NCBI RefSeq assembly: GCF_004363095.1 | Contig: NZ_SNYO01000004.1 | Coordinates: forward strand, 248,001 to 312,000 | DNA: 64,000 bases | Origin: Actinomycetospora succinea | GTDB lineage: Bacteria; Actinomycetota; Actinomycetes; Mycobacteriales; Pseudonocardiaceae | Direction of reading: 5' to 3' | In this document: positions 1 to 64,000 of the stretch, piece by piece | Layout of the letters: each line of letters opens with the position of its first letter | Position numbering within the stretch: the first letter of the stretch is position 1 | The notes under the pieces: generated by a model | What the model was told of the DNA's origin: nothing | What the model saw: the letters and a program-made list of their open reading frames with translations, nothing else | Databases searched by the model: none | Program-made: the position numbers and the translations under genes

Positions 1-2802
1 ATCGAGGCGACCGTGCGGTCGATCCTCGCCAACGACCACCCGCTCGAGGTCGTGGTCGTCGACGACGGCTCCACCGACGGCACCGCCGACCTGCTCGAGG
101 ACCTCGCCCTGCCGCGGGTGCGCGTCGTCCGGCAGGCCAACGCGGGCAAGTCGGCGGCGCTCAACCGCGGCGTCGCGGCGGCGAAGAACGACCTCATCGT
201 CATGATCGACGGTGACACGATCTTCCAGCCCGACACCGTCGCGCAGCTGGTCGCGCCGTTCGCCGACCCGGACACCGGCGCCGTCGCCGGCAACGTGAAG
301 ATCGCCAACCGCGACCGGCTGATCCCGCGGATGCAGCACCTCGAGTACGTGGTCGGCTTCAACGTCGACCGGCGCGTGCAGGACTCGTGGGGCTCGATCT
401 CGACGATCCCCGGCGCCGCGGGCGCGTTCCGCCGCGAGGCCGTGCAGGAGGTCGGCGGGCTGTCGTCGGACACCCTCGCCGAGGACACCGACCTCACCAT
501 CGCGCTCGGCCGCGCGGGCTGGCGCGTCGTCTACAACGAGCGCGCGCTCGCGTGGACCGAGGCGCCGGTGAGCGCCGGGCAGCTCTGGCGCCAGCGGTTC
601 CGGTGGAGCTACGGGACGATGCAGGCGCTCTGGAAGCACCGCCGCGCCCTGCGCGAGCGCGGCGCGTCCGGGCGCATGGGGCGCCTCGGCCTGGCCCACA
701 TCGGCGTCTTCCACGTCGCCCTGCCGCTGGCCGCGCCCCTGGTCGACCTGCTGTTCGTCTACGGCCTGCTCTTCGGCGACCCCGCGGTGGCGCTGATGCT
801 GTGGGGCTCGATGCTGCTGCTCCAGCTGATCGCGGGCGTGCTCGCGTTCCGGATGGACGGCGAGCCGCTCGCCCCGCTCTGGGCGCTGCCGGTGCAGCAG
901 CTGATGTACCGCCAGCTCATGTACGTCGTGCTCGTGCAGGCGGTGATCAGCGCGCTGACCGGTGCCGGCGTGCGCTGGCAGAAGCTGCAGCGCGTCGGGG
1001 CCGTGGCCGAGCACCTCCAGGCCCCGAAGGCCGACGGCCGCTCCCGCCCGGCCGCCGACCGGCTGCCCGCACCCGCGGTGACGCGCGGCCCGGCGCCCGA
1101 CGACGCCCCGTCGTCCGAGATCCCGGTCGCTCCCGTGGCCGAGTCCGAGAAACCGAAGGGCGGCGGCCGCGAGCGCTGGCTCGACCTCCTGCGGGCGATC
1201 GCCCTGCTGCGCGTCGTCACCTACCACGCGTTCGGCGGCGGCTGGATGAGCATGGTGTTCCCGTCGATGGGCGTGATGTTCGCGCTCGGCGGGTCGCTCA
1301 TGGTCCAGTCGCTGCGCCGCGGCGAGGCCCTCGACGTGATCGGGCACCGCCTGCGCCGCCTGCTGCCGCCGCTGTGGTTCTTCGGGCTGCTGGCCGTGCC
1401 GGTGATGCTCTGGCACGGGTGGGCCGGGCAGGACGCCGACGGGACGGTCGCGTCGCCGCTGGTGTGGTCGGACCTCCTGTACTGGCTCTTCCCGCTGGTC
1501 GATCCGCCGGGCAGCGACTGGGGCGCCGACGCCGTCGTCGGCCTCTGGTACATCCGCGCCTACCTGTGGTTCGTGCTGCTCACCCCGGTGATGCTGTGGG
1601 CGTTCCGTCGCCGTCCGGCGGTGGCGCTGGCGGTGCCGCTGGTGGTCGTCGGTCTCGACGCCTTCCTCGGGTCGCCGCTGGGCGAGTGGGGCGCGATCGG
1701 CCCGGTCCTCGTCGACGGCGCGACGTTCGCGGCGTGCTGGATGCTCGGCTTCGCCCACCGCGACGGCACGCTGCGCCGCATCCCGGTGCTCGCGGCGTGG
1801 GGCGCGGCGGCGGTGCTCGTCGCGGGCGGCCTGTACTGGGCGTTCAGCCACCCCGCCGGCGACGACGGCGTCGACCTCAACGACATCCCGTTCGCCCAGG
1901 CGCTCGTGTCGTTCGGCGCGGTGCTGCTCGTGCTGCGCCTGAACCCGCAGGTCGCGTGGCTGGAACGGGTGCCGCTGCTCGGGCGCCTCGTGACCGTGGT
2001 CAACGCGCGGGCGATCACGATCTACCTCTGGCACAACGTGGCGATCGCGTTCGCGCCGTCGATCGGTGACATGTTCGGCTGGGACTCCGAGGGCCAGCAC
2101 TTCCTCATCGCCGTCTGGCTGATCATCGTGGCGGTGCTCGCGTTCGGCTGGGTCGAGGACCTGGCCGCGGGCCGCTCGCTCTCGCTGCTGCCCGACGGCC
2201 GCGGCAAGGCCCGTCCGGCCAAGCGGGTCGTCGAGGGCCCGAAGCCGCCGGTGATCCCCACCGACGTCGAGAACGGCGAGACCTCGGCGCTCTCGCAGGG
2301 CTCGCTGCGCGCGCGGTTCGCCCGCTTCACCGGCCAGGCGCCGGTGCCCGGTCCGGCGCGCGACCGCGTCGCGGCCGTGGTCCCGCCGCGCCCGACGCCG
2401 ACCGGCGGCGTGCCCCGCAGCCGGCCACCGATGCCGACCTCGCCGCCGGCCGGGGTGCCGGTGGCCCCCGGCACCGGCCGCTACTCGCGCGTCCCGGCCG
2501 GCGCCGCGCCCGGGGGGCGTCCGGGTGGACCCGCCGGTGGCCCGGCCCGGGGGTCGGCGACCGGTCCGGCGACCGGGACCTGGGCCGGGCGACCGGCGCC
2601 GTCGTCCGGTCCCGCGCCGGTCCCCGCGCCGCCGCCCCCGCTGCCCTCACCCACCCCGACGCCGCCGCGCCCGGCCCGGTCCGCGCAGCAGGCCCGGCCG
2701 CCGGCGCCGCCGCGGCCACCGGACGAGCCCGTCCTGTCGTTCGCCGAGGGTCCCTCGCGGCCGACCGGCCGCCACCACCGCGCGGGCGACGACCGGCGCT
2801 GA
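1..2802 (+). CDS. Glycosyltransferase family 2 / acyltransferase-3 fusion, 5'-truncated by the window
   Basis: The reading frame is open from the first base, so the start lies upstream. The N-terminal part is a processive GT2 transferase: DDGS at nt 61-72, DGD at 208-216, EDTD at 481-492 and the QxxRW-type motif QRFRW at 592-606, followed by hydrophobic helices to about nt 1000. After a Pro/Ala linker, an acyltransferase-3 (OafA/IcaC-like) membrane domain runs from about nt 1170 to 2190, starting at RWLDLLRAIALLRVVTYHA. The last ~200 residues are a Pro/Gly/Ala/Arg-rich, probably disordered tail. The enzyme likely polymerises a sugar at the membrane and O- or N-acylates it, so one chain does the work of separate PgaC-like and IcaC-like proteins. 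The substrate is unknown. Confidence 0.85.
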   Translation: MEATVRSILANDHPLEVVVVDDGSTDGTADLLEDLALPRVRVVRQANAGKSAALNRGVAAAKNDLIVMIDGDTIFQPDTVAQLVAPFADPDTGAVAGNVKIANRDRLIPRMQHLEYVVGFNVDRRVQDSWGSISTIPGAAGAFRREAVQEVGGLSSDTLAEDTDLTIALGRAGWRVVYNERALAWTEAPVSAGQLWRQRFRWSYGTMQALWKHRRALRERGASGRMGRLGLAHIGVFHVALPLAAPLVDLLFVYGLLFGDPAVALMLWGSMLLLQLIAGVLAFRMDGEPLAPLWALPVQQLMYRQLMYVVLVQAVISALTGAGVRWQKLQRVGAVAEHLQAPKADGRSRPAADRLPAPAVTRGPAPDDAPSSEIPVAPVAESEKPKGGGRERWLDLLRAIALLRVVTYHAFGGGWMSMVFPSMGVMFALGGSLMVQSLRRGEALDVIGHRLRRLLPPLWFFGLLAVPVMLWHGWAGQDADGTVASPLVWSDLLYWLFPLVDPPGSDWGADAVVGLWYIRAYLWFVLLTPVMLWAFRRRPAVALAVPLVVVGLDAFLGSPLGEWGAIGPVLVDGATFAACWMLGFAHRDGTLRRIPVLAAWGAAAVLVAGGLYWAFSHPAGDDGVDLNDIPFAQALVSFGAVLLVLRLNPQVAWLERVPLLGRLVTVVNARAITIYLWHNVAIAFAPSIGDMFGWDSEGQHFLIAVWLIIVAVLAFGWVEDLAAGRSLSLLPDGRGKARPAKRVVEGPKPPVIPTDVENGETSALSQGSLRARFARFTGQAPVPGPARDRVAAVVPPRPTPTGGVPRSRPPMPTSPPAGVPVAPGTGRYSRVPAGAAPGGRPGGPAGGPARGSATGPATGTWAGRPAPSSGPAPVPAPPPPLPSPTPTPPRPARSAQQARPPAPPRPPDEPVLSFAEGPSRPTGRHHRAGDDRR

Positions 2803-2821
2803 CGCCGTCGACGCGCCTCGT

Positions 2822-2907
2822 CTTGTACACAAGAATCGGCCGACCACGCCGACTTCTTGCGCTTCGGCCTTGTTCGTCCGGTTCCCCTTGCCTACTTTGT
2901 GCACAGG
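2822..2907 (+). promoter_or_regulatory. Promoter of the GntR gene with two operator-like palindromes
   Basis: A -35 TTGTTC (2870-2875) and a -10 TACTTT (2893-2898) are 17 bp apart. Two similar palindromes bracket them: TTGTACACAA (2823-2832, extended to TCTTGT-AC-ACAAGA) and TTGTGCACAG (2898-2907), which overlaps the -10 and the expected transcription start. FadR/FCD-subfamily GntR proteins bind T-N-GT...AC-N-A half-sites, so these are good candidates for autorepression sites. The operator role is inferred. Confidence 0.55.
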
Positions 2908-2922
2908 CGAGGGAGGTGCCCG

Positions 2923-3567
2923 GTGTCACAGACGGCGACGCGCGTGTACGACGAGCTGCGGGGAGAGATCCTCGGCGGCCGCTGCACCCCCGGCGCCCGC
3001 CTGCGCGAGGAGGAGCTCGCCGAGCGCTTCGGCGTCAGCCGGACGCCGGTCCGTGAGGCCCTGCGGCGCCTGGAGGCCGACGGGCTGGCCGTCGTCACCC
3101 CGCGGCGCGGCGCCGAGGTCGTGCGCTGGCGGGACGAGGACATCGCCGAGCTCGTCGAGCTGCGGGCGCTGCTCGAGGGGCAGGCGGCGCGACGCGCCGC
3201 GACCGGCGGCGGGGTCGACCTCGTCGCGCTGACCGAGCTGTGCGACCGCATGGAGGAGCACGCCGGCGCCGAGGGTCGGGCGGCCGACGAGATCACCCGT
3301 CTGAACCTGGAGCTGCACCGCGCCGTGCACCGGGCCTCCGGGCGCCTCCTGCCCGACCTGCTCGTGCGGCTCATCGACGTCCCCGTCGTGCGCCGCACCT
3401 TCCACGCCTACTCCGAGACCGAGCTGCGCCGCAGCTTCGCCCAGCACCGCGAGCTCATCGAGGCCATCGCCACCGGTGACGGCGACTGGGCGGCGGCGGT
3501 CATGCACGCCCACATCCGGGCGGCCGGGGCCACCCTGCGCGCGGGGCGCGAGCCCGACCCGCGCTGA
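2923..3567 (+). CDS. GntR family transcriptional regulator, FCD (FadR) subfamily
   Basis: A 214-residue regulator. Residues ~8-70 form the GntR winged helix (VYDELRGEILGG..., then LAERFGVSRTPVREALRRLEADGL), and residues ~75-205 match the FCD ligand-binding domain, with conserved His in LHRAVHRAS, AQHRELIEAI and the final MHAHI. GTG at 2923 was chosen because a GGGAGG ribosome site sits just upstream; the ATG at 2857 would start inside the promoter. It lies 38 bp before the small subunit of a sodium:solute symporter, so it probably controls uptake of an organic acid. The effector cannot be read from sequence. Confidence 0.88.
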   Translation: MSQTATRVYDELRGEILGGRCTPGARLREEELAERFGVSRTPVREALRRLEADGLAVVTPRRGAEVVRWRDEDIAELVELRALLEGQAARRAATGGGVDLVALTELCDRMEEHAGAEGRAADEITRLNLELHRAVHRASGRLLPDLLVRLIDVPVVRRTFHAYSETELRRSFAQHRELIEAIATGDGDWAAAVMHAHIRAAGATLRAGREPDPR

Positions 3568-3605
3568 CCGCCGCCCGGCAGAACCACCGCACGACGGGAG
3601 CACCG

Positions 3606-3917
3606 ATGGACCAGCGACGATCCGACGAACCCGGGACCGCCGAGGTGCCGCCGGCGGGCGCGCGCCTGCGCGAACCGATCCGCACCCCGTGGCTCTGGGT
3701 CGCCATCGGCGTCGTCGTCCTCGTCGGCGTCCCCTGGTACCTGCCGACGGGGGCCATCGAGCCGCTGGTCGGCGGGATCCCGTTCTGGCTGCTCATCAGC
3801 GTCGGCGCCACGCTCGCGTTCAGCGCCCTCACGTGCTGGGCCTGCCTGCGCGACTGGAACCTCGCCGAGCCCGCCGAGGAGGCGGCCCGCGAGCGGGACG
3901 TGGAGGTGCCGTCGTGA
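3606..3917 (+). CDS. Small membrane subunit accompanying a sodium:solute symporter (DUF997/DUF3311-like)
   Basis: A 103-residue protein with two predicted membrane helices (about residues 28-46 and 60-80) and the motif GVPWYLPTG, followed by an acidic tail. Small two-helix proteins directly before SSS-family symporters are a recurring arrangement (YhdT-PanF type), and here the stop overlaps the symporter start (GTGA, 3914-3917), implying translational coupling. A GGGAG ribosome site precedes the ATG. The assignment rests mostly on context; the exact DUF is uncertain. Confidence 0.65.
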   Translation: MDQRRSDEPGTAEVPPAGARLREPIRTPWLWVAIGVVVLVGVPWYLPTGAIEPLVGGIPFWLLISVGATLAFSALTCWACLRDWNLAEPAEEAARERDVEVPS

Positions 3918-5431
3918 ACACGCTGACGTTCTCCGGGGTGAGCGGGGTGCTGGTCCTCGCCGCCTACGCAGTGATCATGCTGGCGATCGGGTGGTGGGCC
4001 GGGCGCGGCACGACGTCGACCTCCGCGCGCAGCTACTACCTGTCCGGCAGCGGGCTGGGCTTCGTCGCCCTGTTCTTCACGCTCTACGCCACGCAGTACA
4101 GCGGCAACTCGATCGTCGGCTACGCGCCGGAGGCGTACCGGTCGGGCTTCAGCTGGTGGCAGTCGGTGCCGTTCATGGTCGCGGTGATCGCCGCGTACCT
4201 GCTGTTCGCGCCGCGGCTCTACGTGGTCGCGAAGCGGGAGGGGTTCATCACGCCGACCGACTGGGTCCGGCACCGCTTCGGCTCCGGGAAGCTGACGATC
4301 CTCGTCGCCGTGCTGATGCTCTGGGGCCTGGCGAACTACCTGCTCGAGCAGCTCGTCGCCATGGGGCAGGGCATCGCCGGGCTCACCGGCACGACGGTGC
4401 CCTACGAGATCGGCGTCATCGCGTTCGTGCTCGTCATGCTCGCGTACTCGTGGTCCGGCGGGATGCGCGCGGTCGCGCTCACCGACGTCATGCAGGGCAT
4501 CGCCCTGCTCGTCGGCATCGCCGTGCTGCTCTTCGGCGCGCTGTACCTTGTCGGCGGCGACGTCACCGGCGTCACGACGGCCCTCGCCGAGACCGACCCG
4601 GAGAAGGTCGCCGTCCCGGAGGCCGCGACGTCGGTCGAGTGGCTCTCGATGATCGTGATGATCGGTCTCGGCGCGGCCGTGTACCCCCACGCGATCCAGC
4701 GGATCTACGCGGCGCGCAGCGAGCGGACGCTCAAGCGCTCGCTCGCCGTGATGGCGTGGATGCCGCTGCTGACCACCGCCGTCGTGTTCGTGGTCGGCAT
4801 CGTCGGCACCCAGCTCTTCCCGGGGCTCTCCGAGGACGACTCCGAACAGCTGGTCGGGATGATCGCCAACCAGGTCGCGGGCATCAACGTCGTCTTCTAC
4901 CTCATGATGATCCTGCTGTTCGGGGGTGTCGTCGCGGCGATCGTCTCGACCGCCGACTCGGCCCTGCTGGCGTTCTCGTCCGTCGTGTCCCGGGACATCT
5001 ATGGGCGCCACGTCAACCCGGACGCCCCGGAGAAGCGCCAGGTGCTCGTCGGGAAGATCGCCGGCGTGGTCGCCGTCGCGATCCTGCTCGTCCTCGCGTG
5101 GAACCCGCCCGGCACGCTCTACGAGATCTTCGTCCTGAAGTTCGAGCTGATCGTGCAGCTCGCGCCGGTGTTCATGCTCGGGCTCTACTGGCGGCGGATG
5201 GCCTCGGGGCCGGCGTTCTGGGGGATGCTGGCGGGCGCCCTGATCGCCGGCGGTCTCACGGTCGTGGGCCTCGACGACTTCGGCGGCGTGCCCGGCGGCC
5301 TGCTCGGCCTGGCGGTGAACGTGGCGATCTGCGTGTTCGGGTCGCTCCTCGTCGGGCGTCCCGACGACGGTCCGGACGAGGACCCGATGTCGCCGGAACC
5401 GGCGGCGGCCGGGGCCGGCAGGTCGAGCTGA
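3914..5431 (+). CDS. Sodium:solute symporter (SSS family)
   Basis: A 505-residue polytopic membrane protein with about 13 hydrophobic helices. Family signatures are visible: SYYLSGSGLGFVALFFTLYATQYSGNSIVGY near the N-terminus, the helix with SWSGGMRAVALTDVMQG at about residues 180-196, and the sodium-site-like stretch FGGVVAAIVSTADSALLAFSSVVSRDIY at about residues 338-365. It presumably takes up a carboxylate or related organic solute with Na+. It is co-transcribed with the small subunit and the GntR regulator, which suggests ligand-induced expression. The start GTG overlaps the upstream stop. It converges on the DUF1801 gene with only 3 bp between stops. Confidence 0.9.
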   Translation: MNTLTFSGVSGVLVLAAYAVIMLAIGWWAGRGTTSTSARSYYLSGSGLGFVALFFTLYATQYSGNSIVGYAPEAYRSGFSWWQSVPFMVAVIAAYLLFAPRLYVVAKREGFITPTDWVRHRFGSGKLTILVAVLMLWGLANYLLEQLVAMGQGIAGLTGTTVPYEIGVIAFVLVMLAYSWSGGMRAVALTDVMQGIALLVGIAVLLFGALYLVGGDVTGVTTALAETDPEKVAVPEAATSVEWLSMIVMIGLGAAVYPHAIQRIYAARSERTLKRSLAVMAWMPLLTTAVVFVVGIVGTQLFPGLSEDDSEQLVGMIANQVAGINVVFYLMMILLFGGVVAAIVSTADSALLAFSSVVSRDIYGRHVNPDAPEKRQVLVGKIAGVVAVAILLVLAWNPPGTLYEIFVLKFELIVQLAPVFMLGLYWRRMASGPAFWGMLAGALIAGGLTVVGLDDFGGVPGGLLGLAVNVAICVFGSLLVGRPDDGPDEDPMSPEPAAAGAGRSS

Positions 5432-5434
5432 GGG

Positions 5435-5800
5435 TCACGCCTGCCGGGGCGTCGCCGTCTCGGTGAGCATCGTGCGCACGAGGTCGTGGTCGATCTGCTC
5501 GACGCGCCGGTACCGGATGCACGACCGGCCGACGTCCAGGTGGGCGAGCTCGTCGCGGTGGCGGTCGAGCACGTCCTCGCGCTGGACGTAGAGCGAGAGG
5601 TGCTGCTTCTGGCTCGCGAAGGACAGCTCCGGCTCGCCGTCGCGGACGTAGGTCGGCATGCCGTGGCGGATCTCCTCGGTGAACCCGGGCAGGAGGTCGA
5701 GGCAGTCCCGGCGGATCGCCCGCAGGGCCTCCTGGCGGCCCGGGGCCGCGGCGGCGATGTAGGCGTCGACGTCCTCGTGCGTGGCCACGGCGGTGGTCAT
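5435..5800 (-). CDS. DUF1801 domain protein
   Basis: A 121-residue soluble protein of the DUF1801 (YdhG-like) fold: an N-terminal helical segment (DVDAYIAAAAPGRQEALRAIRRDC) followed by FTEEIRHGMPTYV, SFASQKQHLSLYV and the late CIRYRR strand. The molecular function of this family is not established. It starts 18 nt after the menB stop on the same strand and probably rides on the menB transcript; no clear Shine-Dalgarno is visible. A link to menaquinone synthesis is not implied by the fold. Confidence 0.8.
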   Translation of the reverse strand: MTTAVATHEDVDAYIAAAAPGRQEALRAIRRDCLDLLPGFTEEIRHGMPTYVRDGEPELSFASQKQHLSLYVQREDVLDRHRDELAHLDVGRSCIRYRRVEQIDHDLVRTMLTETATPRQA

Positions 5801-5818
5801 ACCAGGGCTCTGAAGAGA

Positions 5819-6730
5819 TCAGTAGTACCAGGGGAACGGGCTCCAGTCGGGGGCGCGCTTCTGCAGGAAGGCGTCCTTGCCCTCGACGGCCTCGTCGGTC
5901 ATGTAGGCCAGCCGGGTCGTCTCGCCGGCGAAGAGCTGCTGGCCCACCAGACCGTCGTCGGGGAGGTTGAACGCGTACTTCAGCATCCGCTGCGCCTGCG
6001 GCGACTTCCCGAGGATCTCGCGCGCCCACTGGATCGCGGTGGTCTCGAGCTCGGCGTGCGGGACGGCCTCGTTCACCGCGCCCATGTGGTGCATCTGCTC
6101 GGCGGTGTAGGTCCGGCCCAGGAAGAAGATCTCGCGCGCGAACTTCTGGCCGACCGCCCGGGCGAGGTACGCCGAGCCGAACGCGGCGTCGAAGCTCCCG
6201 ACGTCGGCGTCGGTCTGCTTGAAGCGGGCGTGCTCGGCGCTCGCGAGGGTCAGGTCGGCCACCGCGTGCAGGGAGTGCCCGCCGCCCGCCGCCCAGCCGT
6301 TGACCACGGCGATGACGACCTTCGGCATGAACCGGATCAGCCGCTGGCACTCGAGGATGTGCAGGCGCCCCGCGCGCCCCTTCTCGTCGGCCGACACCTC
6401 GGTCTCCGACTCCGCGTACTGGTAGCCCGTGCGCCCGCGGATGCGCTGGTCGCCGCCGGAGCAGAACGCGTGCCCGCCGTCCTTCGCCGACGGACCGTTG
6501 CCCGTGAGGAGCACGACGCCGACGTCGGCGCTGGTCCGGGCGTGCTCGAGCGCGGTGGCGAGCTCGTCGACGGTGTGCGGCCGGAAGGCGTTGCGGACCT
6601 CGGGGCGGTCGAACGCGATCCGCACGCAGCCGAGCTCGACGTGGCGGTGGTAGGTGATGTCGGTGAACGCGAAGCCGCTCACCTCCTGCCACGCGGACGG
6701 ATCGAACAGCGGGGCGTCGGCGTCGACCAT
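5819..6730 (-). CDS. menB: 1,4-dihydroxy-2-naphthoyl-CoA synthase
   Basis: A 303-residue crotonase-fold enzyme that cyclises O-succinylbenzoyl-CoA to 1,4-dihydroxy-2-naphthoyl-CoA in menaquinone synthesis. Typical MenB sequence is present: RPEVRNAFRPHTVDEL, the substrate loop GGHAFCSGGDQRIRG, NGWAAGGGHSLH (oxyanion hole), DVGSFDAAFGSAYLAR with the catalytic Asp, and the C-terminal PDWSPFPWYY. ATG at 6730 was chosen over GTG at 6739 because TAAGGT (6743-6738) ends exactly 7 nt before it, the spacing of leaderless genes here. menE and menC lie 3-5 kb away, separated by unrelated genes. Confidence 0.96.
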   Translation of the reverse strand: MVDADAPLFDPSAWQEVSGFAFTDITYHRHVELGCVRIAFDRPEVRNAFRPHTVDELATALEHARTSADVGVVLLTGNGPSAKDGGHAFCSGGDQRIRGRTGYQYAESETEVSADEKGRAGRLHILECQRLIRFMPKVVIAVVNGWAAGGGHSLHAVADLTLASAEHARFKQTDADVGSFDAAFGSAYLARAVGQKFAREIFFLGRTYTAEQMHHMGAVNEAVPHAELETTAIQWAREILGKSPQAQRMLKYAFNLPDDGLVGQQLFAGETTRLAYMTDEAVEGKDAFLQKRAPDWSPFPWYY

Positions 6731-6797
6731 GCTCGGCACCTTAAGAGGATGCCGGTCGCGGAGTTTGCTGAGGCGGTATCAGTGAAGCGGCCCGGCG

Positions 6798-6820
6798 TTG
6801 TCGGGGGTCGGGTCTACATT
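6798..6820 (+). promoter_or_regulatory. PafBC-type (RecA-independent DNA damage) promoter of the HNH gene
   Basis: TTGTCGGGG (6798-6806), exactly 8 bp, then TACATT (6815-6820). This matches the actinobacterial RecA-NDp/PafBC promoter consensus TTGTCRGTG-N8-TANNNT with one mismatch. The ATG follows 7 nt after the -10, so the mRNA is probably leaderless. The motif and spacing are seen; the regulation is inferred. Confidence 0.6.
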
Positions 6821-6827
6821 CGAACAC

Positions 6828-8279
6828 ATGAGCGAAGACGTGGTAGGGGCGGCGGAGCGCGACGCGCTCGGCCGTGCCTCGGCCAGCGTGCTCGCACAAC
6901 GGCGTGCCTACTTCGAGCGCCTCGAGAGCATCGCCGCGCTCGCCGATCTCGGGATCGCGGTGTCGGTGGGGTATCGGTCCACCGAGTCGCTGCTCGCCGA
7001 CCGGGACAACCTCGACCACCCCGACGCGAAACGCCTCGTCGCCGAAGCCGCCGACCTGTGTGCCCGCCCGTCGTTGCTGGGCGAGAAGCTCTCGGCCCGG
7101 CTGCCGTGCACCGGCGAGGCGCTGTCGGCCGGACTCATCGACCCGGCACACGTGAAGATCATCCGGGAGACGATGGCCCACCTGTCCGGGCTGAAGGTCC
7201 CGCCGCCGCCCGATGAGTGGGCCGGGGTGGAGAAGGCCCTCGCCGAGTATGCGCAGGGGTTCCCGCCGCGGGTGCTGCGCCGGCTCGCGAAGGCGTTCAT
7301 CGACGGCTACGACCCCGACGGCGCCGCCCCACCCGACGGGGAGGCGTGCCGGGATGAGATGCATCTGCTGCGGCGCAGGGACGGGTCGCTGGTGTTCAAG
7401 GGCACCCTGCACGACCCGCTGGATGCCGAAGCCGCGGTCGAGGTGTTCGGGGTCCTGTCCGAGCGGGCCGGCGCCGACGACGAACGCACGCTCGAGCGCC
7501 GCCAGGCCGACGCGTTCAAAGACCTCACCCAGGACGCCCGCGGCCCGCGAGGCCTGGCCACCGACGCCCGCAAAGAACAAGACCACACCGACGCTGCCGA
7601 CGACTCCGCGGAGGCCGGCAGCGGCGCGGCCGGCAGCGGCGAGGCGGAAGACGGCCCGGCGGACGGTGTTGATCGGCCCGGCGCCGAGCCGGGCAACGGC
7701 GAGGCACCGGGCCAGGCGCCGCTGGCGTTGATCCCCGAACCCCGCCGCGCCACCACCGGGAGGAACGGCTGGACCGAGCGCCCCGGCCGCGCCCTGCTCA
7801 CCATCACCATCGACCACCGCTGGCTCTGCGAGGCGCTGAAGGGCAAGGGCGGCTACGGCACGCTGGACTCCGGACACAAGGTCGACGCCGCCACCGTCCG
7901 CCGGTGGGCCTGCGACGCCGAGATCATCCCGATGGTCCTCGGCGCCAAGTCCGAACCTCTCGACGTCGGCCGCGCCCAGCGCACCGCGCCCGACGCGATC
8001 CGACGGGCCCTCAACCACCGTGACGGAGGCTGCGCATTCCCCGGCTGCACCCGACGACCACGACGTTGCGAAGCCCACCACGTCGAAGAGTGGCTCCAGC
8101 ACCGCGGCGCGACCGCGCTCGACAACATGTGCCTGCTCTGCCGCCACCACCACCAGCTGCTCCACCACGGCCACTGGACCATCCAGATGATCAACGGGCG
8201 GCCGTGGTTCACCCCGCCCTGGTTCATCGACACCGAACAACGACCCCGACCCGGCGGACGACCACGCGCGCCGACCTGA
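6828..8279 (+). CDS. DUF222/13E12-repeat family HNH endonuclease
   Basis: A 483-residue member of the actinobacterial DUF222 + HNH family. The N-terminal ~330 residues are the helical DUF222 region (SVGYRSTESLLADRDNLD, LVAEAADLCARPSL...), interrupted by a Gly/Glu/Ala-rich segment at ~255-300. The C-terminal HNH core reads RDGGCAFPGCTRRPRRCEAHHVEEWLQHRGATALDN...CRHHHQLLHHG, with the two Cys, the HH pair and the final His of a zinc-bound nuclease. Its cellular role is unknown; family members are multicopy in many actinobacteria. It starts at an ATG 7 nt downstream of a PafBC-like promoter, hinting at DNA-damage induction. It separates menB from the rest of the men genes. Confidence 0.9.
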   Translation: MSEDVVGAAERDALGRASASVLAQRRAYFERLESIAALADLGIAVSVGYRSTESLLADRDNLDHPDAKRLVAEAADLCARPSLLGEKLSARLPCTGEALSAGLIDPAHVKIIRETMAHLSGLKVPPPPDEWAGVEKALAEYAQGFPPRVLRRLAKAFIDGYDPDGAAPPDGEACRDEMHLLRRRDGSLVFKGTLHDPLDAEAAVEVFGVLSERAGADDERTLERRQADAFKDLTQDARGPRGLATDARKEQDHTDAADDSAEAGSGAAGSGEAEDGPADGVDRPGAEPGNGEAPGQAPLALIPEPRRATTGRNGWTERPGRALLTITIDHRWLCEALKGKGGYGTLDSGHKVDAATVRRWACDAEIIPMVLGAKSEPLDVGRAQRTAPDAIRRALNHRDGGCAFPGCTRRPRRCEAHHVEEWLQHRGATALDNMCLLCRHHHQLLHHGHWTIQMINGRPWFTPPWFIDTEQRPRPGGRPRAPT

Positions 8280-8290
8280 CCGGCGCAGAT

Positions 8291-8307
8291 GCTTCGGAAA
8301 CCGAAGC
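8291..8307 (+). terminator. Hairpin after the HNH gene
   Basis: GCTTCGG-AAA-CCGAAGC is a perfect 7-bp stem with a 3-nt loop, 12 nt after the stop codon and followed by GTTCCC. It is a plausible weak intrinsic terminator. The remaining ~200 bases to the next gene hold nothing else I recognise. Confidence 0.5.
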
Positions 8308-8517
8308 GTTCCCACGAAAGAGCTCGCGACCGAGCGAGCCCGGGCGTCCGACCGACGCCGACCCGGCCTTCGCTCGTACGTCGGTCGCCCGCGCGACGAG
8401 CATCGGGGACCCGCCGACACCCGGGACGGCGACCGCCGGGCGACGGTGCGCGGCCCGCGCGGACCGGTCCTTCCGATCGCCCACCTCCGCGACACCTGAC
8501 CGCGACATACTCCTGAC

Positions 8518-8847
8518 GTGCCCTACGACGAGGAGCTGGCCGAGCGTCTGCGGGAGACCCTGGACGGGCGCGACGGGATCACCGAGAAGCGCATGTTCGG
8601 CGGGCTCGCATTCCTGCTGCACGGCAACATGGCTGTCTGCGCCGGCAGCGGCGGTCAGCTGATGGTCCGCATCGACCCGTTGCGGGCGGACACGTTGCTG
8701 GCGCAGGACGGCGTCGAGCGCATGGTGATGCGCGGGCGCCCGATGAAGGGCTGGCTGCTCGTCGACCGCGCCGTCCTGGACGACGACAGCCTGCCCGGCT
8801 GGGTCGAGGAGGGCCTGTCGTTCGTCGAGTCGCTCCCGGTCGAGTAG
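8518..8847 (+). CDS. TfoX N-terminal domain family protein
   Basis: A 109-residue single-domain protein with the TfoX-N signature: ERLRETLDGRDGITEKRMFGGLAFLLHGNMAVC, then LMVRIDPLRAD and RGRPMKGWLLVDRAVLDDD. It lacks the TfoX C-terminal domain, as do most actinobacterial members, so it should not be called a competence regulator; function unknown. GTG 8518 follows CATACT (8506-8511) by 6 nt, which suggests a leaderless start. The gene converges on the flavin monooxygenase, with 9 bp between stops. Confidence 0.85.
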   Translation: MPYDEELAERLRETLDGRDGITEKRMFGGLAFLLHGNMAVCAGSGGQLMVRIDPLRADTLLAQDGVERMVMRGRPMKGWLLVDRAVLDDDSLPGWVEEGLSFVESLPVE

Positions 8848-8856
8848 GCGGCTCGG

Positions 8857-10014
8857 TCAGGACGCGCGGAGCCGCGCAGCCGCGGCACGTCCCGCCGCGG
8901 GCGCGTCGTAGCCGTAGACCCAGGACAGGTCCTCGGTCGGCGCGCTGTCGTCCCCGGACGTGAGGTCGCGGGCGCGGGAGAAGCGTTCGCCGTTGCGGCG
9001 GGACTGCCGCTGGATCCGGTCGGTGCGCGGCTTGCGCGTGGCCTCGTAGGTGGCGAGGCGCTCGGTCACGTCGGCGGCCCCTTCGGCCTCGGCGAGCAGG
9101 GCCGCGAGGATCGCGCCGTCCTCGATCGCCTGGTTGGCGCCCTGTCCCATGTGGGGCAGCATCGGGTGCGCGGCGTCGCCGAGCAGGACCACACCGGCCC
9201 GGGTCCAGGGCGCGAAGGGATCCCGGTCGGCGAGGTCGTAGCGGTACACCTCGCTCGCCCTGTCGAGGATCGCTCCGGCGTCGTCGTCCCACCCCGCGTA
9301 CGCGTCGCGCACCACCTCGGGGTCGACGCGGAACGACCACTCGTCGGCGCTCCCGGCGGGCCGAGGGACGAACGCGGCGAAGTTCAGCGTCCCGTGCCGG
9401 TCGACGGGATAGCAGAGCAGGTGGCGGTCGGGGCCCAGCCAGGCATTCTGGCCGGTGGCCAGGTGCTCGGGCAGGCCGTCGGCGCTGACGAAGCCGCGCA
9501 GCGCCGACGTCCCCGCGGGGCGCAACGCCGGCGGTGCCGCGACGACCGGCGCGCACCGGGAGCGGAGACCGTCGGCGACCACGACGACGTCGGCCGCCGC
9601 GCAGGACCCGTCCCCGAACCGGACGACGGGCGGACCGGTGTCGACCTCCACGGCGACGCACTCCCGGCCGTGGTGCACCACGCTCGGCCCGACGCCGTCG
9701 AGGACGATGCGGATCAGGTCCGCCCGGCGCATCCCGAGCAGGCGGCCGGTGTCGTAGTGCGCGACCTCGGTGCCGTCCGCGCTGAGCATGCGCATCGTCG
9801 CGAGGGGCGCACCCGTGCCGTCGAGAGCGGGCCCGAGTCCGAGGTCTTCCAGGACCCGGTAGCCGTTGCCGGCGAGGCCGAGTCCTGAGCCCACCGGCGG
9901 CACGGAGTCCCGCCGCTCGTACACCGCGACGTCGACGCCGTGGCGCTCGAGCGCGAGGGCGACGGTGGCGCCGCCGATCCCGCCGCCGACGACGGCCACG
10001 CGCAACCCTGTCAC
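8857..10014 (-). CDS. FAD-dependent monooxygenase (PHBH/UbiH-like)
   Basis: A 385-residue class A flavoprotein. The N-terminal Rossmann motif VAVVGGGIGGATVALALERHGVDVAVYER binds the ADP part of FAD, the DG motif is VVVADGLRSR, and the second FAD motif is GVVLLGDAAHPMLPHMGQGANQAIEDG. It hydroxylates an aromatic or polycyclic substrate that cannot be named from sequence. The GTG start overlaps the menE stop by 4 bp (GTGA), so it is translationally coupled to menaquinone synthesis. A role in modifying a naphthoquinone is possible but is inference from position only. Confidence 0.9.
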   Translation of the reverse strand: MTGLRVAVVGGGIGGATVALALERHGVDVAVYERRDSVPPVGSGLGLAGNGYRVLEDLGLGPALDGTGAPLATMRMLSADGTEVAHYDTGRLLGMRRADLIRIVLDGVGPSVVHHGRECVAVEVDTGPPVVRFGDGSCAAADVVVVADGLRSRCAPVVAAPPALRPAGTSALRGFVSADGLPEHLATGQNAWLGPDRHLLCYPVDRHGTLNFAAFVPRPAGSADEWSFRVDPEVVRDAYAGWDDDAGAILDRASEVYRYDLADRDPFAPWTRAGVVLLGDAAHPMLPHMGQGANQAIEDGAILAALLAEAEGAADVTERLATYEATRKPRTDRIQRQSRRNGERFSRARDLTSGDDSAPTEDLSWVYGYDAPAAGRAAAARLRAS

Positions 10015-11162
10015 GACGTCGCCCGGTCGGAGGCGGTCGGCCCGTCGGCGAGCAGGGCGCGCACCGCGGCGCGGTCCGGCTTGCCGATCCCGCGCAGCGG
10101 CAGCGCGTCGAGCACCGTGACGGCGCGCGGCGCGGCCCGCCCGAGACCGGGCGCCACGGCCGCCCGCAGCGCCTCGGCGTCGAGACCGTCGCCGACCACC
10201 GCCGCGACGACCCGCGCGCCCCACTCGGGGTCGGGCACTCCGACGACACACGCCTCCCGCACGCCGGAGAGAGCCAGCAGCGCCCGCTCGACCGTCGCCG
10301 GCGCGACCTTCTCCCCGCCGGTGACGATGACGTCGTCGGCGCGGCCGAGCACCTCGAGGCGCCCGTCGGCGCTCCAGGCGCCGAGGTCGTTGGTCCGGAA
10401 CCCGTCCGGGAGGAAGGCCGCCGTGTCGGCCGCCGACACCGCCCCTCGGTACCCCGCCGCCACCGTCGCCCCGCCGAGCCGGATGCGCCCGTCGTCCTCG
10501 AGCGTCACCGTGACCCCGTCGAGCGGGCGGCCGTCGTAGACGCAGCCGCCGCAGGTCTCGCTCATGCCGTACGTCGTCACCACCGGCACGCCCTCTGCCG
10601 CCGCGCGGGCCAGCAGCGAGGCGTCGGCCGCGGCGCCACCGAGCAGCACGGCCGTGACGCCGCGCAGGGCGTCGAGCGCCGCGCCGCCCGCGTCGAGCAG
10701 GCGCACGAGCTGGGTGGGGACGAGCGAGGTGTAGGCGACGCCGGGCGCGAGAGCCGCGAACGCGTCGGGACGAAAACCCGAGCGCAGATCCATCACCACC
10801 GCCGGCGACCCCGCCCGCGCCGAGCGCAGCAGCACCTGCAGTCCCGCGATGTGGTGGGCGGGCAGCGCGAGCAGCCAGCGCCCCGGCGGTCCGAGGCGCG
10901 CGTACGTCGCGTCGGCGGAGGCGATCAGCGCCGCGGCCGGCAGCAGGACCGCCTTCGGCGCGCCGGTCGAGCCGGTCGTCGTGACCACCGCGGCGACGTC
11001 GTCGTCGACCGGCGCGAGCAGGTCCGGGCCCGGCGCCGGATCGCCCGGCCCGATCGGCAGGACGGCGGGCCCGCGACCCTCGAGCGCCGCCAGCGCCGCG
11101 TCGCCCAGCGCGGTCGCCGCCGCGGGGCTCCCGTCGGTCGGGACCGTCCGTACTCCGCGCAC
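10011..11162 (-). CDS. menE: O-succinylbenzoate-CoA ligase
   Basis: A 383-residue ANL-superfamily adenylating enzyme that activates o-succinylbenzoate to its CoA thioester. Motifs: phosphate loop TTTGSTGAPKAV, aromatic motif TTYGMSETCGG, the GRADDVIVTGGEKV hinge and C-terminal GIGKPDR carrying the catalytic Lys. The compact length fits actinobacterial MenE. GTG at 11162 was chosen because TAGCCT (11175-11170) lies exactly 7 nt upstream; longer readings run back over menC on the other strand. It is divergent from menC with overlapping -10 boxes, and coupled to the downstream monooxygenase. Confidence 0.94.
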   Translation of the reverse strand: MRGVRTVPTDGSPAAATALGDAALAALEGRGPAVLPIGPGDPAPGPDLLAPVDDDVAAVVTTTGSTGAPKAVLLPAAALIASADATYARLGPPGRWLLALPAHHIAGLQVLLRSARAGSPAVVMDLRSGFRPDAFAALAPGVAYTSLVPTQLVRLLDAGGAALDALRGVTAVLLGGAAADASLLARAAAEGVPVVTTYGMSETCGGCVYDGRPLDGVTVTLEDDGRIRLGGATVAAGYRGAVSAADTAAFLPDGFRTNDLGAWSADGRLEVLGRADDVIVTGGEKVAPATVERALLALSGVREACVVGVPDPEWGARVVAAVVGDGLDAEALRAAVAPGLGRAAPRAVTVLDALPLRGIGKPDRAAVRALLADGPTASDRATS

Positions 11163-11181
11163 CCGATCTAGGCTAGGCGCG
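11163..11181. promoter_or_regulatory. Overlapping divergent -10 elements for menE and menC
   Basis: The near-palindrome CTAGGCTAG carries a -10 on each strand: TAGGCT (11169-11174, plus) 7 nt before the menC ATG, and TAGCCT (11175-11170, minus) 7 nt before the menE GTG. Only 19 bp separate the two start codons, so both mRNAs should be leaderless and fire from one shared duplex. The sequence is direct; the promoter activity is inferred. Confidence 0.65.
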
Positions 11182-12132
11182 ATGGCTGACGTGTCGGTCG
11201 TGGCGCTGCCCCTGCGCACCCGTTTCCGCGGCATCACCGTGCGCGAGACCGCGCTGGTGGAGGGCCCGGCCGGGTGGGGGGAGTTCTGCCCGTTCCCCGA
11301 GTACGACGACGCCGAGGCGCTCGCGTGGTGGCGCTGTGCCCGCGAGGCCGCCCACGACGGGTGGCCCGCGCCGGTGCGCGACCGCGTCGAGGTCAACGTC
11401 ACGGTCCCGGCCGTCGACCCGGTGCACGCGCACCGCATCGTCACCGACTCCGCGGCGCGCACCGCGAAGGTCAAGGTCGCCGAGAAGGGCCGGGACCCGG
11501 GCGAGGACCTCGCGCGTCTCGAGGCGGTCCGCGACGCGCTCGGGCCGACCGGGCGGGTGCGCGTCGACGCCAACGGCGGCTGGGACGTCGACGGCGCCGT
11601 CGCCGCGATCGGCGCGCTGGCCCGGGCCGCCGGCGGGCTGGAGTACGTCGAGCAGCCGTGCGCCTCGGTCGAGGAGCTCGCCGCGGTGCGCCGCCGCGTC
11701 GACGTGCCGATCGCCGCCGACGAGTCGATCCGCCGCGCCGGGGACCCGTTGCGCGTCGTGCGCGCCGAGGCCGCCGACGTCGCGGTGCTCAAGGTGGCGC
11801 CGCTGGGCGGGGTCCGCGCGGCGCTGCGCATCGCGGAGGCGATCGGCCTGCCGTGCGTGGTGTCGTCGGCGGTCGAGAGCTCGGTCGGCCTGGCCGCGGG
11901 GCTGGCGCTCGCCGCCACGCTGCCGGAGCTGCCGTACGCCTGCGGGCTCGGCACCGCGGACCTGCTCGCCGCCGACGTCGTCGCCGCGCCGCTGCACCCC
12001 GTCGCCGGGTTCCTCGACGTGCCCCGTCACGCTCCGCGCCCGGACCGCGCGCTGCTCGAGCGGTACGCGGCGGAGCCCGCGACCCGCGACTGGTGGACCG
12101 CGCGCCTGGCCTGGGTACAGGGCCTGGCATGA
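11182..12132 (+). CDS. menC: o-Succinylbenzoate synthase
   Basis: A 316-residue enolase-superfamily enzyme that dehydrates SHCHC to o-succinylbenzoate. Visible features: N-terminal capping-domain motif GWGEFCPFPEY, the KxK motif TAKVKVAEKG with the catalytic lysine, and metal ligands in VDANGGW, EYVEQP and AADESI, followed by VLKVAPLGG. ATG 11182 sits 7 nt after TAGGCT, so it is probably leaderless. Its stop overlaps the cynS start (ATGA), coupling quinone synthesis to cyanate hydratase, an unusual partner. Confidence 0.95.
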   Translation: MADVSVVALPLRTRFRGITVRETALVEGPAGWGEFCPFPEYDDAEALAWWRCAREAAHDGWPAPVRDRVEVNVTVPAVDPVHAHRIVTDSAARTAKVKVAEKGRDPGEDLARLEAVRDALGPTGRVRVDANGGWDVDGAVAAIGALARAAGGLEYVEQPCASVEELAAVRRRVDVPIAADESIRRAGDPLRVVRAEAADVAVLKVAPLGGVRAALRIAEAIGLPCVVSSAVESSVGLAAGLALAATLPELPYACGLGTADLLAADVVAAPLHPVAGFLDVPRHAPRPDRALLERYAAEPATRDWWTARLAWVQGLA

Positions 12133-12581
12133 GCGACAAGGACGACCGCCTCGAAGCCGGACGCGAGATCGTGCGCGCCAAGGAGGCCCACGGCGTCACG
12201 TGGGCCGAGCTCGCGAAGGCCCTCGACCGTTCCCTGGTGTGGACGACGTCGGCCCTGCTCGGCCAGCAGCCGCTGGACGCCGAGCAGGCCGGGACGGTCG
12301 GGTCGCTGCTCGACCTCGACGAGGAGACCGTCGAGGCGCTGACGTTCCCGCCGGTCCGCGGCGACGCCGCCCTCGACCCGACCGAGCCGGTCACGTACCG
12401 CCTGCAGGAGGCCCTGCAGGTCTACGGCTCGAGCCTCCACGAGCTCATCCGCGAGGAGTTCGGCGACGGCATCATGAGCGCCATCGACTTCACGCTGGAC
12501 TTCGAGCGCGTCGAGGACCCGAAGGGCGACCGGGTGAAGCTGACCTTCAACGGCAAGTTCCTGCCGTACAAGGTGTGGTGA
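12129..12581 (+). CDS. cynS: Cyanate hydratase (cyanase)
   Basis: A 150-residue protein, the normal cyanase length. The N-terminal helical domain carries WAELAKALDRSLVWTTSALLGQQPL; the C-terminal catalytic domain includes PVTYRLQEALQVYGSSLHELIREEFGDGIMSAIDFTLD, holding the Arg, Glu and Ser known as active-site residues, and ends in the family's NGKFLPYKVW. It converts cyanate and bicarbonate to ammonia and CO2. ATG overlaps the menC stop by 4 bp. No CynT carbonic anhydrase or CynR regulator is adjacent. Together with nirBD and Nit1C downstream it suggests nitrogen scavenging. Confidence 0.97.
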   Translation: MSDKDDRLEAGREIVRAKEAHGVTWAELAKALDRSLVWTTSALLGQQPLDAEQAGTVGSLLDLDEETVEALTFPPVRGDAALDPTEPVTYRLQEALQVYGSSLHELIREEFGDGIMSAIDFTLDFERVEDPKGDRVKLTFNGKFLPYKVW

Positions 12582-12583
12582 CA

Positions 12584-12612
12584 GGACGCGGAGCGCAGCG
12601 GAGCCGGACCGT
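12584..12612 (+). repeat. Dispersed purine-rich repeat R2, copy 1
   Basis: The core GGAGCGCAGCGGAGC starts 9 nt after the cynS stop and is followed by cGGACC. Related copies lie near 27697, 40397, 48423 and 60908. Function unknown. Confidence 0.6.
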
Positions 12613-12679
12613 GTGGAACGCGAGACACGCCGGTCGCGGCTGAGGGGGTCGCTCCCTGCGCGCGAGTAGCGTGCGCAGC

Positions 12680-13597
12680 GTGACCGCCGCGCCCACGCAG
12701 AAGACGGCGCCCTCGCCCGATCCGTCGGCCGAGGACGCTGTGGCAGGCGCGGAGTCGGCCGGCCCGGACCCCCGCCTCGAGCACGGTCCGCCCGAGCACG
12801 TCCGCACGGCGTTCGGCGTCCGCGAGTCGGTGCCGCGCCCGCGCCCCGACCTCCCCGGCCCCGCCTGGCGCTGCGACGGGCTCGTGCTGCGCCCGGTCGC
12901 CGACACCGTGCTCGCCGCGTGGTCGGCCGGCGCGATCGAGGAGCTCGCGACCATCGGCGTCGACGGCCTGCGCCTCGCGCGGCCGGTGCGCGCCAGCGAC
13001 GGCCGCCGCGTGGTGGCCGGCTGGGCCGCGAGCCACGACGTCGCCGGCCGCGTCGAGCCTCGTCACGACGACGTCGTCGCCGCGTCGCTGCGGCTGCACC
13101 GCGCGACGGCCCGCCTGGAGCGCCCGCGCCTCGTCGACGACCGCGACGACCTGCTCGCCCGCGCCGACCGGGCCGCGTTCGGCGAGCGCACGGTCGCGCT
13201 CGACGCCGAGACCGGCGGGACCCTGTTCACCGAGCTCGCGCGCCGTCGCCGCCCGCTGGAGCGGCCGTCGCAGCTCGTGCACGGCGACCTGTTCGGCACC
13301 GTGCTGTTCGACCCGTCCGACCCCTCCGCGGCGCCGGCCGTGCTCGACCTCGTGCCGTTCTGGCGGCCCGTCGAGTGGGGTGCGGCGGTCGTCGTCATCG
13401 ACGCGCTGGCCTGGGGCGGCGCGGACCCCGGCATCATCACGCGGTGGGCGCACCTCGCGGCGTGGCCGCAGATGCTGCTGCACGCCCTGCTGTTCCGCCT
13501 CGCCGTGCACGCGCAGCACCCGTCGTGCACGCGCGAGTCGCTGCAGGGCCTCGAGCACGCCGCGCGGCTCGTCGGCAGCCTGCTGCCCGCGTACTGA
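12680..13597 (+). CDS. TIGR02569 family actinobacterial protein (aminoglycoside phosphotransferase-like fold)
   Basis: A 305-residue protein with an Ala/Pro-rich first 40 residues and then the TIGR02569 pattern (PGPAWRCDGLVLRPVADT...AAWSAG). The segment SQLVHGDLFGTVLFDP resembles the catalytic HGDLxxxN loop of aminoglycoside phosphotransferases, but the expected Asn is replaced (V/L at that point), and VLDLVPFWRPVEWGAAV takes the place of the usual DxD metal site. It may bind a nucleotide without being a normal kinase; function unknown. GTG 12680 follows TAGCGT (12667-12672) by 7 nt. Confidence 0.75.
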   Translation: MTAAPTQKTAPSPDPSAEDAVAGAESAGPDPRLEHGPPEHVRTAFGVRESVPRPRPDLPGPAWRCDGLVLRPVADTVLAAWSAGAIEELATIGVDGLRLARPVRASDGRRVVAGWAASHDVAGRVEPRHDDVVAASLRLHRATARLERPRLVDDRDDLLARADRAAFGERTVALDAETGGTLFTELARRRRPLERPSQLVHGDLFGTVLFDPSDPSAAPAVLDLVPFWRPVEWGAAVVVIDALAWGGADPGIITRWAHLAAWPQMLLHALLFRLAVHAQHPSCTRESLQGLEHAARLVGSLLPAY

Positions 13598-13656
13598 TCC
13601 GCGGGCGCGGAGCGTGACGCGTCCCGCACCCACGGTTCGCGTCCCCGCAACACGCG

Positions 13657-13688
13657 GTCATCCGGGCGTAACACACGGTTCCTAACGT
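13657..13688 (+). promoter_or_regulatory. narK promoter with a possible GlnR-like site
   Basis: TAACGT (13683-13688) lies 7 nt before the narK GTG. Upstream, GTCAT-N6-GTAAC (13657-13672) has the 11-bp phasing of a GlnR box (GTNAC-N6-GAAAC) but each half carries one mismatch. GlnR control of nitrite genes is well known in actinobacteria; this particular site is tentative. Confidence 0.35.
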
Positions 13689-13695
13689 CCGCCGC

Positions 13696-15048
13696 GTGCG
13701 CGGACACTGGATCGACGACTGGCGCCCCGAGGACGAGTCCTTCTGGCGAAGCACGGGCAAGAAGATCGCCAACCGCAACCTGTGGTTCTCGGTGTTCTCC
13801 GAGCACATCGGGTTCTCGATCTGGACACTGTTCTCGGTCCTCGTGCTGTTCATGGGGCCCGCGTACAACATCGACGCGGCCGGCAAGTTCCTGCTGGTCT
13901 CGGTGGCGACGCTCGTCGGGGCGGCGCTGCGCCTGCCCTACAGCCTCGCCGTCGCGGTGGTCGGCGGGCGGAACTGGACCATCGTCAGCGCCGGCCTGCT
14001 GCTCGTGCCGACGGTGCTGCTCGCCGTGTTCATGGAGCCCGGGACGTCGTTCACGACGTTCGTCGTCCTCTCGGCGCTCGTCGGCGTCGGCGGCGGCAAC
14101 TTCGCGTCGTCGATGACGAACATCAATGCCTTCTTCCCGGACCGCTACAAGGGCGCCGCGCTGGGCATCAACGCCGGCGGCGGCAACCTGGGCGTGGCGG
14201 TCATCCAGCTGGTCGGCCTGCTCATCATCGCGACGGCGGGGCCGGGCTCGCCGCGCATCCTGCTCGCGGTCTACATCCCGCTCATCGTGCTGTCCCTGCT
14301 GGGCGCCGCCCTGTTCATGGACAACATCTCCTCGGTGCGCAACGACGCCGGCGCCCTCAAGGAGGCCGCCCGCGACGCGCAGACGTGGGTGATGTCGTTC
14401 CTCTACATCGGGACCTTCGGGTCGTTCATCGGCTACAGCTTCGCCTTCGGGCTCGTGCTGCAGAACCAGTTCGGCCGCACGCCGCTGCAGGCCGCCGCCG
14501 TGACGTTCATCGGCCCGCTGCTCGGCTCGCTGATCCGCCCGGTGGGCGGGTGGCTCTCCGACCGGGTCGGGGGCGTCAAGGTCACCTTCTGGAACTTCGC
14601 CGGGATGGCCGTCGCCACCCTGGTCTGCATCGGCGCCTCGGCCATCGACTCGCTGGCGCTCTTCACGGCCGGGTTCGTGCTGCTGTTCATCACCTCGGGG
14701 ATCGGCAACGGCTCGACCTACAAGATGATCCCGTCGATCTTCCGGACGAAGGCGCTCGCCGCGCAGGCGGAGCGCGGGTGGGGCCGCGACGAGGCGCTGC
14801 TCTGGGCCCGCCGCATCTCGGGGGCGGCGATCGGGATCACCGCGGCCGTCGGCGCCTTCGGCGGCCTGCTGATCAACCTCGCCTTCCGGTCCTCGTTCCA
14901 GGCCACCGGGTCCGGCGCGCCGGCGTTCTGGGCGTTCCTCGCGTTCTACGCCGCGTGCATGGCCGTGACCGCCGGCGTCTACATGCGCCGCACGAAGGCC
15001 CCCACCGATCCGGCGACGGGCACCCGGCTCTCGTACGCGGAGGTGTGA
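13696..15048 (+). CDS. narK: Nitrate/nitrite transporter (MFS, NarK/NarU family)
   Basis: A 450-residue MFS protein with about 12 membrane helices. The two nitrate-signature regions are recognisable: GVGGGNFASSMTNINAFFPDRYKGAALGINAGGGNLGVA (about residues 133-170) and LFITSGIGNGSTYKMIPSIF (about residues 330-350). It begins with a long cytoplasmic N-terminus containing W-x-P-E-D-E-x-FW as in other actinobacterial NarK proteins. It imports nitrate and/or exports nitrite for the reductase encoded 1 bp downstream. The start follows a -10 by 7 nt (leaderless); a GGAGGTG ribosome site at its 3' end serves nirB. Confidence 0.95.
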   Translation: MRGHWIDDWRPEDESFWRSTGKKIANRNLWFSVFSEHIGFSIWTLFSVLVLFMGPAYNIDAAGKFLLVSVATLVGAALRLPYSLAVAVVGGRNWTIVSAGLLLVPTVLLAVFMEPGTSFTTFVVLSALVGVGGGNFASSMTNINAFFPDRYKGAALGINAGGGNLGVAVIQLVGLLIIATAGPGSPRILLAVYIPLIVLSLLGAALFMDNISSVRNDAGALKEAARDAQTWVMSFLYIGTFGSFIGYSFAFGLVLQNQFGRTPLQAAAVTFIGPLLGSLIRPVGGWLSDRVGGVKVTFWNFAGMAVATLVCIGASAIDSLALFTAGFVLLFITSGIGNGSTYKMIPSIFRTKALAAQAERGWGRDEALLWARRISGAAIGITAAVGAFGGLLINLAFRSSFQATGSGAPAFWAFLAFYAACMAVTAGVYMRRTKAPTDPATGTRLSYAEV

Positions 15049-15049
15049 C

Positions 15050-17632
15050 GTGCGGACCGTCGTCGTGGTCGGCCACGGGATGGTTGGCCACCGGTTCGTC
15101 GAGAGCCTGCGCCGGCGTGACGACGTCGGTGACTGGCGCGTCGTCGTGCTCGCCGAGGAGTCCCGGCCCGCCTACGACCGGGTGGCGCTCTCGTCGTACC
15201 TGAGCACGGCCTCCGCGGCCGACCTGGCGCTCGCCGACGAGGAGTTCCTCGCCGACGACCTCGTCGACCTGCACCTCGACGACCGCGCCGTCGCCCTCGA
15301 CCGCGACGCCCGGGTCGTGACGACGGCGGGCGGGCGGCGCGTGTCGTACGACGAGCTCGTGCTCGCCACCGGCTCGGTGCCGTTCGTGCCGCCGGTGCCC
15401 GGGCACGACCTCGACGACGTCTTCGTCTACCGGACCCTCGACGACCTCGACGCCCTGCGCGAGGCCGCCGGGCACGCGACCGCCCGGGCGGGGGCCGGGC
15501 GGCGCGCGGGCGTCGTCGTCGGCGGCGGGCTGCTCGGGCTGGAGGCGGCCGACGCGCTGCGCACGCTCGGGCTCGTGCCGCACGTGGTGGAGATGGCGCC
15601 GCGGCTGATGCCCGTGCAGGTCGACGAGGGCGGGGGAGCGCTGCTGCGCCGGCTCGTCGGCGAGCTCGGGCTGCGCGTGCACACCGGCGTCTCGACGTCC
15701 TCGATCGCGCGGGACCACCGCGGCGGGCTCACCGTCACGCTCTCCGACGGCAGCGAGCTCGACGCGTCGGTCGTCGTGTTCTCCGCGGGCATCCGGCCCG
15801 CCGACGGGCTGGCCCGCGAGATCGGGCTCCCGGTGGCCGAGCGCGGCGGGGTGCTCGTCGATGGCCGGTGCCGGACGCAGGACGAGCACATCTGGGCGAT
15901 CGGGGAGGTCGCGGCCGTGGAGGGCCGCACCTACGGGCTCGTGGCGCCCGGGTACGCGATGGCCGAGGTCGTCGCCGACCGCCTGACCGGCGGTGACGCC
16001 CGGTTCACCGAGGCCGACATGTCGACCAAGCTCAAGCTGCTCGGCGTCGACGTGGCGTCGTTCGGGGACGCGCACGCCGTCAGTGCCGGTGCCCTGGAGG
16101 TCCGCCTCGACGACCCGGTGGCGGGCGCGTACTCGAAGCTCGTCGTCACCGACGACGGACGGACGCTGCTCGGCGGCGTGCTCGTCGGCGACGCGTCGGG
16201 CTACGAGATCCTGCGCGGGTTCCTCGGCGAGACGCTGCCCGGCGACCCGATGGCGCTCATCGCGCCGGCCGGGGACGGGGTCGCGGCCGTCGGGATCGAG
16301 GCGCTGCCCGACTCCGCGCAGATCTGCTCGTGCAACGCGGTGACCAAGGGCGTGCTCGTCGAGGCGATCCGCTCCGGCGAGGCGTCGACGGTGCCCGAGC
16401 TCAAGGCCTGCACGCGGGCCGGGGCGACGTGTGGGTCGTGCGTGCCGACGCTGGGCAAGGTGCTCACGGCGTGCGGGGTGGAGGTCTCGACGGCCCTGTG
16501 CGAGCACTTCGCCCAGTCGCGCGCCGAGCTCTACGAGATCGTCATGGCGACGGGCCTGCGGACGTTCTCCGCGATCGTCGAGTCGTACGGGCGCGGCCGC
16601 GGGTGCGACGTCTGCAAGCCCGCCGTCGCCTCGATGCTGGCGACGCTGGCCGGCGGGCACGTCCTGGACGGCGAGCAGGCCACGCTGCAGGACACCAACG
16701 ACCACTTCCTCGCGAATCTGCAGCGCAACGGCACGTACTCGGTCGTGCCGCGACTGCCCGGGGGCGAGGTCAGCGGCGAGGGCCTCATCGTCATCGGCGA
16801 GATCGCGCGCGACTTCGGGCTCTACACGAAGATCACCGGCGGGCAGCGGATCGACATGTTCGGCGCGCGCGTCGAGCAGCTCCCGGCGATCTGGCGCCGG
16901 CTCGTCGACGCCGGCTTCGAGTCGGGGCACGCGTACGGGAAGTCGCTGCGCACGGTGAAGTCGTGCGTCGGGACCGACTGGTGCCGCTATGGCGTGCAGG
17001 ACTCGGTGTCGCTCGCGGTGGCGCTGGAGCTCCGGTACCGGGGTCTGCGGTCGCCGCACAAGCTCAAGAGCGGGGTCTCCGGCTGCGCCCGGGAGTGCGC
17101 CGAGGCCCGGTCGAAGGACTTCGGGGTGATCGCCACCGAGACCGGCTGGAACCTCTACGTCGGCGGCAACGGGGGCTTCACCCCGCGGCACGCCGAGCTG
17201 CTCGCGTCCGACCTCGACACCGTGACGCTGGTGCGCACGATCGACCGGTTCCTCATGTTCTACGTGCGCACCGCCGACCGGCTGCAGCGCACGGCGCCGT
17301 GGGTCGAGTCGCTCGAGGGCGGCCTCGACCACCTCCGCGAGGTGATCATGGAGGACTCGCTGGGCATCTGCGCCTCGCTCGACGAGCAGATGGCGCGGCA
17401 CGTCGCCGACTACGCCGACGAGTGGGCCGCGGTGCTCGAGGACCCGGCGAAGCTGGAGCGCTTCACCTCGTTCGTCAACGCGCCCGGCGCCCCGGACCCG
17501 AGCGTCGAGTTCGTCGACCACCGCGGCCACCGCGTCCCGGCCGGGATGAAGGACGGCCAGCCGACGTCCGTGGCGGAGCTGGGCTTCGGGCCGCGGATCC
17601 CCCTCCGATCCGAGCTGGAGGTGGGCGTGTGA
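15050..17632 (+). CDS. nirB: NADH-dependent assimilatory nitrite reductase, large subunit
   Basis: An 860-residue enzyme reducing nitrite to ammonia. It starts with an FAD/NAD(P)H pyridine-nucleotide oxidoreductase module (VVVGHGMVGHRFVESL; GVVVGGGLLGLEAADALRTLGL). A BFD-like [2Fe-2S] domain follows (ICSCNAVTKGVL...CTRAGATCGSCVP, ~residues 423-465), and finally the sulfite/nitrite reductase ferredoxin-like domains with the siroheme-[4Fe-4S] ligands CVGTDWC and CARECAE (CX5C ... CX3C). Full length, no frameshift. It begins 1 bp after narK and its stop overlaps nirD (GTGA). Confidence 0.97.
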   Translation: MRTVVVVGHGMVGHRFVESLRRRDDVGDWRVVVLAEESRPAYDRVALSSYLSTASAADLALADEEFLADDLVDLHLDDRAVALDRDARVVTTAGGRRVSYDELVLATGSVPFVPPVPGHDLDDVFVYRTLDDLDALREAAGHATARAGAGRRAGVVVGGGLLGLEAADALRTLGLVPHVVEMAPRLMPVQVDEGGGALLRRLVGELGLRVHTGVSTSSIARDHRGGLTVTLSDGSELDASVVVFSAGIRPADGLAREIGLPVAERGGVLVDGRCRTQDEHIWAIGEVAAVEGRTYGLVAPGYAMAEVVADRLTGGDARFTEADMSTKLKLLGVDVASFGDAHAVSAGALEVRLDDPVAGAYSKLVVTDDGRTLLGGVLVGDASGYEILRGFLGETLPGDPMALIAPAGDGVAAVGIEALPDSAQICSCNAVTKGVLVEAIRSGEASTVPELKACTRAGATCGSCVPTLGKVLTACGVEVSTALCEHFAQSRAELYEIVMATGLRTFSAIVESYGRGRGCDVCKPAVASMLATLAGGHVLDGEQATLQDTNDHFLANLQRNGTYSVVPRLPGGEVSGEGLIVIGEIARDFGLYTKITGGQRIDMFGARVEQLPAIWRRLVDAGFESGHAYGKSLRTVKSCVGTDWCRYGVQDSVSLAVALELRYRGLRSPHKLKSGVSGCARECAEARSKDFGVIATETGWNLYVGGNGGFTPRHAELLASDLDTVTLVRTIDRFLMFYVRTADRLQRTAPWVESLEGGLDHLREVIMEDSLGICASLDEQMARHVADYADEWAAVLEDPAKLERFTSFVNAPGAPDPSVEFVDHRGHRVPAGMKDGQPTSVAELGFGPRIPLRSELEVGV

Positions 17633-17970
17633 CCGAGCTGGCCGACCGGACCTGGACCGCCGTGTGCCCGCTGGAGCGCATCCAGCGCGAGCGGCCCGTC
17701 GGGGCGCTGGTGGCGGGGGAGCCCGTCGCCGTCGTCCGCACGCACGACGACCGGGTGTTCGCGCTGCACAACGTCGACCCGTTCTCGGGGGCGTCGGTGC
17801 TCGCCCGCGGGATCGTCGGTGACGTCGGCGGACGGCCCGTGATCGCGTCGCCGCTGTTCAAGCAGCACTTCGCGCTGGAGGACGGGCGCTGTCTCGAGGA
17901 CGCCGACGTCGCCGTGGCGACCTATCCTGTGCGGGTGGTGGACGGCGTCGTACAGATCGGGTCGCAGTGA
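17629..17970 (+). CDS. nirD: Nitrite reductase small subunit
   Basis: A 113-residue Rieske-fold protein (TWTAVCPLERIQRERPVGALVAGEPVAVVRTHDDRVFALHNVDPFSGASVLARGIV...PLFKQHFALEDGRCLED). Like known NirD proteins it has the fold but lacks the Cys/His pairs that would hold a [2Fe-2S] centre, so it acts as the structural partner of NirB. GTG overlaps the nirB stop, and its own stop overlaps the next gene, both as GTGA. Confidence 0.95.
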   Translation: MTELADRTWTAVCPLERIQRERPVGALVAGEPVAVVRTHDDRVFALHNVDPFSGASVLARGIVGDVGGRPVIASPLFKQHFALEDGRCLEDADVAVATYPVRVVDGVVQIGSQ

Positions 17971-18794
17971 CCGCCCCTCTGGCGGGGTGGCGGATCGGGG
18001 TGACCGCCGACCGGCGCGCCGACGACCAGGTCGACCTGCTGCGGCGCAAGGGCGCCGAGGTGGTGCACGGCCCCACGATGCGGATCGTGCCGCTGGAGGA
18101 CGACGCGCAGCTCGCCGAGATCACCCGCGGGCTGCTCGCCGACCCGCCCGCGGTCGTCGTCGCCACCACCGGGCAGGGCTTCCGGGGGTGGCTGGAGGTG
18201 GCGGCGTCGTGGGGGCTGGCTGCTGAGCTGCACGAGGTGCTCGGTGCCGCCACGCTGCTGGCGCGCGGGCCCAAGGCGCGCGGGGCGATCCGCGGCGCGG
18301 GGCTGCGCGAGGCGTGGTCGGCCGACGAGACCGAGTCGTCGCCGGAGGTGCTGGCGCACCTGCTGGCGTCGGGCGTCGACGGCGTGCGGATCGCGGTCCA
18401 GCTGCACGGCGACCCGATGACCGACTTCCTCGGCGCGCTGCGGGGCGCGGGCGCCGACGTCGTCACGGTGCCCGTCTACCGGTGGGAGCCGCCGCCGGAC
18501 CTGCCCGCGGTCGACGCGCTGATCGACGCGATCGTCGAGCGCGACGTCGACACCGTGACCTTCACCAGCGCGCCCTCGGTCGAGGGGCTCGTGCATCGGG
18601 CGGCGGCGCGGGGGCTGCGCGAGGAGGTCGTGGAGGCGTTGCGCTCGGGCGACGTGCTGGCGTGCTGCGTGGGGCCGGTGACCGCGGCGCCGCTCGAGCG
18701 CCTCGGCGTCGTCGGGATCGCGCCGGAGCGCTTCCGGCTCGGGGCGATGGTGCGCCGGCTCGAGGAGCACGCTCGCTCGCTGGCGGGCGCGTGA
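17967..18794 (+). CDS. Uroporphyrinogen-III synthase (HemD-like), single-domain form
   Basis: A 275-residue two-lobed HemD-fold protein: WRIGVTADRRADDQVDLLRRKGAEVVHGPTMRIVPL, ATTGQGFRGWLE, GPKARGAIRGAGL, then TFTSAPSVEGLVHRA and CCVGPVTAAPLERLGV. In M. tuberculosis the homologue beside narK3 (Rv0260c) carries an extra C-terminal DNA-binding domain; that domain is absent here, so a purely enzymatic role in siroheme supply for NirB is the simplest reading. It overlaps nirD and the downstream chelatase gene by 4 bp each. Confidence 0.85.
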   Translation: MTAPLAGWRIGVTADRRADDQVDLLRRKGAEVVHGPTMRIVPLEDDAQLAEITRGLLADPPAVVVATTGQGFRGWLEVAASWGLAAELHEVLGAATLLARGPKARGAIRGAGLREAWSADETESSPEVLAHLLASGVDGVRIAVQLHGDPMTDFLGALRGAGADVVTVPVYRWEPPPDLPAVDALIDAIVERDVDTVTFTSAPSVEGLVHRAAARGLREEVVEALRSGDVLACCVGPVTAAPLERLGVVGIAPERFRLGAMVRRLEEHARSLAGA

Positions 18795-19465
18795 GCGTTC
18801 CGGCCCTGGTGCTGCTCGCGCACGGCACGAACGACGCCGCGGGGTGGGCGACGATCTCGCGGCTGCACGCCGCGGTCGCCCGCGCGCTGCCCGCGGTGGA
18901 CGTGCGGCTCGGGTACGCGGGGGTCGTGGGGCCCTCGCTGGCCGAGGTGCTGGCCGCGCTCCCGGGCCCCGTGGTGGTCGTCCCCGCGTTCCTGGCGTCC
19001 GGGTACCACGTGCGCGTCGACGTGCCCGAGCAGATCGCGGCGGTCGGGCGGTCCGACGTCGTCGTCGCCGAGCCGCTGGGACCGGCCCCGGAGCTGATCT
19101 CGGCGCTGGTCGACCGGCTCGCCGAGGCCGGCTCGGAGCCGGGGGACACGGTGGTGCTCGCCGCGGCCGGCTCCACCGACCCGGCGGCCCAGGCGGACCT
19201 GCGCACCGCCGCCGCGCTGCTGACCGCGCGGGTCGGGCACGAGGTGCCGGTCGGCTACATCGCGGGCGGCGAGCCGCGCGTGGCGTCGGTGGTGGCGTCG
19301 ACGTCGGCGCGCGGGCCCCGGGTGGTGCTCGCGACCTGGCTCCTCGCGCCCGGCGCGTTCCACCGGTGGCTCGCCGACGCGGGGGCGTCCGTCGTCGCCG
19401 AGCCGCTGGGTGACCACCCGGACGTCGTCGCCGTCGTCGTCGAGCGGTACCTGGCGGCGGCGTGA
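18791..19465 (+). CDS. Sirohydrochlorin chelatase (CbiX/SirB-like)
   Basis: A 224-residue protein of the small chelatase family. The N-terminal metal site is LVLLAHGTND, followed by VRLGYAGVVGPSLAEVL and VVVVPAFLASGYHVRVDVPEQI with the second His; the C-terminal half repeats the fold (TVVLAAAGSTDPAAQADL, VVLATWLLAPGAFHRWL). It likely inserts Fe2+ into sirohydrochlorin to complete siroheme for nitrite reductase. GTG overlaps the upstream stop and its stop overlaps the next gene, forming one coupled operon from nirB onward. Confidence 0.9.
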   Translation: MSVPALVLLAHGTNDAAGWATISRLHAAVARALPAVDVRLGYAGVVGPSLAEVLAALPGPVVVVPAFLASGYHVRVDVPEQIAAVGRSDVVVAEPLGPAPELISALVDRLAEAGSEPGDTVVLAAAGSTDPAAQADLRTAAALLTARVGHEVPVGYIAGGEPRVASVVASTSARGPRVVLATWLLAPGAFHRWLADAGASVVAEPLGDHPDVVAVVVERYLAAA

Positions 19466-19824
19466 GCGTGCCCGCGGGGATGGCGGTCCACCTCTACGCG
19501 TCCGACGGGCGGTGGATCGCCTGGTATAGGCCGGGGCTGCCGTACCTGTGGAGCACGCGCGACCGCTGGATCGGCTGGTTCCCGTGGTCCCGCGAGCCGA
19601 CGCCGGAACCGCGCGACGACGTCCTCGATCCTTCCGATGCGTACCTGGGCACGGTCGTCGGCGACCGTCTGCTCGCCCGCGTGGTGCGTCTCCCGCGGGC
19701 GTTCTCGGCGCGGGTCCCGGAGCCGCAGCGACCGGTGGGTCCGCCGGACGTAGACCGTGCGCAGGCAGTCGCTGCCCCGATCGGGTTCGTCGACGTCGAT
19801 GCAGCACGGCTGTTCAGCGACTGA
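19462..19824 (+). CDS. Hypothetical protein resembling the 4-fold beta flower fold
   Basis: A 120-residue protein with repeated aromatic strand motifs: LYASDGRWIAWYRPGLPYLW, RDRWIGWFPW and DAYLGTVVGDRLL. Their (D/S)DG-x-x-x-x-W/GW-type periodicity resembles the '4-fold beta flower' domain. The second half is Pro/Ala-rich. GTG 19462 overlaps the chelatase stop (GTGA), so it is the last gene of the nitrite operon, yet nothing in it suggests a role in nitrite or siroheme metabolism. The fold call is a pattern impression. Confidence 0.6.
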   Translation: MSVPAGMAVHLYASDGRWIAWYRPGLPYLWSTRDRWIGWFPWSREPTPEPRDDVLDPSDAYLGTVVGDRLLARVVRLPRAFSARVPEPQRPVGPPDVDRAQAVAAPIGFVDVDAARLFSD

Positions 19825-19873
19825 GCGCCACCCCGGTGTTTACCACGCGTCACAACAGGGTGATGCTGTCACC

Positions 19874-20134
19874 ATGCTCGCCCGCGTGATCGGCACGATC
19901 GTGATCATCCTTGTGCTGTTCGCGATCATCTCGAACCCCCAGCAGTCCGCTGCGACCACCCGCAACGGTGTGGAGACGCTCGGCGACGTCGGCACCTCGA
20001 TCACGGTGTTCCTGACGAGCGTGGTGAACAACCTCGCTGTGAGCACGGGCTCGCGTCCGGTGGGGACGACGTACACGACCACGCCGACCGGCGGTGTGGA
20101 GACGGGCGACGGCTCGACCCCGACCGTCCGCTGA
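19874..20134 (+). CDS. Small single-pass membrane or secreted protein
   Basis: An 86-residue protein. Residues ~4-20 (ARVIGTIVIILVLFAII) form one hydrophobic helix; the rest is Ser/Thr/Gly-rich (SAATTRNGVETLGDVGTSITVFLTSVVNNLAV...) and probably lies outside the membrane. No catalytic motif and no family I can name. ATG 19874 is preceded by GATGCT 6 nt upstream, a possible -10; no Shine-Dalgarno is visible. Codon use is like its neighbours. Confidence 0.6.
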   Translation: MLARVIGTIVIILVLFAIISNPQQSAATTRNGVETLGDVGTSITVFLTSVVNNLAVSTGSRPVGTTYTTTPTGGVETGDGSTPTVR

Positions 20135-20170
20135 CCTTCCCCTCGGCGTGTTCCCGGGCGGGGCGAGCGC

Positions 20171-20224
20171 ACGGGGTGTGTCAGCGTGGCGGCCACGCTG
20201 ACGTTGAACGTCAGGAAATCCCCC
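20171..20224 (-). repeat. Double-palindrome repeat R1, copy A (left arm around the AbiEi-like gene)
   Basis: On the minus strand it reads GGATTTCC, then TGACGTTCAACGTCA (20213-20199), then GCGTGGCCGCCACGC (20198-20184), then tgacaCACCCC: two abutting perfect palindromes, each with a 1-nt centre. It is inverted relative to copy B at 21319. The first TGA of the palindrome is the stop codon of the AbiEi-like gene. Confidence 0.85.
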
Positions 20225-21215
20225 ATCTCGATCCCGGTTGGTCTTGGCTCATCTGAGGAGCCGCGTACAGCGCCCGTGCCGGTGGGAGCGCCGCGGCGAC
20301 CGCCAGCCCGTCACGGACGTCCTGGAGGACGCCGTCCGGGTCGTCACGTCGCTGGGACGGCCGCGTGCTCACGAGGTGCAGACCGACGGCGCGCAGCGCT
20401 CGCGCCCGCCGTGCCGTGGCCTCGACCTGGGCGGGCGTCGCGAAGTGCTGCTCGACGGAGTCGATCTCCCAGGCGAACCCCAGCTCCTCGACGAGGACGT
20501 CGACGATGCCGATCGGTCGGCCCGACAGGTCGAACACGCGGACGTTGAAGCGTGCGGGCGGCAGGTTCGGCTGGGCGAGCCACCACGCGCGAGCGTCGAA
20601 CTCCGCGCCCGACCACACGCCGTCCAGCAGGGCACGGAGCACGGCCCGTGGCGCGGCGGTGCCCTTCCGGCAGCCGGCGTCGAGCTCCTCGAGCAGCTCC
20701 TGCGGGGTGACCAGGTAACGGCGCACGGCCTCTGCGAACAGTTCGGCGATCGCCGTCGGGTCGGTCATGAGCCGGGCCTCGTCCGTGAGCGTGCGGGTCA
20801 GCGGCGCGACCGGTAGTCCGCAGCGCTCCTCGGGATGCGGCATGCGTGACGTCCGCTCGACGTGGAAGGGCCCCCAACTGCGGACCTGGCGGGAGTGGGC
20901 GACGAGCAGGTGGACCTGCTCGGGCTCCGGGCCGCTCCGCATGCCGTGGAGCCGCAGTGCCGCCCGGCCCGTGATCATCGAGTAGTCGCCGGCGTGGAGC
21001 AGCCCGGCGATCATCGTCTGGCGCCAGGTCGGCTCGCCGTTGTGCAGGGCGATGATGCCCGGACCGAGCCGCTGCCACGGCTCGCCGTCGCGGCAGCGGC
21101 GATAGGCGGTGCCCTCGGGGACGCCGAGGAGCTCGAGCTCCCTGACCGCGATCACGCCCTCGCGGCTCGCCGCCCACAACAGCTCCGGCGCGACCGCCCA
21201 CTCACCCCTGCGCAT
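20211..21215 (-). CDS. AbiEi-like antitoxin-domain / DUF559-like protein
   Basis: A 334-residue protein. The N-terminus is a winged helix as in AbiEi-family antitoxin domains (LLWAASREGVIAVRELELLGVPEGTAYRRCRDGEPWQRLGPGIIAL). The C-terminus (FNVRVFDLSGRPIGIVDVLVEELGFAWEIDSVEQHF...RARALRAVGLHLV) resembles the DUF559/Vsr-like nuclease fold, with Asp in GIVDV and Glu/Asp in WEID as possible metal ligands. No AbiEii toxin is adjacent, so a complete type IV toxin-antitoxin pair is not supported. The final Ile-Ser and stop codon lie inside repeat R1 copy A; copy B sits 100 bp upstream of the start. ATG 21215 is the first good start; upstream alternatives exist. Confidence 0.7.
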   Translation of the reverse strand: MRRGEWAVAPELLWAASREGVIAVRELELLGVPEGTAYRRCRDGEPWQRLGPGIIALHNGEPTWRQTMIAGLLHAGDYSMITGRAALRLHGMRSGPEPEQVHLLVAHSRQVRSWGPFHVERTSRMPHPEERCGLPVAPLTRTLTDEARLMTDPTAIAELFAEAVRRYLVTPQELLEELDAGCRKGTAAPRAVLRALLDGVWSGAEFDARAWWLAQPNLPPARFNVRVFDLSGRPIGIVDVLVEELGFAWEIDSVEQHFATPAQVEATARRARALRAVGLHLVSTRPSQRRDDPDGVLQDVRDGLAVAAALPPARALYAAPQMSQDQPGSRWGIS

Positions 21216-21318
21216 GTCGCCACGGTGCGCGACGTCGAGCCGGGAGCGTGAATCGTCGCCCCGAACCCTGTGGACGCATTCGGAGGATGTGGACAACCCC
21301 TGTTCCTACGAGCTGGTG

Positions 21319-21366
21319 GATTTCCTGACGTTGAACGTCAGCGTGGCCGCCACGCTGGAACACCCC
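21319..21366 (+). repeat. Double-palindrome repeat R1, copy B (right arm around the AbiEi-like gene)
   Basis: GGATTTCC, TGACGTTGAACGTCA (21326-21340), GCGTGGCCGCCACGC (21341-21355), tggaaCACCCC. It is an inverted, nearly identical counterpart of copy A about 1.1 kb away, with the gene between the two inner ends. Confidence 0.85.
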
Positions 21367-21569
21367 GGGCCTCGAGAGCGAGTCACGGCGGCGCAACACG
21401 GGGCGGAGGACGACCCGCCGTCGTAGTCACGAGGAAACACTTCGGAAATCGGTGGTTGGTGTGCTCAACACCAGCGCGAGGTCGGCGAGGACCCCGCTGC
21501 TTCCCCCGCATCCCGGCCGTCGCGCCGGTCGCCGCCATCGATGACGAACAGCACTCGAGGAGATCCAGC
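21367..21569 (+). promoter_or_regulatory. Upstream region of the Nit1C operon
   Basis: No gene lies between the AbiEi-like start (21215) and nitB (21570), a 354-base stretch holding repeat copy B and this region. Two candidate regulator sites are visible: GAAAC-N6-GAAAT (21434-21449), which has GlnR-box phasing, and the inverted repeat TGGTGT-N5-ACACCA (21457-21473). A GAGGAG ribosome site lies just before nitB. I cannot place a confident -10. Confidence 0.4.
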
Positions 21570-22088
21570 ATGACGAGCACCGAGCTCTCCGACGTCGAGA
21601 AGAAGAGCCTCGAGGAGATCCCGCACCCCTCGCTGCCCGAGGGCTCGAGCATCTACGGCGGGACGAAGGTCTTCCCCGACCTGCAGGCCGAGAACGGCGA
21701 GTCCTACTTCACGCTCGTGCACGGCATCGCGCACGAGTCGTCGGTCAGCTTCGTCGCCGTCCTCCAGGCCACGCGCGCCCTGCGCAAGGGCTTCGAGTCG
21801 GCGATGTACTTCTACGGCCCCGGCTCGCTGAACTGCCTGGCCACGCGCGGCTTCCCCACCACGGGCACCTCGGCGTTCCCCGGCGAGCACAACATCAACG
21901 ACCAGCTCAAGACGTTCATGGGCGAGGGCGGCAAGGTCTACTGCTGCCGCTTCGGCCTCTCGCTGCACGGTGCGCGCGAGGAGGACCTCATCGAGGGCGT
22001 CATCCCCACGCACCCGCTCGACGTCCAGGACGCGCTCATCCACTACGCCCGCAAGGGCGCGATCATCAACTCGACCTACCAGCTCTGA
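21570..22088 (+). CDS. nitB: MSMEG_0572/sll0783 family nitrogen-starvation protein (NitB of Nit1C)
   Basis: A 172-residue protein with the conserved sequence of the MSMEG_0572 family: YGGTKVFPDLQAENGESYFTLVHGIAHESSVSFVAVLQATRALRKGFESAMYFYGPGSLNCLATRGFPTTG and GEHNINDQLKTFMGEGGKVYCCRFGLSLHG. The biochemical role is unknown, but it is the first gene of the conserved Nit1C cluster reported to be needed for cyanide use as nitrogen source and induced by nitrogen starvation. ATG 21570 follows a GAGGAG site; an extension upstream would have no ribosome site. Confidence 0.93.
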   Translation: MTSTELSDVEKKSLEEIPHPSLPEGSSIYGGTKVFPDLQAENGESYFTLVHGIAHESSVSFVAVLQATRALRKGFESAMYFYGPGSLNCLATRGFPTTGTSAFPGEHNINDQLKTFMGEGGKVYCCRFGLSLHGAREEDLIEGVIPTHPLDVQDALIHYARKGAIINSTYQL

Positions 22089-22161
22089 CGTGCCGCGGCC
22101 GGCGCGGGGCGACCCGCGCCGGGCCGTGTCCCCTCATGTCGAGAGCTCTGGAGGTCCGCAC

Positions 22162-23259
22162 GTGTCGTCCGATCCCGGGCTGTCCGCCCGCTCCGAACTG
22201 GCCGTCCGCGGCGTCGCGGTCGACCTCGGCCCCTCCATCCCGCTGCGCCGCCCCGGCGGCGCCGGCCCGTCCGCCGACGGCCACGTCCTCGTCGACGGAC
22301 TCAAGACCACGATCCCGATCAATCCGGCGAGCCCCTACCGCCTGAAGGACGGGCGCCTGGTCCGCACCGGCCCCGACGGCGGCGTCACCGACCTCGGCGT
22401 CGACGTCGACACCGTCGCCCGCCCCGCGTTCTACGACCTCACCACCGCCGACGGCGTGCCCTACGAGAAGATCGCCCGCCTGCACGGCAACGACGTGCTC
22501 GCGACGACCGTCGTGCAGACCTGTGTCCGCTACGACGAGCCGGACCGCTGCCGCTTTTGCGCCATCGAGCAGTCGCTGCGCACCGGCGCGACCACGGCGG
22601 TGAAGACGCCCGAGCAGCTCGCGGAGGTCGCCGAGGCCGCGGTCCGCCTCGACGGCGTCAGGCAGATGGTGCTGACGACGGGCACGTCGAACGGCCGTGA
22701 CCGCGGCGCCCGCCACCTCGCCCGCTGCGTGCGGGCGATCAAGGCCGCGGTGCCCGGCCTGCCCATTCAGGTCCAGTGCGAGCCGCCCGCCCCGTCGGAC
22801 CTCGGGGCCATCGCCGACCTCCACGACGCCGGCGCCGACGCGATCGGCATCCACGTCGAGTCCCTCGACGACGCCGTCCGCGCACGCTGGATGCCCGGCA
22901 AGGCGAGCGTCCCGCTCTCCCAGTACTGGCTCGCCTGGGACGAGAGCGTGCGCCTGTTCGGCCCGAACGCCGTGTCGACCTACCTCATCGTCGGCCTCGG
23001 TGAGGACCCCGACGAGCTCGTCGCCGGCGCCGCCCAGCTCGTCGACCGCGGCGTCTACCCCTTCGTCGTCCCCTACCGCCCGATCCCCGGCACGCTCGCG
23101 TTCGCCGACGGCGACCCCGCGCCCGACCCGGAGCTGCTCGCCGAGGTCACCGCGCGCGTCGCCAAGGTCCTGGTGGCCGCCGGCATGCGCGGCGCCGACC
23201 AGGCCGCCGGGTGCGCGGCGTGCGGCGCGTGCTCGGCGCTGTCCGCGGCGGGGGGCTGA
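22162..23259 (+). CDS. nitD: MSMEG_0568 family radical SAM protein (NitD of Nit1C)
   Basis: A 365-residue radical SAM enzyme. The cluster ligands are spaced C121-x8-C130-x2-C133 (TCVRYDEPDRCRFC) instead of the common CX3CX2C. Partial TIM-barrel motifs follow (QMVLTTGTSNGRDRG, IQVQCEPPAP, DAIGIHVESLDD, STYLIVGLGEDPDEL). The C-terminus ends in GCAACGACS, a CxxCxxC group that could hold an auxiliary cluster. It presumably makes or modifies a small molecule in cyanide/nitrile use; the reaction is unknown. GTG 22162 is preceded by GGAGGT at 22150-22155. Confidence 0.92.
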   Translation: MSSDPGLSARSELAVRGVAVDLGPSIPLRRPGGAGPSADGHVLVDGLKTTIPINPASPYRLKDGRLVRTGPDGGVTDLGVDVDTVARPAFYDLTTADGVPYEKIARLHGNDVLATTVVQTCVRYDEPDRCRFCAIEQSLRTGATTAVKTPEQLAEVAEAAVRLDGVRQMVLTTGTSNGRDRGARHLARCVRAIKAAVPGLPIQVQCEPPAPSDLGAIADLHDAGADAIGIHVESLDDAVRARWMPGKASVPLSQYWLAWDESVRLFGPNAVSTYLIVGLGEDPDELVAGAAQLVDRGVYPFVVPYRPIPGTLAFADGDPAPDPELLAEVTARVAKVLVAAGMRGADQAAGCAACGACSALSAAGG

Positions 23260-23264
23260 GGACG

Positions 23265-24737
23265 ATGTCGATCCTCGACGACCTGGGCGCCGCCGACGAG
23301 ATCCTCGGCGGACGGACTCGCCGGCCCGCCCGGGACATCACGATCGCCGAGGCGCCCGCGATCGACGGGCGCCACCCCGACGTCGTCGCCCACCGCGCCC
23401 TGCGCCGCGCGGTCTTCGTCGACGAGCAGGGCCTGTTCCGCGACGACGTCACCGGCGACCTCGACGAGCACGACCACGACCCGCGCGCCGTCGTCCTCGT
23501 CGCCCGCGACGGCGCCGGCGAGGTGCTCGGCGGCGTCCGGCTCGCACCCGCCGACCCGGACGCCGCGCGCCCCGACCTCGGCTGGTGGACGGGCAGCCGG
23601 CTCGTCGTCGCCCCGACGGCCCGGCGTCGCACCGGCGCCCGGGTGGGCGCGGCACTGATCCGCGCCGCCTGCGCCCGCGCCGAGGCCGCCGGCGTCCTGC
23701 GGTTCGAGGCCGACGTGCAGGCCGCCAACGAGACCCTCTTCCGGCGTCTCGGCTGGCAGCGGGTCCGCGACACGACGATCAAGGGCCGCCCGCACGTGCA
23801 CATGCGGTGGCCGGTCGGGCGCTTCGCCGACCTCGTCGCCGCGACCAAGGCCCCGCTCGGCGAGCTCGTCGCCGGGCTGGCCGGGTCGGGGCTCCACGTC
23901 GGCGACGACGGGGCGCCGGTGCCGGGCAGCGATGTCGTCGCGGCCTGCGACGCGATCCTCCCGGCGATGGTCGAGCGCGATCCGGAGTGGGCCGGGTGGT
24001 GCGGGGTGCTCGTCAACGTCAACGACCTCGCGGCCATGGGTGCCGCGCCGACCGCGCTGCTCGACGCCGTCGGCGCGCGCGACGCCTCGTTCGCCCACCG
24101 CGTGCTCACCGGCCTGCGCGCTGCCGCCGCCGCGTACGGCGTCCCGGTGATCGGCGGGCACACCCAGCTCGAGGTGCCCGCCTCGCTCGCCGTCACGGCG
24201 CTGGGCCGCACGTCCTCGCCCGTCCCCGCCGCGGGCGGGCGGGCGGGCATGGCGGTGCGGCTCACCGCCGACCTCGGCGGCACCTGGCGACCCGGCTACA
24301 CCGGCCGGCAGTGGGACTCGACGTCGACGCGCGCGCCCGCCGACCTGCGGGCGATGGTCGCGGCGCTCGGGCCCGACGCGCCCCACCGCCCGGCGGCGGC
24401 CAAGGACGTCTCGATGGCCGGGGTCGTCGGCACGCTCGGGATGCTCGCCGAGGCGTCGGGCACCGGCGCGGTGCTCGACGTCGCCGCCGTGCCCCGTCCG
24501 GCCGGCGCGACCGTCGCCGACTGGCTGACCTGCTTCCCCGGCTTCGCGCTGCTCACCGCCGACGACTCGGGCGCCCCCGCCCCGGCCGCGGGACCGGCGA
24601 CGAGCGCCGTGTGCGGGGAGCTGACCGAGAGCCCCGGGGTGGCCCTGCGCTGGCCCGACGGCGAGCTGACCGAGGCCGTCGCGGGCGGCGTCACGGGACT
24701 GGGCCGGGCCGCGACCGACGAAGGGAACCACCCATGA
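23265..24737 (+). CDS. GNAT acetyltransferase-AIR synthase fusion (NitE-NitF of Nit1C, MSMEG_0567/sll0786-0787 families)
   Basis: A 490-residue two-domain protein. Residues ~25-185 are a GNAT N-acyltransferase (AVFVDEQGLFRDDVTGDLDEHDHDPRAVVLVAR, then TARRRTGARVGAALIRAACARAEAAGVLRFEADVQAANETLFRRLGWQ). Residues ~195-480 are an AIR-synthase/PurM-like ATP-binding domain (WCGVLVNVNDLAAMGAAPTALLDAVG, PVIGGHTQLEVPASLAVTALG, KDVSMAGVVGTLGMLAEASG, ELTEAVAGGVTGLGR). Some Nit1C clusters encode these as separate proteins, here one chain. ATG 23265 lies 5 bp after the nitD stop; its stop overlaps nitC (ATGA). Confidence 0.9.
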   Translation: MSILDDLGAADEILGGRTRRPARDITIAEAPAIDGRHPDVVAHRALRRAVFVDEQGLFRDDVTGDLDEHDHDPRAVVLVARDGAGEVLGGVRLAPADPDAARPDLGWWTGSRLVVAPTARRRTGARVGAALIRAACARAEAAGVLRFEADVQAANETLFRRLGWQRVRDTTIKGRPHVHMRWPVGRFADLVAATKAPLGELVAGLAGSGLHVGDDGAPVPGSDVVAACDAILPAMVERDPEWAGWCGVLVNVNDLAAMGAAPTALLDAVGARDASFAHRVLTGLRAAAAAYGVPVIGGHTQLEVPASLAVTALGRTSSPVPAAGGRAGMAVRLTADLGGTWRPGYTGRQWDSTSTRAPADLRAMVAALGPDAPHRPAAAKDVSMAGVVGTLGMLAEASGTGAVLDVAAVPRPAGATVADWLTCFPGFALLTADDSGAPAPAAGPATSAVCGELTESPGVALRWPDGELTEAVAGGVTGLGRAATDEGNHP

Positions 24738-25618
24738 CCGTCAGGACGTTCGCGGCCGCGGCCGCCGGCTTCGGCCGCGACCTCGACGAGGACTTCGCGA
24801 CGATCGCCACGCTGCTCGGGCAGGCGCGGGCCGCGGGCGCCGACCTGCTCGCGCTGCCCGAGGCCGCGCTCGGCGGGTACCTGTCCTCGTTGCACGACTC
24901 GGGCGGGCGGGGTGAACCCGTGGACGTCCCCCCGGAGCTGGAGGTCGACGGCCCCGAGGTGCGGCGGCTGATCGCGCTGGCCGGCGACACCGTCGTCACC
25001 GCGGGCTTCTGCGAGCGCGGCGACGAGGCGTCGGGCGGGCGGCCGTACAACAGCTGCGTCGCGGTGACCGGCGACGGCGTGCTCGGGCACCACCGCAAGG
25101 TCCACCAGCCGCTGAACGAGAACACCTCGTACGCCGCCGGTGACCGCTTCGCCGCCTTCGACACGCCGATCGGGCGGCTCGGCATGATGATCTGTTACGA
25201 CAAGGCGTTCCCCGAGGCGGCCCGGGCGCTGGCGGTCGACGGGGCGCGGGTCGTGGTGTGCATGTCGGCGTGGCCGGCAGCGCGGACCGACCCGGCGCCG
25301 GTGCTCGCCGACGACCGCTGGACCCGGCGCTTCGACCTCTTCGACCGCGCGCGGGCGTTGGAGAACCAGATCGTCTGGGTCTCGGCGAACCAGGCCGGGA
25401 CGTTCGGCGACATGCGGCTGGTGGCGAGCGCGAAGATCGTCGACCCCGGCGGGGAGGTGCTCGACACCACGGGCACCGAGGCCGGTCTGGCCGTCGCGTC
25501 GGTCGACGTCGACGACGCCGTGGACGCCGCGCGGCGCTTCATGGGGCACCTGCGGGACCGTCGCCCGCGGTCGTACTCGCGGCCGTCGACGCCCCTCGTC
25601 CCGGCGCGGGCCGGCTAG
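24734..25618 (+). CDS. nitC: Nitrilase (NitC of Nit1C)
   Basis: A 294-residue nitrilase-superfamily branch-1 enzyme with an intact catalytic set: Glu43 (LLALPEAALGG), Lys122 (GHHRKVHQP), Glu129 (LNENTSY) and Cys154 (GMMICYDKAFPEAA), followed by VVCMSAWPAA. In Nit1C clusters this nitrilase is required for cyanide assimilation, probably hydrolysing cyanide or a derived nitrile to ammonia. ATG 24734 overlaps the stop of the preceding fusion gene by 4 bp. A second, degenerate copy follows 8 bp downstream. Confidence 0.94.
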   Translation: MTVRTFAAAAAGFGRDLDEDFATIATLLGQARAAGADLLALPEAALGGYLSSLHDSGGRGEPVDVPPELEVDGPEVRRLIALAGDTVVTAGFCERGDEASGGRPYNSCVAVTGDGVLGHHRKVHQPLNENTSYAAGDRFAAFDTPIGRLGMMICYDKAFPEAARALAVDGARVVVCMSAWPAARTDPAPVLADDRWTRRFDLFDRARALENQIVWVSANQAGTFGDMRLVASAKIVDPGGEVLDTTGTEAGLAVASVDVDDAVDAARRFMGHLRDRRPRSYSRPSTPLVPARAG

Positions 25619-25626
25619 GCCGGAGG

Positions 25627-26466
25627 GTGGTCCGCCTCGCCGCTGCCGCGGCCCACTTCACGCGCGACGTCGGGTTCGACCTCGACCGCATCAAGATGAT
25701 CGTCTCGCACGCGCGGGACGCCGGGGTGGCGCTGCTCGCGCTGCCCGACGGGGCGCTCGGCGGGTACCTCACCGACCTGCGCCGTCCCGACGAGGAGTGC
25801 CTGCCGCCGCTGCTCGAGCCGAACGGCGACGAGGTGCGGTCGGTGATCGACATCGCGGGCGAGATGGTGGTGTGCCTGGGGTACAGCGAGCTGGGCTCCG
25901 ACGAGGGTGCTGCTCCGGTGCGCTACGACGCGGCCGTGTGCCTGTCGGGCGACGGCATCCTCGGCCGGCACCGCAAGGTGCACATCCCGGCCGGTGTGGC
26001 GCCGCTGTTCCAGCCCGGCGACGGGTTCGCGGCGTTCGACACCCCGCTCGGGCGGATGGGCCTGCTCATCGACCACGACAAGACGTTCCCGGAGGCGGCG
26101 CGGACGCTCGCGGTCGACGGCGCCGAGACCATCGCCTGCCTGTCCGCGTGGCCGACGTCGCTGACGAACCGGGCGCCGCGGATGGCGCAGGACCGCCAGG
26201 CGCGGCTGTTCGACCTCTACGACCAGGCGCGGGCGGCGGAGAACCAGGTGGTCTGGCTGTCGTCGAACCAGAGCGGGCGGCACGGGGCGCTGCACTTCCT
26301 GGGGCGCGCGAAGATCGTCGGGCCGGGCGGGGAGATCCTCGCGCGGACGTGGTCGAAGGGCGGGCTGGCGGTGGCGGAGGTGGACCTGCCGGGCATCGTC
26401 GGCGCGGCGCGCTCGGTGCTGCACCACCTGTCGGAGCGCCGGCCTTCCACCTACGGGCCGTGGTGA
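25627..26466 (+). CDS. Catalytically degenerate nitrilase paralogue
   Basis: A 279-residue protein that aligns end to end with the preceding nitrilase (LLALPDGALGGYL, GRHRKVHIP, GLLIDHDKTFPEAARTLAVDGAE, CLSAWPTSL). Of the catalytic set only Lys117 remains: Glu becomes Asp41, the nucleophile Cys becomes Asp149, and the second Glu region is unrelated. The frame is intact and well conserved, so it is probably a structural or regulatory partner of NitC rather than a decaying copy. GTG 25627 lies 8 bp after the nitC stop with GGAGG directly against it; the start is less certain than the rest. Confidence 0.85.
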   Translation: MVRLAAAAAHFTRDVGFDLDRIKMIVSHARDAGVALLALPDGALGGYLTDLRRPDEECLPPLLEPNGDEVRSVIDIAGEMVVCLGYSELGSDEGAAPVRYDAAVCLSGDGILGRHRKVHIPAGVAPLFQPGDGFAAFDTPLGRMGLLIDHDKTFPEAARTLAVDGAETIACLSAWPTSLTNRAPRMAQDRQARLFDLYDQARAAENQVVWLSSNQSGRHGALHFLGRAKIVGPGGEILARTWSKGGLAVAEVDLPGIVGAARSVLHHLSERRPSTYGPW

Positions 26467-26467
26467 C

Positions 26468-27562
26468 GTGCGGATCGCCCTGCTGACGTACTCGACGAAG
26501 CCGCGCGGGGGCGTGGTGCACACGCTCGCGCTGGCCGAGGCGTTCGCGCGGGCGGGGCACTCGGTGACGGTCTGGGCGTTGGCCCGGGGTGGCGACACCG
26601 GGTTCTTCCGGTCGGTGTCCGACGGGGTGAGCGTGCGGCTGGTGCCGGTGCCGGAGATCGACGGCGAGTCGGTGGGGGAGCGGATCCTGCGGTCGATCGC
26701 GCTGCTGGCTTCCGAGTTCTCCGGGGAGTACGACGTCGTGCACGCGCAGGACTGCCTGACGGCGAACGCGGTGGGTCGTGCCCGGGGCTACGGCTCGCTG
26801 TGGCGCACGGTGCACCACCTGGACCAGTTCACGACGCCGGAGCTCGCGGCGTGCCACGAGCGGGCCCTCGTGGAGCCGGCCTCGCTGGTGTGCGTGTCGG
26901 AGGCGGTGGCGGGCGAGGTGCGCGCCGGGTGGGGGAGGGCGCCGGCGGTGATCGGGAACGGGGTGGACTCCGCGCGGTTCGCGTCGGCGGCGTCCTCGGG
27001 TGCGGGCGAGCCGTGGCGGGCGCGGTACGGGCGCTACGTGCTCGCCGTCGGGGGGATCGAGCCGCGCAAGGGGACGGTGGAGCTGGTGTCGGCGATGGCG
27101 CGGCTTCCCGGTGCACCGCTGGTGATCGCGGGCGGGGACACGCTGTTCGACTACCGGTCCTACCGCGAGGAGGTCTTCGCGCGGGCGGCGGAGCTGGGCG
27201 TGGAGCCGGTGGTGCTGGGGCCGGTGCCCGACGAGGAGCTCCCAGGGCTCGTCGCGGGCGCGGCGGTGTTCGCGTTCCCGTCGACGAAGGAGGGCTTCGG
27301 GCTCGCGGCGATGGAGGCGCTGGCGGCCGGGGTCCCGCTCGTGACGCGCGATCTCCCGGTGCTGAGCGAGGTGTTCGCGGGCGCGGCGCGCTTCGCCGAC
27401 GGGCCGGAGGGCTTCGCGCGCGAGATCGCCGCGGTGCTCGAGGGGTCGGACGTCGACGCGGCCCACGCGACCGTCGGCCGCGCCCTCGCCGCGGCGCACA
27501 CGTGGGACGCGGCGGCCGACGCGCACCTGGCCCTCTACCGCCGTGGTGCTCCGAGCGACTGA
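26468..27562 (+). CDS. MSMEG_0565 family glycosyltransferase (GT4)
   Basis: A 364-residue GT-B enzyme: N-terminal domain MRIALLTYSTKPRGGVVHTLALAEAFARAGHSVTVWAL; C-terminal nucleotide-sugar domain with LAVGGIEPRKGTVELVSAMA, VLGPVPDEELPGLVAGA and the E-x7-E motif FPSTKEGFGLAAMEALAAGVPLV. This family is a regular member of actinobacterial Nit1C clusters; its acceptor is unknown. GTG starts 1 bp after the upstream stop, so it belongs to the operon. The NitG (MSMEG_0570) and NitH flavoprotein (MSMEG_0569) genes often found in such clusters are absent here. Confidence 0.9.
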   Translation: MRIALLTYSTKPRGGVVHTLALAEAFARAGHSVTVWALARGGDTGFFRSVSDGVSVRLVPVPEIDGESVGERILRSIALLASEFSGEYDVVHAQDCLTANAVGRARGYGSLWRTVHHLDQFTTPELAACHERALVEPASLVCVSEAVAGEVRAGWGRAPAVIGNGVDSARFASAASSGAGEPWRARYGRYVLAVGGIEPRKGTVELVSAMARLPGAPLVIAGGDTLFDYRSYREEVFARAAELGVEPVVLGPVPDEELPGLVAGAAVFAFPSTKEGFGLAAMEALAAGVPLVTRDLPVLSEVFAGAARFADGPEGFAREIAAVLEGSDVDAAHATVGRALAAAHTWDAAADAHLALYRRGAPSD

Positions 27563-27577
27563 AACGGCCGAGGCCCG

Positions 27578-27760
27578 GTGCGAGCGATGCGGCTTTGCTG
27601 GCGTCTGACGCCAGGATCGCCACATGCTCGCTCGCGCGACACGCCGGGGAGCGCGCCGAGGCCCGGGGTGTGTCAGCGTGGCGGCCACCCGCGGCACGAA
27701 GCGAAGCGGAGCTGCCGCGCCGGAGGCGGAACACGGCCGCTGAACGTCAGAAAATCCACC
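27578..27760 (-). repeat. Long inverted repeat, left arm, containing disrupted R1 copy C
   Basis: The outer part (27578-27665) is the reverse complement, with about 90% identity over its best 68 nt, of 28169-28236. It includes the perfect palindrome CTGGCGTC-T-GACGCCAG (27598-27614). The R1 unit follows: GCGTGGCGGCCAC (27676-27688), then 52 bp (27689-27740) in place of the usual 8 bp, then TGAACGTCAGAAAATCC. The 52-bp segment is itself partly palindromic and holds R2 copy 5. The TGA of the ATL gene is in this arm. Confidence 0.8.
27697..27718 (+). repeat. Dispersed purine-rich repeat R2, copy 5 (divergent)
   Basis: CGAAGCGAAGCGGAGCTG matches the R2 core with A in place of two G/C positions. 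It lies inside the extra 52 bp of the left inverted-repeat arm. Confidence 0.45.
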
Positions 27761-28046
27761 CGCTCGCGACGCGATGGTTCGCGAGGACGACGCGACCGTC
27801 GCGGATCTCGACACCTTCGGCGCGCAGGCGGGCGTGCTGCTCGTCGAGGATCTGCGGGGCGCTGGACCCGTTGGCGCGCAGGACGCGGTGCCACGGCAGG
27901 TCCGAGCCGTCCTCGCTCAGCACGCGGCCGACCAGGCGCGCCGACGCCTCGCCCACCTCGGCAGCGACGTCGCCGTACGTCGCCACGCACCCCTCGGGGA
28001 TCGCGGCCACCGCCGCGCGGATCCGCTCGTGCCGGTCCTCGTCCAC
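27747..28046 (-). CDS. Alkyltransferase-like protein (ATL, MGMT DNA-binding domain without catalytic Cys)
   Basis: A 99-residue protein equal to the MGMT C-terminal DNA-binding domain: RIRAAVAAIPEGCVATYGDVAAEVGEASARLVGRVLSEDG, then DLPWHRVLRANGSS. The alkyl-acceptor motif PCHR reads PWHR, which defines ATL proteins; they bind O6-alkylguanine and hand it to nucleotide excision repair without removing the alkyl group. GTG 28046 gives the normal ATL length. The stop codon (27749-27747) falls in the repeat arm at its 3' end, and a matching inverted arm begins 64 bp upstream of the start. Confidence 0.88.
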   Translation of the reverse strand: MDEDRHERIRAAVAAIPEGCVATYGDVAAEVGEASARLVGRVLSEDGSDLPWHRVLRANGSSAPQILDEQHARLRAEGVEIRDGRVVLANHRVASGWIF

Positions 28047-28109
28047 GCCGCTGAGTCCAGCACGAGCGACACCCGGTCCGGGAGCCGGGAGCGCGGTGAT
28101 CGTGGCGGC

Positions 28110-28236
28110 TTTTCTGACGTTCAACGTCAGCATGGCCGCCACGCTGAAACACCCTCGGCTCGCTCCACGGCGTGTCGCGCGAGCGAGGATGTGGCGATTC
28201 TGGTTCCAGACGCCAGCGATGCCGCATCGCTCGCAC
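28110..28236 (+). repeat. Long inverted repeat, right arm, containing R1 copy D
   Basis: TTTTC, TGACGTTCAACGTCA (28115-28129), GCATGGCCGCCACGC (28130-28144), tgaaaCACCC, then an outer extension to the stretch ending GCCGCATCGCTCGCAC that pairs with the left arm. The second palindrome has one mismatch (CA for CG). Together with the left arm it encloses the ATL gene in a 659-bp unit with no transposase. Confidence 0.8.
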
Positions 28237-28302
28237 ACCCCGTGTGCGCCGCCGCCACCCACCTCCACGCCCTTGTCGGGGGGACGTGGTGGAGTGGTGA
28301 GC

Positions 28303-31300
28303 GTGACCGCCTCGCCGAGTGCCGACCGCGCGCCCGAGCTCCGCCGCGCCGCGGCGTGGGTGCCGGGCGAGCTGGTGCTCGACGACGCCGCGCGGCGGGT
28401 CCTCGAGCACGACGCGGGCTTCCTGCGCGTGCTCGGCGGGCCCGGCACCGGCAAGACGACGCTGCTCGCCGAGCGGGTCGCGCGCCTGCTCCACGCCCAG
28501 CCCGACGCCCGTCCCCTCGTGCTCGTCGGCGACCGGCGCGCGGCCGCCGCCCTCCGCGAGCGGATCGCCGCGCGGCGACGGGCCCTCGACGACGCCGACC
28601 GGCCGGCGGGCGCGGTCGCCGAGCCCCTGGTGCGCAGCGTCCACTCGTACGCGTTCGCGGTCCTGCGCCGCCACGCCGAGCGCCGGGGCGAGGCGCCGCC
28701 GCGCCTGCTGCCCGGTGCCCAGCAGGACGCGATGGTGCGCGAGCTGCTCGGCGGCGAGGTCGCGGGCGCCGGCGTCCCGTCGGGCTGGCCTCTGCGCATG
28801 CAGCCCGCCCTGGAGGCGCCCGCGTTCGCCGGCGAGGTGCGCGACCTGCTCCTGCGCGCCGCCGAGCGCGGCCTCGGGCCCAAGGAGCTCGCCGACCTCG
28901 GCAAGCGCCACGGCGTGCCCGCCTGGATCGCGGCCGGGCGCTTCTACCGCACGTACGAGGAGGTCACGCTGCTGCGCGCGGCCGCGGGCTCCGCCAACCC
29001 CCTCGCGAGCGCCCCGCCTCTCGACGCGGCCGAGCTCGTCGCCGCCGTCCTCGACGCCTTCGTCACCGACCCCGACCTCCTCGAGGCCGAGCGCGCCGCG
29101 GTCCGCCACCTCGTCGTCGACGACGTCCAGGACATGGACCCCCAGCAGATCGAGCTCGCCCGCGCGCTCGGTGCCGCCGCCGACGACTGGGTGCTCGCCG
29201 GCGACCCCGACTCGTCGGTCCTCGGCTTCCGCGGCGCCGACCCGGCCCTGCTGCGCGACGCCGACCCCGGCGGCCTCGCCACCGTCGTCCTGCCCGTCGA
29301 CCACCGCAGCCGCCCCGCGCTGCGCGACGCCGTCGCCCGCGTCGTCGCCGCGCTGCCCGGCGCCGGCCCGGGACGCACCCGGCGCGCCCCGCAGGAGGAG
29401 GACGACGAGGACGGCCGCGTCACCGTCGACGTGTACGCCACCGCCGGGCGCCAGGCGGCCGCGGTCGCCGACCGACTGCGCCGCGCCCACCTCACCGACG
29501 GCGTGCCCTGGTCGCGCATGGCTGTCCTCGTGCGCAGCGTGTCGCTGTCCCTGCCGCCGCTGCGCCGCGCGCTGCTCGCCGCCGGCGTCCCGCTCGCCGT
29601 GCCGGCCGACGACACCCCGCTCGCCGCGCTGCCCGCCGTCGCCCCGCTGCTCACCGTTCTGCGCTGCGCCGCCGACCCCCAGCGCCTCGACGCCGACACC
29701 GCGCTCACCCTGCTCGCCTCCCCGCTCGGCGGGGCCGACCCGCTGGCCGTGCGCCGGCTGCGCCGCGGGCTGCTGCGCCGCCACGAGGCCGGCGGCGGCG
29801 CGGCCGACACCCCGAGCGATGCGCTCATCGTCGACGCCCTGCTCGACCACGTGCACCGGGAGAAGAACCCCCTCGCGCTGCTCAGCCCGTCGGAGGCCGC
29901 GCCGCTGGGCCGGGTCGGCGAGCTCCTCACGGCCGCCGCGACGGCCATCGACGCCGGCGCCTCGGTGCCCGACGTGCTCTGGGCGGTGTGGGAGCGCAGC
30001 GGCCTGCAACGGCGCTGGGTGGCGGCCAGCGAGCGCGGCGGGGTCACCGGCGCGCAGGCCGACCGCGACCTCGACGCCGTCGTCGCCCTCGTCGAGCGCG
30101 CCGCCCGGTTCGTCGAGGACCTGCCCGGCGGCACCGTCGCCGGCTTCGTCGCGCAGGCCGACGACCAGCGGATCCGCGCCGACACGCTCGCCCCCCGCGC
30201 CCCCGACGGCGAGGCCGTCGCGGTGCTCACCGCCCACGCCGCGCGCGGGCGCGAGTGGGACGTGGTCGTCGTCCCCGACGTGCAGGAGGGCACCTGGCCC
30301 GACCTGCGACGCCGCGGCACGCTGCTCGGGGTCGAGCGGCTCGTCGACGTCCTCGCCGGCGTCCCCGACGACCCGGCCGTCTCCGCGCAGGCGCCCCTGC
30401 TCGCCGAGGAGCGCCGGCTCTTCGCGGTGGCGCTCTCGCGGGCGCGGCGCGCGGTGCACGTCAGCGCCGTCGAGGCCGAGGACATCACGCCGTCGCGCTT
30501 CCTCGACGACGTCGACGGCGGGCCCGCCACCGACGACCCGGCGGAGGCCAACCGCCCGCGCAGCCGCCCCGGGCGCGCGCTGGTGCTCGCCGAGCTGGTC
30601 GGCGAGCTGCGCCGGGCCGTCACCGATCCCGACGCCGACCCCGCGCAGCGCGAGCGCGCCGCCGACGGCCTCGCCCGCCTCGCCGACGCCGGCGTCCCGG
30701 GCGCCGATCCCGACGAGTGGTACGGCCTGCTCGCGCCGTCCACCGAAGCGCCGCTGCGCCCGCCGGGTCCGGTCGCGGTCAGCCCCAGCGCCGTCGAGAC
30801 GATCCTGACCTGCCCGCTGCGCTGGGCGCTGCAGACCCATGGCGGCGACGACACCGACTCGCTGGCCTCGGTCACCGGCTCGCTCGTCCACGCCCTGGTC
30901 CAGCGCGCCGCCGAGGGCGCCGAGGCCCGCGAGCTCGAGGAGGCGCTCGACGTCGCGTGGGCGTCGGTCGACGCGGGCGCCCCGTGGTTCTCGCGCCGCG
31001 AGCTCGCCAACACCCGCCGCATGCTGGGCAGCTTCCTGACCTGGCGGGAGCAGACGCGCGCCCAGCTCACCGAGGCCGCGGTCGAGCGCGCCCTGGAGGT
31101 CGACGTGGCCGAGGGCGTCCGCGTGCGCGGGCGGGTCGACCGGCTCGAGATCGACACCCGCGGCCGCCCGGTCATCATCGACGTGAAGACGGGCAAGACC
31201 CCGATCTCCAAGGCCGACGCCGAGGCCCACCCGCAGCTCGCGGTCTACCAGCTCGCCACCGCCCTCGGCGCGTTCGCCGAGACCCTCGCCGGTCCCGACC

Positions 31301-31548
31301 ACACCGCGGCGCGCACCGCGCCGGGCGGCGCACGGCTCGTCTACCTCTCCCGCGCCGGCACCGCGGCCAAGGAGCGCGCCCAGGAACCGCTCGACGACGA
31401 GGGCCTGGCCGAGTGGCGCGACCACGTCCGCGCCGCCGCCCGCGCCACCGAGGGCCCGCTGTTCGTCGGCCGCGAGAACGACGCCTGCCCGCGCTGCCCG
31501 GTGCGCACCGCCTGCCCGGTGCACGTCTCGGGGAGGCAGGTCCCGTGA
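28303..31548 (+). CDS. adnA: AdnA-like helicase-nuclease subunit
   Basis: A 1081-residue UvrD/Rep-type motor with a C-terminal RecB-type nuclease. Walker A is GGPGTGKTT (Lys51). The Walker B region reads HLVVDDVQDMDP, with Asp where active SF1 helicases have Glu. The nuclease carries RGRVDRLEID, VIIDVKTGK and QLAVYQLA, and the Fe-S staple is formed by Cys in TCPLRWALQ plus CPRCPVRTACPV near the end. It pairs with AdnB as the actinobacterial end-resecting machine for double-strand breaks. Three in-frame GTGs (28294, 28297, 28303) are possible; GGTGGAG at 28289-28295 suits the last. The stop overlaps adnB by 4 bp. Confidence 0.88.
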   Translation: MTASPSADRAPELRRAAAWVPGELVLDDAARRVLEHDAGFLRVLGGPGTGKTTLLAERVARLLHAQPDARPLVLVGDRRAAAALRERIAARRRALDDADRPAGAVAEPLVRSVHSYAFAVLRRHAERRGEAPPRLLPGAQQDAMVRELLGGEVAGAGVPSGWPLRMQPALEAPAFAGEVRDLLLRAAERGLGPKELADLGKRHGVPAWIAAGRFYRTYEEVTLLRAAAGSANPLASAPPLDAAELVAAVLDAFVTDPDLLEAERAAVRHLVVDDVQDMDPQQIELARALGAAADDWVLAGDPDSSVLGFRGADPALLRDADPGGLATVVLPVDHRSRPALRDAVARVVAALPGAGPGRTRRAPQEEDDEDGRVTVDVYATAGRQAAAVADRLRRAHLTDGVPWSRMAVLVRSVSLSLPPLRRALLAAGVPLAVPADDTPLAALPAVAPLLTVLRCAADPQRLDADTALTLLASPLGGADPLAVRRLRRGLLRRHEAGGGAADTPSDALIVDALLDHVHREKNPLALLSPSEAAPLGRVGELLTAAATAIDAGASVPDVLWAVWERSGLQRRWVAASERGGVTGAQADRDLDAVVALVERAARFVEDLPGGTVAGFVAQADDQRIRADTLAPRAPDGEAVAVLTAHAARGREWDVVVVPDVQEGTWPDLRRRGTLLGVERLVDVLAGVPDDPAVSAQAPLLAEERRLFAVALSRARRAVHVSAVEAEDITPSRFLDDVDGGPATDDPAEANRPRSRPGRALVLAELVGELRRAVTDPDADPAQRERAADGLARLADAGVPGADPDEWYGLLAPSTEAPLRPPGPVAVSPSAVETILTCPLRWALQTHGGDDTDSLASVTGSLVHALVQRAAEGAEARELEEALDVAWASVDAGAPWFSRRELANTRRMLGSFLTWREQTRAQLTEAAVERALEVDVAEGVRVRGRVDRLEIDTRGRPVIIDVKTGKTPISKADAEAHPQLAVYQLATALGAFAETLAGPDHTAARTAPGGARLVYLSRAGTAAKERAQEPLDDEGLAEWRDHVRAAARATEGPLFVGRENDACPRCPVRTACPVHVSGRQVP

Positions 31549-34500
31549 CGATCGTGGCGCCCCCGGAGCTCATCGACCCCGTCGAGCTCGCCGAACGCCT
31601 CGGCCTGCGCCGACCCACTGAGGAGCAGGCCGCCGTGATCGGCGCGCGGTGGGAGCCCGCGCTGGTCACCGCCGGGGCCGGGTCCGGCAAGACCGAGACG
31701 ATGGCCGCGCGCGTGGTGTGGCTGGTGGCCAACGGCCTGGTGCGCCCCGAGCAGGTCCTGGGCCTGACCTTCACCCGCAAGGCCGCCGGGCAGCTCGCCG
31801 ACCGGGTGCGGCGCCGGTTGCGCGTGCTCGGCGCGTCCACGCTGCTCGACGAGCTCGACCCCTCCGGCGACCGGCGCCTCGCCGCCCGCGCCGGCGAGCC
31901 CACGATCTCGACCTACCACGCCTACGCGGGCCGCCTGCTCACCGAGCACGGGCTGCGCCTGCCCGTCGACCCCGGCGCGCGCCTGCTCTCGCCCACCGCG
32001 TCCTGGCAGCTCGCCCACCGCATCGTGTCCACCTGGGCCGCCGACCTCGACACCGACCGCGTGCCCGCCACCGTCACGGCGCTGGTCCAGGCCCTGGCCG
32101 GCGAGCTCGGCGAGCACCTCGCCGACGCCGAGGTCCTGCGGGTCCACGCCGAGCGCTTCGCCCGCGCGGTCGAGGACGCGCCCCGCGCGAAAGGCCAGAA
32201 GGCGGCGCTCCCCCAGACCCTCGTCACCAAGGTCGCCGCCCAGCGCTTCCGGGCGGCGCTGCTGCCGCTGGTCGAGGAGCTGGCCGCGCGCAAGCGCGCC
32301 GAGCGCTGCCTCGACTTCGCCGACCAGATGGCCGCGGCCGCGCGCCTCGCCGAGGGACACGAGGAGGTCGGGGCCGCCGAGCGCGAGGCGTTCCGCGCGG
32401 TGCTGCTCGACGAGTACCAGGACACCGGGCACGCCCAGCGGGTCCTGCTGCGCTCGCTGTTCGCGGGCGAGGAGGACACCACGGTCACCGCGGTCGGCGA
32501 CCCCTTCCAGTCGATCTACGGCTGGCGCGGGGCGAGCGCGGCCAACCTCCCGCGCTTCGTCACCGACTTCCCCCGCGTGGACGGGAGCGGCGACTGGGTG
32601 GCCGCCGCCCGCCACGGCCTGCTGACCAGCTTTCGCAACCCACCCGAGGTGCTCGCGCTGGCCAACGGGATCGCCGAGCCGCTGCGCGCGACCGGTGTCC
32701 CGGTCGACGAGCTGCGGCCCCGGCCCGGCGCGCCCGCGGGCGACGTCCGGGTCGCGCTGCACCCCGACGTCGAGGTCGAGCGCGCGTGGATCGCCGACGC
32801 CGTCGCCGACCGCTGGCGCGCCGCCGCCGACGCGGGCGTCGAGCCGCCCACCTCCGCGGTGCTGGTCCGCCGCCGCGCCGACATGAGCGCGCTCGCCGCC
32901 GCGCTGCGCGCCCGCGACCTGCCCGTCGAGGTCGTCGGGCTGGGCGGGCTGCTCGACGAGCCCGAGGTCCGCGACGTGGTGTCGGCGCTGCGCCTGGTGG
33001 TCGACCCGCTGGCCGGCGGGGCGGCGATCCGCCTGCTCACGGGCGCGCGCTGGCGCATCGGCGGCGCCGACCTCGCCGCGCTGTGGCGCCGGGCGCGCGA
33101 ACTGGCCGCCCCCGCCGAGCACCCCGCGACCGTCAGCGACGCCGTGCCCGACCCGGTCGCCGCCGCCCTGCCCGGCGAGCACGCCGAGCGGGCGGGCCTG
33201 GTCGACGCGCTCGACGACCCCGGCCCGGCCGCGCGCTACTCGGCCGCCGGCTTCGAGCGCCTCCAGCACCTCGCGCGCGAGCTCGCGATGCTGCGGCGCC
33301 GGGTCACCGCGCCGCTGGTCGACCTCGTCGCCGACGTGGAGCGCGTGCTCCTGCTCGACGTCGAGACCGCGGCGCGCCCCGGGCCGACCGGGCGCGCGCA
33401 CCTCGACGCGTTCGCCGAGGTCGTCGCCGACTTCTCCTCCGGCGCCGCGGCATCCGGCGGCGGGACGGCGACGGCCGCCCTGCTCGCCTACCTCGACGCG
33501 GCCGAGGACGCCGAGGACGGCCTGACGCCCGGCGAGGTCGACGTCGCCGACCCGGCGACCGGCGGCACCCGCGTGCAGGTGCTCACCGTCCACGCCGCCA
33601 AGGGCCTCGAGTGGGAGCTCGTGGCGCTGCCGCACGTCGTCGACAAGGTGTTCCCGGCGTCCAAGCGCTCGGGGTCGTGGCTGACGTCGGTCGCGTCGCT
33701 GCCCGTCCACCTGCGCGGCGACCGGCCCGACCTCCCCGAGCTCGACCTCGACGGCGCCGCCGACCGCAAGGAGATCCAGGAGCGCCTCGACGGCCACGAG
33801 CGCGCGTTCGACGACCGCCGACTCGTCGAGGAACGCCGCCTGTTCTACGTGGCGCTGACCCGTTCCGAGCGCACGCTGCTGGTCTCCGGGCACTGGTGGG
33901 GCGACACCGGCGACACCCCGCGCGGCCCGTCCGAGCTGCTCACGGAGGTGGGCGAGCTGGTCGCGGCGGGACGCGGCGGGGTCGTCGACGTCTGGACCGA
34001 GCCGCCCGAGGAGGGCGAGGCCAACCCGATGGCCGCCGCCGTCCACGAGGCGGCCTGGCCGATCGACCCGCTCGGCCACCGGCGCGCGGCGGTCGACGAC
34101 GGCGCGGCGCTGGTGCGCGCCGCGCGGCGGAGACGGCACGCCGAGCCGGCCGAGACCGCCGCGCCGGCAGAGACCGCGACATCGGCCGGGACAGAGGACA
34201 CCGCCGAGACCGCCGACCCCGAGGGCTGGGCCGCCGACATCGAGGTCCTGCTCGCCGAGCGCGCCGCGGCCCGCGACCGGCACGCGCGCGTGCTGCTGCC
34301 CCCGCAGCTCTCGGTCAGCCAGCTCGTCGACCTCGCCGCCGACCCGGCCGCGCTGGCCCGCCGCCTGCGCCGGCCGGTGCCCCGCGCGCCCGATCCTCGC
34401 GCCCGGCGCGGCACCGAGTTCCACGCCTGGCTGGAGCGCTGGTTCTCGGCCACCGAGCTGCTGGAGTTCGACGAGCTGCCCGGCGCCGCCGACGAGGACG

Positions 34501-35027
34501 CCGACGCCGCGGCCGACCCCGCCGGCGCGGCGGACGCCGCCGAGCTGCGCGAACGGTTCACCGCGAGCCGCTGGGCGAACCGCACGCCGGTCGCGGTCGA
34601 GGTGCCGTTCGAGACCGAGGTCGCGGGCACGCTCGTCCGCGGCCGCATCGACGCCGTCTTCGCCGACCCCGACGGGGGCGCCACCGTCGTCGACTGGAAG
34701 ACCGGCGGGCTGCCGCGCGACGAGGCGCTCCCGGCGCTCGCGGTGCAGCTCGCGGCCTACCGGCTGGCGTGGTCGTCGCTGTCCGGGATCCCGATCGAGA
34801 AGGTCCGGGCGGCGCTGCACTACGTCCGGTTCGACGAGACGAAGGCCCCGGCCGACCTGCTCGACGCCGCCGGCCTGCGCGCCCTCGTCGCCGCCGTGCC
34901 CGAGGAGGAGCGGGTGCCCGAGGGCGACCCGGAGCCGCCGCCGCTCGGCGCCTCCCCGGACGACGACGACGTCGATCCCGACCGCGACGACGGCCCGCCC
35001 CCGGACGTCGACCTCGACCCGCGGTGA
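31545..35027 (+). CDS. adnB: AdnB-like helicase-nuclease subunit
   Basis: A 1160-residue SF1 helicase with C-terminal nuclease. Walker A is TAGAGSGKTET, motif Ia GLTFTRKAAGQLADRV, Walker B VLLDEYQDTGHAQ (intact Glu, unlike AdnA), motif III GDPFQSIYGWRGA, motif [12 protein letters not shown] and [16 protein letters not shown]. The nuclease has GTEFHAWLERWF, RGRIDAVF, VVDWKTGG and QLAAYRLAW but no Fe-S cysteines. Between motor and nuclease is a Thr/Ala/Glu-rich low-complexity insert (AETAAPAETATSAGTEDTAE). This subunit is expected to be the lead motor of the AdnAB heterodimer. GTG overlaps the adnA stop. Confidence 0.92.
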   Translation: MTIVAPPELIDPVELAERLGLRRPTEEQAAVIGARWEPALVTAGAGSGKTETMAARVVWLVANGLVRPEQVLGLTFTRKAAGQLADRVRRRLRVLGASTLLDELDPSGDRRLAARAGEPTISTYHAYAGRLLTEHGLRLPVDPGARLLSPTASWQLAHRIVSTWAADLDTDRVPATVTALVQALAGELGEHLADAEVLRVHAERFARAVEDAPRAKGQKAALPQTLVTKVAAQRFRAALLPLVEELAARKRAERCLDFADQMAAAARLAEGHEEVGAAEREAFRAVLLDEYQDTGHAQRVLLRSLFAGEEDTTVTAVGDPFQSIYGWRGASAANLPRFVTDFPRVDGSGDWVAAARHGLLTSFRNPPEVLALANGIAEPLRATGVPVDELRPRPGAPAGDVRVALHPDVEVERAWIADAVADRWRAAADAGVEPPTSAVLVRRRADMSALAAALRARDLPVEVVGLGGLLDEPEVRDVVSALRLVVDPLAGGAAIRLLTGARWRIGGADLAALWRRARELAAPAEHPATVSDAVPDPVAAALPGEHAERAGLVDALDDPGPAARYSAAGFERLQHLARELAMLRRRVTAPLVDLVADVERVLLLDVETAARPGPTGRAHLDAFAEVVADFSSGAAASGGGTATAALLAYLDAAEDAEDGLTPGEVDVADPATGGTRVQVLTVHAAKGLEWELVALPHVVDKVFPASKRSGSWLTSVASLPVHLRGDRPDLPELDLDGAADRKEIQERLDGHERAFDDRRLVEERRLFYVALTRSERTLLVSGHWWGDTGDTPRGPSELLTEVGELVAAGRGGVVDVWTEPPEEGEANPMAAAVHEAAWPIDPLGHRRAAVDDGAALVRAARRRRHAEPAETAAPAETATSAGTEDTAETADPEGWAADIEVLLAERAAARDRHARVLLPPQLSVSQLVDLAADPAALARRLRRPVPRAPDPRARRGTEFHAWLERWFSATELLEFDELPGAADEDADAAADPAGAADAAELRERFTASRWANRTPVAVEVPFETEVAGTLVRGRIDAVFADPDGGATVVDWKTGGLPRDEALPALAVQLAAYRLAWSSLSGIPIEKVRAALHYVRFDETKAPADLLDAAGLRALVAAVPEEERVPEGDPEPPPLGASPDDDDVDPDRDDGPPPDVDLDPR

Positions 35028-35046
35028 GCAGGCGCAGAATCGAGGA

Positions 35047-36036
35047 GTGAGCAACACGGAGACGGCGCCGCGCGAGGTCGCCTGCACGCCCGGCGGCACC
35101 GACACCGCCGTCGAGGTCCTGACGCCGCGCGAGGTGCCGCTCGGCGGCCCGCGGGCGATGACCGTGCGCCGCACGCTGCCGCAGCGCCGGCGCTCGCTGA
35201 TCGGCGCCTGGTGCTTCGTCGACCACTACGGCCCCGACGACACGGTCGCCTCGGGCGGGATGGACGTCCCGCCGCACCCGCACACGGGGCTCGCCACGGT
35301 GAGCTGGCTGTTCACCGGCGAGGTCGAGCACCGCGACAGCCTCGGGGTGCACGCGCGGGTGCGCCCCGGCGAGCTCAACCTCATGACGGCGGGCCGCGGC
35401 ATCGCGCACTCCGAGGTCAGCACCCCGGACACCACCGTCCTGCACGGGGTGCAGCTCTGGGTCGCGCTGCCCGAGGACGCCCGCGACGGGCCGCGCGACT
35501 TCGCCCACCACGCCCCCGAGCCGGTGACGATCGACGGCGGCGGCACGGCCCGCGTCTTCCTCGGCACGCTCGCCGGGTCGACGTCCCCGGTGGCCACGGC
35601 GACGCCGCTGCTCGGGGCGGAGATCCTGCTCGAGCCCGGCGCGCGGGTGGCGCTCGCCGTCGACCAGGCCTTCGAGCACGGCCTGCTCGTCGACCGGGGG
35701 CGGGTGACCCTGCAGGGCCAGGAGCTCGAGCCCGGCGAGCTGGGGTGCCTCCCGCCGGGCCCGACGACGATCGAGATCACCGCCGGTGCCGAGCCCGCCC
35801 GCCTCGTCCTGCTGGGCGGCCCGCCGTTCGGCGAGCAGATCGTCATGTGGTGGAACTTCGTCGGCCGCACCCACGACGAGATCGCCGCGTTCCGCGCCGC
35901 GTGGGAGGCCCGCAGCGAGCAGTTCGGCGAGGTCGGCGGCTACGTGGGCCGCGAGGGCCGGACCGGCGCGGACGCCCGCCTGCCGGCGCCGGCCCTGCCG
36001 CAGGCGACCATCCGGCCCCGCGGCAACCCGACTTAA
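35047..36036 (+). CDS. Pirin family protein
   Basis: A 329-residue bicupin. The N-terminal cupin holds the metal-binding set seen in pirins: DVPPHPHTGLATVSWLFTGEVEHRDS and NLMTAGRGIAHSEVS, i.e. two His, then His and Glu. The C-terminal half carries the pirin-C pattern ending GGPPFGEQIVMWWNFVGRTHDEIAAFRAAW. Pirins are quercetinase-like dioxygenases or redox-sensing proteins; the role here is not defined. GTG 35047 lies 6 nt after CAGAAT (35035-35040), probably leaderless, and only 19 bp after adnB. Confidence 0.92.
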   Translation: MSNTETAPREVACTPGGTDTAVEVLTPREVPLGGPRAMTVRRTLPQRRRSLIGAWCFVDHYGPDDTVASGGMDVPPHPHTGLATVSWLFTGEVEHRDSLGVHARVRPGELNLMTAGRGIAHSEVSTPDTTVLHGVQLWVALPEDARDGPRDFAHHAPEPVTIDGGGTARVFLGTLAGSTSPVATATPLLGAEILLEPGARVALAVDQAFEHGLLVDRGRVTLQGQELEPGELGCLPPGPTTIEITAGAEPARLVLLGGPPFGEQIVMWWNFVGRTHDEIAAFRAAWEARSEQFGEVGGYVGREGRTGADARLPAPALPQATIRPRGNPT

Positions 36037-36040
36037 GTGC

Positions 36041-36090
36041 ACCGAGAGTGACGATCCGACCACGTGAGTCGCTCTTGTTGCACTCTCGGT
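36041..36090. terminator. Bidirectional terminator-like inverted repeats between pirin and DoxX genes
   Basis: ACCGAGAGTG (36041-36050) pairs perfectly with CACTCTCGGT (36081-36090). An alternative inner pairing, AGAGTGAC (36045-36052) with GTCGCTCT (36068-36075), has one mismatch. The element lies just after the pirin stop and between convergent genes. The two stems are mutually exclusive. Confidence 0.5.
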
Positions 36091-36182
36091 AGCTGGCTAC
36101 CGTCGAAGCAAGCCACGCGGCCAGGGGTGCCGGGACGCGGGGGGCTGGGGGGAGTCGGGGTGGGTGCCCGCGGGGCCGGCGT

Positions 36183-36548
36183 TCAGCCGGCCTCGCGGTG
36201 CACCTGGAGCGCCTGCGCGATCATCGGCGCCTGCAGGGGCAGGCGCCCGAAGGCCACCGCGCGCCACGGCCAGGCGCGCCGCCGCCAGTCCCAGGCCATC
36301 TGCACGTTCGCCGGGAACACCGCGACGAACAATCCCGCGGCGGCCAGCGCCCCGAGGCGCCGGGTCTTCGGCACCGCGACCGCCGCGCCGACCGCGAGCT
36401 CGGCGACGCCGCTCGCGTAGGTCCAGAACCGCGCCGACCCCGGCAGCCACGGCGGGACGATCGTGTCGAACGGCGCCGGCGCGACGCCGTGCAGCACGCC
36501 CATGGTCACCAGGCCACCCGCCAGCACGGCCGGACGCGTAGGGATCAT
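36183..36548 (-). CDS. DoxX-like small membrane protein
   Basis: A 121-residue four-helix membrane protein: LAGGLVTMGVLHGVAPAPFDTIVPPWLPGSARFWTYASGVAELAVGAAVAVPKTRRLGALAAAGLFVAVFPANVQMAWDWR. The PPWLPG, SGVAELA and PAN motifs are those of the DoxX/SURF4-like group with unknown function. ATG 36548 was preferred over GTG 36557 because CAGGGT ends 7 nt upstream of it; the difference is three residues. It is followed on the other strand by terminator-like repeats. Confidence 0.78.
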   Translation of the reverse strand: MIPTRPAVLAGGLVTMGVLHGVAPAPFDTIVPPWLPGSARFWTYASGVAELAVGAAVAVPKTRRLGALAAAGLFVAVFPANVQMAWDWRRRAWPWRAVAFGRLPLQAPMIAQALQVHREAG

Positions 36549-36591
36549 GGTCCGCACCCTGACAGAGCAGCGTGATCACCGCCGGGCCGGG

Positions 36592-38403
36592 TCACCGCCC
36601 GACCGCGTACCCCTGGATCCCCCGCGGGTTCGCCGCGGCCCACCGCAGACCGCGGGTCCGATCGATGCCGACCGCCGACAGCCGCCCGAGCGACCACGGC
36701 CCGCTGCGGGTCACGCGGTGGCCGCGACGCTCCAGCGCGTCGATCACGTCGGCGGGCATCCGGTCCTCGACCACGGCGCCCGCGGGTTCGCGGCCGCGCG
36801 GCCAGAACGAGCTGGGCGACGACGTCGTGTGCAGGGCCGGCGCGTCGATGGCCTGCTGCGGGTCGTAGCCGCCGACGAGCGTGCGCAGCAGGTAGAGCAG
36901 CTGCCACTGGTCCTGCTGGTCGCCGCCGGGCGTGCCGAGCGCGGCGACGGGGCCGTCGTCGTCGAGCACGAGCGTCGGCGTCAGCGTGGTGCGCGGCTTG
37001 CGGCCGGGCGTCAGCGTCGACGGCAGGCCCTCCTGCAGCCAGGTCATCTGCAGCCGCGTGCCGAGCGCGAACCCCAGCTCGGGGATCGCCGGGGACGACT
37101 GCAGCCACCCGCCGGACGGGGTCGCCGAGACGATGTTGCCGGCGCGGTCGACGACGTCGAGGTGGCAGGTGTCGCCCTTCGTCTCGCCGGCGAGGGTGAC
37201 GGTGGGCTCGCCGATGGTGCCGTCGGCGGTGGCGGCCGCGCCCGCCCCGGACAGCGCGAGCTCCGCCAGCACGGGGTCGCGGCCGCCGAGGCGCCCGGGG
37301 CGCAGGTCGGGCGAGGCGGCGTCGGAGATGAGGGCACGGCGGCCGGCGACGTAGTCGGGGGCGAGGAGGTCGGCGACGTCGAGGAGGTCCGCCGACTCGC
37401 CGAACCACGCCTCCCGGTCGGCGTGCGCGAGCTTGACCGCCTCGAGCACGAGGTGCGCGCCCGGGTCGCCGGCGGGGTCGAGGTCGGCGTCGTCGAACCC
37501 CTCGAGCACCGCGAGCGCCGCGAGCAGCCCCGGGCCCTGACCCCACGCCGGGGTCTTGGCGACACGCCACCCGCGGAACGAGCCGACGACCGCGTCGCAC
37601 GTCCGCGCCCGGTAGCCCGCCGTGTCGGCGACGGTGAGCACGCCCGCGTGGTCGGTGCCCGACGAGTGCCGGTGCGGCGTGCGGACGGCGGCGGCCGCGG
37701 CCTGCGCCACGAACCCCTCGCCCCAGACGGTGCGCACGGCGTCGACGCGGGCCCCGCGGTCGGGTCCCTGCGCGGCCGCGGCCAGTCGCTCGAGGGTGTC
37801 GGCCCAGGCCGGGTTGCGGACGACGTCGCCGGGGCGCGGCGGCCGCCCGCCCGGCAGCCACAGCGCCGCGGAGGTCGGCCAGTGCTCACGGAAGAGGTCG
37901 GCGACGGCGGCGACGGTCGAGGCCAGACGGGGCACGGCGGGCACGCCGTCGCGGGCGTAGCCGATCGCCGGGGCGAGGACGTCGCCGACCTCCCACGTCC
38001 CGTGGTCGCGCAGCAGCAGGAACCAGGCGTCCACGGCGCCCGGGATCGCCGCCGCCAGCGCGCCGGAGCCCGGCACCCGGTCCAGCCCCTCGGCCCGGTA
38101 GGCGGCCGCGGACGCGCCGGCCGGGGCCGGGCCCTGCCCGTCGAGCACCCGCGGCGTCGGGTCGTCGGCGGTCGCGAAGATCGCGGTCATGTCGCCGCCC
38201 GGGCCGTTGAGGTGCGGCTCGGTGACGTGCAGGACGAACGCGGCCGCCACGGCGCCGTCGAACGCGGTGCCGCCGCGCTCCAGGACGCCCATCGCCGTGG
38301 CCGCGGCCGCCCAGTGCGTCGCCGCCGCCATCCCGACGGTGCCCTCGAGCACCGGGCGCGTCGTGAACTCCGGAGGGGCGGTCCAGCCTGCGGGCGTCAC
38401 CAC
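36592..38403 (-). CDS. Gamma-glutamyltransferase
   Basis: A 603-residue Ntn-hydrolase precursor. The N-terminal large-subunit region has VGMAAATHWAAAATAMGVLERGGTAFDGAVAAAFVLHVTEPHLNGPGGD. The autoprocessing Thr that becomes the small-subunit N-terminus is in ETKGDTCHLDVVDRAGN, and the substrate loop follows (TPSGGWLQSSP). There is no signal peptide, so this form is likely cytoplasmic. It may act on glutathione-like or other gamma-glutamyl compounds; most actinobacteria make mycothiol, so the substrate is open. GTG at 38403 or 38400 may start it. A 7-bp hairpin, CCGACCG-CTCA-CGGTCGG (38413-38430), lies in the leader. Confidence 0.9.
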   Translation of the reverse strand: MVTPAGWTAPPEFTTRPVLEGTVGMAAATHWAAAATAMGVLERGGTAFDGAVAAAFVLHVTEPHLNGPGGDMTAIFATADDPTPRVLDGQGPAPAGASAAAYRAEGLDRVPGSGALAAAIPGAVDAWFLLLRDHGTWEVGDVLAPAIGYARDGVPAVPRLASTVAAVADLFREHWPTSAALWLPGGRPPRPGDVVRNPAWADTLERLAAAAQGPDRGARVDAVRTVWGEGFVAQAAAAAVRTPHRHSSGTDHAGVLTVADTAGYRARTCDAVVGSFRGWRVAKTPAWGQGPGLLAALAVLEGFDDADLDPAGDPGAHLVLEAVKLAHADREAWFGESADLLDVADLLAPDYVAGRRALISDAASPDLRPGRLGGRDPVLAELALSGAGAAATADGTIGEPTVTLAGETKGDTCHLDVVDRAGNIVSATPSGGWLQSSPAIPELGFALGTRLQMTWLQEGLPSTLTPGRKPRTTLTPTLVLDDDGPVAALGTPGGDQQDQWQLLYLLRTLVGGYDPQQAIDAPALHTTSSPSSFWPRGREPAGAVVEDRMPADVIDALERRGHRVTRSGPWSLGRLSAVGIDRTRGLRWAAANPRGIQGYAVGR

Positions 38404-38520
38404 CGCAGCGAAGCCGACCGCTCACGGTCGGTGCAAGTACGAGACAGCAACGAGAAAGTATTGACGTAGGACTATGACTCCGCCAGGCTTCTCCTCGATA
38501 CCCCGAGCCAGGAGGACCCG

Positions 38521-38913
38521 ATGACCGCCCAGCTGACCGCTCCGTCCCGCACCCGCCCCGCCACGGTCGCCCTGTGGACGCTGCAGGTCCTGCTCGGGCT
38601 GATGTTCATCGTCGGGTCCGGGGCGCCGAAGCTGTTCGGCGAGGCCTACGCGGTGCAGATCTTCTCGGACCTGGGGACCGGTCAGTGGCTGCGCGTCGTC
38701 GTCGGCGTGCTCGAGGTCGCCGGCGGCATCGGCCTGCTGGTGCCCCGCCTCGCCGGGCTCGCGGCGTCGTGCCTCGTGGCCCTCATGGTCGGCGCCACCG
38801 GCGCGCAGCTGTTCTTCCTCTCCGAGGGCTTCTGGTACACGCCGGTGATCCTCGGCATCCTGCTCGGCGTCGTGGCGTGGGTGCGGCGCGGGGAGATCGT
38901 CCCCCGCCGGTAG
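38521..38913 (+). CDS. DoxX family membrane protein
   Basis: A 130-residue four-helix protein: VALWTLQVLLGLMFIVGSGAPKLFG, LRVVVGVLEVAGGIGLLVPRLAGLAASCLVALMVGATGAQLFFL and a last helix. It fits the DoxX family better than the copy at 36.2 kb. Function unknown; some relatives take part in oxidative stress membrane complexes. ATG 38521 has a good GGAGGA site 4 nt upstream, and TTGACG at 38461 could be a -35, so unlike many neighbours it has a leadered mRNA. Confidence 0.85.
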   Translation: MTAQLTAPSRTRPATVALWTLQVLLGLMFIVGSGAPKLFGEAYAVQIFSDLGTGQWLRVVVGVLEVAGGIGLLVPRLAGLAASCLVALMVGATGAQLFFLSEGFWYTPVILGILLGVVAWVRRGEIVPRR

Positions 38914-38988
38914 CCAAGACTTCCCGCCCCGTCACCGTCCACGGTGGCGGGGCGGTGTGGTGTCCGCCTCCGGGCTAGCGTGCAGACC

Positions 38989-40395
38989 GTGACCAGCACC
39001 GAAGCCAGCTCCGAGAACGCCGCCGTGAGCGCCCGCGCCGACGCGTTCGTCGCCGATCTCCAGGAGTGGCTGCGCATCCCGTCGATCTCGGCCGACCCCG
39101 GCCACCACGACGACGTGGCGCGCTCGGCGGCGTGGCTCGCGGAGCGGCTGCGCGCCGAGGGCTGGCCGCAGGTCGAGGTCTGGGACGACACCGACGCCCT
39201 GCCCGCGGTGTTCGCCTCGTGGCCCGCCGCCGATCCGGCCGCTCCGACGGTGCTCGTCTACGGCCACCACGACGTCCAGCCCGCCGACCTCGCCGACGGC
39301 TGGTCGTTCGCGCCGTTCGAGCCCGAGGTCGTCGGCGAGGAGCTGCGCGGGCGCGGCGCCTCGGACGACAAGGGCCACCTCGCGATGGTCCGCCTCGGCG
39401 TCGCCGCACACCTGGCCGCCACCGGCGCCGACGGGCCCGCCGTGCACCTCAAGCTGCTCGCCGAGGGCGAGGAGGAGTCCGGCTCGGCGCACCTCGGGTC
39501 GCTGCTCGCCGCCCACCGCGACGCGCTGGCCTGCGACGCGATCGTCGTCACCGACACCGGGATGGTCGACCGCGACGCGCCGACCGTCTGCACGGGGATG
39601 CGCGGCATGGTCGACACCGAGATCGTCTTCCGCGGCGCGTCGGTGGACCTGCACTCCGGGCAGTTCGGCGGCGCCGTGCCCAACCCCGCCACCGAGCTCG
39701 CCCGCCTCGTCGCCGCGCTGCACGACGACCAGGGCCGCGTGCAGGTGCCCGGGTTCTACGACGACGTCCGCCTCCCGGCCGACGCCGAGCGCGCCGCCTG
39801 GGCCGCGCTGCCGTTCGACGAGCCCGCGTGGCTCGCGAAGTCCGCGGCGGGCGCGCAGGCCACCGCCGGCGAGGCCGGCTGGAGCACCTACGAGCGGCTC
39901 TGGGCGCGCCCGACCGCCGAGGTCAACGGCCTGCACGGCGGCTACGGCGGCCCCGGGCACAAGACGATCGTCCCGCACTCGGCGACGGCCAAGCTGACGT
40001 TCCGCCTGGTCGCCGACCAGGACCCGGCCCGCGTCCTCGACGGCATCCGCGCCTTCGTCGACGCGCACACCCCGCCCGGCATCACCGCCGAGCTCATCGC
40101 CGGCGGCCCGGGCGTGCCGCCGCTGATCTGCGACGTCGACTCCACCCTCGTGACGACGATCCGCGAGGCCATGGGCGCCGCGCTGGGCGCCGAGGTGCTC
40201 CCCGCCCGTGAGGGCGGCAGCGGCCCCGAGGCCCTGCTGTCCACCGAGCTCGCCGCCCCGCTCGCGTTCCTCGGCGTCATGCTGCCCTCGGACCGCATCC
40301 ACGCCCCCGACGAGCGCGCCGTCCTGCCCCTGCTGCTCGCGGGCGCCGAGGCCACCGCGCACCTGTGGCGCCTGCTGGGCGAGCGCGGTGTCTGA
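38989..40395 (+). CDS. M20 family dipeptidase/metallopeptidase
   Basis: A 468-residue cytosolic zinc peptidase of the M20 dipeptidase group. Metal ligands and catalytic residues are visible in order: YGHHDVQPAD (His, Asp), GASDDKG (bridging Asp), LAEGEEESGS (general-base Glu and ligand Glu), VTDTGM (Asp) and RIHAPDE (His), with the dimerisation lid domain from VCTGMRG to about residue 320. GTG 38989 stands 7 nt after TAGCGT (38976-38981), so it is likely leaderless. The TGA stop abuts R2 copy 3. Confidence 0.93.
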   Translation: MTSTEASSENAAVSARADAFVADLQEWLRIPSISADPGHHDDVARSAAWLAERLRAEGWPQVEVWDDTDALPAVFASWPAADPAAPTVLVYGHHDVQPADLADGWSFAPFEPEVVGEELRGRGASDDKGHLAMVRLGVAAHLAATGADGPAVHLKLLAEGEEESGSAHLGSLLAAHRDALACDAIVVTDTGMVDRDAPTVCTGMRGMVDTEIVFRGASVDLHSGQFGGAVPNPATELARLVAALHDDQGRVQVPGFYDDVRLPADAERAAWAALPFDEPAWLAKSAAGAQATAGEAGWSTYERLWARPTAEVNGLHGGYGGPGHKTIVPHSATAKLTFRLVADQDPARVLDGIRAFVDAHTPPGITAELIAGGPGVPPLICDVDSTLVTTIREAMGAALGAEVLPAREGGSGPEALLSTELAAPLAFLGVMLPSDRIHAPDERAVLPLLLAGAEATAHLWRLLGERGV

Positions 40396-40424
40396 GGGTC
40401 GAGCTCCGCTCCGCTTCGTCTCCC
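40396..40424 (-). repeat. Dispersed purine-rich repeat R2, copy 3
   Basis: The minus strand reads CGAAGCGGAGCGGAGCTCG then ACCC. It begins immediately at the stop codon of the M20 peptidase gene and is nearly identical to copy 4 at 60.9 kb in the same orientation. Confidence 0.65.
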
Positions 40425-40463
40425 GTTTGACTGAGAGCGCGCTCCAGCTCCTAGCGTCGACGC

Positions 40464-41432
40464 GTGATCGCACAGCAGCACCCCATCGGCTCCGGCTTCG
40501 GCAAGGACACCACCGCCACCGAGGTCCTCGACGGCATCGACCTCACCGGCCGCCTCGCGGTCGTCACCGGCGGCTACTCCGGTCTCGGGCTCGAGGCGAC
40601 GCGCGCGCTGTCGGCCGCCGGCGCGCACGTGGTCGTCCCCGCCCGGCGCCCGGACGCCGCGAAGGAAGCGCTCGACGGCGTGGACCGCGTCGAGACCGAC
40701 GCCCTCGACCTCGGCGACCTCGACAGCGTCGCCGCCTTCGCCGACCGCTTCCTCGCCTCCGGCCGCGCGATCGACTTGATGATCGACAACGCCGGGATCA
40801 TGGCGACGCCCGAGACCCGCATCGGACCTGGATGGGAGGCGCAGTTCGCCACCAACCACCTCGGGCACTTCGCGCTGGTCAACCGCCTCTGGCCGGCGAT
40901 CGCGCGCGGGCGCGACGCGCGGGTCGTGTCGGTGTCCTCGCGCGGGCACCACCGCTCGCCGGTGCGCTTCGACGACCTCGACTGGCGCGCCGAGCCCTAC
41001 GACAAGTGGCGCGCCTACGGTCAGGCGAAGACCGCCAACGTCCTGTTCGCCGTGCAGCTCGACGCCCTCGGCGCCGCCCACGGTGTCCGCGCGTTCGCGC
41101 TGCACCCGGGCGGGATCCTGACGCCGCTGCAGCGCCATCTCCCGCGCGAGGAGATGGTCGGCCTGGGCTGGATCGACGAGGACGGCAACCCGACTCCCCA
41201 GGCGGCGGCGAGCTTCAAGACCCCGGAGGCCGGCGCGGCCACCGAGGTCTGGGCGGCGACCTCGCCGCAGCTCGCCGGGCGCGGCGGGCTCTACCTCGAG
41301 GACTGCGAGGTGGCCGAGGTGACCGCCCGCGACGCGGGGAACGGCGTCCGCGACCACGCGATCGACCCCGACGCGGCCGCGCGTCTCTGGGCCGTCTCGG
41401 CGGAGCGGACGGGCGTGGACGCTTTCGCCTGA
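40464..41432 (+). CDS. Short-chain dehydrogenase/reductase (WWOX/retinol dehydrogenase-like)
   Basis: A 322-residue SDR with a 30-residue N-terminal extension. Cofactor motif VVTGGYSGLGLEATRALSAAGAHVVVPARR with Arg after the second strand favours NADP(H); DNAGIMATPE is the NAG motif, Ser is in VVSVSSRGH and the catalytic YxxxK is YGQAK. The substrate is unknown. GTG 40464 is 6 nt after TAGCGT (40452-40457), with TTGACT (40427-40432) as a -35 at 19 bp spacing, and is probably leaderless. Confidence 0.9.
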   Translation: MIAQQHPIGSGFGKDTTATEVLDGIDLTGRLAVVTGGYSGLGLEATRALSAAGAHVVVPARRPDAAKEALDGVDRVETDALDLGDLDSVAAFADRFLASGRAIDLMIDNAGIMATPETRIGPGWEAQFATNHLGHFALVNRLWPAIARGRDARVVSVSSRGHHRSPVRFDDLDWRAEPYDKWRAYGQAKTANVLFAVQLDALGAAHGVRAFALHPGGILTPLQRHLPREEMVGLGWIDEDGNPTPQAAASFKTPEAGAATEVWAATSPQLAGRGGLYLEDCEVAEVTARDAGNGVRDHAIDPDAAARLWAVSAERTGVDAFA

Positions 41433-41472
41433 TCGTGTGACGGACAGGGCGGCGTGTCGGGCCGTCGAGCAA

Positions 41473-41552
41473 GATCACCCGCTCGGCGGCCTCAAGGTGA
41501 TCGGGCCGTCGCTCTCCGGTGCCGCCGGGCGTCCTCCGACCGCGACGCCCGG
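41473..41552 (+). terminator. Two hairpins after the SDR gene
   Basis: GATCACC (41473-41479) pairs with GGTGATC (41496-41502). CCGGGCGTC (41525-41533) pairs perfectly with GACGCCCGG (41544-41552) across a 10-nt loop. There is no T tract, as is usual for such GC-rich genomes. The rest of the 215-base gap holds only the next promoter. Confidence 0.45.
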
Positions 41553-41647
41553 TGCTCCGAGGCCCACGGAACGCCTAGCAGACGCCGGATCGTGGGTGTG
41601 GTGGATACCTCGATCGTGCGACGGCGCGAGGTGTTTGAATCCCGCCC

Positions 41648-42472
41648 GTGTCGTTCACGGGAACCGCGGCGAAGACGGATCTGGATCGTTCCCACCTGGT
41701 CCGGGGTGGTCACCGTCCGGTGCGCCGGTCACCGCGTCGGCGGCCCGTCCTCGGCGTGCTCCTCGCGCTCGCGATCGGGGCCGGCGTCGCCCTCTGGCTG
41801 ATCCTCGCCGCGTTCCCGGTCGGCGCCCGCGGGGGCGGCGCCGACGGCGGGTCCGACGCCACGCCCGCGGCCGTCGAGACCGTCGGACCGGCCACGGTCG
41901 TCGCCACCGCCTCGTGCGTCGGCGAGGACCCGCACGACACGATCGCCGTCGACGGCCCGGGCGGGCGGCGCCTCATGCCGCTCGACGGCTGCGGCACGCC
42001 CACCGGCACGCACCTGACCGTCCGGACGGCGTTCGTCGGCACCGAGCCCGCCGAGGGCACCCCGGCCCGCGTGCTCGGCACCGGGTCGTCGGCCGCGCTG
42101 GCCGACACCGAGGCCGCCGAGTCCCCGCTCACGGGCCGGCTCGCGATCATGCTCACCGGCGTCGCCGGGCTCGGGATGGCCGCGCTGCTCGTCGCCGTCG
42201 TGCGCGAGCGCTCCCGCCGTCCCGTCCCCGCGGCCCCGCGCCGGCCCGCCCGCACCGTGACGACCACGGCCGCGCCGCGCCCCGCCGCGGCCCGTCGCAC
42301 CACCCACCGCCCGGCCTCCCGCCCCGGGCGCTCCGCACGCGCCGGACGCCCCGCCGCCCTCGAGGTCGGACGCCGTCAGCACGGGGCCACCGCGGCCCGC
42401 GGGGGGCGCTCCCGGAGCCGCGGCACGGCCGCCGGGCCGCGCCGCCCGGCCGCCGGTCCGCACCGCGATTAG
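41648..42472 (+). CDS. Hypothetical membrane protein with Arg/Ala/Pro-rich tail
   Basis: A 274-residue protein. The N-terminus is basic, followed by a helix at ~34-56 (VLGVLLALAIGAGVALWLILAAF), a ~105-residue presumably external domain with two Cys (TASCVGED, LDGCGTP) that could form a disulfide, a second helix at ~163-185, and a cytoplasmic ~85-residue tail rich in Arg, Pro and Ala. No family recognised. GTG 41648 is 7 nt after TTGAAT. Its TAG stop is also the first three bases of the -10 of the next gene. Confidence 0.65.
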   Translation: MSFTGTAAKTDLDRSHLVRGGHRPVRRSPRRRPVLGVLLALAIGAGVALWLILAAFPVGARGGGADGGSDATPAAVETVGPATVVATASCVGEDPHDTIAVDGPGGRRLMPLDGCGTPTGTHLTVRTAFVGTEPAEGTPARVLGTGSSAALADTEAAESPLTGRLAIMLTGVAGLGMAALLVAVVRERSRRPVPAAPRRPARTVTTTAAPRPAAARRTTHRPASRPGRSARAGRPAALEVGRRQHGATAARGGRSRSRGTAAGPRRPAAGPHRD

Positions 42473-42475
42473 GTT
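42470..42475 (+). promoter_or_regulatory. -10 element sharing bases with the upstream stop codon
   Basis: TAGGTT begins with the TAG stop of the preceding gene and ends 7 nt before the GTG of the M16 peptidase gene. This gives the downstream operon its own leaderless promoter with almost no intergenic DNA. Confidence 0.5.
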
Positions 42476-42482
42476 GGACCAT

Positions 42483-43793
42483 GTGACCTCCAGCGTGACC
42501 GCCCCGGGCAGGGCTGACAGCGGCCTGCACCGCCGCGTGCTCGACAACGGCCTGCGGGTGCTCCTCGTGCCCGACCCGGCGGCCCCCGTCGTCGGCGTCG
42601 CCGTCCACGTGGACGTCGGGTTCCGCTCCGAGCCCGAGGGCCGGACGGGGTTCGCGCACCTCTTCGAGCACCTCATGTTCCAGGGCTCGGAGAGCCTCGA
42701 GAAGCTCGCCCACTTCCGGCACGTCCAGTCGTCCGGCGGGGTCTTCAACGGCTCGACGCACCAGGACTACACGAACTACTTCGAGGTCCTGCCCTCCGCG
42801 GCGCTCGAGCGCGCGCTCTTCCTCGAGGCCGACCGCCTGCGCGCGCCGCGCCTGACGCAGGAGAACCTGCGCAACCAGGTCGACGTGGTCAAGGAGGAGA
42901 TCCGCCTCAACGTCCTCAACCGGCCCTACGGCGGTTTCCCCTGGATCCTGCTGCCGCCGGTGCTCTACGACACCTACCCGAACGCCCACAACGGCTACGG
43001 CGACTTCACCGACCTCGAGCAGGCCGACCTCGACGACGCCGCCGCGTTCTTCGACGCCTACTACGCGCCGGGCAACGCCGTGCTCACCGTCGTCGGCGAC
43101 CTCGACCCCGACGAGGCGGCCACGCTCGTCGAGAAGCACTTCGCCGACATCCCCGCCCGCGCCGTGCCCGCGCGGCCGAGCTTCGCCGAACCACCGCCCG
43201 ACGGGGTGCGGCGCGAGGACGTCGTCGACGCGAACGCCCCGCTGCCCGCGCTCGCGCTCGGCCACCGCCTGCCCGACCCGGACGCCGACCTCGACGCCTA
43301 CCTGGCCCACGCGGTGCTCGCGAGCCTGCTCACCGACGGCGAGGCCGCCCGGCTGACCCAGCGGCTGGTGTACGGCGACGCGCTGGTCACCGACATCTCG
43401 GCGTCCTGCGGGCTCATGGGCGCGCCGCTCGACGCCCGCGACCCCGACACGTTCACGGTCACCGCGGTGCACCCGGCCTCGGTCGAGCCGGACCGCATCG
43501 TCGACGCCGTCGACGACGAGCTCGCGACGCTCGCCGCCGACGGCCCCGACGCCGAGGAGCTGCGCCGCGTCACCGCGCGCTGGGCCTCCTCGCTGCACCG
43601 GGAGCACGACCGGCTGATGAGCCGCATGCTCGCCCTCGGGGCGGCCGAGCTGGTCCAGGGCCGCGCCGAGCTCGCCGACGAGCTGCCCGGGAAGATCGCC
43701 GCCGTCACGCCCGCCGCCGTCGCCGCGGCCGCCGGGTCGCTGCGCCCCGACAGCCGCGCGATCCTGACGATCACCCCGGGAGGGGACGCATGA
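42483..43793 (+). CDS. M16 family zinc peptidase, catalytic subunit
   Basis: A 436-residue M16B-type peptidase. The inverted zinc motif HxxEH is intact in FAHLFEHLMFQG, with the distal Glu expected in the helix VVKEEIRLNVL about 70 residues later. Two homologous lobes are evident (VAVHVDVGFRSEPEGRTGFAH; ALALGHRLPDPDADLDAYLAHAVL). GTG 42483 was chosen over TTG 42474 on promoter spacing. The stop overlaps the partner gene by ATGA. Such heterodimers cleave small unfolded or processed peptides; the substrate is unknown. Confidence 0.92.
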   Translation: MTSSVTAPGRADSGLHRRVLDNGLRVLLVPDPAAPVVGVAVHVDVGFRSEPEGRTGFAHLFEHLMFQGSESLEKLAHFRHVQSSGGVFNGSTHQDYTNYFEVLPSAALERALFLEADRLRAPRLTQENLRNQVDVVKEEIRLNVLNRPYGGFPWILLPPVLYDTYPNAHNGYGDFTDLEQADLDDAAAFFDAYYAPGNAVLTVVGDLDPDEAATLVEKHFADIPARAVPARPSFAEPPPDGVRREDVVDANAPLPALALGHRLPDPDADLDAYLAHAVLASLLTDGEAARLTQRLVYGDALVTDISASCGLMGAPLDARDPDTFTVTAVHPASVEPDRIVDAVDDELATLAADGPDAEELRRVTARWASSLHREHDRLMSRMLALGAAELVQGRAELADELPGKIAAVTPAAVAAAAGSLRPDSRAILTITPGGDA

Positions 43794-45169
43794 GCGCGCC
43801 CACGCGCCGCAGCGCCGAGGAGATCGGCAGCACGCCCGCCGGGCCGCGCGCCCTGCCGCCTCTGCGCCCGCAGCGCGCCGTCCCCGCACCCGACGAGGTC
43901 GACACGGTCCTCGACTCCGGCCTGCGGGTGATCGCGGTGCGCCGGGCCGAGGTGCCGATGGTCGAGATGCGCCTGCGGGTGCCGTTCGCCGACGTCAGCG
44001 GCGTCGAGAATTCGGACCACCCCGCGGTCGCCGAGCTGCTCGCCACGACGATCCTGTCGGGCACGCAGCGCCGCAGCCGCGTCGGCATCGACGACGACCT
44101 GGCCGGGGTCGGCGGCGAGATCGGGTTCGCGGTCGACCCGGAGCGCCTCGCCGTCTCCGGGCACGCGCTCGCCGAGGGCCTCGACACGCTGCTCGAGGTC
44201 CTCGCCGACCTCCTGCTGCACGCCACCCACCCCGACGACGAGCTGGCCCGCGAGCGCGAGCGGCTCGTCGAGCGCATCGAGATGGCGTCCGCCCAGCCCT
44301 CGATCATCGCCCGGCGCGCGCTGCAGGAGCGCCGCTACGGCACCCACCCGGTGACCCAGGAGATGCCGCTGCCGGAGGACGTCACCGCGGTCACCGCCGA
44401 CGCGGTGCGCGCGCTGCAGGCCGCGGCGCTGCGCCCGGGCGGCGCGGTGCTCGTCCTCGTCGGCGACCTCGACCCGTCGGACGCGGTCCGCCGTGTGGAG
44501 GCCGCGCTCGCCGACTGGACCGGCGGCGAGGCGGCGGGGATGCCGGCGCTGCCCGCGCTCACGGCCCGCGACCTGCTGCTGGTGGACCGGCCGGGCTCGG
44601 TGCAGTCGCAGCTGCGCCTGTCCGCGCCCGCGATCGGGCGCACCGACCCGCGCTACGCCGCGCTGCAGCTGGCGAACCTGTCGCTCGGCGGCTACTTCTC
44701 GTCGCGCCTGGTGGAGAACCTGCGCGAGGACAAGGGCTACACCTACCACGCGTCGTCGAGCCTGGAGCTCGACCCGCACGGCGCCGCCCTGCTCGTCGAG
44801 ACCGACGTGGCCTCCGAGGTCACCGCGCCCGCGCTGCTCGAGGCGCGCTACGAGCTCGGGCGCCTCGCGGTGGTGCCGCCGACGGCCGACGAGGTCGAGT
44901 CGGCGCGACGCTACCTCGTCGGCTCGCTGCTGATCTCGATGACGACGCAGGCGGGCTACGCGTCCACCGTCGCCTCGCTCGCCGCGCACGGCCTGTCCGC
45001 GGCGTGGATCCGCGAGCACCCCGCGCGGGTCGAGGCGGTCACCGTCGACGAGGTCGCGGCCGCGGCGGCGGAGTTCTTCGCGCCGATCCACTTCACCGGG
45101 GTGGTCGTCGCCGACGCCGCCCGGTGCGCCGACGGGCTGCGCGCGCTCGGCGGGGTGGAGGTCCCGTGA
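43790..45169 (+). CDS. M16 family peptidase-like, non-catalytic partner subunit
   Basis: A 459-residue M16 homologue. The position of the zinc motif reads HPAVAELLATT, so the HxxEH ligands are lost. The C-terminal lobe keeps the substrate-anchoring R-x-Y-type motif (SSRLVENLREDKGYTYHASSSLE). Pairing of one active and one inactive M16 chain is known for bacterial M16B heterodimers and mitochondrial processing peptidase. ATG overlaps the active subunit's stop, and its stop overlaps nudC (GTGA). Confidence 0.9.
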   Translation: MSAPTRRSAEEIGSTPAGPRALPPLRPQRAVPAPDEVDTVLDSGLRVIAVRRAEVPMVEMRLRVPFADVSGVENSDHPAVAELLATTILSGTQRRSRVGIDDDLAGVGGEIGFAVDPERLAVSGHALAEGLDTLLEVLADLLLHATHPDDELARERERLVERIEMASAQPSIIARRALQERRYGTHPVTQEMPLPEDVTAVTADAVRALQAAALRPGGAVLVLVGDLDPSDAVRRVEAALADWTGGEAAGMPALPALTARDLLLVDRPGSVQSQLRLSAPAIGRTDPRYAALQLANLSLGGYFSSRLVENLREDKGYTYHASSSLELDPHGAALLVETDVASEVTAPALLEARYELGRLAVVPPTADEVESARRYLVGSLLISMTTQAGYASTVASLAAHGLSAAWIREHPARVEAVTVDEVAAAAAEFFAPIHFTGVVVADAARCADGLRALGGVEVP

Positions 45170-46254
45170 CGGGCACCGCCGGCCCCGACCTGCGCGCGGC
45201 GTTCCACCTGGACGCCGACCCCTCGCTCTCGCGCTCCACGGTCGACCGCCGCGAGCAGCTGCGCGTCGACCCGGACCACGCCCGCGCGCTGTGGCCCGAC
45301 GCGCGGGTGGTCCTCGTCGACCCGCACGGCCGCACGCCGGTCGAGCGCGGCGCCGACGGGACGACGACGCTGGCGTTCGCGCCGACCTCGCTGCTCGGCG
45401 ACGACATCCCGCCCGGCGCGGTCGTGCTCGGCGAGGAGCGCGGCACCGCCTTCTGGGCCGTGCGCGTGCCCGACCCGGCCGAGGCGGAGTCGAACGACGC
45501 CGGCTCGGGGTTCATGACCGCCGACCAGTGGGCGCGGGCGGGCGGCAGCGCCGACCACGAGAACTGGACGGACCTGCGCAGCTCCGGCGCCGACCTCGAC
45601 GCCCGCAGCGCCGGGCTCCTGACCACCGCGGTCTCGCTGCTGAACTGGCACGACCGCGCCCGGTTCTGCGCCCGCGACGGCTCGGAGATGGACGCGATCA
45701 AGTCGGGCTGGGCGCAGCTGTGCCGGGCGCACGGGCACGAGGAGTACCCGCGTACCGACGCCTCGATGATCTGCCTGGTGCACGACGGCAGGGAGGGGGA
45801 CCACGCCCAGGTGCTGCTCGCGCGCCAGCCGATCTGGCCCGAGGGGCGCTACTCGGTGCTCGCCGGGTTCGTCGAGGCGGGCGAGTCGCTCGAGGCGTGC
45901 GTGGCCCGCGAGTGCGCCGAGGAGGTGGGCGTCGACGTCCACACGATCTCGTACCTCGGGTCGCAGCCGTGGCCGTTCCCGCGGTCACTGATGATCGGGT
46001 TCTCGGCCGTCGCCGACCCCGCCCAGCCGCTGAAGCTGCAGGAGGGCGAGATCGAGGGCGCCCGCTGGGTGACCCGTGCCCAGCTCAAGGACGCGCTCGA
46101 CGCGGGCGCGTGGTCGCACCGGGACGGGGCACCGCGGGGCGCCGCCGGCGTCGGAGGGACGAACTTCGAGGCCGGCAGCGTACGCGACCTCATCCTGCCC
46201 GGCGGCGTGTCCATCGCCCGCGCGATGCTCGAGGCGTGGGCCGCCGCGGGTTAG
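45166..46254 (+). CDS. nudC: NADH pyrophosphatase / RNA deNADding Nudix hydrolase
   Basis: A 362-residue Nudix enzyme. The Nudix box GFVEAGESLEACVARECAEEVGV is complete, and the NudC-specific SQPWPFPRSLM follows. The zinc ribbon is altered: the usual two CxxC pairs read FCARD and LCRAH, leaving C/D and C/H as possible ligands. It cleaves NAD(H) and can remove NAD caps from RNA 5' ends. GTG overlaps the upstream M16 stop. At the 3' end the TAG stop overlaps the TAA stop of the convergent mycoredoxin gene (46251-46254). Confidence 0.92.
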   Translation: MTGTAGPDLRAAFHLDADPSLSRSTVDRREQLRVDPDHARALWPDARVVLVDPHGRTPVERGADGTTTLAFAPTSLLGDDIPPGAVVLGEERGTAFWAVRVPDPAEAESNDAGSGFMTADQWARAGGSADHENWTDLRSSGADLDARSAGLLTTAVSLLNWHDRARFCARDGSEMDAIKSGWAQLCRAHGHEEYPRTDASMICLVHDGREGDHAQVLLARQPIWPEGRYSVLAGFVEAGESLEACVARECAEEVGVDVHTISYLGSQPWPFPRSLMIGFSAVADPAQPLKLQEGEIEGARWVTRAQLKDALDAGAWSHRDGAPRGAAGVGGTNFEAGSVRDLILPGGVSIARAMLEAWAAAG

Positions 46255-46505
46255 GAGGCGGCCTCCACGCGCGCCAGGGTCTCCTTGACCTCGGCGAAGC
46301 TCGGGTTGGTCGCCGCGCTGCCGTCGGGGTAGACGATCGTCGGCACGGTCCGGTTGCCACCGTTGACCTTGGTGACGATCTCGGCGGCGTCGGGCTCGCG
46401 CTCGATGTCCACCTCGGTGTAGCCGATGCCCTCGCGGTCGAGCTGCGTCTTGAGTCGACGGCAGAAGCCGCACCAGCTGGTCGTGTACATCGTCATCTGT
46501 GCCAC
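46251..46505 (-). CDS. Mycoredoxin (glutaredoxin-like)
   Basis: An 84-residue thioredoxin-fold protein: MYTTSWCGFCRRLKTQLDREGIGYTEVDIEREPDAAEIVTKVNGGNRTVPTIVYPDGSAATNPSFAEVKETL. The active site CGFC and the cis-Pro TVP fit mycoredoxin-1, which reduces mycothiol mixed disulfides. Its location between nudC and uvrD2 matches Rv3198A in M. tuberculosis, although here putA and an ABC exporter intervene. The start is ambiguous between GTG 46505 and ATG 46496. Confidence 0.9.
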   Translation of the reverse strand: MAQMTMYTTSWCGFCRRLKTQLDREGIGYTEVDIEREPDAAEIVTKVNGGNRTVPTIVYPDGSAATNPSFAEVKETLARVEAAS

Positions 46506-46530
46506 GACCGGTGCAACACCGCGAGATCGC

Positions 46531-49500
46531 TCAGGCTTCCACGTGGCCGAACCGGTGACGGGTCACACTGACCGCCTGCTCGCGCAGCACGGTGAGCATC
46601 TCCCGGCGCCCGTCGGCCACCACCGGCGCGTCGACCAGCGACGCGCCCGTCGCCGCGGCTTCCCGGCGCAGGTCGTCCGGCGGGGTCCCGACGACCCGGA
46701 GCCGCTCGCCGGGCTCGGGTGAGCCGGAGTCCTCGGCGACCGGCACCCCGGCGCAGGCCGCCGCGAGCCTCACCCGCAGCACCTCGCGCTCGGGGGCGTC
46801 GGGGGCGACGACGAGCCGGAGCGCGGGCAGCGGCCGGTACCGGAAGATGTTCGCCTCCGCCCGCAGGCCGGTCGGGTCGTGCTCGACGGAGAACTCGTCG
46901 CGCCAGGCGGCGGCGTCCGAGCCGGCCGCGGCGCGCAGCCAGGCGAGGTCCTCGGGGTCGAGGCGGGGGGCGGCGGACGCCAGCAGGGCCGCGACGGCGG
47001 GGTCGAGCGGCGCCGACGGCAGCCGGTCGAGGGGTCCGTCGTGCCACGTCCCGAACTGCGCGACGTAGTTGGGCCCGCCGGGCTTGGCGCCCGGTCCCAC
47101 GACCGAGCCCTTCCAGCCCCCGAACGACTGGCGCTGCACGATCGCCCCGGTGATGTGCCGGTTGACGTAGGCGTTGCCGACCTCGACCCGTTCCGTCCAG
47201 TGAGCGATCTCGTCCTGGTCGAGGGCGTGCAGGCCCCCGGTCAGCCCGTACCCGGTCGCGTTCTGCAGCGCGATCGCCTCGTCGAGGTCCGCGGCGTGCA
47301 TCAGCCCGAGCACCGGCCCGAAGCACTCCGTGAGGTGGAACCACGACCCGGGCGCGACCGGCTCCTTCACCCCGGGGGTCCACAGTGCCTCCCCGAGCCT
47401 GCGCGGCGCCACGAGCCAGCGCTCGCCCGCGTCGAGGCGGGTCAACGCCCGCTCGAGCTTCTCGTCCGGCGGGCCGATCAGCGGACCCATCGTCGTCGAC
47501 GGGTCGCTCCCGTGCCCGACGCGCAGCGTGCGGACGGCGTCGGCGAGCTGGCGGTGGAAGCGCGCCCCGGCCGCCGTGTCCGTCGAGCGCATCGACCCGA
47601 CGAGGATCGCCAGCGACGCCGCCGAGCACTTCTGCCCGGCGTGCCCGAACGCGGAGCGGACGAGGTCGGCGACGGCGAGGTCCGGGTCGGCGCTCGGCGT
47701 GATCACCAGCGCGTTCTTGCCGCTGGTCTCCGCGACGAGGCGCAGGTCGGGGCGCCACGACCGGAACAGCGCCGCGGTCTGCGACGCCCCGGTGAGCACG
47801 ACGTGGTCGACGGCGGGGTGCGTGACCAGCCGCCGCCCGGCGGAACCCTCGTCGGTGTGCACGAGCTGCAGCGCGTCGGCGGGGATGCCGCCGCGGTGCA
47901 GGGCGGCGACGCCGACCTCCGCGCACGCCCGCACCTGCGGCGCCGGCTTGATCACCACCGAGGCGCCGGCCGCGAGCGCCGCGACGCAGCCGCCGAGCGG
48001 GATGGCGATGGGGAAGTTCCAGGGCGGGGTGACGACGACGACGCGGTCGGGCGTGAACGGGGCGCCCTCGAGCTCGAGGGCCCGGTCGGCGTAGTACGCG
48101 GCGAAGTCGACCGCCTCGGAGATCTCGGGGTCGGCCTCGGCAATCGTCTTGCCGGCCTCGCCGACCATGACGGTCAGCAGGTCCCCGCGGGCCGCGGCCA
48201 GGGCCGTCGCGGCCCCGCGGAGGACGGCCGCGCGGTCGGCGGGGGAGCGGTCGCCCCAGGACGAGGCGGCGGCCCGGTCGACGACGGCGTCGACGGCCGC
48301 CGGGTCGGTGAGCTCGGGCTCGTGGACCCGGGGCGCGGCGGTGGTGACGGCCTTCAGCGCCCAGGCGCGGTTCGCGGCCAGCGAGGGGTCGGTGTCGGGC
48401 TCGTTGCGGAAGGAGCGGGACACGGAGCGCAGCGGAGCTGGACCATCGGACTCCGGGAGCGACGGGGTCTCGTCCGCCCGGTCCTGCGTGCGCCGCGGTG
48501 TCGCCCGCACCGCGTCGCGGTCGCGCACCGACGCCCGGAACCGGTCGGTGTACGACGCGGGCCCGGCGTCGGAGAACAGCGCGTACAGGTAGTTCTCCGG
48601 CGAGGCGTTCTCCTCGAGCCGGCGCACGAGGTACGAGACGGCGGCGTCGAAGTCGCCGCTGTGCACGACCGGCGTGTAGAGCACCATCCGCTCGCTGATG
48701 TCGCGCGCGACGACGCGCGCCTGGGCGGGCGCCATGCCCTGCAGCATCTCGACGTCGATCTGGCGCTCGGCCCCGCGCGCCGCGGCGAGCTCGACGGCCA
48801 GGGCCACGTGGTGCAGGTGGTGGCTCGCGACGCCGAGGCGCAGCGCGTCGACCAGGTCGCCGCCGATCGCCCGGTCGAGCAGGCGCACGTAGTTGGCGTC
48901 GACCTCGGCCTTCGTCGTGTACGGCGCCTGCGGCCAGTCGTGCAGGGCGGCGTCGACCTGCTCCATCGCGAGGTTCGCGCCCTTGACCAGCCGCACCTTG
49001 ATCGGCGCACCGCCCGCCGCGACCCGGCGGCGCGCGAAGGCCGCGAGCTCGGTGAGCGCGCCCAGCGCGTCCGGGAGGTAGGCCTGCAGCACGATCCCGG
49101 CCGGGAGGTCCGCGAACCCGGGCCGGTCGAGCAGCGCGACGAACACGGCGACCGTGAGGTCGAGGTCCTTGTACTCCTCCATGTCGAGGTTCACGAACGA
49201 GCCGGTGTCGCGCGCGAGCTCGAAGAGCGGGGTGAGGCGCTCGACGAGGCGGTCGCGGCTGCCCTCGAGGTCCCAGGGCACCAGCTGGCTCGCCACCGAC
49301 GACGCCTTGACCGACACGTAGTCGACGTCGTCGCGGCGCAGCAGGTCCATGGTGCGCGCGAGGCGCCGGTCGGCCTCGTCCTCGCCGAGCACGGCCTCGC
49401 CGAGCAGGTTGAGGTTGAGCCGGAACCCCTCCTGGCGGGCCTCGGCGAGACGACGGGACAGGGCGCGCCCGTCCGCGTCGACGATGAGGTGCCCGACCAT

Positions 49501-49875
49501 CGCCTTCAGCCGCCGGCGCGCCAGCGGCACCACGACCTTCGGCAGCCGCGGTCCCGCCAGCGCCCCGGCGCGCAGCAGCGCCGCGTCGCGGCGGCCGATG
49601 AACGCCGGCAGCGGCGAGCGGCGCCCCGCGAGCCGGGCCAGCTCGCGGGCGGCGACGTCGTCGTCGGCGGGCCGCGCGACGCGGTCGACGAAGCGCAGCG
49701 TGAAGTCGATGCCGGCCGGGTCGTGCATCAGCGCGGCGAGCTGCGCCGACGGTCCCTCCGCCGCGCCGGTCGACCCGGCCCGGGCCCACTGGTCGGCGCG
49801 GATCACCGCGCGCTCGACGAGGTCGTCGGGGATCCCGCCGGCCTCGAGCACGGTGGGCACGAGCTGCTCGGTCAT
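46531..49875 (-). CDS. putA: Bifunctional proline dehydrogenase / glutamate-semialdehyde dehydrogenase
   Basis: An 1114-residue fused enzyme oxidising proline to glutamate. The N-terminal PRODH barrel includes FRLNLNLLGEAVLGEDEADRR, VSVKASSV, VNLDMEEYKDLDLTV and VRLVKGANLAMEQ, ending near residue 440 with the family motif RRLEENASPENYLYALF. The ALDH domain has TPPWNFPIAIPLGG, the base Glu in LVAETSGKNALV and the catalytic Cys in GHAGQKCSAASLA. There is no N-terminal DNA-binding domain, so it is not self-regulating. The linker at about residues 478-490 (GPAPLRSVSRS) is encoded by a copy of the dispersed repeat R2. Confidence 0.93.
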   Translation of the reverse strand: MTEQLVPTVLEAGGIPDDLVERAVIRADQWARAGSTGAAEGPSAQLAALMHDPAGIDFTLRFVDRVARPADDDVAARELARLAGRRSPLPAFIGRRDAALLRAGALAGPRLPKVVVPLARRRLKAMVGHLIVDADGRALSRRLAEARQEGFRLNLNLLGEAVLGEDEADRRLARTMDLLRRDDVDYVSVKASSVASQLVPWDLEGSRDRLVERLTPLFELARDTGSFVNLDMEEYKDLDLTVAVFVALLDRPGFADLPAGIVLQAYLPDALGALTELAAFARRRVAAGGAPIKVRLVKGANLAMEQVDAALHDWPQAPYTTKAEVDANYVRLLDRAIGGDLVDALRLGVASHHLHHVALAVELAAARGAERQIDVEMLQGMAPAQARVVARDISERMVLYTPVVHSGDFDAAVSYLVRRLEENASPENYLYALFSDAGPASYTDRFRASVRDRDAVRATPRRTQDRADETPSLPESDGPAPLRSVSRSFRNEPDTDPSLAANRAWALKAVTTAAPRVHEPELTDPAAVDAVVDRAAASSWGDRSPADRAAVLRGAATALAAARGDLLTVMVGEAGKTIAEADPEISEAVDFAAYYADRALELEGAPFTPDRVVVVTPPWNFPIAIPLGGCVAALAAGASVVIKPAPQVRACAEVGVAALHRGGIPADALQLVHTDEGSAGRRLVTHPAVDHVVLTGASQTAALFRSWRPDLRLVAETSGKNALVITPSADPDLAVADLVRSAFGHAGQKCSAASLAILVGSMRSTDTAAGARFHRQLADAVRTLRVGHGSDPSTTMGPLIGPPDEKLERALTRLDAGERWLVAPRRLGEALWTPGVKEPVAPGSWFHLTECFGPVLGLMHAADLDEAIALQNATGYGLTGGLHALDQDEIAHWTERVEVGNAYVNRHITGAIVQRQSFGGWKGSVVGPGAKPGGPNYVAQFGTWHDGPLDRLPSAPLDPAVAALLASAAPRLDPEDLAWLRAAAGSDAAAWRDEFSVEHDPTGLRAEANIFRYRPLPALRLVVAPDAPEREVLRVRLAAACAGVPVAEDSGSPEPGERLRVVGTPPDDLRREAAATGASLVDAPVVADGRREMLTVLREQAVSVTRHRFGHVEA
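48418..48450 (+). repeat. Dispersed purine-rich repeat R2, copy 2, inside putA
   Basis: GGAGCGCAGCGGAGC is identical to the core of copy 1 and is flanked by ACCAT on the right. On the coding strand of putA it is translated in frame as part of the linker between the two enzyme domains. Confidence 0.65.
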
Positions 49876-49909
49876 GGCTCCATGGTGGCCCTCGCGAGCC
49901 CCTCGTGCG

Positions 49910-50749
49910 TCAGGTCCGCGTGCGCAGCGCCCACACCGCGAGCGGCCCGAACACCGCGGCGAACGCGACGCCCCACAGCAGCGTCGCGATCGCGTTGGCC
50001 GCGACCGGCCCGCCGACCAGCAGGCCGCGCAGCGCGTCGGCCATCCGCGTCACCGGGTTGATCGACACCCAGGCCTGCAGCCAGCCGGGCATCGTCTCGG
50101 TGGGCGCGAAGGCGTTGCTCGCGAACGTCAGCGGGAAGAGCACCGTGAACCCGTAGATCTGTACCTTCTCCGGGTCGCGCGCGAGCACCCCGAGCAGCAC
50201 CGACGTCCACGAGAACGCCAGCGTGAACGCCACCAGCAGGCCGAACGCGGCGAGCACCGCGACCGGGCTCGTCGTGATGCGGAAGCCCAGCAGCACGCCG
50301 ACCGCGAGCAGCACGACCAGCGACCAGAGCTGGCGCAGGACGTCGCCGAGGATCCGGCCCGACAGCGGCGCGGAGCGGGCGATGGGCAGGCTGCGGAACC
50401 GGTCGAACGTGCCCTTCTGCAGGTCGGTCGCGAGCCCGGTCGCCGTGTAGATCGTGAGGAACAGCGCGTTCTGCGCGATGAGCCCGCCCAGGGAGAACTG
50501 CAGGTACGCGTCGGTCGACCCGCCGATCGCGCCGCCGAACACGAACGTGAACAGCAGCACGAACATGATCGGCTGGATGGACAGGTCGAGCAGCTCGGAG
50601 GGGTTGTGCTTGATCTGGACGATGCTGCGCCAGGCCATCGTCAGCGACTGGCTCGCCCACTGGGTGGGCGAGACGCGTCGCGACGGCGCCGGGACTCCCG
50701 GATCGGTGGTGACGGCGGGCCGCGCGGGGGCCGTGCGGTCGAGGGTCAC
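49910..50749 (-). CDS. ABC-2 type transporter permease (DrrB-like)
   Basis: A 279-residue membrane protein with six hydrophobic helices. The N-terminal TMAWRSIVQIKHNPSELLDLSIQPIMFVLLFTFVFGGAI and the ABC-2 signature DLQKGTFDRFRSLPIARSAPLSGRILGD are typical of DrrB-type daunorubicin-resistance permeases, as is FAPTETMPGWLQAWVSINPVTRMADALR near the end. GTG 50749 overlaps the ATPase stop by 4 bp. It probably exports a hydrophobic drug or lipid with its partner. It lies 35 bp before the putA start. Confidence 0.92.
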   Translation of the reverse strand: MTLDRTAPARPAVTTDPGVPAPSRRVSPTQWASQSLTMAWRSIVQIKHNPSELLDLSIQPIMFVLLFTFVFGGAIGGSTDAYLQFSLGGLIAQNALFLTIYTATGLATDLQKGTFDRFRSLPIARSAPLSGRILGDVLRQLWSLVVLLAVGVLLGFRITTSPVAVLAAFGLLVAFTLAFSWTSVLLGVLARDPEKVQIYGFTVLFPLTFASNAFAPTETMPGWLQAWVSINPVTRMADALRGLLVGGPVAANAIATLLWGVAFAAVFGPLAVWALRTRT

Positions 50750-51714
50750 GCGCTCTCCTGGAGGTCGTCGGTGGGGTCGGCCTCGATCGCGCGGTGCCCG
50801 GTGAGCGCGAGGAAGACCTCGTCGAGGGTGGCGCGCCGCAGCGTCAGCTCGGCGAGGCTGACCCCGACGTCGTCGAGCCGGCGGACCACCGCCGGCATGA
50901 GCGCGTCGTCGGCCGCGGGCACCGAGACGGTGCCCTGCTCGACGGTCGGCTCCGCGCCCGCCAGCTCGGCGGCCACGGCGCGCACCGCCTCGAGCTGCTC
51001 GGGCTGCGTCGGGCGCATCTGCAGCACCGCGGCGCCGGCGCGGGACTTGAGGTCGAGCGGCGTGCCCCGCGCGACGACCGTGCCGCGGTCGATGACGACG
51101 ATGTCGTCGGCGAGCTGGTCGGCCTCCTCGAGGTACTGCGTGGTGAGCAGCACGGTGACGCCGTCGTCGGTGAGCCCGCGGACCATGTCCCAGAGCTCGT
51201 TGCGGCTCGCCGGGTCGAGCCCCGTGGTGGGCTCGTCGAGGAAGAGGATGCGCGGGCGCCCGACCAGCGACGCCGCGAGGTCCAGCCGGCGGCGCATGCC
51301 CCCGGAGTAGGTGCGCGCGGCGCGGCCCGCGGCGTCGGTGAGCCCGAACTGGGCCAGCAGCTCGGCGGCGCGCATCTTCGCCGCGGCCCGGCGCTGGCCG
51401 AGCAGGCGCGCGATGAGGACGAGGTTCTCGGTGCCGGTGAGCGCCTCGTCGACCCCGGCGTACTGGCCGGTGAGCCCGATCAGCGTGCGCACCCGGTGGG
51501 GCTCGGTGACGACGTCGAACCCGCCGACCAGCCCCCGGCCCTCGTCCGGCGCGAGCAGGGTGGCGAGGACCCGCGTCGCCGTGGTCTTGCCGGCGCCGTT
51601 GGGCCCGAGCACGCCGAGGACCGTGCCCTCGGTGGCGGAGAAGCTGGCGCCCGCGAGCGCCGTGGTGGCGCCGAAGCGCTTGACGAGACCGTCGGCCTCG
51701 ATGGCAGGTGGCAC
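50746..51714 (-). CDS. ABC transporter ATP-binding protein (DrrA-like)
   Basis: A 322-residue ATPase: Walker A GPNGAGKTT, Q-loop LTGQYAGVDEALTG, signature YSGGMRRRLDLAASLVG, Walker B ILFLDEPTTGLDP and the H-loop position occupied by Gln (LLTTQYLEEADQLADD), all usual for DrrA proteins, plus the ~80-residue DrrA C-terminal domain ending ATLDEVFLALTG. GTG 51714 stands 6 nt after CATGTT on the minus strand (possible leaderless start). It is divergent from uvrD2. Confidence 0.93.
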   Translation of the reverse strand: MPPAIEADGLVKRFGATTALAGASFSATEGTVLGVLGPNGAGKTTATRVLATLLAPDEGRGLVGGFDVVTEPHRVRTLIGLTGQYAGVDEALTGTENLVLIARLLGQRRAAAKMRAAELLAQFGLTDAAGRAARTYSGGMRRRLDLAASLVGRPRILFLDEPTTGLDPASRNELWDMVRGLTDDGVTVLLTTQYLEEADQLADDIVVIDRGTVVARGTPLDLKSRAGAAVLQMRPTQPEQLEAVRAVAAELAGAEPTVEQGTVSVPAADDALMPAVVRRLDDVGVSLAELTLRRATLDEVFLALTGHRAIEADPTDDLQESA

Positions 51715-51805
51715 CCCACCAACATGGCACGGGGTCCGACAGCGGTCATGAAGTTTTCGGACCGTCCCGCCCGTGGCTGTCGGCGCGGGTTGAGAACATG
51801 GGTCC

Positions 51806-53920
51806 GTGGGTGCCAGCGGCGGGGACAGCGCGACATCAGGGCTCGATCCCGAGCAGTCCCAGGCGGTCCTCGCTCCCCGTGGCCCGGTCTGCGTCCTCGC
51901 GGGTGCGGGCACCGGCAAGACCCGCACGATCACGCGCCGCATCGCCCACCTCGTCTCCGCCGGTCACGTCCAGTCCGGCCAGGTCCTCGCCGTGACGTTC
52001 ACCGCGCGCGCGGCGGGGGAGATGCGCACGCGGCTGCGGGACCTCGGCGTCGGCGGCGGGCCCGGGCAGCCGCCGGTGCAGGCGCGCACGTTCCACGCCG
52101 CGGCCCTGCGCCAGCTGCGCTACTTCTGGCCGCGGGTGGTCGGCGGGGCGCCGTGGGAGGTGCTCGAGGGCAAGCTGCGCCTCGTCGGGCAGGCTGCCCA
52201 GCGCGCCGGGGCGCCGACCACGCGGGAGTCGTTGCGCGACCTCGCGAGCGAGATCGAGTGGGCGAAGGCGTCGCTCGTCCCGGCGTCGGACTACGCGGCC
52301 GCGGCGGGCAAGGCCGCCCGGGACGTCCCCGCGCCGGTCGAGCAGATCACCGCGGTGTACGAGACCTACGAGGCGCTCAAGAACCGCGCGGAGATGCTCG
52401 ACTTCGACGACCTCCTGCTGCACACCGCGGCGGCGCTCGAGGAGCACCCCGAGGTCGCGCACGAGTTCCACGAGCGCTACCGCTGCTTCGTCGTCGACGA
52501 GTTCCAGGACGTCACCCCGGCCCAGCACCGCCTGCTGCGGGCCTGGACGGGCGGGCGCGACGACCTCACCGTCGTCGGCGACGCCAACCAGACGATCTAT
52601 TCGTTCGCCGGCGCCAGCCCGTCGTACCTGCTCGACTTCCCGCGCGTGTTCCCCGAGGCCACCGTCGTGCGCCTGGTGCGCGACTACCGCTCCACGCCGC
52701 AGGTCGTCTCGGCCGCCAACACGGTGATCGGCGCGGCCCGCGGGCGTGCCGCCGGGTCGCGGCTGCGCCTCGAGGGCCAGCGCCCGCCCGGCCCGGACCC
52801 CGACTTCGCCGAGCACGACGACGAGCCCGCCGAGGCCACGGCCGTGGCGACGGCGATCCGCGAGCTGGTCGACGACGGCGTGCCGCCCGCCGAGATCGCG
52901 GTGCTCTACCGCGTCAACGCGCAGTCGGAGGTCTACGAGACCGCGCTCGGCGACGCCGGCATCGCCTACCAGGTGCGCGGCGGCGAGCGCTTCTTCCAGC
53001 GCACCGAGGTCCGCAACGCCGTCGCCGCCCTGCGCACCGCGGCCACCCGCGCGCCCGAGGACGCGCGCGGCGAGGGGATGGTCACGCTGGTGCGGGCGGT
53101 GCTGGGCGAGCAGGGGCTGACCGACGCCCCGCCGGCCGGCGCCGCGGGGCAGGGGGCCGCGCGCCAGCGGTGGGAGTCGCTGCGGGCGCTGGCCGAGCTC
53201 GCCGAGGAGCTCGTCGCCGCCGTCCCCGACGCCGACCTCGCCGCGTTCCTCGCCGAGCTGCAGACCCGCGCGCAGGCCCAGCACCCGCCGACCGTCCAGG
53301 GCGTCACGCTCTCGTCGCTGCACGCCGCGAAGGGCCTCGAGTGGGACGCGGTGTTCCTCGTCGGCCTCACCGACGGCACGCTGCCCATCCAGCACGCCGA
53401 CGGCGACGACGACGCGATCGAGGAGGAGCGGCGCCTGTTCTACGTCGGCGTCACCCGCGCGCGCGTGCACCTGCGGCTGTCGTGGGCGCTGTCGCGCAGC
53501 GCGGGCGGGCGCCGTTCCCGGCGCCGCAGCCGCTTCCTCTACGGCCTCGTCCCCGACGAGCACCCCGCCGCCCGCCAGCCGACCGGCCGCGACAACGGCT
53601 CGTCCCGCGGAAAGCCGGTGTGCCGGGTGTGCGGGAAGCCGCTCGCCGACCCGGGGTCGGCGAAGCTGGGCCGCTGCAGCACCCACCCGTCCGACATCGA
53701 CGAGTCGCTGCTCGAGGCGCTCAAGGCGTGGCGCTCGGCGGAGGCCAAGTCGCGCTCGGTGCCGGCGTACGTCGTGTTCACCGACGCGACCCTCATCGCC
53801 CTCGCCGAGCAGCGCCCGCACGACCCCTCGGGCCTCGTCGCGATCCCGGGCATCGGGTCGTCGAAGCTCGAACGCTACGGCGACGACGTCCTGTCCCTGG
53901 TGCGCGAGCACGCGTCGTAG
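51806..53920 (+). CDS. uvrD2: UvrD2 ATP-dependent DNA helicase
   Basis: A 704-residue SF1A helicase of the mycobacterial UvrD2 type. Motor motifs: [93 protein letters not shown]. After the motor comes a zinc-type motif ([22 protein letters not shown]), of which three Cys and a His are visible where mycobacterial UvrD2 has four Cys, then an HRDC domain ([37 protein letters not shown]...[17 protein letters not shown]). GTG 51806 follows GAACAT by 6 nt. It lies directly upstream of the whiB7 locus, as in mycobacteria. Confidence 0.94.
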
Positions 53921-53935
53921 GACGGCCGCGCCCCG

Positions 53936-54106
53936 GATGATCAGGGGCGTCGTGGTGCACCTCGGGGGCGCGCGGAGGTACGTGGCGACGCCCGTGATCA
54001 TCCCGGACCTCGGCCCACGCTCGGAGGCCCGGCACCCGCACCGTGATCAGGAGCGTCGTGGTGCACCTCGAGCGCGCGCGGAGGTACGTGGCGACGCCCG
54101 TGATCA
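53936..54106 (+). repeat. Tandem pair of 63-bp hairpin repeats between uvrD2 and whiB7
   Basis: Copies at 53938-54000 and 54044-54106 are about 94% identical, 106 bp start to start. Each begins TGATCAGGGGCGTCG (copy 2: TGATCAGGAGCGTCG) and ends CGACGCCCGTGATCA, a 15-bp inverted repeat with one or two mismatches. A further inner ACCTC/GAGGT stem surrounds an 11-nt loop. Copy 1's stem extends outward (GGATGATCA/TGATCATCC). No open frame or T tract. Confidence 0.85.
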
Positions 54107-54159
54107 CCACGCCCGGCGCTCGTCCGTGTCCGAAGCAAAGATCTTCGAAGAACTTCCCG

Positions 54160-54196
54160 AAAATGCGTTGCCCGGGTTGCGGGGCCGCCCTACGGT
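54160..54196 (+). promoter_or_regulatory. whiB7 promoter with WhiB7-type AT-rich box
   Basis: AAAAT (54160-54164), 3 bp, -35 TTGCCC (54168-54173), 17 bp, -10 TACGGT (54191-54196). WhiB7-activated promoters in mycobacteria carry an AT-rich element 3 bp upstream of the -35 that the AT-hook contacts, so this fits autoactivation. Transcription should start near 54203, giving a leader of about 415 nt. Confidence 0.65.
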
Positions 54197-54274
54197 CGAT
54201 CACACACCGGCGCACGAGGCTGCCGGTCGGGCGGCTCGCCGCCGCGTGGTGACCCAGGAAGGGGGCTCGTGACG

Positions 54275-54478
54275 ATGGACATCGTGACTCTCGCGGGCAC
54301 CGGTCGCCACGTCGCGAGCTGGCGCTCCGTCACGGGCACGGCGTCGTTGAACGACGCCGTCGTCGCGTGCGAGCCGCAGGGGATGCCGAAGACGCAGCGC
54401 CCCCGCAATCGCCAGCGCGATCTGAACCCGACCTTCGTCCCGCAGCGACCGTCCGCAGCCTCGCGGTGGAGAGCCTGA
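54275..54478 (+). CDS. Candidate upstream ORF in the whiB7 leader
   Basis: A 67-codon frame (MDIVTLAGTGRHVASWRSV..., Arg-rich end) preceded by AGGAAGGGGG (54256-54265); GTG 54269 is an alternative start. It stops 28 nt before the attenuator stem, a position from which a stalled ribosome could change leader folding. Regulatory uORFs are known in whiB7 leaders of mycobacteria. Whether this peptide is translated is inference; the sequence has no recognised domain. Confidence 0.4.
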   Translation: MDIVTLAGTGRHVASWRSVTGTASLNDAVVACEPQGMPKTQRPRNRQRDLNPTFVPQRPSAASRWRA

Positions 54479-54506
54479 GCCCAGGACCCCACCGACACGA
54501 CCCACG

Positions 54507-54552
54507 AGGCCGCGGACCCGCATCCAGGGACCGCGGCCTTCGTCGTCTCTCA
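54507..54552 (+). terminator. Attenuator hairpin in the whiB7 leader
   Basis: AGGCCGCGG (54507-54515) pairs with CCGCGGCCT (54531-54539), a 9-bp perfect stem, followed by the T-rich TTCGTCGTCTCT. It lies about 70 nt before the whiB7 start, in the place expected for the premature terminator that ribosome-targeting antibiotics relieve. Confidence 0.7.
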
Positions 54553-54619
54553 CGACACGAGACATGACACGAGACCTCGCGGTCCCGGCCCACGCCGACC
54601 CGCCCACCGGAGGTAGACC

Positions 54620-54991
54620 GTGTCCCCCGCCGGACTCGCTGTTCGCCCGACCGCCCCCGAGACCGGACCCGAGACCCCTGACATCGACCTGTTCGACGCC
54701 CTGACCATCGTCGACGACCTCCCGTGCCGGATCTCCGGTGAGGACCTCTGGTTCTCCGACCAGCCCGCGGACCTCGAGCGGGCGAAGGCCCTCTGCGGGG
54801 ACTGCCCCATCCGGCGCACCTGCCTGGCCGGTGCGATGGAGCGGCGGGAGTACTGCGGCGTGTGGGGCGGCGAGATCTTCGACCGGGGCGCCGTCATCGC
54901 CCGGAAGCGGCCCCGGGGCCGGCCCTCCAAGGCCGACCTCGCCCGCGACGCGGAGCTCGCGGCGGCCCGGACCGCCGCCGGGGTCGCCTGA
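54620..54991 (+). CDS. whiB7: WhiB7 redox-sensitive transcriptional regulator
   Basis: A 123-residue WhiB protein. The [4Fe-4S] ligands are Cys in DDLPCRIS and the CX2CX5C of LCGDCPIRRTC, followed by CGVWGGEIFDRG, the WhiB turn that contacts the principal sigma factor. The basic AT-hook KRPRGRPSK follows, the mark of WhiB7. It activates intrinsic antibiotic resistance genes, including itself. GTG 54620 has a perfect GGAGGT 5 nt upstream. The long leader with uORF and attenuator supports the identity. Confidence 0.95.
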   Translation: MSPAGLAVRPTAPETGPETPDIDLFDALTIVDDLPCRISGEDLWFSDQPADLERAKALCGDCPIRRTCLAGAMERREYCGVWGGEIFDRGAVIARKRPRGRPSKADLARDAELAAARTAAGVA

Positions 54992-55016
54992 GGAGACCCG
55001 GCACGCCGGGTCGGTG

Positions 55017-55140
55017 GGGTGAGCGAGGGTCACCCTCGCTGCGTCGGACGCAGCGGGGGAGTCCCTCGCTCACCCACCCCGAGGCCCCCTCGAGCAGGGG
55101 GAGAAGGGGGCCCGGCGCGCACCGGACGCGCGCCGGGCCC
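55017..55140. terminator. Stacked palindromes between convergent whiB7 and AarF genes
   Basis: GGGTGAGCGAGGG (55017-55029) pairs with CCCTCGCTCACCC (55063-55075). Inside its loop is GCTGCGTC-G-GACGCAGC (55038-55054). Separately, GGGCCCGGCGCGC (55108-55120) pairs perfectly with 55128-55140 over a 7-nt loop. This looks like a strong bidirectional terminator region; no gene is present. Confidence 0.65.
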
Positions 55141-55152
55141 CGGAGGGCGGCG

Positions 55153-56466
55153 TCAGGCCTGGAAGCCGGGCTGCCACTCCTCGAAGACGCCGCGGAGCGG
55201 GATCTCCGCGTCGAGCTGGCAGAGCACCGCCACCGATGCGAGCGTCACGCGGTGCACGAGCAGGTACTGCGGGGGCAGGTTCAGCCCGCGCCCGGTGGTG
55301 AACTCCGGCCGGCGCAGGTCGCCGAGCCGGTCCGCCTGCCCCCGCAGCCACGCGCGCGTGAAGTGGAACTTCTCGGTGCGCAGCGGGTCGGTCAGCGGCC
55401 CCAGGTAGGCGATCGCCTCCTCGGGCCCCATGTCCACGCCGGGCAGCACGAAGTTCAGCTCGCGCAGGAGCTCCAGGAGCTCGTCGGAGCGGTCTTCGAC
55501 CGCCAGCCGCAGCATGACTCCGAGCTCGCGCGGCAGGCCGTCGGGCAGGCGCGCGATCGCCCCGAAGTCGATCACGCACAGGCGCCCGTCGGGCAGGATC
55601 TGGAAGTTGCCCGGGTGCGGGTCGGCGTGCAGCAGCCCCACCCGCGCGGGCGACGAGAAGTGGAACTTCGAGAGCAGCAGCCCGACGCGGTCGCGCTCCT
55701 CGGGCTCGCCGGACCGGATGATCGCCGACAGCGGCGTGCCCGTGACCCACTCCGAGACCATCGCCTTGGGTGCCGACGCCACCACCCGCGGGACGACGAC
55801 GTCCGGGTCGCCCTCGTACGCCGCCGCGAACGCGCGCTGGGCGTCGGCCTCGTCGCGGTAGTCGAGCTCCTCGGCCATGCGGTCGCGCAGCTCGGAGAGC
55901 AGGGGCTTGATCTCCATGCCCGGCACGAGCGGCTGCACCATGCGGCTGAAGCGCTGCAGCTGGCGCAGGTCGGCCATCACGGCCTCCTGGGCGCCGGGGT
56001 ACTGCACCTTGACGGCCACGTCGCGCCCGTCGTGCCACACCGCGCGGTGCACCTGCCCGATGCTCGCCGCGGCGGCCGGGGTGTCGTCGAACTCGAGGAA
56101 CCGGTCGCGCCAGCCACGCCCGAACTGCTCGGCGAGGACGCGGTGGGTGCGGGCGGCCGGCATCGGCGGCGCGGCGGTCTGCAGGCGGGTGAGCGCCTCG
56201 CGGTAGGGCTCGGCGAGCTCGTCGGGCACCGCCGCCTCGAACACGGAGAGGGCCTGGCCGAACTTCATCGCGCCGCCCTTGAGCTCCCCGAGCACGGCGA
56301 AGAGCTGCTCGGCACCACGGCGGGCGACGTCGGCGGAGATCTGACCCTGGTCGCCCCCGGCGAGCCGGCGGCCCCAGCCCGCTGCCGTGCGGGACGCGAA
56401 GCCCAGCGGCAGGGAGGCCAGCCGTGCCGACCGCTGGACTGACCGGCGGGGGATGTCATCGGTCAC
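55153..56466 (-). CDS. ABC1/AarF/UbiB family atypical kinase
   Basis: A 437-residue protein-kinase-like ATPase. The UbiB-specific KxGQ motif is KGGAMKFGQALS, the Ala-rich nucleotide loop is DTPAAAASIGQVHRA, the catalytic Lys is in VAVKVQYPG, and the later motifs are LLHADPHPGNFQ and LCVIDFGAIARL. The family supports ubiquinone or menaquinone lipid biosynthesis in other organisms; in actinobacteria its role is not settled. GTG 56466 follows GAGAAT by exactly 7 nt on the minus strand. It corresponds in position to Rv3197. Confidence 0.93.
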   Translation of the reverse strand: MTDDIPRRSVQRSARLASLPLGFASRTAAGWGRRLAGGDQGQISADVARRGAEQLFAVLGELKGGAMKFGQALSVFEAAVPDELAEPYREALTRLQTAAPPMPAARTHRVLAEQFGRGWRDRFLEFDDTPAAAASIGQVHRAVWHDGRDVAVKVQYPGAQEAVMADLRQLQRFSRMVQPLVPGMEIKPLLSELRDRMAEELDYRDEADAQRAFAAAYEGDPDVVVPRVVASAPKAMVSEWVTGTPLSAIIRSGEPEERDRVGLLLSKFHFSSPARVGLLHADPHPGNFQILPDGRLCVIDFGAIARLPDGLPRELGVMLRLAVEDRSDELLELLRELNFVLPGVDMGPEEAIAYLGPLTDPLRTEKFHFTRAWLRGQADRLGDLRRPEFTTGRGLNLPPQYLLVHRVTLASVAVLCQLDAEIPLRGVFEEWQPGFQA

Positions 56467-56509
56467 GGCACCGATTCTCCCCCGTGCCGAGCGTGACGGC
56501 GCGATCAGG

Positions 56510-57553
56510 TCAGGCTGCTCCGGCCGTCGTGGGGCCCGGCGTTCCCGTGACCAGGAGGGTCGCGGCCGGGGTGACCTCGACCCCACCCGTCGCCCGCGCC
56601 CGCCGCCCGGCGAGGCCCGCACAGCCGCACTCCGGGTGGCGCCGGACGGGCCGGACCCGGCGGACGCCGTCGGGCGCGAGCGTGAGCACGGCGCCCCGGG
56701 AGGCGGGCGGGCCGTCGTCGAGGAACCCGAGGACCTCGCCGACCGCGAGTGCGGCCGTCGACGCCGCGAGCGCCACCGGCGCGGGGTCGCGCCGCCCGAC
56801 CAGCTCGGCCGCCACCCGGGGCCACGCGTCGTCGGCGTCGGCGCGCCCGAGGTCGTCGCAGCGCAGGCACGGCGTCGCACCCGGCACCACGAGCGGCCCG
56901 ACCGTCCCGGCGCCGTCCACGGCCGCGACGGGCAGGTGCGCGCGGCCGTCGAGGACGAGGCGCTGCGCGCTCAACGGGTCGGGCCGGGCGCCGTCGGCGA
57001 GCACCACCAGGTCGGCCCGCGCGGAGAGCCACCGCCGCGCCGCCGGCGGGCCGGGCGCCGACGCGCCGGCCCGGGCGACGGCCTCCTCGGCGGCCCGCTC
57101 GGCGGGCCGACCGACGTCGTCGGCGACCAGCCCGGTGCCCAGGTCGTCGCGCGACACCGTGCCCGCGGCCTCGACGAGCACCCGCCCGACCCCGGCGGTC
57201 GCGAGCAGGCACGCGACCGACACCGCGACCCGGCCGGCGCCCCGGACCACCACACGGCGCCCGAGTGGCGGGACCGCCGGGTCGGCGAGCAGCCCGGCGG
57301 CGTCGAGGTGGTCGAGCAGGGCGCGCGCCGCGCCGGGGGAGGCGCCTGCGGCCACGGCGTCGGCCAGCACCCGCGCGAGCGGCCGGGTGCCGTCGAGGGC
57401 CTCGACCATGCGCACGAGCGGGGGCGTCAGGCCGTCGACGACGAGCGCGTCGGACGGGCCGGCGCCGAACTGCAGGACGTCGGCGGACCGGTGCAGCGCG
57501 GGGAGGCGGAGACGGGGACGGGCGGGGAGGGGAACAGCGTCGGTGAGGAGCAC
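56510..57553 (-). CDS. ThiF/E1-like adenylyltransferase-fold protein
   Basis: A 347-residue protein. The N-terminal ~95 residues resemble the winged-helix peptide-binding region of cyclodehydratase-type E1 proteins (VDGLTPPLVRMVEALDGTRPLARVL). The rest is a Rossmann ThiF-like domain (GRRVVVRGAGRVAVSVACLLATAGVGRVLVEAA, VLADGARPD). A zinc-type pair is present (TPCLRCDDLGRADAD) with a late ECGC. The usual GxGGxG nucleotide loop reads GAGRVA and no catalytic Cys is obvious, so it may bind rather than adenylate. Corresponds in position to Rv3196. Divergent from the M48 gene with 53 bp between. Confidence 0.75.
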   Translation of the reverse strand: MLLTDAVPLPARPRLRLPALHRSADVLQFGAGPSDALVVDGLTPPLVRMVEALDGTRPLARVLADAVAAGASPGAARALLDHLDAAGLLADPAVPPLGRRVVVRGAGRVAVSVACLLATAGVGRVLVEAAGTVSRDDLGTGLVADDVGRPAERAAEEAVARAGASAPGPPAARRWLSARADLVVLADGARPDPLSAQRLVLDGRAHLPVAAVDGAGTVGPLVVPGATPCLRCDDLGRADADDAWPRVAAELVGRRDPAPVALAASTAALAVGEVLGFLDDGPPASRGAVLTLAPDGVRRVRPVRRHPECGCAGLAGRRARATGGVEVTPAATLLVTGTPGPTTAGAA

Positions 57554-57606
57554 ACCTGGTTCGACGCAGCGGAGGGCCTGTCGGATCCGCCTTCTACGCT
57601 CGGGAT

Positions 57607-58188
57607 GTGGCCGATCCGCGACCCGAGGTGGAGGTGCGCCGCAGCCGGCGCCGCAAGCGCACCGTCGACGCGCACCGCGAGGGGTCGACGGTGGTGGTCA
57701 ACATCCCGGCGTCCATGTCCCGCGCCCAGGAGCAGCACTGGGTCGAGGAGATGCTGCGCCGCCTCGAGCGCGCCGACGCCCGCCGCCGCCCCGGCCGCCG
57801 GGCGGGCGACGCGGATCTCGCCGCGCGCGCCGACGCGCTGGCGGCCGCGCACCTCGACCCGATCGCGCCCGACGGGGCGTGGCCGCGCCCGGCGCTGGTG
57901 CGGTGGACGAAGCCGATGCGCACGCGGTGGGCGTCGTGCACGCCCGCGGACGCCACGATCCGGCTCAGCGAGCGGCTCCGGGACGTCCCGGGGTGGGTGC
58001 TCGACCACGTCCTCGTGCACGAGCTCGTCCACCTGCGCGAGCCCCACCACGGCCCGGCGTTCCGGGCCGCCGAGGCGGCCTACCCGCGCAGCGAGCGCGC
58101 GATCGGCTACCTCGAGGGCCTCGCCGCGGGCGCCGGCCTCCCGATCACCGACACCGACGGCGGGGACGCCGACGAGGACGACGACTAG
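57607..58188 (+). CDS. M48/YgjP-type (DUF45) metallopeptidase
   Basis: A 193-residue zinc peptidase: VEVRRSRRRKRTVDAHREGSTVVVNIP at the N-terminus, then RTRWASCTPADATIRLSERLRDVPGWVLDHVLVHELVHLREPHHGPAFRAAEAAYP. HELVH is the zinc site with a third His in PHHGPAF, as in YgjP/SprT-like proteins. The tail is Asp-rich. GTG 57607 is 6 nt after TACGCT (57595-57600). Function unknown. Its stop overlaps the 3' end of the convergent DUF2342 gene. Confidence 0.9.
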   Translation: MADPRPEVEVRRSRRRKRTVDAHREGSTVVVNIPASMSRAQEQHWVEEMLRRLERADARRRPGRRAGDADLAARADALAAAHLDPIAPDGAWPRPALVRWTKPMRTRWASCTPADATIRLSERLRDVPGWVLDHVLVHELVHLREPHHGPAFRAAEAAYPRSERAIGYLEGLAAGAGLPITDTDGGDADEDDD

Positions 58189-59645
58189 CTGCTCTTGTCG
58201 TCGCCCGGCTCGTCCGGCTTCTCCTCCGAGGACCCGCGAGCCTCCTGCTCGGCCTTCATCTCGGCCTCGAGGCGGGCCAGCGGGTCGTCGAGGTCGGTGA
58301 AGCTCTCGCCGCTCTTCGGGGCGGCGCCCTCCTCCGAGGGCGCGACCGACCGGCGCTCGCCGACGAAGGACGACGGGTCGTCGAGGTCGTCGGCGGTCGG
58401 CATGAGGTCCGGGTGCGCCCAGACCGCGTCGCGGCCCTCGATGCCGCGCTCGTCGGTGAGCCGGCGCCACAGGGCCGCCGCGTCGCGCAGGCGCCGCGGC
58501 CGCAGCTCGAGCCCGACCAGCGTCGCGAACGTCTGCTCGGCGGGGCCGCCGGAGGCGCGGCGGCGGCGCAGCGTCTCGCCGAGCGCGACGGCACCGGGCA
58601 GGCGGTCGCCGACGGCCTCGCCGACGACGACGTCGACCCAGCCCTCGACCAGCGCGAGCAGCGTCTCGAGACGCCGCAGCGCGGCCTTCTGCGACTCGGT
58701 GGTCTGCGGCTCGAACATTCCGGAGCTCATGAGCTCCTGGAGCGAGGCGGGGTTGGTGGGGTCGACCTCGCGGGCGAGCTCCTCCATGCGGGAGGTGTCG
58801 ATCGAGATGCCGTGCGCGAACTCCTCGACCGTCGCCAGCAGGCGCTGGCGCAGCCACGGGACGTGCCCGAACAGGCGCTGGTGGGCGGCCTCGCGCGCGG
58901 CGAGGAAGACGAGCACCTCGCCGGCGGGACGGTCGAGGCCCTCGGTGAACGTCGCGATGGCGCCGGGCAGGAGCGCCGCGGTGCCCTCGGGGCCGAGCGG
59001 CAGGCCGACGTCGCTGGAGGTCAGCACCTCCTTGGCGAGCTGCGCGAGGCCCTGACCGAGCTGCGAGCCGAAGGCCATGCCGCCGACCTGCGAGATCATG
59101 CCGAGCATCGGGCCCGCCATCTGGCGCGCCTCCTCGGGCAGGCCCTCGACCCAGGCGCCGGCGACGCGCTGCGCCACCGGGTCGCACAGCCGCTGCCACG
59201 TCGGCATCGTCGTGTCGATCCACTGCGCGGGCGACCACACGACGACCTGCGAGGCGCCCGACGGCAGCGTCGTCGCGTCCTCGAGCCACAGCTCGGCGAG
59301 GCGCACGGACTCCTCGGCGGCGCGCTGCTGCTCGCTCGTCGGCGCCTTCTTGCCGTCCTCGCCGAGCTGCTGGTGGGCCATCTGAGCGGCGAGCTTGTAG
59401 TTCACGGGGCCCTCGGCGCCCGGCCCGGACGACTGGGACAGCATCTGCCCGAGCTGGGTGAGCATCTGGCCGAGCTGCCCCATGTCGAAGCCGCCGGCGC
59501 CACCCGCACCCCCGGGCAGCCCCATCCCGGGACCGAAGCCGAAGCCGCCGGCCCCGCCCTGGCCACCCTGACCGCCGCCACCGGAACCGGAGCGGCGGGA
59601 CTCGTCGTCGTCGGACGGCCCGAAACCGAAGGGCAGGTCACTCAT
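58185..59645 (-). CDS. DUF2342 (TIGR03624) zinc-metalloprotease-like protein
   Basis: A 486-residue protein with a Gly-rich N-terminus (GGGGQGGQGGAGGFGFGPG) and a conserved helical core: DTTMPTWQRLCDPVAQRVAGAW, FGSQLGQGLAQLAKEVL, EVLVFLAAREAAHQRLFGHVPWLRQRLLATVEEFAHGISID and PTNPASLQELMSSGMFEPQ. Where an HExxH would be expected the sequence reads REAAH, so classical metalloprotease activity is doubtful. ATG 59645 is 7 nt after TACCGT (minus strand). Corresponds to Rv3195 by position; function unknown. Confidence 0.85.
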   Translation of the reverse strand: MSDLPFGFGPSDDDESRRSGSGGGGQGGQGGAGGFGFGPGMGLPGGAGGAGGFDMGQLGQMLTQLGQMLSQSSGPGAEGPVNYKLAAQMAHQQLGEDGKKAPTSEQQRAAEESVRLAELWLEDATTLPSGASQVVVWSPAQWIDTTMPTWQRLCDPVAQRVAGAWVEGLPEEARQMAGPMLGMISQVGGMAFGSQLGQGLAQLAKEVLTSSDVGLPLGPEGTAALLPGAIATFTEGLDRPAGEVLVFLAAREAAHQRLFGHVPWLRQRLLATVEEFAHGISIDTSRMEELAREVDPTNPASLQELMSSGMFEPQTTESQKAALRRLETLLALVEGWVDVVVGEAVGDRLPGAVALGETLRRRRASGGPAEQTFATLVGLELRPRRLRDAAALWRRLTDERGIEGRDAVWAHPDLMPTADDLDDPSSFVGERRSVAPSEEGAAPKSGESFTDLDDPLARLEAEMKAEQEARGSSEEKPDEPGDDKSS

Positions 59646-59806
59646 GGTGTCGACGGTACGCGGCCCTGCTGCTGATCGGGGGGCTGAGCACCCTGTCGCG
59701 CCACGCTCACGGCGAACGCCCAGCAACCTCCCAGGAAGTGCGCAGGAATCGGACACCGGACGTCCCCGCACGGCGGCCACACCCTGCATCACTACCCTGT
59801 CCGGCC

Positions 59807-60850
59807 GTGACCCGGTTGCGCGCGACCTTGGCGCTCGGACTCGTGCTGGCCGGGGTGCTGGGCCTCCTGGGCGCGACCGTGCGCGTGCCGTTCGTGGCGC
59901 TCGGTGACGGCCCGACGTTCGACGTCCTCGGCACCGGGCAGGACGGCCGGACCGTCGTCGACATCTCCGGGCCGGCGCCGGTCTACCCGACGTCCGGGCA
60001 GCTGCGGATGACCACCGTCGCGGTGACGACGCAGGTCACGCTGTTCGGGGCGATGGCGATGTGGGCCTCGGGCAACGAGCAGGTGCTCCCGCGCGAGTCG
60101 GTCTACCCGCCGGGTCGCTCGAGCGAGCAGGTCGACCAGGAGAACACCCGCCAGTTCGCGCAGTCCGAGACCGACGCCGAGGCCGCGGCCCTGCGCTACC
60201 TCGGCTACCCGACGGCCGTGCAGGTCGGCTCGGTGCTGGACAACTCGCCGTCGGCGGGCCTGCTCGCGCCCGGCGACCGGATCGTCAGCGTCAACGGGCG
60301 CGCGGTGACGACGCCGCAGGAGGTCGTCGACGCCCTGGCGCCCACGCGGCCGGGGCAGGCGGTCACCGTCACGATCCAGCGCGGCCCGCTCGGCGCCCCC
60401 GGACCGCGCACCGACGTCACCGTGGTCGCGGCGGCGCGGCCGGACGGCGACCCGCGCGGCTTCCTCGGGGTGACGCCGACCAACATCGTCGACTCGCCGG
60501 TCGACGTCCGCATCAGCCTCGGCGACATCGGCGGGCCCTCGGCCGGCCTGGTGTTCGCCTCGGCGATCGTCGACAAGCTGACGCCGGGCGACATCACCGG
60601 CGGCCACGTCGTCGCCGGCACCGGGACGATCGACGCCCTCGGCCGCGTCGGCGACATCGGCGGGATCCGCTTCAAGATGGACGCCGCCCGCCACGACGGC
60701 GCCGAGGTGTTCCTCGTACCGGCGGGCAACTGCGCCGAGGCCGTCGCCGACGCCCCGGAGGGGCTCGTGCTCGCCCGCGTCGGGACGCTCGGCGAGGGGA
60801 TCACGGCGCTGCAGGCGGTCCGCGAGGGCCGGACGCCGGCGCCGTGCTGA
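59807..60850 (+). CDS. Membrane-anchored PDZ/Lon-like serine protease
   Basis: A 347-residue protein: one N-terminal helix (residues ~8-25), an external linker, a PDZ domain (QVGSVLDNSPSAGLLAPGDRIVSVNGRAVTTPQEVVDAL) and a C-terminal Lon protease domain. The catalytic Ser is in LGDIGGPSAGLVFA and the Lys in GGIRFKMDAARHDGAEVFLVP. It likely degrades secreted or membrane proteins. GTG 59807 is 8 nt after TACCCT (59793-59798). Corresponds to Rv3194c, next to the UPF0182 protein as in mycobacteria. Confidence 0.93.
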   Translation: MTRLRATLALGLVLAGVLGLLGATVRVPFVALGDGPTFDVLGTGQDGRTVVDISGPAPVYPTSGQLRMTTVAVTTQVTLFGAMAMWASGNEQVLPRESVYPPGRSSEQVDQENTRQFAQSETDAEAAALRYLGYPTAVQVGSVLDNSPSAGLLAPGDRIVSVNGRAVTTPQEVVDALAPTRPGQAVTVTIQRGPLGAPGPRTDVTVVAAARPDGDPRGFLGVTPTNIVDSPVDVRISLGDIGGPSAGLVFASAIVDKLTPGDITGGHVVAGTGTIDALGRVGDIGGIRFKMDAARHDGAEVFLVPAGNCAEAVADAPEGLVLARVGTLGEGITALQAVREGRTPAPC

Positions 60851-60904
60851 GACAGGAACCGGACCGGGCCCTGGACCGTTGACGTCGCTGGTGAGCGCTG
60901 ACCC

Positions 60905-60935
60905 GAGGGTCGAGCTCCGCTCCGCTCCGTCTCCG
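60905..60935 (-). repeat. Dispersed purine-rich repeat R2, copy 4
   Basis: The minus strand reads CGGAGCGGAGCGGAGCTCG then ACCC, 55 bp after the stop of the Lon-like protease gene. It matches copy 3 at all but one position of the 22-nt core. Confidence 0.65.
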
Positions 60936-60992
60936 AGCAGGGCGTGAGGCGATCCGGACATGCCGGGCCACGTCAACCCCACACCGTGTTCG

Positions 60993-61050
60993 TAGAGTGG
61001 CCACCGCACGCCCGGGTCCGCCCGTGCGTGACAGCCCCGCTGATCCAGGA
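60993..61050 (+). promoter_or_regulatory. Promoter and ribosome site of the UPF0182 gene
   Basis: TAGAGT (60993-60998) is a probable -10 giving a leader of about 55 nt; AGGAG (61046-61050) lies 10 nt before the GTG start. This gene therefore uses a leadered mRNA, unlike many in the window. Confidence 0.4.
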
Positions 61051-61060
61051 GTGTGACCCC

Positions 61061-64000
61061 GTGGCCAACCGGCCCCCGACGGCGACCCCCCAGCTGTCGC
61101 GACGCACGAAGACGCTGCTGATCGTCGGCGTGGTGGCGCTCGTCGTGCTGCTCGGCGGGGCCCGCCTGGTCGACGTCTACGTCGACTGGGCCTGGTTCGG
61201 CGAGGTCGGGTTCCGCGGCGTCTTCACGACCATCCTGTGGACCCGCGTGCTGCAGTTCGTCGTCGCCGCCGTCCTGATGGGCGGCCTGCTCGCGCTGAAC
61301 CTCGTCATCGCCTACCGGGTGCGCCCGGTGTTCGTGCCCGTCGCGGCCGCCGGTGCGGCCGAGGACCCGGTGGCCCGCTACCGCACCGTGGTGCTGGCCC
61401 GTCCGCTGTGGTTCGCGGTCGGCATCCCCGCGGTCGTCGCGCTCATCGCCGGTCTCTCGGCGCAGGCCGACTGGCAGACCGTGCAGCTGTTCATCAACTC
61501 CACGCCGTTCGGCGTGGCGGACCCGGTGTTCGGCCACGACGTCTCGTTCTACGTCTTCGAGCTGCCGTTCTACCGCTGGCTGCTGAGCTGGCTGTTCGTC
61601 GCGATCGCGGTCAGCTTCATCGCCGCGCTGATCGCCCACTACCTCTTCGGCGGCATCCGCCTGGCCGGGCGCAACGGCGCCGTCGCGCCGCCCGCCCGCG
61701 CGCACCTGGCCGTGCTCGCCGGCTCGTTCGTGCTGCTCAAGGCCGTCGCGTACTTCTTCGACCGCTACGAGCTGCTGTTCTCCGACCGCAAGGCGGCCGA
61801 GGGCGGCGCCAACTTCTTCGGCGCCACCTACACCGACCTCAACGCCGCCATGCCGGCGAAGCTCATCCTGCTGATCATCGCGGTGATCTGCGCCGCGGCG
61901 TTCTTCTCCGCGGTCGTGCTGCGCAACCTCCAGATCCCGGCGATCGCGCTGGCGCTGCTGGTGCTCTCGAGCGTGCTCGTCGGCGCCGCGTGGCCAGCGG
62001 TGCTCGAGCAGGTCTCGGTGCGCCCGAACGCCATCGACCGCGAGGCCCAGTCGATCTCCTGGAACATCGCGGCGACGCGCCAGGCCTTCGGTCTCACCGA
62101 CGTCGGCGTCATCCCGTACGCCCCGCAGGTCGCGTCCGCCGCGGGGAGCGCCGCGGTGCCGCCGCAGGACGTCGCCAACAGCCAGGCGACGCTCGACAAC
62201 ATCCGCATCCAGGACCCGTCGCGGCTCAACCGCACGTTCGCGGTGCAGCAGCAGCTGACGAACTTCTACAGCTTCTCGCCCGACCTCGACATCGACCGCT
62301 ACACGGTCAACGGGCAGCGCCAGGACTACGTGCTCGCCGCGCGCGAGATCAACCCGGACGCCCTCATCGGCAACCAGCAGGACTGGATCAACCGCCACCT
62401 CGTCTACACCCACGGCCAGGGCCTGGTGTCGGCGCCGGCGGACCGCGTCAACGCCCCGGCGAACGCCGAGGCGAGCCAGGGCGGCCTGCCCCAGTTCGAG
62501 GTCAGCGACTCGTCCAACCCCGGGCCGTTCGGCCTGAGCCCCGACGGTGCGCGCATCTACTACGGCGAGTTCCTCGGCGGCACCGACGACTACGCGATCG
62601 TCGGCGGCAACCCGGGCTCGGCGCCGCGGGAGTTCGACGGCCCCGGCCGCCCGGCCACCGCGTACACCGGCCCCGGCGGCGTGCCGCTGGGCAACTGGGC
62701 GCAGCGCCTGATCTTCGCCGCGGCCTACGGCGAGCGGAACATCCTGTTCAACGGCTCGATCGGGTCGGACTCGCGCATCCTCTACAACCGCACGCCGATC
62801 GAGCGGGTCCAGAAGGTCGCGCCGTGGCTGCGCACCGACGTCGACCCGTACCCGGCGGTCGTCGACGGCCGGATGCAGTGGGTCGTCGACGGCTACACGA
62901 CGCTGCCGCGCTACCCGTACGCGCAGCAGGTCGGGCTCGCCGACGCCACCGCCGACTCGCTGCGGCCCTCGGGCTCGCCCGGTTCGGTCGGCTACATGCG
63001 CAACTCGGTGAAGGCCACCGTCGACGCCTACAGCGGCCAGGTGAACCTCTACCAGGTCGACGACCAGGACCCCGTGCTGAAGACGTGGATGGGCGCCTTC
63101 CCGGGCGTCGTCAAGCCGTCGTCGGAGGTCCCGGACGCCCTGCGGGCGCACTTCCGGTACCCGGAGGACATCTTCAAGGTCCAGCGCGACCTGCTGACGC
63201 GCTACCACGTCGAGAACCCGCGCGACTTCTTCTCGACGCAGAACTTCTGGACCATCCCCGAGGACCCGACGCGCGAGAGCAACGCGTCGATCCCGCCGTA
63301 CTACCTGCTCGCCGGTGACCCCCGGCCCGGGGCGGCACCGGACACCCAGTTCCAGATGACGAGCACGCTGCTCGCCCTCTCGCGCCCGAACCTCTCGGCG
63401 TACATGTCGGTGAGCTCGGAGCCCGAGAACTACGGACGCATCACCGTGCTCGAGCTCCCGGCGCAGCTCACCGGCGACCAACGCGGTCCGCAGGGTCCGC
63501 AGCAGGTCCAGGCCGAGCTGCTGACCAGCCAGTCGGTCAACGGCGGGCTGTTCACCCTGCGCCAGTCGGGCACGCCCGTGCAGGTGCAGTACGGCAACCT
63601 GCTGACCCTGCCCGTCGCGGGCGGTCTGCTCTACGTCGAGCCGATCTACGTCGAGCGCAACGCGCAGACGTCGTTCCCGCAGCTGTTCGGCGTGATCGCC
63701 CGGTTCAACAACGGCGACATCGGCTACGCGCCGACGCTGCAGGGCGCGCTGCAGGCAGCGTTCCAGGGGGTCCCGCTGCCGCCGGGGCTCAACGTCCCGG
63801 GGCTGGGCACGACCTCGCAGTCGCCGACGCCGGCGCCGGGCGCCAACGTCGGCTCCGGCCCGCTCCCGGCCGGGGCGCCGGGGCAGGCGCTGAGCCCGCA
63901 GCTCACGCAGGCCGTGACGGCGATGAACGACGCCCTCGACCGCCTCTCCCAGGCGCAGGCCGCCCGGGACTTCCGGGGCATCGGGGACGCGGAGGCGGCG
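61061..64000 (+). CDS. UPF0182 family membrane protein, 3'-truncated by the window
   Basis: The 980 codons present stay open to the last base. The N-terminal ~300 residues hold about seven membrane helices (TLLIVGVVALVVLLGGARLVDVYVDWAWFGEVGF...). The remainder is a large, presumably extracellular domain with family motifs such as RPNAIDREAQSISWNIAATRQAFGL, YTVNGQRQDYVLAAREI and DQDPVLKTWMGAFPG. A Pro/Gly/Ala-rich stretch begins near residue 905. Function of the family is unknown. Corresponds to Rv3193c. GTG 61061 follows an AGGAG site; the stop lies outside the window. Confidence 0.94.
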   Translation, partial: MANRPPTATPQLSRRTKTLLIVGVVALVVLLGGARLVDVYVDWAWFGEVGFRGVFTTILWTRVLQFVVAAVLMGGLLALNLVIAYRVRPVFVPVAAAGAAEDPVARYRTVVLARPLWFAVGIPAVVALIAGLSAQADWQTVQLFINSTPFGVADPVFGHDVSFYVFELPFYRWLLSWLFVAIAVSFIAALIAHYLFGGIRLAGRNGAVAPPARAHLAVLAGSFVLLKAVAYFFDRYELLFSDRKAAEGGANFFGATYTDLNAAMPAKLILLIIAVICAAAFFSAVVLRNLQIPAIALALLVLSSVLVGAAWPAVLEQVSVRPNAIDREAQSISWNIAATRQAFGLTDVGVIPYAPQVASAAGSAAVPPQDVANSQATLDNIRIQDPSRLNRTFAVQQQLTNFYSFSPDLDIDRYTVNGQRQDYVLAAREINPDALIGNQQDWINRHLVYTHGQGLVSAPADRVNAPANAEASQGGLPQFEVSDSSNPGPFGLSPDGARIYYGEFLGGTDDYAIVGGNPGSAPREFDGPGRPATAYTGPGGVPLGNWAQRLIFAAAYGERNILFNGSIGSDSRILYNRTPIERVQKVAPWLRTDVDPYPAVVDGRMQWVVDGYTTLPRYPYAQQVGLADATADSLRPSGSPGSVGYMRNSVKATVDAYSGQVNLYQVDDQDPVLKTWMGAFPGVVKPSSEVPDALRAHFRYPEDIFKVQRDLLTRYHVENPRDFFSTQNFWTIPEDPTRESNASIPPYYLLAGDPRPGAAPDTQFQMTSTLLALSRPNLSAYMSVSSEPENYGRITVLELPAQLTGDQRGPQGPQQVQAELLTSQSVNGGLFTLRQSGTPVQVQYGNLLTLPVAGGLLYVEPIYVERNAQTSFPQLFGVIARFNNGDIGYAPTLQGALQAAFQGVPLPPGLNVPGLGTTSQSPTPAPGANVGSGPLPAGAPGQALSPQLTQAVTAMNDALDRLSQAQAARDFRGIGDAEAA

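Follow-up and report, generated by a model that had tools for sequence, protein, structure and literature searches.

Two unrelated genes of the soil bacterium Actinomycetospora succinea, one for an AbiEi-like protein and one for an alkyltransferase-like (ATL) protein, are each enclosed by inverted copies of the same double palindrome, here called R1. The locus raises the question of whether the palindrome carries these genes as cargo or whether one of the genes serves the palindrome. The window is the whole 64,000-nucleotide stretch of DNA that was analysed.

The R1 and R2 palindromes

The repeats described here are about 60–75 bp long and are made of two adjoining palindromes. The four copies that a sequence-only reading had placed around the two genes were confirmed. 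Copy A (20169..20232, minus strand) and copy B (21308..21370, plus strand) are intact and form the downstream and upstream arms of the AbiEi-like gene (20211..21215, minus strand), ranking first and third of 88 R1 matches and thus among the three copies nearest to the family consensus. Copy C (27661..27766, minus strand) is split by R3, a GC-rich hairpin insert of 49 nt (27689..27737, no strand assigned), and copy D (28099..28157, plus strand), also intact, lies between the ATL gene (27747..28046, minus strand) and a divergent helicase-like gene. As had been noted, both genes end at the inner palindrome: copy A provides the TGA of the AbiEi-like gene (20211–20213), and copy C provides the last codons of ATL together with its TGA (27747–27749). 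The distance from the other arm to the start had been given as 64–100 bp; by the gene calls used here it is about 92 bp for the AbiEi-like gene, within that range, and about 52 bp for ATL, near but below it.

A second palindrome related to R1, designated R2 and absent from the earlier finding, lies outside both ATL arms. One copy is on the downstream side of ATL (27577..27649, minus strand) and the other adjoins copy D (28165..28239, plus strand), so that an outer inverted repeat with 84-nt arms results (pair I1). R1-R2 tandems are common, and 17 of 105 R1-model matches, among the matches listed, coincide with R2.

The suggestion that the palindrome is a dispersed MITE- or REP-like repeat was borne out. 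R1 forms a dispersed, mostly intergenic, REP-like family of 87 copies (88 matches) in the genome stretches examined, which were selected for R1 and also hold 54 R2 matches. The exact palindrome occurs at 26 places genome-wide and, with one mismatch allowed, at 44, with none for the reversed control. Allowing up to three mismatches gives 12 matches across the window, a site matched on both strands counting twice, against 0.83 expected, and none of 100 shuffles reaches 12.

There are 26 neighbouring R1 pairs closer than 4 kb, one of which, in (-,-) orientation, is merely the two halves of copy C. The remaining 25 comprise 22 (-,+), two (+,+), one (-,-) and no (+,-) pairs, with about 4.7 close pairs expected from chance spacing. 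The inverted geometry therefore recurs in the genome, the 22 including the two pairs described originally (A/B and C/D). Six of the 22 are tight, with 72–108 bp between centres, and resemble REPIN-like inverted doublets; the other 16 enclose 415–3292 bp.

ATL and orthologous places

Such geometry is what would be expected of a mobilisable single-gene cassette whose cargo can vary, as the sequence-only reading proposed. ATL (Pfam DNA_binding_1, E=4.4e-17) is matched in 37 of 41 genomes, although some matches are weak and perhaps paralogues. In four congeners (G007, G010, G015 and G016) it is divergent from the same helicase-like gene with no R1 or R2 within 1.3 kb of it in the flanks examined. 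Eight congeners carry R1 and/or R2 matches to either side of the gene, weak ones (16–18 bits) in G002 and G008. Mobile cargo is thereby ruled out for ATL. Judged by this comparison, the gene is ancestral at its place and the repeats arrived around it. Genes at ancestral positions without the repeat had been named beforehand as counting against the cassette, and this is what was found for ATL.

A further pair offers a point on each side. G000 and G005 have both of the arms at C7:204167 and C7:205108 and G011 has neither, as a cassette would have it, but the enclosed stretch is retained in G011, which has no arms there. A cassette of interchangeable cargo is very improbable. A part of the proposal that stands is that the AbiEi-like gene and its arms behave as a unit, since its protein clade coincides with arm type.

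Orthologous places were mapped in relatives for 28 single-element places, ranked by coding flank, from 87 usable clusters. Of these, 27 could be placed in one or more of three genomes, filling 60 of 84 possible cells. One of the 27, C3:766065 (27 bp), is unlikely to be a genuine R2. One clean repeat insertion with a CTAG target duplication was found. CTAG was considered as a general target and rejected, occurring in only 2 of 94 end windows (47 R2 copies) against about 0.24 expected; the duplication is retained as a single case.

The AbiEi-like gene encodes a predicted nuclease

The AbiEi-like gene encodes 334 aa from the predicted start at 21215, in an ORF that is open to 21296. The predicted structure (pLDDT 93.6) consists of an AbiEi-like part (residues 5–197) and an EDxHD/Vsr-like part (202–309), together nearly the whole protein, and does not resemble a HUH/Y1 tyrosine transposase. 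The product is accordingly modelled as an AbiEi-type N-terminal domain fused to an EDxHD/Vsr-type nuclease domain. Among 62 homologues, E205 is conserved in 61, D239 in 58, D252 in 60 and H257 in 59; their correspondence to catalytic residues of Vsr is putative, by spacing only. Public sources label such proteins as 'hypothetical protein' or AbiEi antitoxin.

The closest fold to the C-terminal domain is that of I-Bth0305I, an EDxHD homing endonuclease from a family whose members are described as forming dimers on nearly 60 bp of target DNA (PMC3943268). Unlike that enzyme, the gene here occupies its own intergenic place, apparently outside any intron or intein, and the N-terminal part of its product is AbiEi-like. 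It differs from AbiEi antitoxins of type IV toxin-antitoxin systems in the extra nuclease domain. As for an adjacent AbiEii toxin gene, no PADLOC family match was found in the four neighbouring ORFs and no such Pfam match in seven ORFs.

The AbiEi domain is the clearest sequence similarity of the protein (PADLOC AbiEi, E 8.7e-14), which would suit a DNA-binding regulator or chromosome-organising factor with dispersed operators, autoregulated through the two flanking palindromes. The repeats would then have spread by other means, the nuclease fold being a relic or having another role. The mostly intergenic position of the palindromes fits this as well, only 11 of 88 R1 midpoints lying within called genes where the coding share of the stretches is 80%. 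However, one of the two sites is downstream of the gene, 58–61 of 62 homologues keep the acidic residues and the histidine of the nuclease domain, and a repeat insertion with target duplication is on record. The repeats also provide stop codons or stand in frame within a gene, unlike operators. This reading is considered unlikely.

Most homologues carry their own arms

Inverted repeats bound the gene at 23 of 25 near homologue loci and at 17 of 29 class-wide loci, the latter being the best-scoring ones, for a total of 40 out of 54. The arm sequence is in each case the locus's own. The 12 class-wide loci without arms at the threshold include both loci of family f33 (L214 and L223). No control loci had arms (0 of 50 and 0 of 540), the controls being far flanks and shuffles. 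These were chosen because related loci in the set spoiled cross-locus pairs, which were dropped as a control (3000 pairs with a median of 23, a 95th percentile of 32 and top values reaching 527). The own-genome gene control is skewed towards R1 because the stretches were selected for R1.

The arm palindrome has a dispersed family in three lineages, the R1 and R2 types of Actinomycetospora and genome G104. In G104, a genome from another bacterial family, the arm palindrome is again dispersed, with 37 arm matches and none in nine other genomes. It was also considered whether the G104 repeats had inserted into terminator hairpin loops; an extended pairing score of 13.3 against 13.0 for mismatched flanks, at 9 sites, left this unsupported.

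Within the genus, the clade of the protein agrees with the type of its arms and with the repeat type that abounds in the genome, contrary to the tree of the neighbouring genes. Kinship and cross-matching of the R1 and R2 models both confound the repeat counts. G000 has 63 R2 matches, yet no R2-armed gene was found there, and G002, of another arm type, has 48 R1-model matches, nearly equal to the 49 of the draft genome G004.

These arms bear on whether R1 and R2 are ordinary BIME/REP-like terminators, selected at gene ends and moved by some transposase, with AbiEi-like genes just frequent neighbours. In favour of this, the gene adjacent to the CACCCC side of R1 points at the repeat in 64 of 88 cases, against 47 of 88 on the other side, and an R1-like sequence shows good RNA folding (z -3.15). 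Rfam has no RNA family match in the window, and no RNA claim is made for R1 because an RNAalifold consensus of 47 copies shows the 3' hairpin only, with covariation absent. Against it stand the locus-specific arms at 40 of 54 homologue loci, the top ranks of the arms of the nuclease gene, and the congruence of protein clade with arm type. This explanation is still more doubtful than the regulator.

A proposed partnership of nuclease and repeat

Since the AbiEi-like gene and most of its checked relatives sit between their own inverted repeats, the gene probably encodes the enzyme that spreads or maintains the R1 family, as is thought of RAYT transposases for REP. We infer a REP/RAYT-like partnership with a predicted nuclease in place of the HUH transposase. 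The protein would bind its own palindrome and cut DNA, and break repair would place copies of the repeat at new sites or in place of older ones; where no enzyme is resident, the repeats would decay. ATL and other ordinary genes would be bystanders beside settled repeats, sometimes borrowing a stop codon. This model gives no account of the R1 pairs around ordinary genes. The earlier view of a unit lacking its own enzyme is not plainly so, given that the enclosed gene is itself a candidate enzyme; the nuclease domain, the homologue arms and the dispersed families are not visible from one window.

REP/REPIN-RAYT (TnpA-REP) systems, as described, likewise have a single enzyme gene between inverted palindromes, many gene-less dispersed intergenic copies with inverted doublets, and co-evolved enzyme-repeat pairs (PMC3116915, PMC8266576, PMC3733652). 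They differ in their HUH tyrosine transposase, where an AbiEi plus EDxHD/Vsr-fold nuclease is predicted here; the length of the repeats and their two adjoining palindromes also set the present system apart, as does its finding in one class of Actinomycetes. The CGTC-tagged REPs are likewise short palindromes scattered near the ends of genes, with many in opposite orientation, but the study describing them reports no dedicated transposase (PMC3733652), whereas a candidate partner gene is found here. REP elements have an unpaired GTAG or CGTC tag beside the hairpin; CGTC is present in R1, within the paired arm. The same study assigns no enzyme to whole REP classes, and a word search of the main text of that source did not find 'Actinobacteria' (PMC3733652).

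No description of an AbiEi-nuclease/palindrome pairing was found in the open-access literature searched, most subscription journals and preprints lying outside it. To our knowledge, the only known partners of bacterial REP repeats are HUH tyrosine transposases. If the pair is real in many genomes of one class, it would be a second means, unrelated to the first, of maintaining small palindromes as a population in a genome. It would also give a role to proteins labelled as hypothetical or AbiEi antitoxin, and would allow a one-gene swap to test how REP-like repeats arise and turn over.

A more tentative possibility is repeat takeover, in which each AbiEi-EDxHD allele would use cut-and-copy repair to replace foreign palindromes throughout the chromosome by its own type. 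Swapping the nuclease gene and its arms would then retype the scattered repeats in place. If true, this would be a homing system that targets a whole repeat family. Exchange between R1 and R2 is seen at orthologous places, and may reflect R1-R2 tandems that lost different members. Several cells scored as having neither repeat contain remnants with scores of 11–18.

R1 and R2 in the window and the genome

The four R1 copies recognised by the sequence-only reading are present in the window, with A and B around the AbiEi-like nuclease gene (20211..21215, minus strand) and C and D around the alkyltransferase-like gene, ATL (27747..28046, minus strand). As it had also claimed, both genes end at a TGA that their inner palindrome provides. 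Copy C has a 49-nt GC-rich hairpin inserted in it. The genome as a whole (6.47 Mb, 23 contigs) contains 26 perfect matches to the first palindrome, or 44 when up to one mismatch is allowed, and none to the reversed palindrome. Profile searches of stretches fetched around matches to a covariance model, itself derived from 47 copies, gave 88 R1 hits, which represent 87 copies as copy C is counted twice, and 54 hits for R2, a related double palindrome. Among two-element clusters with R1 and R2 in the same orientation, R2 comes 3' of R1 in 29 of 33, mostly at a distance of about 98 bp. R1 is largely extragenic, its midpoint being within a called gene in 11 of the 88 hits, whereas 80% of the stretches are coding. 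By motif, R1 is carried by 9 of the 61 genomes searched, including this one, all of one genus; scanning named genome contigs for the motif yielded 42 stretches, every one of them titled Actinomycetospora. At the centre of the second palindrome, three bases vary by species (CCG, CCC, ACG).

The ATL gene

Matches to ATL are found in 37 of 41 genomes, part of them weak. In four congeners (G007, G010, G015, and G016) it is divergent from the same neighbour, which we take to be helicase-like from its P-loop and which has no match in Pfam, and in these four there is no R1 or R2 match within 1.3 kb of ATL. In eight congeners R1 and/or R2 matches flank ATL on both sides, weakly in G002 and G008. Because the divergent neighbour is the same without the repeats in four congeners and the repeats are present in eight, ATL should be seen as a bystander, an old gene beside which repeats settled, rather than as cargo of the mobilisable single-gene cassette or MITE-like unit that had been proposed for both genes. 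The 5' part of R1 encodes the last ATL codons in this genome, and the alignment is similar in most of the eight repeat-flanked congeners.

Between copies B and C (21570-27562) is a cluster of radical SAM, GNAT/AIR-synthase-like, presumably nitrilase-like, and glycosyltransferase genes. Its last gene adjoins ATL in the repeat-bearing clade and was not found beside ATL in the four congeners with repeat-free ATL surroundings.

The AbiEi-like gene and its homologues

Unlike ATL, the AbiEi-like gene is no bystander. Its arms, the inverted repeats bounding it, rank first and third of the 88 R1 hits, and do so with the covariance model as well. A homologue was scored as having arms when inverted repeats lay no more than 450 bp away on both sides and reached a local score of at least 40. 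In the genus and order sample (47 matches, 25 loci fetched), 23 of 25 loci have arms, the arm sequence being own to each locus. Class-wide, 120 of 197 genomes searched have a match; 17 of the 29 loci taken from the best-scoring genomes have arms, three of which (L206-L208) are close relatives of one another, and 12 have none at this threshold despite being best-scoring ones. Among controls, arms were found in none of 50 far flanks, in none of 540 shuffles, and in 6 of 219 genes from R1-chosen stretches.

In a genome of another family (G104), the arm palindrome of the homologue has 37 arm matches genome-wide, the exactness of the gene's own arms following from the search pattern, and none in nine other genomes, including a congener. 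A second AbiEi-nuclease homologue in A. succinea (L197, G000:C3:551223-552113) is bounded by a third palindrome, with GAGCGAAGGGCACCTTCGCTC-type tandem hairpins on both sides; this has 18 matches in 0.82 Mb of the genome, counting both strands and overlaps, and its reversed control has none. At L270, the place in G012 orthologous to G000:C7:205108, there is a third type of repeat, which looks by eye like the arms flanking the C16 paralogue of G012.

Association of protein clade, arm type, and repeat abundance

Protein clade, arm type, and repeat abundance go together. Close to ATL, the orthologous nuclease genes of this genome (G000), G005, and G009 are flanked by R1-type arms, those of G006, G011, and G012 by R2-type arms, and that of G002 by a third type; the gene in the fragmented G004 assembly, listed apart from those placed near ATL, also has R1-type arms. 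In the protein tree, R1-armed and R2-armed proteins each form a clade (support 100/99). Three neighbouring genes group G000 with G011 (93/96), and a nuclease tree constrained to this grouping is rejected (p 1.5e-29).

The counts for both repeat types are confounded with kinship. R1-model matches (E<=1e-6, 150 candidates scored per genome) number 94, 81, 72, and 49 in the R1-armed G000, G005, G009, and G004, and elsewhere 48 (G002), 36, 34, 34, 33, 32, 21, 4, 3, 2, and four zeros. R2-model matches number 88, 68, and 55 in the R2-armed G012, G011, and G006, and elsewhere 63 (G000), 23, 11, 4, 4, 3, 2, 1, and seven zeros; the models partly cross-match, with 17 of 105 own R1-model hits coinciding with R2. 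R2 copies are thus numerous in G000, in which no R2-armed gene was found, as would be expected if the allele had changed recently.

Orthologous places

From 87 usable clusters of A. succinea, 28 single-element places were mapped in G005, G011, and G012, with 60 of 84 cells readable. R1-armed G005 has R1 at 10, R2 at 2, and neither at 6; R2-armed G011 has R1 at 2, R2 at 12, and neither at 11; and G012 has 3, 7, and 7, respectively. Scores are low (18-39) for the five cells of G011 and G012 that read as R1. Occupied cells differ between G005 and the other two (Fisher p 0.0008). Element type is unlike that of A. succinea in 13 cells at 10 places, always with orientation kept, and at C7:57098 both R1 and R2 match in G005. 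In-place retyping would account for these differences, and so would unequal loss from R1-R2 tandems. In a syntenic stretch of about 300 kb shared with G011 (88.3% identity), the only clean insertion is one R2 element with an empty site in G011, where CTAG is present once; in A. succinea the element has CTAG on either side. The ends of other R2 copies do not usually show this tetramer.

Comparison with REP-RAYT systems

REP-RAYT systems are described as having an enzyme gene between inverted repeats, a dispersed gene-less repeat family, doublets, and co-evolved pairs (PMC3116915, PMC8266576, PMC3733652). The AbiEi-nuclease/R1 set matches this architecture and behaviour, but it is not a RAYT system since the defining HUH transposase is absent. 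By its modelled fold the predicted enzyme belongs with the EDxHD/Vsr nucleases. EDxHD enzymes are described as dimerising on nearly 60 bp (PMC3943268), a target length close to that of R1. The AbiEi-nuclease protein may bind its own palindrome and cut DNA, upon which repair would copy the repeat. A role for the protein as a regulator is possible but less likely.

Geometry of R1 pairs

Removing the false pair formed by the two halves of copy C leaves 25 neighbouring R1 pairs less than 4 kb apart, not 26. Of these, 22 are (-,+), with GGATTT sides inward and including the two pairs of the sequence-only reading, and none are (+,-); under an equal-orientation null p is 3e-10 for 22 of 26, the false pair being counted among the 26. 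Six of the 22 are tight (72-108 bp) and resemble REP doublets, and the other 16 enclose 415-3292 bp. The neighbouring gene, as called with a simple codon model, is directed at R1 on the CACCCC side in 64 of 88 cases and on the opposite side in 47 of 88. The (-,+) excess around ordinary genes is unexplained by the proposed copying model. One such pair has both arms in G000 and G005 and neither arm in G011.

Inserts at R1 sites

R3 (27689-27737; also L145, L146, and L149) is a GC-rich hairpin of 40-50 nt, at a nearly constant position inside R1 palindromes across G000, G008, G011, and G012, as if R1 were its target. Six of the genome's own R1-model hits are longer by 40-45 bp. An R3-containing R1 copy (L018, G000:C7:204167-204266) is within a 668-aa ORF; length differences in relatives are multiples of three bases, and G011 is without it. 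In G002 and G017 (L150 and L151), the R1 place downstream of ATL has another insert (CCTGTCGGCGTGCTG...) within the first palindrome.
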